Source: an uncultured Roseburia sp.
GTDB taxonomy: Bacteria > Bacillota > Clostridia > Lachnospirales > Lachnospiraceae
Reading direction: 5' to 3'
Length of the DNA: 35,552 bases
Assembly (NCBI GenBank): GCA_945787015.1
Contig: CALZGM010000030.1
Location: 1-35,552, forward strand
Within the stretch, counting starts at the first letter, position 1; every line of letters starts with the position of its first letter. Under the pieces are notes generated by a model, which saw only the letters and a program-made list of their open reading frames with translations, had not been told where the DNA came from and did no database searches. Both the position numbers and the translations under genes were made by a program. Shown piece after piece: positions 1-35,552 of the stretch.

Positions 1-53
1 AGGGTTCCTCTTTTTTCTTACAAATCTACATTATGCCTAAAATAATTTAGTGA
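1..53. repeat. Partial copy of a dispersed inverted-repeat element (edge of window)
   Basis: Read on the minus strand, this stretch runs TCACTAAATTATTT, then CATAATGTAG, a TAAGAAA-type run and CCCT, in the same order as the left arm of the large palindromic element at 20367-20655. The match is imperfect, with a few small gaps. Only one arm is in the window; the rest would lie to the left. It sits directly downstream of the amino-acid transporter operon, so it could also carry that operon's transcription end. The similarity is seen in the sequence; mobility is inferred. Confidence 0.6.
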
Positions 54-62
54 ACAAAATAT

Positions 63-800
63 CTATTTTATACACGCCAAAAAGCTCTGCAGCCTTTCAC
101 TCTTCGGATGATCAAAAATCTCTTTCGGTGTTCCTTCTTCTTTGATAATCTGCTCGTCGAAGAACATCACACGGTTTGCGACCTCTCTTGCAAATCCCAT
201 CTCGTGAGTAACGACCACCATGGTCATGCCATCCTTTGCAAGGTCCTGCATTAAGGATAACACTTCACCAACCATCTCCGGGTCCAAAGCCGAAGTCGGT
301 TCATCAAACAGTAGAATTTCCGGATTCATCGCAAGGGCACGAACGATCGCGATACGCTGCTTTTGTCCTCCGGATAAGGTGTCCGGATAAGCCTTTGCCT
401 TATCACTTAAACCAACACGCTCTAACAGTTCCATTGCTTTCTTTTCGGCTTCTTCCGCTGACATCTGTCCTGTTTTTACAGGAGCAAGAGTGATGTTATC
501 CAAAATTGTCAGATTCGGGAACAGATTAAAGTGTTGGAAAACCATGCCCACCTTCTGGCGGATTTTGTTGATGTCCACCTTTTTATCCATGATATTCACA
601 CCATCTAGATAAATGGCGCCTTCGGTTGGCTGCTCAAGGAGATTTAAGGTTCTGATAAAGGTGGACTTTCCACAGCCGGAAGGCCCGATAATTGCAACAA
701 TATCACCTTTACAAATCTCTGTATTGATATTTTTTAAGACAACGTCCTTTCCGAAAGACTTTGTCATATTTTCTACTTTAATAATACATTCTTTAGTCAT
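63..800 (-). CDS. Polar amino-acid ABC transporter ATP-binding protein (GlnQ-like)
   Basis: This is the cytoplasmic ATPase of an amino-acid importer of the GlnQ/HisP type. Counting from the chosen start (245 residues), the Walker A motif GPSGCGKST is near residue 38, followed by the Q-loop (VFQHFNLFP), the signature LSGGQKQR, Walker [13 protein letters not shown] and the H-loop VTHEM. The full length matches the family. ATG at 800 is preferred over the in-frame ATG at 815 because AGAGGCAGG lies just upstream of the former and nothing suitable precedes the latter. The gene overlaps the end of the binding-protein/permease fusion by 8 bases, which implies translational coupling. The amino acid transported cannot be read from the sequence; glutamine, cystine or a related polar residue is typical. 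Confidence 0.93.
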
Positions 801-2298
801 ATACCTGCCTCTCATTCTTTTTCAAATTTTTCTCAAGCTTACGCACTCCGGCAGATAAAATCATAACAATTACCAAGTACACAGCTGCGACCGTAATTAA
901 TGGCAGGAATGCCTGATAAGTGTTGCTTCGGATAATATTTCCTGCCATGGTCAAATCCTGTAAGCCAATATATCCGGAGATTGCAGTTTCCTTAATCAAA
1001 ACAATGAACTCGTTTGCCAAAGACGGCAATGTATTTTTAAAGGTCTGCGGCAAAATGATATAACGCATGGTCTGCGCATGCGTAAGTCCAAGACTTCTGG
1101 CTCCCTCAAACTGTCCCTGGTCCAAAGACATGATACCGCCACGCAAAATCTCTGCTACATAAGCACCGGAGTTAATTCCGAACGCCAATGCAGCCACTGC
1201 CACCTTGTTAATATTGGCAGATGCAAAAATAACATAATAAATAATTAAGAGCTGAATCATCGCCGGTGTACCACGAATAATCGTTAAATACACATGACAG
1301 ATTCCGTTTAAAAGTTTCATGCTGCCCGTCTTATCATGTGTCGCACGTACAATTGCTACACCGAATCCGATGATGACACCAAGCAGCACCGCAATCAATG
1401 AAATTAAAATGGTATTACCAAGGCCCTGCAATAAATATACATATCGGTTGTCTTCCAAAAAGCACTGATAGAAACTGTCCTTGATGGAGGCTGCAGCACT
1501 GCTGCTTCCGTTTCTAACGATAATCACCTGCTTTGAAGTAGTATAAGGATCCGAAAAATTAATATTCTTCAAACGGTCCTCGGTAATCGTCATACCTGCC
1601 ACACCGATATCTGCTTTTCCACCCTGTACAGCAGTAATGATGGAATCAAATTCCATGTCTTCAATTACCAGCTTTTTATTGAGCTTATCCGCAATGGCTC
1701 TTGCCATTTCTGCATCGATTCCCACAATACTGTTATCGGCATAATACTCATAGGGAGGAAATGCTGCATTTGTCGCCATCACCAATTCTCCGTTTGCATA
1801 AGTAAGGCCTTCCGGGCTTATGTACGCAAGACCGGTCACATCACCATCTGTAATATAGTGACTGATAATCGCATCTAAGGTGCCGTCAGCGCTAATCTCT
1901 GCCAGCGCCTTATTAATATCCTCTTCTAAGCTGTCATTCCCCTTCGCAATCACAATTGCATACTCTTCTAAGGTAAACTCCTCTTCTAAAATGCTTAAGT
2001 CACTATTACGCTTTATGTATTCTTTTGCCGGCTGCTCATCAATAATCACACAGTCGATTTTCCCGTTTTTCAAAGAAGATATCGCATCCGTTCCCTTGCT
2101 GTATCGCTCTACAACAGTCCCAGCTTCATCTCCTTCGTAATCACTGGCATAGGTGTCTCCCACCGTTCCAATCTGCACACCGATTTTTTTACCCTCTAAA
2201 TCATCTACACTTTTGATATCGGATGCCCCGGCCTTAGAGCCGCAGCCGGTAATCATCAGCACCAAAAGTGTAATCAATAGTCCTAACTTCTTTTTCAT
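793..2298 (-). CDS. Amino-acid ABC transporter, substrate-binding domain (circularly permuted) fused to permease
   Basis: This 501-residue lipoprotein/membrane fusion pairs with the GlnQ-like ATPase. A signal peptide ends in the lipobox ITGC (Cys19). Residues 28-150 match the second half of a family-3 binding protein ([13 protein letters not shown], then [11 protein letters not shown] and ADGTLDAII). Residues 170-262 match the first half ([33 protein letters not shown]). The two halves are therefore in swapped order. From about residue 285 a HisM/GlnP-type permease follows, with several membrane helices and an EAA loop ([20 protein letters not shown]). ATG at 2298 is chosen because GGAGAA precedes it and the lipoprotein signal starts there; a longer in-frame start at 2331 lacks this. 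It begins one base after the GH42 stop codon. Substrate is unknown. Confidence 0.9.
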
Positions 2299-2299
2299 T

Positions 2300-4342
2300 C
2301 TATTCTCCAATCTGTTTTTCCACCACTGCAACTGCTCCCGGTGCCATTACAAGTTCACCATCCAGGCCCTGTCCTGACAACAATTCCGTTCCATTTACAT
2401 TGGTTAAATACTGTTCTTCTGTCGTATAGTTCAGATAAAATTCATATGTTTTATCCTCTGCGACACGTACATGGTATTCTACACCGGCCAGTTCCTTTGT
2501 TTTTACACCGGCTTCTGACAGTATCTGTGTAAAAAGCGCCCGCATGTCAGATGCTTCCACTCTGCATGCAAAATAGTATGCATAACCCTTTCCATACTGT
2601 TTACAGGTAACCGCTGCACCACCTGCATAAAAATCACTTTCATAAGTAGCCAGCACGGTTGCATCCTTCACCCGGAGTATCTCTGCATAATCCTTTACCT
2701 CAGTACGAATTCTTGCACCATTTTTCCAAATGAGTCCATTTTGGTCTGTAGGATAAAGGGTATCTAATTCTTCACTAATTATGCCAAATACCTCGTTAAG
2801 TCCCTGTCCCGGGAATCCGCCCAGATTGCAAAGTTGGTCTTTATCCACATAGCCGGTTAAATAGGTAGCAAATACGATACCGCCATTTGCCACATACTCT
2901 TTCAGTTTTTCCGCAGTACCATCCTGTAGCAAATACATCATCGGTGCAAAAATCACCTTATATTTGCTCCAGTCATGCTGCTGCGAAATGATATCCGCAT
3001 CCACACCCAGTTTCAAAAGCTCGCTCCAGATATCCACACAGGTCTTGTCATAATTCTTGGTAGACTGCGCCATTCCCCTCATATCATCAATTGCCCAACG
3101 GGTATCCCAATCATACACCAATGCAACAGGTGTATCGACAACACTGCCCGCTACATCGGAGACTTTTTTCAACAGTTCACCAACCTCTGCTACTTCTCTA
3201 AAGATTCTGGTATCATCTGTTCCTAAATGGTCTACGACTGCTCCATGATATTGTTCAGAAGAGCCACGACCCTTTCTCCACTGGAAATACTGTACGGTAT
3301 CTGAACCGCAAGCCAGTGCCTGGAAACAAGCCAGTTTATGATTCCCCGGTCGTCTCACTTTATTAAAAGGCTGCCAGTTTACCAATCCCGGTGCACTTTC
3401 CATCAGCATAAACGGCTGCCCCGGTTTCATGGAACGCATCAAAGCATGATTAAATGCATTATATAAATAAGTATATTCCGGTGCTTCGTAATCATTATGG
3501 AATACCGGATAGCTATCCCATGAAATCACATCCAGTTCTTTACACATCTCATGGTAATCCAAGCCATAGTAAAGTGTCATGAAATTCGTCGTTACCGGAA
3601 TGTCAGGACGTACTGCCTTCAACGTGTGAATCTCATGCTTCATGAAATCTGTCATATTCCATGTCGTAAAACGCTTCCATTCCAAGTTTAAGCCCATAAC
3701 ACTGTTCTCACCGTTTTCATATGGCGGCTCAATCTGGTCAAAGCTATTAAAGCGGTGGCTCCAGAAGGTCGTCCACCATGCTTTATTCAATTTCTCAATA
3801 TCATGCTCAAATTTATTTGCGAGGTATTTACGGAAACGGCACACACACTGGTCACAGTAACATTCACCACCAAATTCATTGGAAATATGCCACATTAAAA
3901 GTCCCGGATGATTTGCGAATTCTTCTGCCAGCTTTCTATCAATGATTTCCACTTTTTCGCGATATTTTGTAGAACTCATGCAATGATTATGGCGCACCCC
4001 GTGGTGATTTCGCACTCCATAGGCATCCACACGCATCGCTTCCGAATATTTTTCATCCAACCACGCAGGTCTCGCTCCGGAGGGAGTTGCCAAAATCGTA
4101 TAGATTCCATTTTCATAAAGGCGATCCATAATCTTTCTAAGCCAGGAAAAATCAAACTTGCCTTCTTCCGGTTCATACATCGACCATGCAAACACGCCTA
4201 AGGTTGCTTCATTGATTCCCGCCTTTTTCATCATTTCAATATCTTTTTCTAAAATATCCGGGCGGTCCAACCACTGCTCCGGGTTATAATCTCCACCATG
4301 CATAATTCCATTTAATTTTGGAAAAAGTGTGTTTCTCTTCAT
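2300..4342 (-). CDS. GH42 beta-galactosidase
   Basis: This 680-residue enzyme hydrolyses terminal beta-galactosides in the cytoplasm; no signal peptide is present. The start HGGDYNPEQW is typical of family GH42. The acid/base glutamate is E156 in HISNEFGGE and the nucleophile is E315 in FMLMESAPG. Cys121, Cys161, Cys163 and Cys166 form the zinc-site pattern found in many GH42 enzymes. The barrel (about 1-390) is followed by the trimerisation and small beta domains, and the length is normal for the family. AAGGAG lies 10 bases before the ATG. Its stop codon is one base from the next gene, so the galactosidase and an amino-acid importer are co-transcribed, an uncommon pairing. The natural substrate could be a galacto-oligosaccharide or arabinogalactan fragment rather than lactose. 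Confidence 0.93.
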   Translation of the reverse strand: MKRNTLFPKLNGIMHGGDYNPEQWLDRPDILEKDIEMMKKAGINEATLGVFAWSMYEPEEGKFDFSWLRKIMDRLYENGIYTILATPSGARPAWLDEKYSEAMRVDAYGVRNHHGVRHNHCMSSTKYREKVEIIDRKLAEEFANHPGLLMWHISNEFGGECYCDQCVCRFRKYLANKFEHDIEKLNKAWWTTFWSHRFNSFDQIEPPYENGENSVMGLNLEWKRFTTWNMTDFMKHEIHTLKAVRPDIPVTTNFMTLYYGLDYHEMCKELDVISWDSYPVFHNDYEAPEYTYLYNAFNHALMRSMKPGQPFMLMESAPGLVNWQPFNKVRRPGNHKLACFQALACGSDTVQYFQWRKGRGSSEQYHGAVVDHLGTDDTRIFREVAEVGELLKKVSDVAGSVVDTPVALVYDWDTRWAIDDMRGMAQSTKNYDKTCVDIWSELLKLGVDADIISQQHDWSKYKVIFAPMMYLLQDGTAEKLKEYVANGGIVFATYLTGYVDKDQLCNLGGFPGQGLNEVFGIISEELDTLYPTDQNGLIWKNGARIRTEVKDYAEILRVKDATVLATYESDFYAGGAAVTCKQYGKGYAYYFACRVEASDMRALFTQILSEAGVKTKELAGVEYHVRVAEDKTYEFYLNYTTEEQYLTNVNGTELLSGQGLDGELVMAPGAVAVVEKQIGE

Positions 4343-4466
4343 TGCCTGCCGGCTCCTTTCTTTTCTCAGTCCTCTTATTCTAGCACCTTTTTTTACTGCC
4401 GTCTACCCGAACTTATTTTTATGCATATGTTGTTTATTTTTATACACATAATAGTCATTTTTGCGC

Positions 4467-4507
4467 AAAAAACCGTCATAACGAGCTTTTTCAACCCGTT
4501 ATGACGG
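4467..4507 (-). terminator. Intrinsic terminator after the sugar permease genes
   Basis: A perfect 11-bp stem (4473-4483 with 4497-4507, CCGTCATAACG and its complement) is followed on the minus strand by six T residues (A-run at 4467-4472). It separates the sugar transporter transcript from the downstream GH42 operon, whose promoter must lie in the remaining roughly 120 bases; no convincing -35/-10 pair was seen there. Confidence 0.88.
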
Positions 4508-4521
4508 TCATTATTTTTTCA

Positions 4522-5382
4522 TTATCCTTTTACACTACCCAGTGCCACGCCTGCAACAATGTGCTTAGACAAAAGCAAGTATACAATAATGATTGGGAAG
4601 ATAGAAAATGCAATCATCACATAAACCTGACCCATATCAAACTTCAGCCAGTCTGCACTTCGTAATTGAGCAATTAAGATTGGCAGAGTCTTTTTCTTCT
4701 CATCATGCAAAATCAATGCCGGTGTAAAGTAATTGTTCCAACTACTGACAAAGGTAAAAATTGCCTGAACCGCAATCGCCGGTTTCATAAGCGGAAGAAC
4801 AATACTGTTAAATGTTCGAATTTCTCCGGAGCCATCAATTCTTGCTGCTTCTATCAGGGAAAGCGGTAAGGTGCTGTCCATATACTGCTTCATATAAAAG
4901 AAGGTAATAGGTGCTGCAATCGTTGGCACAATCAGTGGAATAAACGAATCCTCCAATTTCAGATTCGATACTAACTTTATAAAACCAAGTGCTGTAACCT
5001 GTGTCGGAATCATCATAATCATTAAGATGAAAGCAAAAATCTGTTGCTTAAACTTAAAGTCATATGCATGAATCGCATAAGCGGTCATAGTCGAAAAATA
5101 AACACTCAGTGCTGCACTACATGTAGACACAATCAAACTGTTAATCAAACCGCTCCACACAGGAATCGTTCCGGTTACCAGGTTCTCCCAATTCTCCAAT
5201 AAGTGTGAGCTCGGAATGAATGTGAATCCGGACTGCAGTTCACCATTTGAACGTGTTGCGTTAATAAATAATACATAAAACCAGAATAAGCAGAAAAAGG
5301 TAATAATAGTGAGTGTCACATATGCAATTGTTCTTCTGGTATGAATTCCCAATCCCTGCTTCAAGCCATTTTCTTTTTTCAT
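4522..5382 (-). CDS. Carbohydrate ABC transporter permease (MalG/UgpE type)
   Basis: This 286-residue inner-membrane permease is the second membrane subunit of a CUT1-type sugar importer. About six hydrophobic segments are visible, the first near residues 15-37. The EAA loop that contacts the ATPase reads EAARIDGSGEIRTFNSIVLPLMKPA. AGGAGG lies 5-6 bases before the ATG. It starts 9 bases after the preceding permease gene, so the two are co-translated partners. The divergent cellobiose phosphorylase gene suggests cellobiose or short cello-oligosaccharides as cargo (inference). No ATPase gene accompanies it. Confidence 0.93.
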   Translation of the reverse strand: MKKENGLKQGLGIHTRRTIAYVTLTIITFFCLFWFYVLFINATRSNGELQSGFTFIPSSHLLENWENLVTGTIPVWSGLINSLIVSTCSAALSVYFSTMTAYAIHAYDFKFKQQIFAFILMIMMIPTQVTALGFIKLVSNLKLEDSFIPLIVPTIAAPITFFYMKQYMDSTLPLSLIEAARIDGSGEIRTFNSIVLPLMKPAIAVQAIFTFVSSWNNYFTPALILHDEKKKTLPILIAQLRSADWLKFDMGQVYVMIAFSIFPIIIVYLLLSKHIVAGVALGSVKG

Positions 5383-5391
5383 ATATGCCTC

Positions 5392-6303
5392 CTATGCTTT
5401 TCGCTTATCATTTCCGGTTACTTTAAATACCACTAAACTTAAAATTGCTGTAATGATAAATAAAATCACAGAAAGTGCACCGGCCATACCATAATTCTTA
5501 CTATACAAATGTTTATTCAAGAACATAATCAGTGTCATAGTTGAACGCATCGGTTCACCGCTACCATCTGTTAAAATTTGTGGTACATCAAACATCTGCA
5601 AACCACCAATTAAAGATGTAACCATTACGTATACTAAAATCGGACGAAGCAACGGTAATGTAATCTTAAAGAAGGTCTGTGTCGAAGTTGCTCCGTCTAC
5701 TTCCGCTGCTTCAAATAAGGAAGTATCGATTCCCATCATACCTGCCATCAACAAAATTGTCGTATTACCAAACCACATTAAGAGGTTCATAAATGCAATT
5801 AAACTACGACTGCTCCATACATGAGAGAAAAATTTAAACGGTTCATCAATAAGCCCTATCTGAAGAAGTAGTGAGTTAATTGGTCCGCCCTCTGAAAACA
5901 GAGTAAAAAACAGCATAGAGAATGCTGATGCCATAATCAGATTTGGCAAATAAATAGCAGTCTTAAAGAATCTGCTTCCTTTTAAGCGAAGTCTTACATC
6001 CGAAAACCATGCCCCCAAAATCAACGACAATAAAATCTGCGGTATAAAACACATCAGCCACATAACCATCGTGTTTTTTGCATATTGCCAAATATCTCCA
6101 CCTGAAAACAGTGTCTTATAATTCTCTAAACCAACAAAGTTTGGTCCAATCTGCGTCAAGCCGGATCTGTAATTTTCAAAAAAACTGTTATAAATGGTTG
6201 TAAACAGCGGTATCAGCTGAAATACGATATACACCAGGAAAAATGGTATCAAAAAAATATATCCCCATTTATTATACCGAACCGCCTTGCTTCTTTTTTT
6301 CAT
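5392..6303 (-). CDS. Carbohydrate ABC transporter permease (MalF/UgpA type)
   Basis: This 303-residue permease is the first membrane subunit of the CUT1 importer. A basic N-terminus (MKKRSKAVRYNKWG) leads into the first helix near residues 14-36, and further helices follow. The EAA loop reads EAAEVDGATSTQTFFKITLPLLRP. A strong AAGGGGG ribosome site precedes the ATG by 10 bases. It lies between the binding-protein gene, from which it is separated by a hairpin, and the MalG-type permease. Family membership is clear; substrate is inferred from the neighbouring phosphorylase. Confidence 0.93.
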   Translation of the reverse strand: MKKRSKAVRYNKWGYIFLIPFFLVYIVFQLIPLFTTIYNSFFENYRSGLTQIGPNFVGLENYKTLFSGGDIWQYAKNTMVMWLMCFIPQILLSLILGAWFSDVRLRLKGSRFFKTAIYLPNLIMASAFSMLFFTLFSEGGPINSLLLQIGLIDEPFKFFSHVWSSRSLIAFMNLLMWFGNTTILLMAGMMGIDTSLFEAAEVDGATSTQTFFKITLPLLRPILVYVMVTSLIGGLQMFDVPQILTDGSGEPMRSTMTLIMFLNKHLYSKNYGMAGALSVILFIITAILSLVVFKVTGNDKRKA

Positions 6304-6341
6304 ATCATGACATCCCCCTTTATTGGTTAAGATAAAAGGAA

Positions 6342-6378
6342 AGCCATGCCTGCCTACTTAGGTTCGACAGGCATGGCT
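6342..6378 (-). terminator. Intercistronic hairpin between binding-protein and permease genes
   Basis: An 11-bp perfect stem (AGCCATGCCTG at 6342-6352 with its complement at 6368-6378) lies in the gap between the sugar-binding lipoprotein and the first permease. On the minus strand the tail is a broken T-tract (TTTCCTTTTA). It is best read as a partial terminator or RNA-stabilising hairpin that makes binding protein more abundant than permease, a known arrangement in sugar ABC operons. Confidence 0.7.
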
Positions 6379-6413
6379 CTTACTTACTCACACCTATTTA
6401 TGAGCACTTCTAA

Positions 6414-7808
6414 TTAGTAGCTTAAATCCGGATATTTTTCTGTAACTGCTTTATAGAAAATATCTAATGCTTCATCTAAAGTTGCATTTCCTTCAAAGTA
6501 GTTCTTCATTGCTTTTTGGAATTCCTCATTACATCCCTGATCATATGCAGAAAGGTTACTTAAATCTATCTTTCCGGCACCTGCACAGTACATAGCAAGT
6601 GGATTCTGGCCGCCTAAAACCTTGCTTGAGTAGCTTGTATCTGCTGCCATAGCTTCCATAGCCGGTTTATTGTTTACGAAGTCATCATCCTGAACTACGA
6701 TTTCTTTCATGATAGATTCATCAGTTGTTAATTTCAACATGATATCTTTAATCGTTTCTACGTTATCGGTACCTGTTGCTGCACAAATCCATGTACCACC
6801 CCAGAAGAAGCCCTGTGGACCTTCTGTTGCTGCCCAGCCACCATTGTAACCAATAGAACCTTCAACATCTGCTGCCATACTGAAATTAATGAACCAAGCC
6901 GGTCCAAAGTAGCAGAATACTTTTCCGTCCGGATAGAAGCCTGCGCTCCAGTCATCACTCCAAAGATCTGCTGTTCCTGTCATTTTACCATCTACTAATT
7001 TCTTAGAGTCTTCTACCCATTTCATAATGTTATCATCAATTACAACTTTTCCATCAACAACCCACTTAGAAGATACATTGTTAGAATAGGTTCTGTAAGT
7101 ATCGTTTACAGTAGCTGTCATATAATATCCGGCTGCTTTCATTGTTTCAGCTGTTTTATTAAAGGTATCCCAGTCAGAAAGGTATTTCTGAACTTCTGCA
7201 GGATCATCTGTTCCAAGAACTTCTTTTGCCACTTCACGGTTATAGAACAATGCGCCCGGGCAGCCCTGCCATGAAAGGCCCTTTAATACGCCGTTAGAAT
7301 CTGTAACAACATCCTTCGTATACTGAAACTGATTTGCTAAATCTGCATCTGTGATGCCTAAATCAGAAACTGCCATTGTATATGGAGTATCAACATATTT
7401 TAATGCGTAGTCAGCTTCTACTAAGAAGATATCAATTTTATCATCTGCAGCTGCTGAATCCTGTTTTAATAAAGTTTCATCTAAGTTGTTCTGATATGCA
7501 TTATCTTTATTTGGAGTAATATTCCATACAACATCGATATCACCAATTTTACCATGAGTAGCATCTACCTCAGAATATCCTGGGTAGTGAGCGGTTACAC
7601 GTGATTTGAATTCTTCGTTCCAGCAATAAATATTTAAAACTTTTCCTTCTTCAGCAGTTGCTGCAACTTCTTCCTGTTTCTCTGCTGATGTTGTTGATGG
7701 TGCCTGTGAGTCGCCACTGGTCTGTGTGCCACTTCCGCCACCACAACCTGCAAACATAGTAACTACCATTGTTAATGCTAACAATGAACTTAATAATTTT
7801 TTCCTCAT
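6414..7808 (-). CDS. Carbohydrate ABC transporter substrate-binding lipoprotein
   Basis: This 464-residue protein is the extracellular receptor of the CUT1 importer. A signal peptide ends in the lipobox FAGC, followed by a low-complexity Ser/Thr/Gly linker. The mature part starts with KVLNIYCWNEEF, a typical first strand of family-1 sugar-binding proteins. It is rich in tryptophan and tyrosine (WAATEGPQGFFWGGTW), as expected for stacking against sugar rings. GGGAGG precedes the ATG. It is the first gene after the LacI regulator and is divergent from cellobiose phosphorylase, so cellobiose or cello-oligosaccharides are the likely ligand. The ligand is inference; the family is clear. Confidence 0.92.
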   Translation of the reverse strand: MRKKLLSSLLALTMVVTMFAGCGGGSGTQTSGDSQAPSTTSAEKQEEVAATAEEGKVLNIYCWNEEFKSRVTAHYPGYSEVDATHGKIGDIDVVWNITPNKDNAYQNNLDETLLKQDSAAADDKIDIFLVEADYALKYVDTPYTMAVSDLGITDADLANQFQYTKDVVTDSNGVLKGLSWQGCPGALFYNREVAKEVLGTDDPAEVQKYLSDWDTFNKTAETMKAAGYYMTATVNDTYRTYSNNVSSKWVVDGKVVIDDNIMKWVEDSKKLVDGKMTGTADLWSDDWSAGFYPDGKVFCYFGPAWFINFSMAADVEGSIGYNGGWAATEGPQGFFWGGTWICAATGTDNVETIKDIMLKLTTDESIMKEIVVQDDDFVNNKPAMEAMAADTSYSSKVLGGQNPLAMYCAGAGKIDLSNLSAYDQGCNEEFQKAMKNYFEGNATLDEALDIFYKAVTEKYPDLSY

Positions 7809-7857
7809 TTTGGTTTCCTCCCTTTAAACATTACATTTTGTTTTTGCATTTATATTT

Positions 7858-7886
7858 TTATTATGATCCCATAATAATGATGCCAA
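7858..7886 (-). promoter_or_regulatory. Candidate promoter with overlapping palindrome upstream of the sugar-binding-protein gene
   Basis: On the minus strand TTGGCA (7881-7886) and TAATAA (7858-7863) are 17 bp apart. A perfect 8-bp inverted repeat (TTATTATG at 7858-7865 and its complement at 7870-7877) overlaps the -10 region. It could be the site at which the LacI regulator blocks its own downstream transport genes, though it lacks the central CG of a classic LacI operator. Both elements are proposals from sequence alone. Confidence 0.4.
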
Positions 7887-7888
7887 AT

Positions 7889-8899
7889 TTAAAGTTTCTT
7901 TACTGTCTTCCCTTCGTAGACCTCACCTTTCACCACAATTTGTTCAATCAATGTGGTTTTCGGTTGTTCAATCAAATGAATCAGACTTTCTGCGGCTTTC
8001 GCACCGATTGCATCCGTATCCTGCTTTACCGTCGTAAGTTTCGGTTCAATATGTCTGCCTACCCGGATACCATCATAGCCTGCAACAGAAATATCATCCG
8101 GAATTCGAAGCCCTCTCTCTTTGATTGCATTGATTCCGCCGAAGCTTGCGAAATCATCCGGGTACAAAATACAGGTTGGTGGATTATCTAAATCCAACAA
8201 TTCACAGGTTCGTTTATAGCTGTCCCTCGTGCTTCTGTATGCGGCTTCTTTTACATATTTATCTGGAACCTCAATTCCAAGTTCCTCCGCCGTCTTATAA
8301 AAAGAAGATACACGTGCCTGGGTAACTGCCGAATCTGCGCCATGAATGTATGCAATCTTCCGATGTCCCATTTCGTAAAGATACGTCATCAAATCCCGCA
8401 TTCCTTTTATGTTGTCGGAAAATACCGACATGCGGTTATTAAACAAGTAGTCGATTGTTACAATCGGTATGTTGCTATTTACGAGTTCGATTACTTCCGG
8501 TTCTGCAAAATCAATACAGGCAATGACAACACCATCGAATCCTCTGTACCTCGCATGTTCTAAATAGGACATCCGATTCTCCCTGGTCTTATTACAATTA
8601 ATAAATGTAATATCATAACCATGTTCTTCTGCAGTACGTTTGAAACTGTCTAATACATAAGAGAAGTAGTCATGTGTAAGACCGCTCTGTGCTTCATCCA
8701 CAAATAAGACGCCAATGTTATTGGTTCTGTTCGTTTTCAGCGCTTTTGCTGCAGAATTTGGAGAATACCCCATTTCCTTAGCGACTTGGCGGATACGTTC
8801 CTTGGTATCCTCACCAATATCTTTGTGATCATTTAACGCTTTGCTCACCGTTGCTACCGAAACGCCACAGGCCTTTGAAATGTCCTTCATTGATACCAT
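7889..8899 (-). CDS. LacI-family transcriptional regulator of the cellobiose locus
   Basis: The N-terminal helix-turn-helix (VSMKDISKACGVSVATVSKA) and hinge (NSAAKALKTNRTNNIGVLF) are those of LacI/GalR repressors. The remaining roughly 270 residues form the two-lobe sugar-binding effector domain. ATG at 8899 is chosen because AGAGGG lies 8-9 bases upstream and the product starts like most LacI proteins; an in-frame ATG at 8915-8917 overlaps that site. The gene is divergent from the cellobiose phosphorylase gene and directly upstream of the transporter genes. It probably represses both and is relieved by a cello-oligosaccharide or a metabolite of one. A LacI-type palindrome lies in front of the phosphorylase gene. 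Confidence 0.9.
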   Translation of the reverse strand: MVSMKDISKACGVSVATVSKALNDHKDIGEDTKERIRQVAKEMGYSPNSAAKALKTNRTNNIGVLFVDEAQSGLTHDYFSYVLDSFKRTAEEHGYDITFINCNKTRENRMSYLEHARYRGFDGVVIACIDFAEPEVIELVNSNIPIVTIDYLFNNRMSVFSDNIKGMRDLMTYLYEMGHRKIAYIHGADSAVTQARVSSFYKTAEELGIEVPDKYVKEAAYRSTRDSYKRTCELLDLDNPPTCILYPDDFASFGGINAIKERGLRIPDDISVAGYDGIRVGRHIEPKLTTVKQDTDAIGAKAAESLIHLIEQPKTTLIEQIVVKGEVYEGKTVKKL

Positions 8900-8940
8900 G
8901 TCGTTTCCCTCTCTCATAACTTAATCGTTTTCGTAATTTG

Positions 8941-8969
8941 ACTATACATCAATTTGTTTATATATTCAA
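8941..8969 (-). promoter_or_regulatory. Candidate promoter of the LacI-type regulator gene
   Basis: On the minus strand TTGAAT (8964-8969) and TATAGT (8941-8946) are separated by exactly 17 bp, and the start codon follows about 40 bases downstream. Between them and the gene, TTACGAAAACGATTAA (8921-8936) is a loose LacI-type half-palindrome that might serve autoregulation; that part is weak. Confidence 0.55.
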
Positions 8970-9044
8970 CACTTTTTGATTTATTTTTGTATATTTGTTA
9001 TAATTTCACAGTTTTTTCCAGCTTTTTTATGCGGATTTTCACAA

Positions 9045-9074
9045 TTCACAAGTCATTTTTCTCTATGCTATAAT
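9045..9074 (+). promoter_or_regulatory. Promoter of the cellobiose phosphorylase gene
   Basis: TTCACA (9045-9050) and a perfect TATAAT (9069-9074) are 18 bp apart, with a TG one base upstream of the -10 (extended -10). The start codon lies about 94 bases downstream, leaving a leader that contains the LacI-type operator. Confidence 0.75.
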
Positions 9075-9115
9075 GAATTCGTCCGTATAGGCATTTATTT
9101 TTTGCCTATTTTACT

Positions 9116-9125
9116 TAAACGTTTA
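9116..9125. promoter_or_regulatory. LacI-type operator in the cellobiose phosphorylase leader
   Basis: TAAACGTTTA is a perfect 10-bp palindrome with the central CG typical of LacI/GalR-family sites. It sits about 40 bases downstream of the -10 element and upstream of the ribosome site (GGAGG at 9157-9161), so bound repressor would block elongation. The adjacent LacI gene is the obvious candidate binder. Confidence 0.65.
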
Positions 9126-9167
9126 CTTTAAAATATATTTGTATGAATACAAGAATGGAGGAATGTA

Positions 9168-11603
9168 ATGAAATTCGGATATTTTGATGATGAACGAAAA
9201 GAATATGTAATAACAACCCCAAAAACTCCGCTTCCATGGATTAATTACCTTGGTTGCAATGAGTTTTTCAGCCTGATTTCCAACACCTGCGGTGGCTATT
9301 CTTTTTATAAGGACGCAAAGCTTTTGCGACTTACACGTTATCGTTATAACGATGTTCCAGCAGATACTAACGGAAAATACTATTATATCAAGGACGGGGA
9401 TACCATTTGGAATCCGGGCTGGCAGCCTTCCAAGACGGAGCTGGATTTCTACGAATGTAGACACGGCATTGGCTACAGCCGCTTTACCGGCAAGAAAAAT
9501 GAGGTGGAAGCTTCCGTCCTTGCCTTTGTTCCGATGGATGACAACTGTGAGATTAATCAGCTTGTTATCACCAACCATTCTGCTAAAACAAAAGAGCTTT
9601 CTCTTTTTTCTTATGTGGAATGGTGCTTATGGAATGCCGACGATGATATGAAAAACTTCCAGCGTAATTTAAGCTGCGGCGAAGTGGAAGTCATCGGTTC
9701 TACTATTTACCATAAAACAGAATACAGAGAACGCCGCAATCACTATGCGATTTCTTCCGTCAACGCTCCAACAGTCGGTTTCGATACCAGCCGCGATGCT
9801 TTCTTAGGCGCCTACCGTGGTGCCGACAAACCGGAAGCAGTTGAAAACGGTCACTGTACGAATTCCATTGCCAGCGGTTGGTCACCGGTTGCCGTTCATC
9901 AGCTTGCTGTTACACTTTCACCGGGTGAAAGCAAATCCTTTGTATTTGTTCTCGGCTATGTAGAAAATCCGCAAGACCAAAAGTGGGAAGTTCCTAACAT
10001 CATTAACAAAGCGCCTGCAAACGCAATGCTTGCAAAATACCAGACAGAGGCAGATGTAGAAAAAGCTTTTGATAAGCTGAATACATACTGGGAAAATCTT
10101 CTTTCCAAATATACACTTACTTCCAAAAACGATAAGGTAAACCGTATGGTGAATATCTGGAATCAGTATCAGTGTATGGTAACCTTTAACATGTCCCGTT
10201 CTGCTTCTTATTATGAATCAGGTATTGGACGTGGTATGGGATTTCGAGATTCCTGCCAGGATTTGTTAGGTTTTGTACATCTGATTCCGGACCGTGCAAG
10301 AGAGCGTATTATTGATATTGCTTCCACCCAGTTTGAAGACGGAAGCGCTTATCATCAGTACCAACCGCTCACTAAAAAAGGAAATTCCGATATCGGAAGC
10401 GGCTTTAATGATGATCCGCTCTGGCTGATTGCCGGAACCAGCGCCTATGTCCGTGAAACCGGAGACATTTCTATTTTAGGCGAAATGGTTCCTTATGATA
10501 ATGACTGGTCTGTTGCCACTACCCTGATGGAGCACCTGAAACGTTCCTTAGATTACACCATCACCCATAAAGGTCCTCACGGTCTGCCGTTAATCGGCCG
10601 TGCCGACTGGAACGACTGCCTGAACTTAAACTGTTTCTCTGCACATCCGGGCGAATCCTTCCAGACCTTTGGTCCAAGTGAAGGTCCGGTTGCAGAATCT
10701 GTATTTATTGCAGGTATGTTTGTAAAATATGGTGCAGAGTATGCTGACCTTTGTGAATTGCTAGACATGAAAGAGGAAGCTGCTCGCGCCCGTAAGGAAG
10801 TAGAAATTATGAATGCAGCCATCTTAAAAGATGGTTGGGACGGCGAATGGTTCCTGCGTGCATATGATGCAAATTCTAACAAAGTCGGCTCCAAGGAATG
10901 TGAAGAAGGCATGATCTATATTGAGCCGCAGGGTTTCTGCGTTTTAGCCGGAGTAGGTGTAAAAGAAGGTCTTGCAAAGCAGGCTCTTGATTCCGTTAAA
11001 GAACATTTGGATACCAAATACGGAGTTATGATTTTGCAGCCAGCTTACACAAAATACCACCTTGAGCTGGGTGAAGTTTCCTCTTATCCACCCGGATATA
11101 AAGAGAATGCCGGTATTTTCTGTCATAACAACCCATGGGTATCCATTGCAGAAACGGTAATCGGCCGTGGCGACAGAGCTTTTGAAATCTACCAGAAAAC
11201 CTGTCCCGCTTATGTAGAAGAAATTAGTGAAATTCATCGCACAGAGCCATATGTTTATTCCCAGATGGTTGCCGGTGCTGACGCGCCGCGACACGGGGAA
11301 GCAAAAAACAGCTGGCTGACCGGTACTGCTGCATGGACCTTTGTAAATATTTCACAATATATTTTAGGTATTTACCCAACCCACAGTGGTCTTTCCGTAA
11401 ATCCTTGTGTTCCAAAAGATTTTGGCGATTTCTCTGTTACAAGGAAATTCCGTGAAGGCACCTACTATATTGAGGTTAAGAATCCTTCTAATGTTGAAAA
11501 AGGTGTCATTTCTCTCCTCGTCGACGGAAAGGAAGTCGATGGTTGTATCATTCCTTACGAAGCAGGGAAGAAAGAATATCATGTTACTGTAACGATGGGA
11601 TAA
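9168..11603 (+). CDS. Cellobiose phosphorylase (GH94)
   Basis: This 811-residue cytoplasmic enzyme converts cellobiose and phosphate into alpha-glucose-1-phosphate and glucose, saving one ATP per disaccharide. The length and start ([18 protein letters not shown]) match clostridial cellobiose phosphorylases closely. The catalytic acid is D483 in [10 protein letters not shown]. Other conserved stretches are [27 protein letters not shown] and [20 protein letters not shown] lies 6 bases before the ATG. The gene is alone on the plus strand and divergent from the LacI and importer genes, and a LacI-type operator lies in its leader. Cellodextrin phosphorylases are longer and differ in these motifs, so cellobiose is the favoured substrate. 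Confidence 0.95.
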
Positions 11604-11607
11604 GCTA

Positions 11608-11656
11608 AGGGGACGCTTCTTTTGTCTCGATTACCGAGACAAAAGAAGCGTCCCCT
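11608..11656. repeat. REP-like 22-bp perfect palindrome, likely bidirectional terminator
   Basis: A perfect 22-bp stem (11608-11629 with 11635-11656) encloses a 5-base loop (ATTAC). It occupies nearly the whole gap between two convergent genes, the phosphorylase and the insertion-bearing ATPase. The outer sequence AGGGGACGCTTC and inner TTTTGTCTCG look like a palindrome family seen dispersed in many clostridial genomes (recollection, not searched). There is no clear T-tract, so it could block readthrough from both sides by its very stable stem, or be a REP-type repeat. Confidence 0.75.
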
Positions 11657-11659
11657 AAA

Positions 11660-13306
11660 TTACAATTCAATACTTCCGGACGAAATGCACTTTCCGGAGG
11701 TTCTGTCAAAGAGCAGGATATCATCACCTTGAATGTCCATACCCATTTCTGTACCAATGTTAAAAGTAACGCCGCCAAAAATGACGCCCGTCAGCAGGAA
11801 GTTTCCAATTCTTAACTTCACGGTAGATTCCATACCTGTAGGCATTGCTCCATATACGGTCGTCTTCAGGGCTCCTGTTTCCCCCAGCTTCAGAGCTTCC
11901 GGACGCACGCCAATGACAAAGTCCTCATTGGTAATAACCGGTTCTTCTTCCATACTGTAGTCGTTTTCTTCTACCATAGCCACATGATATTTGAACTTCT
12001 CATCTTTATTACTCTTTTCAACTGCTTTCTTGTCTTTTAGGCTCTCCTCAGCCGCTGCCTGCGCATCTGCTGCTTCTTTATCTCTGTCAGCCTGCCATTT
12101 TGCAATATCAACCGGCTGTTTTGGGACAAATTTCAACCGGATGCCATTCAACGCTATCAGTTCTACCTTGCCATCTTCCGTCTGAGTTCCTTTTGCATCA
12201 ATAAAGTTAATCGAAGGATTTCCTACAAAGTCTGCCACAAACAGATTCTTCGGATGATTGTATACTTCCAGAGGCGCTGCGTACTGCTGTAGCACACCAT
12301 TATTAATCAGACAGATTTTTGTCGCCAATGTCATTGCTTCCATCTGATCATGTGTTACATATACAAAGGTACTTCCTGTCTCTACATGCAGACGCTGCAA
12401 CTCATATCTCATTTCCAATCGAAGCTTGGCATCCAGATTCGATAATGGTTCATCCATAAACAATACATCCGGTTCCGGTGCAAGTGTTCTTGCAATGGCA
12501 ACACGCTGCTGCTGTCCTCCGGAAAGTTCTGCCGGATAACGGTTCATAAACATACCGATTTTTACAATTCTCGATACTCTTCTTACTGATTTATCGATTT
12601 CTTCCTTGGTAAGTTTTCGGTTCTCCATGCGGACCTTTCCGCCCTCTGTTACCTCAAAATTTTCATTTAAGCTCTGTCCTTTCGCTTCATAAGCTTTCTT
12701 TGTTGCTTCTAACTTATCAAACAATTCCCCTGCCTTATCTTTAGCAGCTTTTTCAGGATCAGAAGCCTCATGAATCTTATAACCATACAGAGCCTTCGCT
12801 GTATATATGGAAAGTGTAAAAGCATCAATAAATTTCAAATACACCTTCTCTGTATCCAGTTTACCTCTCTTATCGCGGCATTCTTCCACAAGTTCCACAA
12901 TCTTTTTTCCGCTTCTTAGGGCCTTGATTAACTCTGATGCCGTTTTCGCACCCTCATCCACCACCGGCATTTCCTCTTTGATATTGCTAAGACCAAAGGA
13001 AATATTCTGGTATACCGTCATATTTGGCCACAATGCGTAATTTTGGAATAAGAATCCTACTTTACGTTTATTCGGTGGAACATTAATGCCTGCATCGCTG
13101 TCAAACACTACTCTGTCGCCAATTTTTATCTGTCCCGTTGTAGGCGTTTCCAGTCCGGCAATCATACGCAAAATTGTTGTCTTTCCACAGCCTGAAGGGC
13201 CTAAAAGCGTGATAAAGGAATTGTCTGCGATTTCTAAGTCCAGATGATCTACCGCATAATACTTTCCCCAACGCTTTGTTATATTTTTCAATGTAATCTG
13301 TGACAT
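11660..13306 (-). CDS. ABC transporter ATP-binding protein (MalK/FbpC type) with large internal insertions
   Basis: This 548-residue protein is much longer than the usual ~350-370 for this family. Walker A (GPSGCGKT, 36-43), Q-loop (Q88), signature (LSGGQQQ, 261-267), Walker B (VLFMDEP, 281-287) and the H-loop VTHDQMEA are all intact, so it should hydrolyse ATP. About 120 extra residues lie between Q-loop and signature (roughly 108-233), in the helical domain that contacts the permease. A second lysine/alanine/glutamate-rich charged insertion of about 60 residues lies in the C-terminal OB-type domain (roughly 385-450). GAGG precedes the ATG, and the gene starts 27 bases after the fused permease gene. 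It energises that permease. Confidence 0.9.
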   Translation of the reverse strand: MSQITLKNITKRWGKYYAVDHLDLEIADNSFITLLGPSGCGKTTILRMIAGLETPTTGQIKIGDRVVFDSDAGINVPPNKRKVGFLFQNYALWPNMTVYQNISFGLSNIKEEMPVVDEGAKTASELIKALRSGKKIVELVEECRDKRGKLDTEKVYLKFIDAFTLSIYTAKALYGYKIHEASDPEKAAKDKAGELFDKLEATKKAYEAKGQSLNENFEVTEGGKVRMENRKLTKEEIDKSVRRVSRIVKIGMFMNRYPAELSGGQQQRVAIARTLAPEPDVLFMDEPLSNLDAKLRLEMRYELQRLHVETGSTFVYVTHDQMEAMTLATKICLINNGVLQQYAAPLEVYNHPKNLFVADFVGNPSINFIDAKGTQTEDGKVELIALNGIRLKFVPKQPVDIAKWQADRDKEAADAQAAAEESLKDKKAVEKSNKDEKFKYHVAMVEENDYSMEEEPVITNEDFVIGVRPEALKLGETGALKTTVYGAMPTGMESTVKLRIGNFLLTGVIFGGVTFNIGTEMGMDIQGDDILLFDRTSGKCISSGSIEL

Positions 13307-13333
13307 AATTTAACCTCGTCTTTCTTTAATCTT

Positions 13334-15139
13334 TTAATTGCTTCCGATTCCGTCATCCAGACTGGCTCCTGTCAATTTGTTGACCAGTGTGTTAAAAATC
13401 AGAATTGTAACAATCAAAATCAGGTTGATAGCACTAGAAAATGCATACAGGCCCATCTCATCGAAGTAATCCAGCGTTGTTGAAAGAATGAAGCCCTGTG
13501 TGCAAAGCAGCAGGAATAAGGACAATTCTCTTAAACACGTCATAAACGGAAGCATATACCCGCTAATAATAGATGATTTCTGAATCGGTATGATGATACG
13601 GAACATTCTCTTAAACCATGGAATATTCTGTATAATCGCCGCCTCTTCTATCTCGTTCGAAAGCTGCAGCATAGAGTTTAGAGCACTTCTGCTTGCAAAA
13701 GGTATATATTTTATGGTTCCTGCAATAATTAACAGTGTATAGGTATTAAACAAGTTAATTTTCTCGTTTGAAAACAGGATAAAGAACGCAGCACCTACCG
13801 CGATAGAAGGCATTAAGTATGGCAAAAATGCTACACCATTTACATAGGATGCCCACTTGCTGCGGCGATTCTTTGCCACTGCATATCCAATCAGTGTTCC
13901 TATCGTTCCGGCCAGTAATGCACAACATACTGCAACCAAAAGTGTTCCCCAAAAGGCATGCCAGATTGTCTCATTATAAAGAATACCTTTCTGTCCGTAC
14001 ATACCATTCTCTGTGATGTTCTCATTTGTAATCCACCATTTTGTTGTCAGGTTACTCATATCTCCGGTGTAAAGGAAACTGTAGTCACCCGGGTTCGGAA
14101 GGAACGTCTCCAGTGCAAAGGAGAAAATCGGGAAGATACTGGTGAAGAAGGTCAGTATTACCATTACAATGGCAATTACATATTTACCGATTTTTCCTAA
14201 GTTTATTTTCGACAGCTGACCTGATTTTCCGGTAACAGTCGTGTAATTTTTCCGGCTCTTTAAGCTCACCTGATTCATGGTGAGAATTGCCACGCCGAAA
14301 ATCATCATAATAATTGCCAGAATGCTGGCTTCTCCTGTGTACTTAGAGTTTAAGGAGATGTATTTGGTTGAAAGTGTTGTCAGTCCCAGATAATGCGGAA
14401 CCGGATAACTTCCCATTGCACTTCCGAATACCAACAGAATAGTGGAAAGAATCGCCGGTTTTATCATTGGAAGTGTAATGCGAAACATTGTCTTCCACTT
14501 CGGAGTATCTAAAATTGTTGCCGCTTCCTCCAGATTTGCATCCATATTCCGGAAAATGCCACCAATTAATATGTAGGCAAAAGGAGCATAATGTAATCCC
14601 AACACAATAGAACTCGGAAACAGTCCCTGGCACCACCACTTAGGCATCTCAATTCCAAACAAAGACGCCAAAAGACCATTTGCTGTCCCCACAACAGCAT
14701 TACTGTTAAATACATTCTGCCATACAACAGCCAACGTCCACTGTGGCATGATATAAGGGAAAATAAAAATAGAACTTAAATATTTTTTAAATTTTAAATT
14801 GGTTCTTGTTACTAAAAATGCAAAGAATCCGCCGTACAAAATGGAAATCGTACAGGTCAATACTGCCAAAAGTAACGTATTCCACAAAGGTTTCCAAAGA
14901 TTTGTCATTGCCAGTCTGCTGGTAAAAAGATCCACATAATTAACCACCGTATATCCGGAAGATTTTCCGGTCAGATGGGCGTCAATGGTACCCGGATGAA
15001 TAATCAGGGTATCCTTCACAATAGCTACAATAGGAGCTACCGTTGAGAAAGTAAGAACAATACCGAACAGCAGAAGGATGATATTCTGCGGTTTGGAAAG
15101 GTATGTTTTTACCTTATTTGCCATATGCTTACTGTTCAT
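13334..15139 (-). CDS. ABC transporter permease, two membrane modules fused (AfuB/FbpB type)
   Basis: This 601-residue protein fuses two permease modules, as in FbpB/AfuB-type importers. Each half has about six hydrophobic helices and its own EAA loop: EEAATILDTPKWKTMFRITLPMIKP in the first half and EEAAIIQNIPWFKRMFRIIIPIQKS in the second. A roughly 100-residue extracellular stretch (around 330-390) follows the first half. AAAGGGG precedes the ATG at 15139. It lies between its binding protein, separated by a hairpin, and the ATPase gene. Proteins of this architecture carry ferric iron, thiamine, phosphonates or sugar phosphates; which one cannot be decided from this protein alone. Confidence 0.9.
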   Translation of the reverse strand: MNSKHMANKVKTYLSKPQNIILLLFGIVLTFSTVAPIVAIVKDTLIIHPGTIDAHLTGKSSGYTVVNYVDLFTSRLAMTNLWKPLWNTLLLAVLTCTISILYGGFFAFLVTRTNLKFKKYLSSIFIFPYIMPQWTLAVVWQNVFNSNAVVGTANGLLASLFGIEMPKWWCQGLFPSSIVLGLHYAPFAYILIGGIFRNMDANLEEAATILDTPKWKTMFRITLPMIKPAILSTILLVFGSAMGSYPVPHYLGLTTLSTKYISLNSKYTGEASILAIIMMIFGVAILTMNQVSLKSRKNYTTVTGKSGQLSKINLGKIGKYVIAIVMVILTFFTSIFPIFSFALETFLPNPGDYSFLYTGDMSNLTTKWWITNENITENGMYGQKGILYNETIWHAFWGTLLVAVCCALLAGTIGTLIGYAVAKNRRSKWASYVNGVAFLPYLMPSIAVGAAFFILFSNEKINLFNTYTLLIIAGTIKYIPFASRSALNSMLQLSNEIEEAAIIQNIPWFKRMFRIIIPIQKSSIISGYMLPFMTCLRELSLFLLLCTQGFILSTTLDYFDEMGLYAFSSAINLILIVTILIFNTLVNKLTGASLDDGIGSN

Positions 15140-15156
15140 AAGCCACCCCTTTCCTT

Positions 15157-15196
15157 AAAAAGTGAGGTGCCGCACATTTTCTGTACGACACCCCAC
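15157..15196 (-). terminator. Intercistronic hairpin/partial terminator after the binding-protein gene
   Basis: On the minus strand a 14-position stem with three mismatches (GTGGGGTGTCGTAC with GTGCGGCACCTCAC, 15162-15196) is followed by five T residues (15157-15161). It lies between the binding protein and its permease, so it probably trims expression of the permease and ATPase relative to the binding protein. Confidence 0.7.
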
Positions 15197-15209
15197 CTGA
15201 CAGTCGCCG

Positions 15210-16628
15210 TTATTGAGCACTGTATTTTGTTAAAAGTTCAATCCAGCTGCCTACCGTAAATGCTACTGATGCACAATATTCCGGATCTTCCAGAACAAGT
15301 TTTCCATCTGTAGTCCACCATGTATAGCCACGGTCATTCTTACACTCAAATACATTCTCGCCCGCTTCGTTGTAGCCGCCTTTACTATGCTGATAAGTTG
15401 TTTCGATAGCTGTTGCTACATTCGGATTAGAGGAGTAACCACCCATGTCCTTGCCCCATGCGCTGAAGCCGTCTTCTGTACAGGTCATATATGCAATAAA
15501 CGCACATGCTGTCCATGGAAGTGGGCTGTTATTTGTCAGGAACAGGTAATGACAATATCCATAACCGCCAATACCGGTATAGCCCTCTTCATAAGCTGCA
15601 ACTTTAATGTTATTTAATGATACACCTGCAGATTCCTCTACAGAACGAAGTTTAGAGTAAACCAGTAAGCCGTTCTGATCAGTTGCGGAATCCGTTACTA
15701 AGGTATTACAGATAGGGCCATCATCAGTCTGTGCATTATAGCTTTCTACCCAGAGTTTAATCCATGCCAATGCATATGCACCGTCAGCGCCAAGTCCTAA
15801 ATCTTCTGCATCTGACTTCATCTCTTCGATTACAGGTTTAAAGTATGCTTTGTCGGCATCATCTAACGCTTCATAAGCTTCTCTTAACCATGCAGCGTAT
15901 TTATCTGCTGTTAACATATATAAGAAGTTCTTTCCGACAATTTCAGAATCGATGTCCATGTACAGAGCATGATTTCCCTCTGCTACGAAATCCCAGCAGT
16001 TATCATAGGTTGCACTGCCTGTGCAGTTGTACATAAATACTTTATTCAAAGTCTGTAATGGCAGGAATCCTTCAAATGCATCCGCTGTTGTTCCGTTTGC
16101 CTCTGCCCATTCCTTTGGAACAAATGTTTTTAAAATACCCGGCTGAACCATCTTAGATTCAATCTGGTTTCCATCCTGAATCAGTGTCATAGCAAAGGTA
16201 CCTGTTTCCTTCAGGGAATCTGCTGTCAACTGTTCAAAAATCTTGTTGTTTTTCGGCTGCTGCCATTCATACTCCATGGTATAATTTGGATCGATGGTCT
16301 GCAGATACTCAATGAAAAGAGGAAGTGCTGTCTTACCTCTGCTTGAGTTTCCTACTCCGTAGAAGGTTTTGCCGTTGGATTCCTCAATTGCCTTTTTTGC
16401 CAGTTCCTCTAACGTCATTCCCTCTGCTTCTTTGATAATTTTCTCGATTTCAGAAAGATTTTCCTCTTCCTTGTCTGCTTCATCCGTTTTTGCAACATCG
16501 TTTGGCTGGCTTTCCGTCACTGCTGAATTAGAATCAGCAGATGCCGGTGACTCGTTTTTGCCACACCCCGAAAATGACATAACCAGCATTGCACCTGCTA
16601 ACATAAGTGCCACTAATTTTTTCTTCAT
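15210..16628 (-). CDS. ABC transporter substrate-binding lipoprotein of the AfuB-type importer
   Basis: This 472-residue extracellular receptor has a signal peptide ending in SFSGC (Cys22), followed by a low-complexity acidic linker (residues about 23-65). The mature domain begins KTFYGVGNSSRGKTALPLFIEYL and has the features of the iron/phosphate-ester type binding-protein superfamily. AAGGAGG lies in front of the ATG. It is the first gene of the transporter unit, behind its own promoter and the candidate response-regulator sites. It differs in length and sequence from the second binding protein at 19289-20308, which appears to be the sensor. The ligand is unknown; by analogy with HptA/AfuA a phosphorylated sugar or other phosphate ester is possible. 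Confidence 0.87.
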   Translation of the reverse strand: MKKKLVALMLAGAMLVMSFSGCGKNESPASADSNSAVTESQPNDVAKTDEADKEEENLSEIEKIIKEAEGMTLEELAKKAIEESNGKTFYGVGNSSRGKTALPLFIEYLQTIDPNYTMEYEWQQPKNNKIFEQLTADSLKETGTFAMTLIQDGNQIESKMVQPGILKTFVPKEWAEANGTTADAFEGFLPLQTLNKVFMYNCTGSATYDNCWDFVAEGNHALYMDIDSEIVGKNFLYMLTADKYAAWLREAYEALDDADKAYFKPVIEEMKSDAEDLGLGADGAYALAWIKLWVESYNAQTDDGPICNTLVTDSATDQNGLLVYSKLRSVEESAGVSLNNIKVAAYEEGYTGIGGYGYCHYLFLTNNSPLPWTACAFIAYMTCTEDGFSAWGKDMGGYSSNPNVATAIETTYQHSKGGYNEAGENVFECKNDRGYTWWTTDGKLVLEDPEYCASVAFTVGSWIELLTKYSAQ

Positions 16629-16677
16629 AATTTACCCTCCTTGAATTGTTTGTGCATTTCTTACACCTTGTAAGAAT

Positions 16678-16706
16678 ATTATATCGTCGCTTATCGGTAT
16701 TTTGAA
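16678..16706 (-). promoter_or_regulatory. Promoter of the AfuB-type transporter operon
   Basis: On the minus strand a perfect TATAAT (16678-16683) lies 17 bp downstream of TTCAAA (16701-16706), a weak -35 as expected for an activator-dependent promoter. A 6-bp inverted repeat (CTTACA..TGTAAG, 16660-16674) covers the predicted start of transcription. Confidence 0.65.
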
Positions 16707-16716
16707 CTCGACAAAA

Positions 16717-16743
16717 CTGTTATCATTTTAAAAATCCTGTTAT
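16717..16743 (-). promoter_or_regulatory. Phased direct repeats, candidate response-regulator binding sites
   Basis: CTGTTAT occurs at 16717-16723 and again at 16737-16743 (ATAACAG on the coding strand). The copies are exactly 20 bp apart, that is, on the same helix face. The proximal copy ends 10 bp upstream of the -35 element, the usual position for AraC-type activators, which bind as direct repeats. The response regulator encoded just upstream has such an AraC domain. Confidence 0.5.
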
Positions 16744-16769
16744 TCTTGACAAAAGAACAACAGGATTTT
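16731..16769 (-). terminator. Terminator-like hairpin after the response-regulator gene
   Basis: A perfect 11-bp stem (AAAATCCTGTT at 16731-16741 with its complement at 16759-16769) lies 36 bases downstream of the response-regulator stop codon and runs into a short T-run on the minus strand. One arm contains the distal ATAACAG repeat, so the element may both end the regulator transcript and carry an activator site. Confidence 0.6.
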
Positions 16770-16804
16770 CACATTTCATATATATATTGCACAATTCAAG
16801 CAGG

Positions 16805-17569
16805 TTATTCTCTCCGATTCTGGTACTCAGAGGGTGTCATTCCGACAATTTTTTTAAACGTGCTGGAAAAATAGGTGATATCTTTATACCCCACCTGCTC
16901 CGCCACCTCGCTAACGCGATTATGGCAGTCTTCCAGCAGCTTCATGGCTGCCCGCATTCGATATCTTGTGATATAAGATGCAACCGTATAATCCGTCTCC
17001 TTTTTAAACAAATGGCTCAGATGCCCTTCACTAACTCCCACTGCATCTGCTATGGCAGCAATATTGATATCGCTATCACCGTAATGTTTTGCAATGTAGT
17101 TTAAGGCCTCTCTTATATATCTGCTCTTGTCCCCCGGCTCATCCGGCACTGCAAGAACTGTCTGCTGCTCTCTGTTCTTTTTGCTGTCCCGTTGCTCCTC
17201 AATCTCCTTCTTTGCCCTTAATACACAAGCCTCCAGTTCTCCGTCCTCAAAGGGTTTCAGCAGATAGTCAAAAGCAAAGTATCGCAGCGCCTGTTTGGCA
17301 TATTCAAACTCACTGTATGCAGTCAGAAAGATAACATGCACTTCATTTTCTTCCTGCCGCAAGGTTTTAAGAAGTTCAATGCCATCCATTCGAGGCATTC
17401 GGATATCGCTGATAATCAAATCCGGATGGAATTTATGTGCCATCTCAAGAGCTTCCTCTCCGTTAGACGCTTCAGCCACTACCGCACAATCCATGGCTGC
17501 CCAGTCTGTTTCCATAACGATACCGCGTCTTACAAACATCTCATCATCTACCACCAGAATTTTTAGCAT
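16805..17569 (-). CDS. AraC-type response regulator (YesN family)
   Basis: This 254-residue cytoplasmic regulator has an N-terminal receiver with acidic pocket D8/D9, phosphoacceptor D55 in LIISDIRMPRMDG and the conserved lysine in YLLKPFEDG. The C-terminal ~100 residues form a double helix-turn-helix of the AraC type (NIAAIADAVGVSEGHLSHLFKKE and VSEVAEQVGYKDITYFSSTFKK). AAGGAG lies inside the end of the kinase gene, 10 bases before the ATG, and the two genes overlap by 26 bases. It is the partner of that kinase and probably activates the transporter operon immediately downstream through the ATAACAG repeats. Confidence 0.93.
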   Translation of the reverse strand: MLKILVVDDEMFVRRGIVMETDWAAMDCAVVAEASNGEEALEMAHKFHPDLIISDIRMPRMDGIELLKTLRQEENEVHVIFLTAYSEFEYAKQALRYFAFDYLLKPFEDGELEACVLRAKKEIEEQRDSKKNREQQTVLAVPDEPGDKSRYIREALNYIAKHYGDSDINIAAIADAVGVSEGHLSHLFKKETDYTVASYITRYRMRAAMKLLEDCHNRVSEVAEQVGYKDITYFSSTFKKIVGMTPSEYQNRRE

Positions 17570-19283
17570 CTATTGTTTTCTCCTTTCTCAAAGGAAATGT
17601 CAGGGTAACAAGCGAACCGCCCTGGTCCGGCTTACTTATTTTTACGCCATAAGCTTCCCCATAGTGTAATCGAATAATTTTGTCTACATTTCCCAACCCG
17701 ATATGCCCTGTTGGTTCCTGTAAACCGCCATTGTTTAATCTGTCAATGACCTCTTGTCCAATACCGCAGCCATCATCTCTGACTTCCACTATCAGCGCAG
17801 GAGCATCGTCCGCCTCCCCTACGTAAGCATCCACGTAAACATGCCCATCCTCACATTCCGAAAGTCCATGGATCACTGCATTTTCCACTATAGGCTGAAT
17901 CACAAGCTTTGGCAGCTCACAATCTGCCAATTTCTCATCGTATGTACAGATGCATTCAAACCTTCCATCAAAGCGTATCCGCTGTATTTGGGCATAGCTT
18001 TCTACCAGCTCCATCTCTTCCCGAAGCGTCGTAAACTGCTTTTTAGAAATTGCTGCTCTCAGTATTTTCGCCAGCTTTGACACCAGCGTCACAATTTCCG
18101 GCACATGATTTGCTTTTGCCACCCACTTCACAGTGTCTAGGGTATTATATAAAAAATGAGGATTTAACTGTGCCTGCATCATGGCTATTTGTATTTCATT
18201 CAGTTGTTTTTGCTGCTCAACCTCTTTTTCCATATTCTTTTTTAAATCTGCGGTCATGTAGTTAAAGTTTCCGGACATCTCCGCAAATTCTGTGGTAGGC
18301 CAGTCCTCCTGCATTCGTGCATCCAGGTTTCCCATCTGCACTTCATGCATCGTTTGATTTAACACCTTGATAGGTCTGGAAAGTCGATTGCTCAGATTAT
18401 ATACCAGGCACACACACAGTATCAGTATCACTGCAATCATAATGAAGAGAACCGTATACATGGAATTTACGGTATCTTCTGTAAATATGTGCGGTCTTAA
18501 CAAGATAACATACAATTCGATTCCTTCAATCTTATCTAAATATACACTATTACCATTGTAATCCGACTGGATGGGTTCGTTTTGAAGCAGCCTTACTCTA
18601 AGTGCCGCTCCCGGATTTTCATCTGCCGTACTTCCAGCACTAAAAACCGTTTCCATGAATCCATCCAGAATACAGATGCCATCCTGTCCCCCATAAGTAC
18701 CCTTCAATACATTTTCAAACTCACTCGTTCCCATATTAATAACAAAAAAACCGGCTGCTCCCTGTTCGTCCTGCACTAGCTTTGCTGCTTGTAGTACTGC
18801 ATTACCGGATGGTTCATCCGCCCGCAGAACAACAAACTTCTCCGCTTCTTCTGACGCTTTTCTAAGAATTCCCCAATAAGGTTCCAGTTTTTTCTGATAG
18901 GTTCCCGTTCCGGTGGAGTATTGGCATATCCCGTCCATACTGTATAGTTCAAACCATGCATCATCCCTTAACTCTTTGGTTTTTCTATAGAGGGTTCGAT
19001 ATATCTCATCAGAATTTGTAAAATCCGAATTTCTCAGTGCTTCTGCAATATCGTCATTCTCACAGATTTCATCCGCGAGCACGGAAAACTCTGAGAAAAG
19101 CTGTTCCATGCGGCTGTTTACTTCCTCCGCAAGTTCCATATCTCTTACCTGATAGTCTTTTGAAATTTTCAATTGAAACAGTTGAATCAAAAAAAGACTG
19201 CAAACTGCCAGCGGAAGAACGGATACCGCAATCATACTGGTTAGCAGTTCCTGTTTAAATGTTCTTTTCACTCTTTTTCCCAT
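17544..19283 (-). CDS. Sensor histidine kinase (YesM type)
   Basis: This 579-residue membrane kinase has a first membrane helix near residues 15-38, an extracellular sensing region to about 273 and a second helix at about 274-296. These are followed by a HAMP linker, a coiled-coil and a His_kinase domain with H376 in AQLNPHFLYNTLDTVKW. The ATP-binding domain shows the N-box (IVENAVIHGL), DDGCGIG and GHIGLGNV. AGGTAG precedes the ATG, and the gene starts 5 bases after the lipoprotein sensor gene. In related systems such as HptARS of Staphylococcus the extracellular part receives the signal from the co-encoded binding protein. It passes phosphate to the overlapping response regulator gene product. 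Confidence 0.93.
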   Translation of the reverse strand: MGKRVKRTFKQELLTSMIAVSVLPLAVCSLFLIQLFQLKISKDYQVRDMELAEEVNSRMEQLFSEFSVLADEICENDDIAEALRNSDFTNSDEIYRTLYRKTKELRDDAWFELYSMDGICQYSTGTGTYQKKLEPYWGILRKASEEAEKFVVLRADEPSGNAVLQAAKLVQDEQGAAGFFVINMGTSEFENVLKGTYGGQDGICILDGFMETVFSAGSTADENPGAALRVRLLQNEPIQSDYNGNSVYLDKIEGIELYVILLRPHIFTEDTVNSMYTVLFIMIAVILILCVCLVYNLSNRLSRPIKVLNQTMHEVQMGNLDARMQEDWPTTEFAEMSGNFNYMTADLKKNMEKEVEQQKQLNEIQIAMMQAQLNPHFLYNTLDTVKWVAKANHVPEIVTLVSKLAKILRAAISKKQFTTLREEMELVESYAQIQRIRFDGRFECICTYDEKLADCELPKLVIQPIVENAVIHGLSECEDGHVYVDAYVGEADDAPALIVEVRDDGCGIGQEVIDRLNNGGLQEPTGHIGLGNVDKIIRLHYGEAYGVKISKPDQGGSLVTLTFPLRKEKTIDAKNSGGR

Positions 19284-19288
19284 TTCTG

Positions 19289-20308
19289 CTACCTACCCTG
19301 TTCCGCTATAATATTTGCCCAGCTTTTCAAAATTTCTTCCCGATGCGTTCCTGCCCATTCCACATCATAATTCAGCACTTTAAGGCTTTCGTCCCCCGTT
19401 TGCTGTAAGTTTTCCAATACAGACCTCCTGTGAAGCCGGTCTACTGCCAGTTGCTGCACATCATCCCCAACAATAAATTCAATAAACTGCTTTGCATTTT
19501 CTTCGTGTTTTGTTCCTATCACAATCGCACATCCGTCCGGCACGGTACTCGTACCGTCTTTTGGATATACAATTGAAATATCTGCGCCATTGTCGATGGC
19601 CTTTAGTGCAGTTTCCTCTAAAGTAAGTCCAATTGCCTTAGCACCACTTGACACCTCATCGACTGCCTCTTTTGAGCCGGCAGATACCTTATATTCCAAT
19701 GCCCTTGCAAATTGTTTCAAAGTCACATCCTCTTCCATCCCCATGGCCTGAATCAAGGTTACCAGCATGGTATAACTGCTTCCGGATTTCAATGGATCAC
19801 CAAAGGCAATGTTTCCCTGCCAGGACTGATAAAACAGTTCCTGCCAGCCTGTCGGAGCCCGTCCGCTGTCTACCAGTTTATTGTTATAGATAAACACAAT
19901 CGGCAGTTCCGTAAATGCCGTATAGCTTCCGTCTTTACTGCGGTACTGCTTTTTAATGCTATTGTTTCTGCTACACACATAAGGTTTGAAATAGTCGCTA
20001 TAAGCACAATAACTCTCGATTCCTCCTCCAAACATGATATCGCAGGTAAATTCTCCGTTTCCTTTCGCGATCTCTTCCAAAAGCTCGGATGTACCGCCGG
20101 TATGCAATTCCACCCAAATGCCGGTTCTCTCCTCAAACTCCTTAATAATAGGTTCATATACTTCTTCCTTGTGGGAAGTGTAAACCACAAGCTTGTTTTC
20201 TTCCACCACCGGCGTAATCACTTCCTGCGTCGTTTTACAAGACGAAAAAAGGATTCCCATACCCAAGCATATCGTTATTACTTTGCACTTTTCCCAAAAT
20301 ACCTTCAT
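19289..20308 (-). CDS. Extracellular solute-binding lipoprotein, probable accessory sensor (HptA-like)
   Basis: The 339-residue protein starts MKVFWEKCKVITICLG and has a lipobox LFSSC. The mature part (LVVYTSHKEEVYEPIIKEFEERTG) is the first lobe of an FbpA/AfuA/HptA-type binding protein, and the rest matches that fold in length. A TTG codon at 20353 would extend the frame, but a TATAAT overlaps that extension, so ATG at 20308 is preferred despite a modest GGGGA ribosome site. It is followed after 5 bases by the kinase gene and has no permease beside it. A second binding protein belongs to the transporter, so this one is most likely the ligand sensor for the kinase. Confidence 0.85.
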   Translation of the reverse strand: MKVFWEKCKVITICLGMGILFSSCKTTQEVITPVVEENKLVVYTSHKEEVYEPIIKEFEERTGIWVELHTGGTSELLEEIAKGNGEFTCDIMFGGGIESYCAYSDYFKPYVCSRNNSIKKQYRSKDGSYTAFTELPIVFIYNNKLVDSGRAPTGWQELFYQSWQGNIAFGDPLKSGSSYTMLVTLIQAMGMEEDVTLKQFARALEYKVSAGSKEAVDEVSSGAKAIGLTLEETALKAIDNGADISIVYPKDGTSTVPDGCAIVIGTKHEENAKQFIEFIVGDDVQQLAVDRLHRRSVLENLQQTGDESLKVLNYDVEWAGTHREEILKSWANIIAEQGR

Positions 20309-20341
20309 GACTGTTCCCCATTTCAAATCATCTTGAATAAA

Positions 20342-20347
20342 ATTATA
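20342..20347 (-). promoter_or_regulatory. Extended -10 promoter of the sensor/kinase/regulator operon
   Basis: On the minus strand TGTTATAAT gives a perfect -10 hexamer with an upstream TG, which can work without a good -35; the hexamer at the right distance (GTGAGC) is poor. Transcription would start near 20335, about 27 bases before the chosen start codon of the lipoprotein sensor. Confidence 0.5.
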
Positions 20348-20366
20348 ACACAAATTGATATTTAGC

Positions 20367-20655
20367 TCACTAAATTATTTCCATAATGTAGTTGCACAAT
20401 AAGAAAGAGTATCCCTTATTTTTAGATACGATCATACATGTATAAGAAACTCTAATCATTCCTATATACAAATTATCAAAAACTGACGCGCCGCATCGTA
20501 GCGGAGTCCATTCCGCACGATACTAATTATGACATCCTGCCATAATTGCGCTGACTTTGTAATAGGAATGAAGAGTTTCTAATACATTCCAAAACGCATT
20601 TAAAAACAAGGGATACTCTTTCTTATTGCAATCTACGTTATGAAAATAATTTTGG
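20367..20655. repeat. ~290-bp imperfect inverted-repeat element (MITE-like or structured RNA)
   Basis: This gene-free stretch folds almost end to end. The outer arms (AAATTATTTCCATAATGTAG near 20372 and its near-complement near 20631-20652) continue into a perfect 20-bp core at 20398-20417, complementary to 20608-20627. Then come further paired blocks, including AGAAACTCT and TCATTCCTAT with small differences on the other arm. The centre holds two hairpins: ATCGT-GCGGA around 20494-20521 and ATTATG/CATAAT around 20527-20547. One arm is repeated at 1-53. No transposase is present. It resembles a miniature inverted-repeat element; differences between arms at paired positions also allow a selected RNA structure. 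Confidence 0.75.
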
Positions 20656-20719
20656 AATCTAAATATCAGCTTTGAAGGCTTCGAAAATTTCGAAAGAACC
20701 TTTCAATTTACCACTATTT

Positions 20720-20974
20720 TCATTCGTCACGCACACTTGTCCCAACTATTCTTATAAGATAGAACTCCTTCCACAAACTCCATATTCCAACCGCTCCAAA
20801 CAATGCCAACACAATCATATCCATACACGGTCCCTCTGGCCAATAAAACAATTCCTCAATGTTCCTTGCAGTCTGATATTTCGTCTGTTCATGCAAAACA
20901 CAAAATACGATTAACAGCACCTTAGGAATCCAATACAATGGTCTTTTTATGTTTTCGACAAACTTCTTAATCAT
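20720..20974 (-). CDS. Small two-helix membrane protein, unknown function
   Basis: I do not recognise this 84-residue product. It has a basic N-terminus (MIKKFVENIKRP), a hydrophobic stretch at about 13-29 and a second at about 51-72 (MIVLALFGAVGIWSLW), so two membrane helices are likely. AGGAG lies 7 bases before the ATG, which supports translation. It follows the HNH-protein gene after about 120 bases on the same strand and lies between the accessory operon and the inverted-repeat element. A hairpin rich in TTCGAA (20678-20704) follows its stop codon but lacks a clear T-run. It may be a last member of the operon or an independent gene. Confidence 0.6.
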   Translation of the reverse strand: MIKKFVENIKRPLYWIPKVLLIVFCVLHEQTKYQTARNIEELFYWPEGPCMDMIVLALFGAVGIWSLWKEFYLIRIVGTSVRDE

Positions 20975-21093
20975 GGCAATTCTCCTATACTCTCCATAAT
21001 TTCTTCTGCGAAAAATTTCTTACCCTTATTTTACCGCACAAGTGGTTATCTTGCATGAAATCTGGTTATTTTATTGCGAAAAGTTTTTATTCC

Positions 21094-22971
21094 TCACCGT
21101 TGGACACCTATAAACTTCAACCAATCAGATTCAAAATCTATATTCATGTTAAACATTTGATTAATTATTTCTAAGTCATCTCTAGCTGAATAAGTTTTCA
21201 TATCATATTCTTCAAGTCTATTATATATTGCTAAACTTTCTTTTCTAGCATTTTCAATTATCTCATCGATTTCAGCATACGCAACATTAGTTGATACTTC
21301 ATACATTCTTATTGTTTCATCTCTTGCATCAGCAAAAAGTTCTCTAATCTTCGACATTTTGAATCCTTGACGAACGCCAAACAAATCTGCCTTCTTTAAA
21401 ATAAGCATCGTAAAGTTAGTACAAATAACAGTTGTTAAAATCTGTAGAGGTCCAAAAATAATATCATCAAATGGTTCTGGTATCTTTAATGCGTCACCTC
21501 CTAGCTCAAATAGTATTTCAATAACGCAACTTGTAATCGTAACTGCATACAAATTCACAACAGAATCTGCCTTTTCTGCTCTTGAAGAATTTGGATTTGC
21601 AATAATTCTAACTGCATCCACTGTTGAAAGCACTAGATTTTTTGCCATTTTAAGAAGTTTCTTAACTGTTGCCTTAACCATATTTATTAAAATATCCATA
21701 AATGACTTTACAAACTTCTTTAAACTATTAAATGCAATATTAACAAAAATGTCTTTAAGCTTCGATACAACATAATCTGTAACACGCTTCATTGCATCTG
21801 TTAGTTTTTCAAGAGCATTTTCTATGGTTATATCCTTCTTTAGAATAATTGTTTTTACTTCATATACTATAGGAGGAGCTGCATAATAAATAACCTGACC
21901 AGCAATAATTTTACCGATAGAGGCTTTCGTGTAATCTAATGCATCTGAGCCTACCTGCTTATAATCTGTATTCTTTAGTATAATTGTGCTTTCAACATTT
22001 TGAGAATGTTTTATATTTCGTACCAGTTCTTTTCTAACTGACTTGGGCACTTTACCATTCTCATCCAAATATCCTTTTTCCTTCAATTTTTTTATTTTAT
22101 CTTGATTACCACCTTTACGTTTCTCATTAATATATTCCCATTGAGCGCATACTGCATCCGCTAACTGCTCAGGTGTTGCTCGATCTGTAATATCAGTTGA
22201 TGCATCATATTCCTTATTTCTAGCATTGACGTACTTGACTTTTCCATCAACCTTACATACTCTAATATCACTTTTTGAAGCATTTGCTGACTTGTGCATC
22301 ATTTGCATATTATCTGGTGAATTCCAAAAAACTCGTAACTCTTCCGCTCCAGCATCTGTAATATATCTTGCATTATATTTTGCTGACTTTCTAGCTTGGA
22401 TATGATCTGCCTCAACATCTGGTTTTTCATACGGTTTTCCATTTCTCCATACTGTTTTCTTTTCCGCTTTTACCCCTGTCAATTCATCAAAGAGATCACC
22501 ATTTTCATCTTTTTGACTTTCCCTATATGCTTTTTTCCCGTTCCGGTCTAATTTATCTTTATCTCTATCAATTTCAAAAAGCTGAGTAGAAGCTTTTTCC
22601 ATTGTTTTGGTAATTGCATCTAGTTCTGCGGAGTTATGCTCATTGTAGTTATAAACTGTTTTGGTAATATCTCCCCATCCACCATTTTTCGCCAAGGGAT
22701 CATAATCTTCTTCATATGAAAATTTAAGGATTCTTGTAGCAAGCTGATCAACCGTAATATTATAGTTAGCTGTATCAAAACAATTTCTAACTATTTCCCC
22801 CGCCAAATCTCTTCCACAATTCTGTACAAATTCTGTTCCTAGATCATCTGTAAGAACTACATTAGTCTGTTCATTTAACTGCCTCAGAATATTCATGTAT
22901 TTGGTATCTTGATATTCTTCCATTGCACATCTTATTTTTATCGCATCTTTTAAACTATATGATTCATTCAT
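21094..22971 (-). CDS. HNH-nuclease-like protein with C-terminal membrane-active region
   Basis: No named family is recognised for this 625-residue protein. A non-zinc HNH pattern is visible: D189-H190 in VEADHIQARK, N221 in SPDNMQMM, and N230/K233 in KSANASKSD, the usual spacing of a beta-beta-alpha metal nuclease. Residues about 380-460 are a long lysine-rich amphipathic helical stretch. They are followed by hydrophobic segments (about 470-490 and 505-527) and a helical tail. ATG at 22971 is preferred, with AAGGTG upstream; an in-frame ATG at 23016 lacks a ribosome site. It is the last large gene of the riboswitch-led operon. Nuclease plus membrane segments suggest an effector (toxin or phage-abortive protein), which is inference. 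Confidence 0.72.
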   Translation of the reverse strand: MNESYSLKDAIKIRCAMEEYQDTKYMNILRQLNEQTNVVLTDDLGTEFVQNCGRDLAGEIVRNCFDTANYNITVDQLATRILKFSYEEDYDPLAKNGGWGDITKTVYNYNEHNSAELDAITKTMEKASTQLFEIDRDKDKLDRNGKKAYRESQKDENGDLFDELTGVKAEKKTVWRNGKPYEKPDVEADHIQARKSAKYNARYITDAGAEELRVFWNSPDNMQMMHKSANASKSDIRVCKVDGKVKYVNARNKEYDASTDITDRATPEQLADAVCAQWEYINEKRKGGNQDKIKKLKEKGYLDENGKVPKSVRKELVRNIKHSQNVESTIILKNTDYKQVGSDALDYTKASIGKIIAGQVIYYAAPPIVYEVKTIILKKDITIENALEKLTDAMKRVTDYVVSKLKDIFVNIAFNSLKKFVKSFMDILINMVKATVKKLLKMAKNLVLSTVDAVRIIANPNSSRAEKADSVVNLYAVTITSCVIEILFELGGDALKIPEPFDDIIFGPLQILTTVICTNFTMLILKKADLFGVRQGFKMSKIRELFADARDETIRMYEVSTNVAYAEIDEIIENARKESLAIYNRLEEYDMKTYSARDDLEIINQMFNMNIDFESDWLKFIGVQR

Positions 22972-23025
22972 ATTTTCACCTTTTCGCCCTCTACTTGTGA
23001 TTATTATAGGTTGCACAGAAATACA

Positions 23026-24252
23026 TTAAGCTGATTTGGTAGGTATAGTAATTACATCACCCCTATGAATCTCATTACGGGTAATTCCTTTTAAGAGAAT
23101 TCCAACTTCTTCACCATCATGACCTATTTCAATTAACTCTCTATTGCGCTCTATTCCCTCAACTTTGCATTCCATATAGACATCATCATTCCCAATAATA
23201 ACTATGGTATCGTTACATTTTATTTCACCAGATACCCTTCCTGTTACAACAGTACCTCTCCCAGTGATAGTAAATACATCCTCTACTCTCATCCAAAAAA
23301 TGTATTCTTCCCGATTTATATCATCTGTATTTTCTACTTCATTACTTTCATCATCTTTAAAGGGCATATCAAAATCCATATGAAATTTTTCATTTCTATT
23401 TATAGTACTTACTAAATCTATATTAGCTATGCAATCTTCCATACTATTTATCTTCTGCTGAAAATCTGCCATTTCTTGGTTAGAAATTACTCCATCAGCC
23501 ATAATATCTGTAAGAACTGTTTCTTGAAAAAAGACAGTACTTATTTCGTAAAAATCAAAGGCATTTTTAACGAACTGATAATGCTTATCATATTTTGTGT
23601 CTTTAAATTCTATTATTGGACACGGTTTTATATTTTCAAATGTTGCTTCATCTATAATTCTTTCATTAATTGAATCCGCATACATAAACGCCCTTATAAA
23701 ATCCATTTCTGGTATTATTTTTATTCGTATTGCATCTCTAACAGTAACTACTATATTTCTATAAATTTCCGCTATCTGAACAGCACTTCTAACTTCATTG
23801 AAATATCTTTCTTTTCGCATTAAATCTGCTAAATATTTATCTTTCTGACTTTCCAAATCCAGCTCGAACTTTTCAATCATTTTTTTGTTATCATTATGCT
23901 TTCTAATATGAGCCAAAAGACTATCCTCAAGATATCTATGCTCATAGTAATATGGATTATGTAATTCTAATACCTCAGGAGTATACTCCCTTGAAGTTGC
24001 TTCTTCCATTTTAAAATCAAAGATAGTAATTTTTCTATCTAATGATCCACCTATTTCCTTTAAGAAATCGTATAATTCTCTTATTTGATCTCTAAGATCA
24101 ATTCTCTCCTTATTAATCAAACTAATATGCTGATTATATTTATTACACTGCTCCGAGATTCTACCATTCCAGATTTCAGCATTTTCTCGATATTTCTCAT
24201 ATGATGCAGCATTTTCTTGCTTAAGTTCTTCGTATTTATCTTTATTTGACAT
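23026..24252 (-). CDS. Coiled-coil protein with C-terminal EF-Tu domain II
   Basis: The first ~190 of 408 residues are charged and strongly helical (coiled-coil-like). Residues about 316-405 closely resemble domain II of elongation factor Tu: FWMRVEDVFTITGRGTVVTG, then EVGILLKGITRNEIHRGDV. There is no GTPase domain anywhere in the gene, so it is not a translation factor. In EF-Tu this barrel contacts the aminoacyl-tRNA 3' end and the ribosome, so it might mimic or sense EF-Tu or bind tRNA. AAGGAGG lies 6 bases before the ATG. It lies 12 bases after the membrane-protein gene and 54 bases before the HNH gene. Function unknown; an adaptor or inhibitor of the HNH effector is one possibility. Confidence 0.75.
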   Translation of the reverse strand: MSNKDKYEELKQENAASYEKYRENAEIWNGRISEQCNKYNQHISLINKERIDLRDQIRELYDFLKEIGGSLDRKITIFDFKMEEATSREYTPEVLELHNPYYYEHRYLEDSLLAHIRKHNDNKKMIEKFELDLESQKDKYLADLMRKERYFNEVRSAVQIAEIYRNIVVTVRDAIRIKIIPEMDFIRAFMYADSINERIIDEATFENIKPCPIIEFKDTKYDKHYQFVKNAFDFYEISTVFFQETVLTDIMADGVISNQEMADFQQKINSMEDCIANIDLVSTINRNEKFHMDFDMPFKDDESNEVENTDDINREEYIFWMRVEDVFTITGRGTVVTGRVSGEIKCNDTIVIIGNDDVYMECKVEGIERNRELIEIGHDGEEVGILLKGITRNEIHRGDVITIPTKSA

Positions 24253-24264
24253 GGAGCGTCCTCC

Positions 24265-24786
24265 TTATTCATATTTACAAATAGTTCCATTGTTTACCCT
24301 TGCTTCACAAATGGAACGACCATTTGAAATAAATTCATACTCACTTTTTGATGAAATAATTACCTTTGCTTTGCCGTCCTCATTATACTCAATAGTTGCC
24401 TTTCCTATGGGTAATCTAATACTTTTCACTTTCTCATCATATTCTGTCTTTTCATTAATAATTTTTTCTTCATGTATAGTAGGTTCAACTTCTGCACTTT
24501 TGCTTATAACTCCATTTTTTTCATTAAGTAGATTACCATAAGTTCCTAGAATCAATGCTGTGTGAATAATACTAGCAAAATATAAAACTGTAGCTAAAAT
24601 AACTAATACATCCGATTCAATTATTAAGAAAACCCATTCTAGGGCAATATATGCAATTCCAAATATTGTCCATCTCTTTGTTTTGGTCCTAGCGCCAGCT
24701 ACAATAAGTCCCAGTCCATTTAATGAAACGATTAAGCTTAAAACAATAATTAATATCTTACTTCCTATATAAGATTTTTTCTTCAT
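24265..24786 (-). CDS. Membrane protein, unknown function (accessory operon)
   Basis: This 173-residue protein is not recognised. Two to three hydrophobic helices occupy about residues 8-32, 40-56 and 58-82. A charged linker (about 88-118) and a soluble C-terminal beta-rich domain with EYNEDGKAKVIISSKSEYEF follow. AAAGGAG lies before the ATG. The gene is 19 bases after the WYL regulator gene and 12 bases before the EF-Tu-domain gene, so it belongs to the same transcript. It may anchor the system to the membrane or act as an immunity component; nothing in the sequence decides this. Confidence 0.7.
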   Translation of the reverse strand: MKKKSYIGSKILIIVLSLIVSLNGLGLIVAGARTKTKRWTIFGIAYIALEWVFLIIESDVLVILATVLYFASIIHTALILGTYGNLLNEKNGVISKSAEVEPTIHEEKIINEKTEYDEKVKSIRLPIGKATIEYNEDGKAKVIISSKSEYEFISNGRSICEARVNNGTICKYE

Positions 24787-24805
24787 GGCGACTTTTCTCC
24801 TTTAT

Positions 24806-25780
24806 TTAAATTAGTTTTATATTTTCCCCTTGGCTTCTTAACCACATATCAATTCCATCACCAAATACCTCTGCTGAAATTGTATATATAGTTCTTTTGC
24901 CATCATCATGCGGTTCTTCTCCAATAATTTTTGCTGTTGGCAACTTATCCAATACTGCTTCTACTGAATATCCCAAATACTTAAACCTAACTTTACGAAG
25001 TTTACCCCCAAACATAAATTGGATTCTTTTTCGATATTCGCCTTCCTCAAATCGATTCATGTATTCAACATGGAATTTTTCATCTAAAATCTTGCAGTCT
25101 TGGATACGATCGATGCGATAAATTGTTGGGTTTGCATCATTAACCACACTGAAGTTTGCCTTCACTTTTTCATCCGTCTGCTCTGCTGCTAGATAAAAGT
25201 AATACTCAGAAAACATAATTGCCATTGGCTTAAGTTTTCTTGTCTTTACCTCTGAGCCCTGAATGCCTTGATATTTAATCTCTATGAATTTATGCTCATA
25301 GATTGCCCGCCCAATACTCCACATAGTATCTATAAATACCGATTTATGATGTGGCTCTATATAATGGAATTCTTCATTCATAATGAGTTCTTTTACAAGC
25401 TTCTGATTTTCTTCCGGAACACAACTTTCAATAAGTTTCTGAAGCATAGCGTCCATTTCCGATTTTGTAAAAGCTCTACTGTCAAGAAGTATTTTACAAA
25501 TTGCCAGTATCTCCGGATTTGTAAACTTAAGCTTATAAATCTGCTCTAGTTTATAACCTTTTGCTTGCCTATCGTAAATCACAGAATTAATGATTCCATC
25601 GTTCGCTCCTTGGAGATCCATGTAATTTCTTATATCGTCGATATCTCTCTGAATACTTCTCTCATTCACGCCATAATTGAAAGCTTCTGTTGTTTTGTTT
25701 ACAATGGAACCATTCATCAATTTCGTATAGATACCAAGGACTCTCTCTATTTTGTCAGTTCCCTCTTTTTCTAATGCCAT
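24806..25780 (-). CDS. WYL-domain transcriptional regulator
   Basis: The protein (324 residues from ATG 25780) has an N-terminal winged helix-turn-helix (ERVLGIYTKLMNG, VNERSIQRDIDDIRNYM). A central WYL domain follows (FIEIKYQG, KTRKLKPMAIMFSEYYFYLAAE, PTIYRIDRIQDCKIL), then the C-terminal extension. Known WYL regulators bind nucleic acid or nucleotide-like ligands, and several (BrxR, CapW) control anti-phage islands. Start choice is ambiguous: 25780 has an AGAGGG site and family-like start, while ATG 25849 forms an ATGA overlap with the preceding small gene but has no ribosome site. It is the second gene of the riboswitch-led operon and probably regulates it. Confidence 0.87.
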   Translation of the reverse strand: MALEKEGTDKIERVLGIYTKLMNGSIVNKTTEAFNYGVNERSIQRDIDDIRNYMDLQGANDGIINSVIYDRQAKGYKLEQIYKLKFTNPEILAICKILLDSRAFTKSEMDAMLQKLIESCVPEENQKLVKELIMNEEFHYIEPHHKSVFIDTMWSIGRAIYEHKFIEIKYQGIQGSEVKTRKLKPMAIMFSEYYFYLAAEQTDEKVKANFSVVNDANPTIYRIDRIQDCKILDEKFHVEYMNRFEEGEYRKRIQFMFGGKLRKVRFKYLGYSVEAVLDKLPTAKIIGEEPHDDGKRTIYTISAEVFGDGIDMWLRSQGENIKLI

Positions 25781-25845
25781 GTAGTCATCCCTCTTTTTAT
25801 CAATCTCTATAGAATAATGATACATTTTAACTTGGACACTTTCTG

Positions 25846-26043
25846 TCATTCAATCTTATTTTTTATATATTTTCCTGACTTAATTCTTTTGTCCTCCGGT
25901 TTTTCAGAATCAAACGGAATTACCCACATAGGTCCCATTTTGGTTGCACCTTCTATTCTTCCATCGGTGCACAAAATTCTTATTCGCCTCTCCGAAATGC
26001 CCCACTTTTCTGATGCTTCTTTTAATGTTATAAAATGATCCAT
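25846..26043 (-). CDS. Small helix-turn-helix DNA-binding protein (excisionase/MerR-like)
   Basis: This 65-residue protein is almost entirely one helix-turn-helix: ITLKEASEKWGISERRIRIL, followed by a wing-like CTDGRIEGATKMGPMWVIP and a basic tail. Such small proteins are common in Lachnospiraceae accessory regions. They may act as excisionase-type or autoregulatory DNA-binding proteins. TGAGG lies 8 bases before the ATG. It is the first gene after the riboswitch-terminator leader, and its stop codon overlaps a possible ATG of the WYL gene (ATGA). A role in controlling the island is likely; recombination is less likely, as no integrase is present. Confidence 0.8.
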   Translation of the reverse strand: MDHFITLKEASEKWGISERRIRILCTDGRIEGATKMGPMWVIPFDSEKPEDKRIKSGKYIKNKIE

Positions 26044-26063
26044 GCTAATACCTCATAAAAGCG

Positions 26064-26089
26064 AAAAAACACCATAGATGCCTATGATG
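26064..26089 (-). terminator. Riboswitch expression-platform terminator
   Basis: On the minus strand an 8-bp stem with one G-U pair (CATCATAG with CTATGGTG, loop GCAT, 26070-26089) is followed by six T residues (26064-26069). It ends about 20 bases before the first start codon of the accessory operon and behind that operon's own promoter, so it must act as a conditional attenuator. UAUGA in the 3' strand of the aptamer's P1 helix can pair with UCAUA of the terminator's 5' arm, a possible antiterminator. Confidence 0.72.
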
Positions 26090-26095
26090 TCGTTC

Positions 26096-26166
26096 ATAAA
26101 CTGCAACTGGCTACCATTTAAGGCCCTCTAGTTTTCCGTCACAACGTTTCCATTGTTTTGGCTTAT
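26096..26166 (-). promoter_or_regulatory. Cyclic-di-GMP-I (GEMM) riboswitch aptamer
   Basis: On the minus strand the leader reads GCCAAA, then a 6-bp hairpin capped by a GAAA tetraloop (ACAATG GAAA CGTTGT, 26141-26156). It continues GACGGAAAACTAGAGGGCC, TTAAATGGTAGCCAGTTGC and a closing strand GTTTAT that pairs with ATAAGC. This is the order of elements in class-I cyclic-di-GMP riboswitches: GNRA-capped P1b/P2, GACGCAAAGC-like joining strand, GGCCUAA and GUAGCCAG-UUGC. Deviations are GACGG for GACGC and GCCAAAAC for GGCAAACC. It lies between a consensus promoter and a terminator. Recognised by eye; a covariance-model search was not possible. Confidence 0.75.
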
Positions 26167-26179
26167 TCAACTGGTAAAT

Positions 26180-26208
26180 ATTATATACCCTCCGCGGAAT
26201 AATATCAA
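26180..26208 (-). promoter_or_regulatory. Consensus promoter of the riboswitch-led accessory operon
   Basis: On the minus strand TTGATA (26203-26208) and a perfect TATAAT (26180-26185) are 17 bp apart. Transcription would begin near 26173, giving a leader of about 130 bases before the small HTH gene. That leader holds the cyclic-di-GMP-type aptamer and the terminator. Confidence 0.82.
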
Positions 26209-26293
26209 CCGATTTATCAGACCAAAGTACCAAATCGTTTATATCAGATTGTTGATTCAAATGTCATTATCCCGTTAAATGATTCAAAAAGAA

Positions 26294-26333
26294 AAAAAGA
26301 AACCATCATCGAAAACGACACCGGTTTCTTTTT
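26294..26333 (-). terminator. Intrinsic terminator after the HD-GYP gene
   Basis: An 11-bp stem (AAAAAGAAACC at 26294-26304 with its complement at 26323-26333) is followed on the minus strand by a long T-rich tract. It lies about 20 bases after the HD-GYP stop codon and insulates that operon from the riboswitch-led operon. The 310-base gap 26044-26353 contains only this terminator, the promoter, the aptamer and the second terminator. Confidence 0.87.
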
Positions 26334-26353
26334 AAGAGTTATTATATTCTTTT

Positions 26354-27793
26354 TTACGCGTCTCTCTCCAACCCCAATGCTACTCTGATTCGTCCTATCA
26401 GGTAAGACGGCCGGAATGGCTTTACTATATAATCCGCTGCTCCTACTTTCTTACACTTTTCAACTGTTTCACGATCCGACAAGGCGGTAAGGAAAATAAT
26501 AGGTGCGGTTTCATCAAACAGCTGGCGGATTGTCCGTGCTGTTTCAATTCCATCGACTCCGGGCAGAACAACATCCATTAATATCACAGCCGGCATTCCA
26601 TTCTTATGAATGTAAGAAATTGCTTCCTTTCCGGTCTTTGCCATAACCACCCGAAACTGTGTCTCACAAATGTTTCTTACCATTTGTAACGTCATAATTG
26701 TATCATCTACTGCAAGTACAATCGGTCTGCTATCGCTCTTACTGGTGTCAATTGCTGCCATCTCATTGCTGTAATCTGCTTCCACTGAACTGTTTGGATT
26801 AATCGTAATATGTAGGTTTTTCCTTTCATCTCCCAAGTCTAGTAGTTCCCCATTTCGTAGGCGGATTTTGGGGCGAAGCGGGTTACTGGTATTTTCATAG
26901 ACAAGACCTTCCCTTCCATCGGAAAGCTTTACCAATACCCCTTTCGGATAAACAGGCACCCATTTTAAAAAGGTTGTTACCACCTGCCTGTTAAATAAAA
27001 TATCACAGCCACCCATCAAATATTCAATTGCCTCTGACGGTGTATAAGGATCTTTGTATGGTCGCTTAGATGTTAAAGCGTCATAAACATCTGCTACATG
27101 AATAATTTTTGCAAAAAGCGGAATTTTATCTTTCGAAAGTTCGTTTGGATAGCCGCTTCCATCTTCATTTTCATGATGAAAAAGAATGGCTCTTTTTGCA
27201 TCTAAAGAAACATTCCAACGCTCTGCCAACAATTCAACAGACAGTTGCGGATGCATTTTTATAAGCTTGAATTCTTCCTTTGTCAATCGTCCCGGCTTAT
27301 TTAAAACCTCAGGATCAATCATGAGCTTTCCCATATCATGAAACATCGCACCTACGCACAAGTCATTTAGTGCATCCTGTTTTAGACCAAGCCCCATCCC
27401 AATTACAGTTGATAAAACAGCAACATTTACAGAATGGCGGTACGTATAATCATCAAAGGTCCGCAAGTCTACCATGTCTAATGTAATGGAACCACTGGCT
27501 AATATCTGCTTTACCACATCCTTAGCTACCTGCAGACTCGCATCGATATCTTTCTTACGTAAAGCCTCGGCACCCCTGTTTCGAAGTTCGACGCTAATCG
27601 TTTCCTCTATCTCGATGCCTTTTGAAAACTCATCTTCAATATAGAATCCGAGATAGCCTCTTTCTTTTAATTTTTCGATATACTCTGCAGTAATCGGACG
27701 TTTTTTTGCAATCAGCATGCGGCTATATTCGTCAAATACTCCCTTTGCTAAAAGCATCCCCGGTTCTGCTTCCTCAATTCGTATATACCTCAT
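26354..27793 (-). CDS. HD-GYP phosphodiesterase with C-terminal receiver domain
   Basis: This 479-residue protein is a probable cyclic-di-GMP phosphodiesterase. An N-terminal ~60-residue domain (IRIEEAEPGMLLAKGVFD) is like those often found before HD-GYP. The HD-GYP core has H120, H152-D153 with K156 (HDMGK), H181, H206-H207 and DGSGYP (211-216), so the metal ligands look complete. A PilZ-like or linker region follows. A receiver (about 357-477) has phosphoacceptor D407 in VILMDVVLPGVDG and lysine in YIVKPF. The receiver is at the C-terminus rather than in the usual N-terminal position. GAGGGG precedes the ATG; the gene starts 12 bases after the sulfatase gene. Confidence 0.9.
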   Translation of the reverse strand: MRYIRIEEAEPGMLLAKGVFDEYSRMLIAKKRPITAEYIEKLKERGYLGFYIEDEFSKGIEIEETISVELRNRGAEALRKKDIDASLQVAKDVVKQILASGSITLDMVDLRTFDDYTYRHSVNVAVLSTVIGMGLGLKQDALNDLCVGAMFHDMGKLMIDPEVLNKPGRLTKEEFKLIKMHPQLSVELLAERWNVSLDAKRAILFHHENEDGSGYPNELSKDKIPLFAKIIHVADVYDALTSKRPYKDPYTPSEAIEYLMGGCDILFNRQVVTTFLKWVPVYPKGVLVKLSDGREGLVYENTSNPLRPKIRLRNGELLDLGDERKNLHITINPNSSVEADYSNEMAAIDTSKSDSRPIVLAVDDTIMTLQMVRNICETQFRVVMAKTGKEAISYIHKNGMPAVILMDVVLPGVDGIETARTIRQLFDETAPIIFLTALSDRETVEKCKKVGAADYIVKPFRPSYLIGRIRVALGLERDA

Positions 27794-27805
27794 CCAGTAT
27801 TCCCC

Positions 27806-29737
27806 TCATTTTGTCAGATATGGGAAGAAAAACTTACTCTGCCCTTCCCTATCAAACATATTATTATACTGCAATGTCTCATATTGTCGAATCCAGTCGA
27901 CTTCTTCTCCTTCTGCTTCCGACAAGTATTTATACCTTCCTTCTGCCGCAGAATAAAAACCTCTGGAATTAATCGCCGGTACATATTCCATCATACTTTT
28001 CAAGAATCGGTTATAAGCCGGTAATGGAAGTCCCGCGCGTTCCAGTGCCAATGTAGACAAATAATTTAAGCTGGTAATAGGTATTTCCTCTTCCTCACTC
28101 TCGTAATTGGTCCAAATAAAAAATGGCACTTTATAAAGGTTCTGCAATTCTGTGATAGTCAGACCTGATAAGCCTTTTCCATTCAATCTTTTATAAAAAT
28201 CGGTTCTTAAACTTGGCTGATGGTCTCCAAAAAATACAATTTCAACCGGTTCTTCCACATTTTCAAAATAACGAATCAGGTATTCTAATGCTTTATCACT
28301 TTCATTCAGCAGAGACAAATATTGGTTTGCATCCGGATAGTTTCCTGCCAAAACCCGGATTTTTTCTGCAAAATTATCATATTTCTCTGTATATCCGCCA
28401 TGGTTCTGCATGGAGATTCCCATAATAAATAAGTTCTCATTTTTTGCCTTACTCTCATAGCGTTCGATAATCTTTTCGTAAAATTCCTGATCTGAAATAT
28501 ATTTTCGTAGTAACGCATCCTCATCAAAATGATTGATAAAATACATCTCGTCAAAGCCTAAATCCGGATACACAAGATTTCTGCTCCAACCGGTCTCGTA
28601 GTATGGATGCATTGCCACACAGGTATAGCCATAATTTTTCAAATCAGACACCAGCGAAGTTGGTTCTTCGCTAATGTACTGCTGATACACAACCGAGCCA
28701 CTCGGCAAAAAGGCCATCGTGTTACCAGTGAGAAATTCCCATTCACAATTCGATGTTTTCGCACCAAACACCGATGACAATGCATAACCGCGAACAATAT
28801 TTTCCTGTAAGGAATCAAAGTACGGTGTCACCTCTTCATTGGTTGCAAATGCACCGATTGTAGTCAAGTCAGCATACGATTCACTCATGATAGCAATAAT
28901 CGTAGGCTTCTCTTCTGTTACTTCTTCCCCAATGCTATACATTGCTTCCAGTGCCTCTACCGCTTCTTTTGAATAGCCTTCCGGCGGCTGTACAAAATAA
29001 TCACGGATGCTCAAAAGGAAATTCAGCACATAACCATTTCGGTAAGAGCCCTTCTGCTCCCAGGTTTCTGTTACAATACTTTCTGTTGCCTCTGCAAGAT
29101 AAAGACTTCCTGCAAGCACAAGTGAAATACAAACAGCACGCATCCAGATTTTATGTTTTACAAAAGACACATTGCATTTTCGTATGAATGAAATGTAAAG
29201 TGTAGAAAGTAAAATCACATAAACCGCCCGCTCATCCAGAGTAAATTCATAGTTTCCGGCAACACTTAAGCCGGTAGAAACGGAACGGATATCACTGAAA
29301 ATAAACTCATTTCCCCGGAACATATATACAAAGTAATTGATTCCTGCCAAAAGCATCAATGTCAGGTGGGAAATAATACAGGTCAGTTGCAGATGATTCG
29401 TAATGACCTGCACACCTGTGTACAGCACCATACAACATAAAATATTAAGTCTTAATTTGGAATCTGTAATGTTTGCCCGTAAGTTCGCATCCAACAAAAG
29501 GTACTGTACCATATAAGTGGAAAAAATGCTGCTAAGAAAAATACCGGCAGCAGTCCACAACCAGACCAAAGAACCCTTCCATTCGATTACCAGCCATTTA
29601 ATTCCCACATAAGCTGCCAAAAATCCAATCAACACCCCTATTGAAAATGGCGTCCTAAGAAACAGCACGATGGAAAAAACGAAGATGGCGATAATCCAGT
29701 ACACGTCCTCTCGTTCAAACTTCAATCTAATCTTCAT
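27806..29737 (-). CDS. LTA-synthase-family membrane sulfatase (phosphoglycerol transferase-like)
   Basis: This 643-residue protein has about five to six membrane helices in the first ~215 residues and an extracellular sulfatase-fold domain after about 270. The metal and catalytic residues expected of LtaS-type enzymes are visible: E286 in IMSESYADL, nucleophile T328 in FGAKTSNCEW, H446 in QNHGG and D505-H506 in FFGDHQPSL. Such enzymes transfer phosphoglycerol or related groups to envelope polymers. The gene starts one base after the dehydrogenase stop codon and is followed by the HD-GYP gene. The exact product (lipoteichoic acid or a decorated glycan) cannot be read from the sequence. Confidence 0.9.
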   Translation of the reverse strand: MKIRLKFEREDVYWIIAIFVFSIVLFLRTPFSIGVLIGFLAAYVGIKWLVIEWKGSLVWLWTAAGIFLSSIFSTYMVQYLLLDANLRANITDSKLRLNILCCMVLYTGVQVITNHLQLTCIISHLTLMLLAGINYFVYMFRGNEFIFSDIRSVSTGLSVAGNYEFTLDERAVYVILLSTLYISFIRKCNVSFVKHKIWMRAVCISLVLAGSLYLAEATESIVTETWEQKGSYRNGYVLNFLLSIRDYFVQPPEGYSKEAVEALEAMYSIGEEVTEEKPTIIAIMSESYADLTTIGAFATNEEVTPYFDSLQENIVRGYALSSVFGAKTSNCEWEFLTGNTMAFLPSGSVVYQQYISEEPTSLVSDLKNYGYTCVAMHPYYETGWSRNLVYPDLGFDEMYFINHFDEDALLRKYISDQEFYEKIIERYESKAKNENLFIMGISMQNHGGYTEKYDNFAEKIRVLAGNYPDANQYLSLLNESDKALEYLIRYFENVEEPVEIVFFGDHQPSLRTDFYKRLNGKGLSGLTITELQNLYKVPFFIWTNYESEEEEIPITSLNYLSTLALERAGLPLPAYNRFLKSMMEYVPAINSRGFYSAAEGRYKYLSEAEGEEVDWIRQYETLQYNNMFDREGQSKFFFPYLTK

Positions 29738-29738
29738 T

Positions 29739-30689
29739 TTACTCTGTCACTTCTCTATCGTTTAAAAAATCCCGGACCTGGCCTTCAATAATTTTCATCA
29801 GCCGGGTTCTTGCTTCGATACTTGCCCATGCAATATGCGGCGTAATAATCAGCCTGTCACTGTCCTTGATACGGCGAAGAGGATTCGTCTCACTCATCGG
29901 TTCCACTTTAAGCACATCCAAGCCTGCTGCCGCAATGGAACCACTCTCCAGCGCCTCTGCCAAATCTTCTTCTACTACAATCGGTCCTCTGCCCAGATTT
30001 AAGAAAATGGCACTTTCTTTCATCCTGTCAAACGCAGCTTTATTCATAAGCCCTTCCGTTTCCACAGTAAGTGGTGCATGCACAGAAACGATATCTGATT
30101 CTTTTAATAATGTGTCAAAATCTGCTCTTTCATACCCTGCCTGAGTATTTTTTCCGGAAGTGGAATAATAAATAACACGGCAGCCAAAAAGCTTTGCAAT
30201 ATCAGCCACCCTGCGTCCGATCGCTCCAAGTCCGATAATTCCCCATGTTTTTCCGGAAAGCTCATGAAATACGTTCTGGAAATGCGTAAATACGGTATCG
30301 CCAATATAGCGTTCTGACTTCACATATTCATCATAGTAAGCCAGCTTTTCCAACAGGAAAAATAGAAGTGCAAACGTATGTTGTGCTACGGTTTCCGTAG
30401 AATATCCCGCTACATTGCGCCATTCGATTCCACGTTTTTCCAAATATTCTTTATCCAAATTATTGGTACCTGTTGCTGTTACACAGACCAATTTCAAATG
30501 CTCCGCCTCACCAATCGACTGTTCATTAATCACAACCTTATTGAGGATAATCACATCCGCATCCCTTGTACGAACTCTTGCTTCCTCCGGCGAAGAGAAT
30601 CCATATTTTACCACTTCTCCCAAACGTTCAAAACCCGATAAATCAATATCTTCACCAATGGTTTTTACATCCAAAAAAACAATTTTCAT
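29739..30689 (-). CDS. D-2-hydroxyacid dehydrogenase (glycerate dehydrogenase/hydroxypyruvate reductase-like)
   Basis: This 316-residue NAD-dependent oxidoreductase of the D-isomer 2-hydroxyacid family has the nucleotide-binding motif GLGAIGRRVADI in the middle. The catalytic residues lie in the second half: the arginine in NLGRGPIV, the glutamate in DVLKVEPM and the histidine in ITPHIAWAS. Length is normal for the family. ATG at 30689 is chosen for the AGGAG site 7 bases upstream and the typical start MKIVFLD; a longer frame to 30740 overlaps the NfeD gene. It lies 4 bases after the NfeD stop. Hydroxypyruvate/glycerate is a likely substrate, but related 2-keto acids cannot be excluded. Confidence 0.92.
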   Translation of the reverse strand: MKIVFLDVKTIGEDIDLSGFERLGEVVKYGFSSPEEARVRTRDADVIILNKVVINEQSIGEAEHLKLVCVTATGTNNLDKEYLEKRGIEWRNVAGYSTETVAQHTFALLFFLLEKLAYYDEYVKSERYIGDTVFTHFQNVFHELSGKTWGIIGLGAIGRRVADIAKLFGCRVIYYSTSGKNTQAGYERADFDTLLKESDIVSVHAPLTVETEGLMNKAAFDRMKESAIFLNLGRGPIVVEEDLAEALESGSIAAAGLDVLKVEPMSETNPLRRIKDSDRLIITPHIAWASIEARTRLMKIIEGQVRDFLNDREVTE

Positions 30690-30693
30690 ACGA

Positions 30694-31158
30694 TTACTCC
30701 TGCGTATCCTCTTCTTTTTTCGGCATATGCGAGCTGTCATCTACATAAAGCGTTACGCCTCGGATTTCCTTTACCGTCACAATCGTACCTGCTTCAAATG
30801 TCTTTTCTTCATTGTATGCTCTTGCAGACCATTCCTGCCCCTTGTACAAAGCTGTACCTGTGCCACGGAGATTATCCACGCTTTCCGTCAGACAAACATC
30901 TACTCCAATTACTGTTTCATAATTTGTCTTTACCAGTCGTGGTTTAAAATACTTTAATGCCCATGGTCTTGTAAATAGTAAAAGAATTGCAGACACTACT
31001 ACAAAAATCGCAATTTGCCAGAAAATATTGATTCCCAAAAGTGAAAAAATCAATGCTGCCAGTGCTCCGCCTGCGAACCAGATAGAAGTCAATCCCACAG
31101 TTGCAATCTCTACACCGATAAATAAAACGACTAAAACAAGCCAAATAATAATTTCCAT
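30694..31158 (-). CDS. NfeD-family membrane protein
   Basis: This 154-residue protein has membrane helices at about residues 2-20, 26-43 and 48-66 and a C-terminal OB-fold-like domain (VIGVDVCLTESVDNLRGTGTALYKGQEWSARAYN, with GTIVTVKEIRGVTLYV), the pattern of short NfeD proteins. NfeD partners usually act with SPFH/flotillin proteins in membrane microdomains, but no flotillin gene is beside it here. ATG at 31158 with GAGGAGG upstream is preferred over a GTG at 31176. It heads an operon with the dehydrogenase, the LtaS-like sulfatase and the HD-GYP protein. Confidence 0.9.
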   Translation of the reverse strand: MEIIIWLVLVVLFIGVEIATVGLTSIWFAGGALAALIFSLLGINIFWQIAIFVVVSAILLLFTRPWALKYFKPRLVKTNYETVIGVDVCLTESVDNLRGTGTALYKGQEWSARAYNEEKTFEAGTIVTVKEIRGVTLYVDDSSHMPKKEEDTQE

Positions 31159-31196
31159 ATGAAAGAACCTCCTCACACCATTTTATCATTTATGCT

Positions 31197-31225
31197 ATTA
31201 TAGCACGCTTCATTTTTAGAGTCCA
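31197..31225 (-). promoter_or_regulatory. Promoter of the NfeD-dehydrogenase-sulfatase-HD-GYP operon
   Basis: On the minus strand TGGACT (31220-31225) and a perfect TATAAT (31197-31202) are 17 bp apart, with an extended-10 TG. The start codon of NfeD follows about 38 bases downstream. It lies back to back with the sigma-D-like promoter on the other strand. Confidence 0.7.
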
Positions 31226-31228
31226 TTC

Positions 31229-31255
31229 TAAAGTTTTCCATTTTTCTGTCGAAAT
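31229..31255 (+). promoter_or_regulatory. Sigma-D/sigma-28 (flagellar) type promoter
   Basis: TAAAGTTT (31229-31236), 11 bases, then GTCGAAAT (31248-31255). The -35 matches the flagellar sigma-28 consensus TAAAGTTT perfectly. The -10 matches six of eight positions of GCCGATAT, and the spacing is the consensus one. Transcription would start near 31262, about 32 bases before the predicted start codon. No comparable housekeeping promoter was found in this interval. Confidence 0.6.
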
Positions 31256-31293
31256 ATAGAATATCAGAATCCGGCAGAGAAAGGATGAGTTCC

Positions 31294-31857
31294 ATGGCAG
31301 CTACCGCAAATACCGCAGTAAGTTTAAGTGAATCATATTATCTTCGCAGTTTTTATAAAAATAACCGGGATGCCGCAACTGACAGCAAGCGAAAAGAAAT
31401 GTCAGCCGGCACACTCTCTCAGGCTGATGCACAGGCACTTCGTACAGCTGTACGTAAACTACGTAATTTCAATTACGAAGAAGATACTACTGACGGTGCA
31501 AATATCTATTCCAGCGTTTCTGCCTTTTTGGAGACATACAATCATGCACTAGAGTCTTCAGGAGGTTCCGGTGATTATTCTTTAAACCGCTATGCAAAGC
31601 AATTAAAAAATCTAGCAAAAGAATATGCAGATGAATTAAAAGATGTCGGTATTACTGTAAATTCTGATGGCACCTTAGAAAAAAATGAAAACCTGCTTAA
31701 GGCAGCAAAAGTTACCAAAATTGATAAACTTTTCGGAAAGGATGCTGAATTCGCTACAAAAAGCTCCCGCTATGCAAAGCGGATAAATGCCATTGCTTCT
31801 GACTTGATTTATACAGAACTGACCCAGACAGGAACACGTATCAATTTGTCTATATAA
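31294..31857 (+). CDS. Hypothetical protein, probable motility-linked (FliD-like C-terminal stretch)
   Basis: I do not recognise a named family for this 187-residue soluble protein, which is helical and rich in Ala, Ser, Lys and Asn. The segment YADELKDVGITVNSDGTLEKNENLL followed by IDKLFGKDAEF recalls the end of the flagellar cap protein FliD (GI...DGTL... KLF), though the similarity is short. There is no signal peptide, as for flagellar export substrates. ATG at 31294 is chosen because AAAGG is 9 bases upstream; for the ATG at 31285 that site would be adjacent. The upstream sigma-D-like promoter independently points to the motility regulon. It is monocistronic. Confidence 0.72.
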   Translation: MAATANTAVSLSESYYLRSFYKNNRDAATDSKRKEMSAGTLSQADAQALRTAVRKLRNFNYEEDTTDGANIYSSVSAFLETYNHALESSGGSGDYSLNRYAKQLKNLAKEYADELKDVGITVNSDGTLEKNENLLKAAKVTKIDKLFGKDAEFATKSSRYAKRINAIASDLIYTELTQTGTRINLSI

Positions 31858-31868
31858 TTAATGCAAAA

Positions 31869-31912
31869 AAGCCACAGGTACTACCTCACTGAGGTAAAAG
31901 CACCTGTGGCTT
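31869..31912. terminator. Bidirectional terminator between convergent genes
   Basis: An 11-bp perfect stem (AAGCCACAGGT at 31869-31879 with its complement at 31902-31912) encloses a smaller hairpin (ACCTC/GAGGT). A T-rich tract follows on the plus strand and six T residues on the minus strand. It serves both the plus-strand hypothetical gene and the minus-strand LD-carboxypeptidase gene. Confidence 0.88.
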
Positions 31913-31917
31913 AATTT

Positions 31918-32976
31918 TTATTTCCATTCGTAGGAAATCGTAATATCATTTCCTTTCATGTTTACTTTTGCATAAGCGCCGGACACCATCGGCATCATCG
32001 GTTCTAAATGCCCGATATCCAAATCCATGATAATGGGCACCTGATATTCTCTCAGTAAATCCACTACTGCATGATACTGATTCAGCCCCATAATTTCCTG
32101 CCCAAACAGCATCGGTCTGCCAATCAAAAAGCCCTTTACATGTGAAAACCAGCCCGCTTCTTTCATTTGCCAGATTGCACGGCGAATCGACATCACGTTC
32201 AGTTCACAGCTTTCCATAAACCAGATGATTCCGTCTTCTTTGTACCGTTCATTAAAGTCTTTTACACCATCAAATCGCGTCCCGAGTATATTTACAAGGC
32301 AATCCATACAACCGCCAACCAACCTACCCTCCATGCTCACGGTTGCCTGCGGCTCTTCTTTGCCCCAGTAATTCGTTCCATCCGGGAGAAGTACGCGGCT
32401 ATTTCGCTCTTCAGTCAGGTTTAACGGTACAAGCGGATGTTCTTTGTCTTTTAACGACTCCTTTTCCCATAAAGGATACCCTGATATATTGCTTTTCTCT
32501 CCCAAAAGCAACTCATAGGTATCGGTCAGACTCTTATCCCATGGCTCCATTCCAAAAGTTTGCGCGCAGTTTGCATAAATAGATGCCGTATCACAAAGCG
32601 TTGTCAACAGAAACGTCATATTGGTATTATCCGAATATCCCATAAGCCACTTTGGCTCTGCTGCCTTTATTGCGTCAAAATCGACATGACTCATGGTCTC
32701 ACACATAAGTTCTCCACCGCCAACAGAAAGTAACACATCGTTATCCTCGCTGCAATAGTAATCTGTCAGTTCTTTTCCACAAGCCTGCGGTGTATTACTG
32801 ATACCGATTCCCTTTCCCTCATAGCAATTCGGTCCAAGGTCAAGGCCATGCCCTAAGTCTTTAAACTTTTTCAGTGCATTGTCAAAAGCACTTTTATATG
32901 GTTCTGTATTGCATCCAAAGGATGGCGCCACAAAACCGATGGTACCATTCTTTGGAAGAAATTTGGGGTATCTCAT
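31918..32976 (-). CDS. S66-family LD-carboxypeptidase / MccF-like serine peptidase
   Basis: This 352-residue cytoplasmic serine peptidase of family S66 has its catalytic Ser115 in MGYSDNT (oxyanion/nucleophile elbow), Glu255 in IWFMESCEL and His323 in DIGHLEP, the Ser-Glu-His triad. The start IGFVAPSFG is typical. Members either remove the terminal D-Ala from cytoplasmic murein tetrapeptides (LdcA) or cleave microcin-C-like aminoacyl adenylates (MccF). The insert and length here fit the MccF-like branch as well as LdcA. It lies 33 bases after the GH3 gene on the same strand, so the two are probably co-transcribed. Confidence 0.9.
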   Translation of the reverse strand: MRYPKFLPKNGTIGFVAPSFGCNTEPYKSAFDNALKKFKDLGHGLDLGPNCYEGKGIGISNTPQACGKELTDYYCSEDNDVLLSVGGGELMCETMSHVDFDAIKAAEPKWLMGYSDNTNMTFLLTTLCDTASIYANCAQTFGMEPWDKSLTDTYELLLGEKSNISGYPLWEKESLKDKEHPLVPLNLTEERNSRVLLPDGTNYWGKEEPQATVSMEGRLVGGCMDCLVNILGTRFDGVKDFNERYKEDGIIWFMESCELNVMSIRRAIWQMKEAGWFSHVKGFLIGRPMLFGQEIMGLNQYHAVVDLLREYQVPIIMDLDIGHLEPMMPMVSGAYAKVNMKGNDITISYEWK

Positions 32977-33009
32977 AATTTGTCCAACCCTTCATTCATC
33001 TAATTTTTA

Positions 33010-35262
33010 TTAGTAAGTCAATCCAAAATTCATTTCATAATAGTTACCTGCTGCATCACGATAAGCATACGCTTTTCCGTTTTCATCCTTTAAGGAATCC
33101 GGCATGTACAAATCTTTATCATAACCCGGCACATCATTTGGGCTTACACATACACCGTCTGCATTTACTGCAATGACTTCATCGCCGCGCGGCATGGTAA
33201 TTGGGAGCTTGCCAACCGGTGAAAACCTTCCGAAGAATACATCTAAAGTTGCAGACGGATAGGTGTCATATCCCAATGTCAATGCGTCTGCATATGGTTC
33301 TACATTGCCAAGCAGCCATGCTAACACTACGTTCACGTTTGCGATTACTTTACCTCCGTTTGCATGTACGGCTGCTGCAATTTCAGGAATTCGTTTCGCG
33401 CCTGCAAGCGTTGTCTCTTCATGTGTGGTTTCCATCGGACGACAGGACTCGTCCACATCCGCTACCATTTTTCCTTCGCAGATGTCTAATTCCAAATATC
33501 CTTTCGTCGCGCTAAAATAAGCACCTGATTTCGGATTCAGCATCAGAATCGCATAGTCTGCTTCTGCCGGATTATCCACCAATGTCACCTCTGACAGCAT
33601 TTCCTTTAAGCCCTTTGTAAGTTCCACTGCCCGTTCCGGAAGCTGATGGAAGGCTTCTGCATATACTTTCTTTCCTTCCAGTTTTTCCTTTGTTAATGGT
33701 AAGATGCCATCGTTTTTAAGAAGTGTTACGCTCTTACGATGTGCATCCATTGCTTTCTCCCAGTCTGCCTTTGTAGCAGCTACTTCTACAGCCTTCTTCG
33801 GGTCACGATAGGTATCTTCAAACAGTCCCAGTTCAAACATTCCGGTTAACGTACGGGTCACTGCACGATTCAATGCCTCATCCGTTAAAACCAACTGATC
33901 TTTTGTAAATCCTTCCGGAACCTCGTGGGTATCATAGTAATCATTTTTACCACGTCTGTAACTTTCCATTCCAAGTTCCTGATCAAAGTTGCCGCTGATA
34001 ACATCTACTCCTGCATTATTAATGGCAAAACCGATTCGCTCCGGTTTATCCAACATTTCCACACCCCAGCACATATTGTGAACAATACCCGTGTCGGAAT
34101 TAATGTATCCTTTAAATCCCATCTCATTTCGGAGGAGCCCATCAATCAACGGTTTATTATAGGCAAAACCAAATGGCTGCATTTCAATTTCCCTGCCATT
34201 TACAATCTGTGCTGCGCTCTTTTCCTTTGCCGGTTTTGCATAATATGGCATAATCGCTGCCACATTTTTATTTACAGAAGCCCGAAAACTTGGAAGATGG
34301 TATTTCTCCAAACTGCCCGGTGTCTGATATACGTTCCACTGTCCTGCTGCATAGTGCGGGTCATATCCGTTTTCACGGCCCCCGCCGCCAGGAAAATGCT
34401 TCATGGTTAATGCCACACCATCCGTTGTTACTCCTTCTTCACTTCCCTGTACGATTGGAATCATCCGTTCTGCAATTTTAGAGATTAATTCCGTATCTTC
34501 ACCGAAGGTACCGTAAGAACGCTGCCATCTTGGATCGGTCATAACGTCTACCATATACATGTAACCTTTTCGAAGATTGGACGCATTCCAGGAACGGCGG
34601 ATACAGTCTGAAAAATCATCTACGATGCTTAAATTATCTGTTCCCTTTACTGCAGCTGCAATCCCCATGGTTCCCGGCCATGTTGCAAAAATACCGGAAG
34701 CATCGTTCATACCGAATACCGGCTCTGCATACTCATTTCGCGAATTGGATGCCGCCATTACCGGGACAAAATGTTCACATTCTTCTGCAACCGCCTGCAT
34801 CTGGTTCATATAATCAGCCAAGTCATCCGGCTTTGCATTTGCGCGCAAAATGATGTGGCGTGCAAACCATTCCTTCAACAGTTTTGAGGTACCCGGAATG
34901 TACTGTTCCCCGAAAATATTTTTTACGGTATGCTCCGCTTCATCTAAAATCCCGGATTCATCCAACGTATATTCCGGAATCTCTGTACTTCCCATAGCAA
35001 GTGGTGACGGATATTTTCCCATACGCCAGTCGGAAATGAAAAGCTGTCCGATTTTTTCCTCCGGTGTCAACATTTCCACATAAGCTTTCGCACGTTCTTT
35101 TGCCGGGAGTCTCCAGTCATTTACCTTAGATACTTCCCCTGTACCATCAATATCTTTAAAATAGAGACCATCCTTCTCGATGATTTTGCGCGTTACCGTA
35201 CTGACCTTTTTGCCATTCGGGTTTTCATAAACCTTGTAATTTTCACTTGCTTTTGCTGCCAT
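33010..35262 (-). CDS. GH3-family glycoside hydrolase (beta-glucosidase/beta-xylosidase type)
   Basis: The 750-residue protein has no signal peptide and should be cytoplasmic. The family-3 barrel carries KHFPGGGG (about 288-295) and the nucleophile D390 in GFKGYINSDTG. A second alpha/beta sandwich domain (VTLLKNDGILPLTKEKL onward) ends near 670. The nucleophile is followed by Thr-Gly-Ile rather than the Trp found in most beta-glucosidases (SDW), and there is no KHFPGHG as in NagZ, so the subfamily is unusual. ATG 35262 is chosen for the GGGGAG site; ATG 35277 lies upstream of it. Substrate is a beta-glucoside or beta-xyloside by family; which one is open. Confidence 0.9.
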   Translation of the reverse strand: MAAKASENYKVYENPNGKKVSTVTRKIIEKDGLYFKDIDGTGEVSKVNDWRLPAKERAKAYVEMLTPEEKIGQLFISDWRMGKYPSPLAMGSTEIPEYTLDESGILDEAEHTVKNIFGEQYIPGTSKLLKEWFARHIILRANAKPDDLADYMNQMQAVAEECEHFVPVMAASNSRNEYAEPVFGMNDASGIFATWPGTMGIAAAVKGTDNLSIVDDFSDCIRRSWNASNLRKGYMYMVDVMTDPRWQRSYGTFGEDTELISKIAERMIPIVQGSEEGVTTDGVALTMKHFPGGGGRENGYDPHYAAGQWNVYQTPGSLEKYHLPSFRASVNKNVAAIMPYYAKPAKEKSAAQIVNGREIEMQPFGFAYNKPLIDGLLRNEMGFKGYINSDTGIVHNMCWGVEMLDKPERIGFAINNAGVDVISGNFDQELGMESYRRGKNDYYDTHEVPEGFTKDQLVLTDEALNRAVTRTLTGMFELGLFEDTYRDPKKAVEVAATKADWEKAMDAHRKSVTLLKNDGILPLTKEKLEGKKVYAEAFHQLPERAVELTKGLKEMLSEVTLVDNPAEADYAILMLNPKSGAYFSATKGYLELDICEGKMVADVDESCRPMETTHEETTLAGAKRIPEIAAAVHANGGKVIANVNVVLAWLLGNVEPYADALTLGYDTYPSATLDVFFGRFSPVGKLPITMPRGDEVIAVNADGVCVSPNDVPGYDKDLYMPDSLKDENGKAYAYRDAAGNYYEMNFGLTY

Positions 35263-35404
35263 AAAAAATCTCCCCATTTTCTCTTATGCTAGGACAATCA
35301 TTTACTTAAAGTGTACCATAGAGTTTTTTCTTTCTCAATGAGAACTTCTATACCGCAGCCCATATCATTTTTTGAAACTTCACACCGCAGCAAAAAAATG
35401 TGGC

Positions 35405-35433
35405 TTGACTTCCTTTTTTGAAATATTCATAAT
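35405..35433 (+). promoter_or_regulatory. Promoter near the right edge, product outside the window
   Basis: TTGACT (35405-35410) and CATAAT (35428-35433) are 17 bp apart on the plus strand. The sequence after it holds AAGGAGG (35466-35472) without a following start codon and a hairpin TTTTGC-TTC-GCAAAA near 35513. The rest of 35263-35552 shows no gene; a leader, structured RNA or repeat may begin here. Confidence 0.5.
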
Positions 35434-35552
35434 TTATTATAATGAAATGATTTAGGAAAAAAAATAAGGAGGCTAAATCCTCTCCTCGTCATAGGACTCG
35501 GATTTTGCTTCGCAAAACAAGGAGCATTCCTGTAATTCAGAAATAACGCCAA

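Follow-up and report, generated by a model that had tools for sequence, protein, structure and literature searches.

A class-I cyclic-di-GMP riboswitch in front of a defence-type gene cassette in an uncultured Roseburia species: a probable OFF switch

A complete riboswitch aptamer of the cyclic-di-GMP-I family lies between a promoter and the first gene of a defence-type operon in an uncultured Roseburia sp. (GenBank assembly GCA_945787015.1, contig CALZGM010000030.1, positions 1 to 35,552; the whole of this 35,552-nucleotide stretch is called the window hereafter). The reading judged probable is that of a class-I switch placed on a horizontally acquired, defence-type cassette and working as a transcriptional OFF switch. 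At the sequence level, the argument draws on the aptamer with its promoter and terminator, on the variable island in which the cassette sits, on the recurrence of such leaders before related or comparable cargo, and on a promoter motif shared with other operons. Riboswitches for c-di-GMP are known for the control of motility, adhesion, and biofilm genes.

The Leader and Its Ligand Site

The leader is encoded on the minus strand. The promoter described in the initial annotation, TTGATA-17-TATAAT, is found at 26180..26208 (read from sequence), with the motif TTGATATTATTCC within its -35 region. It is followed by the aptamer (26099..26172), located upstream of a small helix-turn-helix (HTH) gene. 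The GAAA-capped hairpin, GACGGAAAAC, GGGCC, TTAA, and GTAGCCAGTTGC, from which the GEMM class I had been proposed, can all be read directly on this strand, and the assignment is upheld by a covariance model search: RF01051 matches the minus strand at 58.3 bits, above the gathering score of 35 (E 4.4e-9, model positions 1-87 of 87, Rfam). A score of this size within 35.5 kb excludes chance as the source of the match. An intrinsic terminator hairpin with a U-run, identified by sequence reading, occupies 26064..26090 (minus strand); 20 nt separate the end of the U-run from the ATG at 26043, which agrees with the distance of about 20 bases first given. Every element of the leader originally observed is present, and the observation is secure.

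Specificity can be considered from the Rfam alignment, in which model position 11 is a G in the window. We take this position to be 'G20', the residue marking specificity for c-di-GMP rather than cGAMP; the cGAMP-type variant of GEMM-I presumably has an A there, which the window lacks. The pair next to this position is C-G in the window versus G-C in the consensus, a double change by which the base pair is kept. From these residues, the window's aptamer would be expected to bind c-di-GMP. A drifting aptamer, or one whose ligand has changed (e.g., to cGAMP), would leave the cassette outside c-di-GMP control. The departure from the consensus next to the ligand site could be read that way, as could the A found at model position 11 in 21 of the 157 entries of the leader collection (one site being entered twice), including the leader of a TIR cassette (L065), and the aptamer that is merely a relic at one other cassette (L270). 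Nevertheless, with a G at position 11, a complete model match, and a compensated pair, such a change is considered very improbable in the window.

The match in the window is the only RF01051 match found in its own genome, where 150 of 198 candidates were scored. The same genome has 32 GGDEF matches, which indicates a c-di-GMP-rich host. A search of this genome for c-di-GMP-II riboswitches returned nothing, control genomes being equally without a match.

The Operon behind the Switch

The operon (HTH-WYL-membrane-EF-Tu-HNH) spans 21094-26043, with all genes on the minus strand. It begins with P0001 (25846..26043), an HTH protein of 65 aa whose HTH_59 match (3.3e-5) is below the curated cut-off, and continues with the WYL-domain regulator P0002 (24806..25849; PF13280, 4.6e-7). 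P0003 (24265..24786, 173 aa) has hydrophobic segments, by reading, and no family match. P0004 (23026..24252) is helical, with an EF-Tu domain 2 at its end (PF03144, 6.3e-11), and P0005 (21094..23016) is an HNH-type nuclease with a hydrophobic C-terminal half. The cargo first described as a WYL/EF-Tu-domain/HNH set is borne out by these matches, the HNH part by a weak profile match together with invariant residues: P0005 is matched by GH-E at 0.15 (Pfam) and by PDC-M40B at 7.8e-7 (PADLOC), and an alignment of five proteins, among them that of the window, shows its H205, N236, N245, and K248 to be invariant. As the relatives of P0005 begin near residue 21, its true start may be the ATG at 22971. 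Its AlphaFold model is poor (mean pLDDT 37.8).

The EF-Tu part of P0004 is particular to the window's copy, since three aligned relatives end before it. When P0004 is used as a query, the non-self matches listed correspond to this C-terminal part, so that the cassette is not traceable by P0004. Over the cassette as a whole, the PADLOC matches are limited to WYL models described as CRISPR-associated (best 3.6e-17) and to PDC-M40B.

A Variable Segment

Switch and operon are contained in a variable segment (20214..26350), in the place of which the close relative G417 has 172 bp. In this genome, a stretch of 2943 nt ending with the HD-GYP gene is 98% identical to the window; the match resumes (97.7%) within the solute-binding gene, and the two matching parts are separated by 172 bp, against 6.1 kb in the window. 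As nothing of 20214-26350 follows the HD-GYP gene in G417, the switch and the cassette vary, and are absent, together. The GC content of the cassette is 32.4%, against 41.6% and 41.5% in the flanks. Presence or absence at one site in close relatives and a foreign composition, both expected of mobile cargo, are thus found here, and the cassette looks acquired, judging from its low GC content and its absence at one site in a close relative. Among the six named proteins of the variable segment, no Pfam match to a recombinase was found.

Ownership of the switch by the neighbouring HD-GYP gene was also considered; it is disfavoured by G417, in which the HD-GYP gene is followed by the 172 bp, without switch or cassette.

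Other features of the site can be noted. The N-terminal part of the solute-binding protein (19289-20353) is unlike that of G417, the remainder of the gene being about 98% identical in DNA, which places the right edge of the variable segment inside this gene. Before it, and in the same segment, lies a TwoAYGGAY RNA (RF01731, 90.6 bits) at 20431-20594 (minus strand), a family to which, to our knowledge, no function has been assigned. An 84-aa ORF beside the cassette (20720-20974, minus strand) has no match in any other of the 60 genus genomes. In another genome, G454, about 24 kb of the window (2306-26350) are absent: the HD-GYP gene (protein 74% identical) is followed by sequence matching window positions 845-2305, so that the site varies on a larger scale too.

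Recurrence before Related Cargo

Matches to P0005 were found in three of 397 family genomes, namely its own, G302 (41%), and G162 (partial). A pattern-based scan of GTDB species gave relatives in Acetivibrio ethanolgignens and in a Lachnobacterium MAG (L071), and a further one, at 42.5%, is present on one Paenibacillus plasmid record, while none was found in phage records or IMG/VR. RF01051 is located just upstream of the P0005 relative in G302 (65.2 bits) and in the Lachnobacterium MAG (57.3 bits), and is absent from the Paenibacillus locus and from the partial G162 locus (Rfam). It is, therefore, carried by three of the five P0005 loci overall, and by all three full-length Lachnospiraceae copies found (window, A. 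ethanolgignens G302, and Lachnobacterium MAG). The initial annotation had put the cassette forward as one not known from any description; relatives of it were found, and their pairing with the switch recurs, which goes beyond that statement.

Two of these loci show further particulars. In the Lachnobacterium MAG, the HTH gene behind the switch (L071, 7525-7768) is broken by a stop, the later genes being open. On the Paenibacillus plasmid (NZ_CP145893.1, L072), relatives of the HNH gene and of its two upstream neighbours occur without RF01051, with a DUF6602 gene and a type III-B CRISPR module at a distance of about 2 kb.

RF01051 itself is widespread, occurring in at least 135 of the 397 family genomes and in 16 of the 60 genomes of the genus (stricter filters being used for both lists). 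Outside six cassette loci, the leader collection holds 151 entries, of which 115 have a readable ORF of at least 80 aa, 34 have none, and two are duplicates. The first gene was defined as the longest ORF behind the switch, a rule by which small HTH genes at L147 and L156 were overlooked. Among the 115 first genes, the commonest Pfam families are CAP (10), PAS_3 (7), GGDEF (6), PAS_9 (5), and SBP_bac_8 (5). All seven PADLOC families hit by these genes trace to three proteins of generic kinds, by reading an ABC-transporter ATPase, a TatD protein, and a PP2C-like protein; the locus of the ATPase (L147) is a switch-plus-HTH locus. Since the first genes mostly belong to other families, conflict cargo constitutes a minority use of the switch.

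Given that RF01051 is this common in the family, and usually precedes other genes, the switch could once have belonged to another gene, the cassette having landed behind it by accident. In G417, however, switch and cassette are absent together; all full-length Lachnospiraceae copies of P0005 found carry the switch; and related leaders precede other conflict cargo, as described below. An accidental landing is, on these grounds, regarded as extremely improbable, and a switch that belongs to the cassette is preferred.

Other Cargo behind Similar Switches

The conflict-cargo switch loci now known are the window, L060, L061, L063, L065, L071, and L292. Such counts are lower bounds, as only part of the RF01051 matches was read, and G038 and G297 were found via the HTH gene. 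Three of these loci are in the same genus as the window. In G449 (L060), the switch is followed by genes for an HTH protein and a Mokosh-like helicase (MkoA, 7.9e-109), then by genes encoding a PIN protein, a product of 376 aa, an AAA ATPase, and a protein of the radical-SAM type. In G451 (L063), it is followed by those for an HNH protein, a small protein, a coiled coil, and an AAA protein. In G408 (L065), the set is located behind an integrase and comprises the switch, an RHH-like protein, an SPFH/zinc ribbon protein, a membrane protein, and a TIR/SH3 protein, the RHH-like and membrane proteins being assigned by reading. The switch of this SPFH/TIR cassette (7328-7403) has an A at model position 11 and may prefer cGAMP over c-di-GMP, the meaning of the position being as assumed above.

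In another genus, G038 (L291, L292) has a switch (51.2 bits), an HTH gene, and a WYL gene, then an effector set like that of L063; HNH/coiled-coil/AAA cargo is, therefore, found behind the switch at two loci. The WYL protein of G038 is 64% identical to that of the window over 324 aa, and its AAA and HNH proteins are 59% and 31% identical, respectively, to those of L063. The combination of a window-type front and an L063-like back in G038 points to an exchange of cargo behind a related front end. The post-aptamer stretches of the window and L063 are mutual best matches among 155 leaders (29/32 nt), that of L065 being the next-best for both, with match scores among the highest 0.6% and about 1% of all pairs. 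A second Mokosh-like cassette, in G076 (L270), has a 40-nt relic of the 3' half of the aptamer upstream of its HTH gene. This relic, which has no Rfam match, is identical to L060 at 33 of 40 positions (score 45 versus a maximum of 32 in 500 shuffles).

Mobile-element records were also considered. A pattern scan turned up class-I switches in seven stretches of viral contigs (L223 and L226 being alike), none of them clearly before conflict cargo, as judged by ORF starts. Part of the leader is matched in four plasmid records, of which the three examined have other gene contexts; no phage record matches the leader.

A Promoter Motif Shared with HTH-Led Operons

HTH proteins like P0001 are found in 176 of 299 family genomes, and relatives of P0001 are the first gene of BREX, pAgo, type I RM, HerA, and Mokosh-like operons. 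The cargo scan covered nine proteins from five of the ten loci fetched (three of the nine having no hit at 1e-10), and identified a type I methyltransferase, HerA, BrxC with PglX, pAgo, and MkoA, with at least one match per locus. HTH-led loci are mostly without a riboswitch: RF01051 is present at three of the 30 closest (own, L241, and L242) and at one of 20 more distant ones (L291), and it is absent, at gathering score, from the HTH relatives in plasmid, phage, and IMG/VR records (L123-L126). The combination of switch and HTH gene also precedes an ABC transporter (G120) and, by reading, a gene for an ATPase-like protein close to the end of a contig (G004) and spoVT-like and other housekeeping genes (G297).

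The motif TTGA[ACT]nnn[AG]TTC[CG], followed after 10-15 nt by a -10-like element, precedes 18 of the 30 closest HTH loci, two of 20 more distant ones, and five of six switch-plus-HTH loci, and is found at none of 149 other riboswitch loci. Among random windows, it is hit in 10 of 5000 drawn from control loci and in 104 of 3000 drawn from the HTH loci themselves. The pattern was written after reading ten upstream regions; of the 20 closest loci unread by then, 11 match. At L232-L261, the spacer of the motif often resembles a TTCC/GGAA inverted repeat, a candidate operator.

A defence role of the cassette is suggested by these relatives of its HTH protein and by the kindred cargo. The switch might also work as proposed without the cassette serving immunity, if the latter were a module for element maintenance, conjugation control, or stress, which sessile cells would best keep silent. 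PADLOC has the HNH protein only as a weak candidate match, and the A. ethanolgignens copy (G302) lies directly behind a serine recombinase gene (Resolvase, 5.3e-36), both of which would fit such a module. Nevertheless, relatives of the leading HTH protein head BREX, pAgo, type I RM, and Mokosh-like operons, and switches of this kind also precede Mokosh-like and TIR cargo; a non-immune function is, thus, considered unlikely, and the defence-type reading is retained.

Direction of the Switch and Proposed Mechanism

Pairing of the P1 3' strand with the 5' arm of the terminator, from which an OFF switch had been deduced, is present in the structure predicted for the nascent RNA of the window. The strand, GUUUAUGA, forms with this arm a predicted antiterminator hairpin (26080..26101, minus strand), and forbidding the pairing raises the predicted energy from -19.4 to -14.8 kcal/mol. 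An equally strong duplex arises in 134 of 2000 shuffles, so that the pairing is suggestive only, and no common antiterminator was seen across five other leaders folded. While OFF is the natural prediction from such a pairing, the proposed direction, therefore, leans mainly on class precedent, class I switches in C. difficile being reported as OFF (PMC11477304).

Upon c-di-GMP binding, the aptamer would close and hold the P1 3' strand, thereby blocking the antiterminator; the terminator would then form, and the operon would not be transcribed. When c-di-GMP falls, in the motile state or through any depleting event, the antiterminator would form and RNA polymerase would read through. A second layer of control probably acts at the promoter, where the motif in the -35 region could be bound by the HTH or the WYL protein.

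Phage proteins can bind or cut cyclic dinucleotides, blunting CBASS. The leader may be pictured as a depletion alarm: the nuclease cassette would be silenced by attenuation at high c-di-GMP and read through once cyclic dinucleotides are reduced by an invader or the cell becomes motile, the cargo being swapped behind one front end (promoter motif, riboswitch, HTH, and sometimes WYL). This extension is a long shot; if true, immunity would have a reusable trigger in the loss of a second messenger, as sensed by a riboswitch. The recurrent front end, if confirmed, would by itself place defence-type mobile cassettes under c-di-GMP control, linking immunity to the motile or settled lifestyle. It would also provide a ligand-tunable defence operon, suggest how costly nuclease cassettes stay silent, and offer a search key, namely the genes behind class-I switches on mobile elements.

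Comparison with Known Systems

The aptamer class is known, but its recurrent role before defence-type cassettes was not found described in the literature searched. This literature, on c-di-GMP riboswitches with mobile elements, phage defence, and prophages, was mostly open-access and represented by titles and abstract openings, in which no description of such switch-cassettes was found. The nearest precedent found there comes from C. difficile prophages, in which antitoxin RNAs lie behind such switches (PMC7699646, PMC6563280): cdi1_4 and cdi1_5 precede the antitoxin RNAs RCd11 and RCd12, and c-di-GMP lowers read-through (PMC7699646). Both cases place a class-I switch before a conflict-type gene on a mobile element; the C. 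difficile gene encodes a non-coding antitoxin RNA and has a second, strong promoter, whereas the window has a protein operon.

The PADLOC candidate PDC-M40, a name not found in the literature searched, resembles the cassette in that its B model is matched by P0005 and by P0011 (5.2e-8). It differs in that the match is weak and partial, and no other part of the candidate is matched in the window.

Compared with RF01051 (GEMM class I) at large, the window has the complete aptamer, above gathering score, with promoter and terminator in the usual order. Unlike the first genes of the family, which are mostly CAP, PAS, GGDEF, and solute-binding genes, its cargo is a defence-type mobile cassette. The HTH-led defence operons of Lachnospiraceae (BREX, pAgo, type I RM, and Mokosh-like) share with the window a related small HTH gene in first place and the promoter motif, and differ from it in being mostly without the riboswitch that precedes the window's operon.
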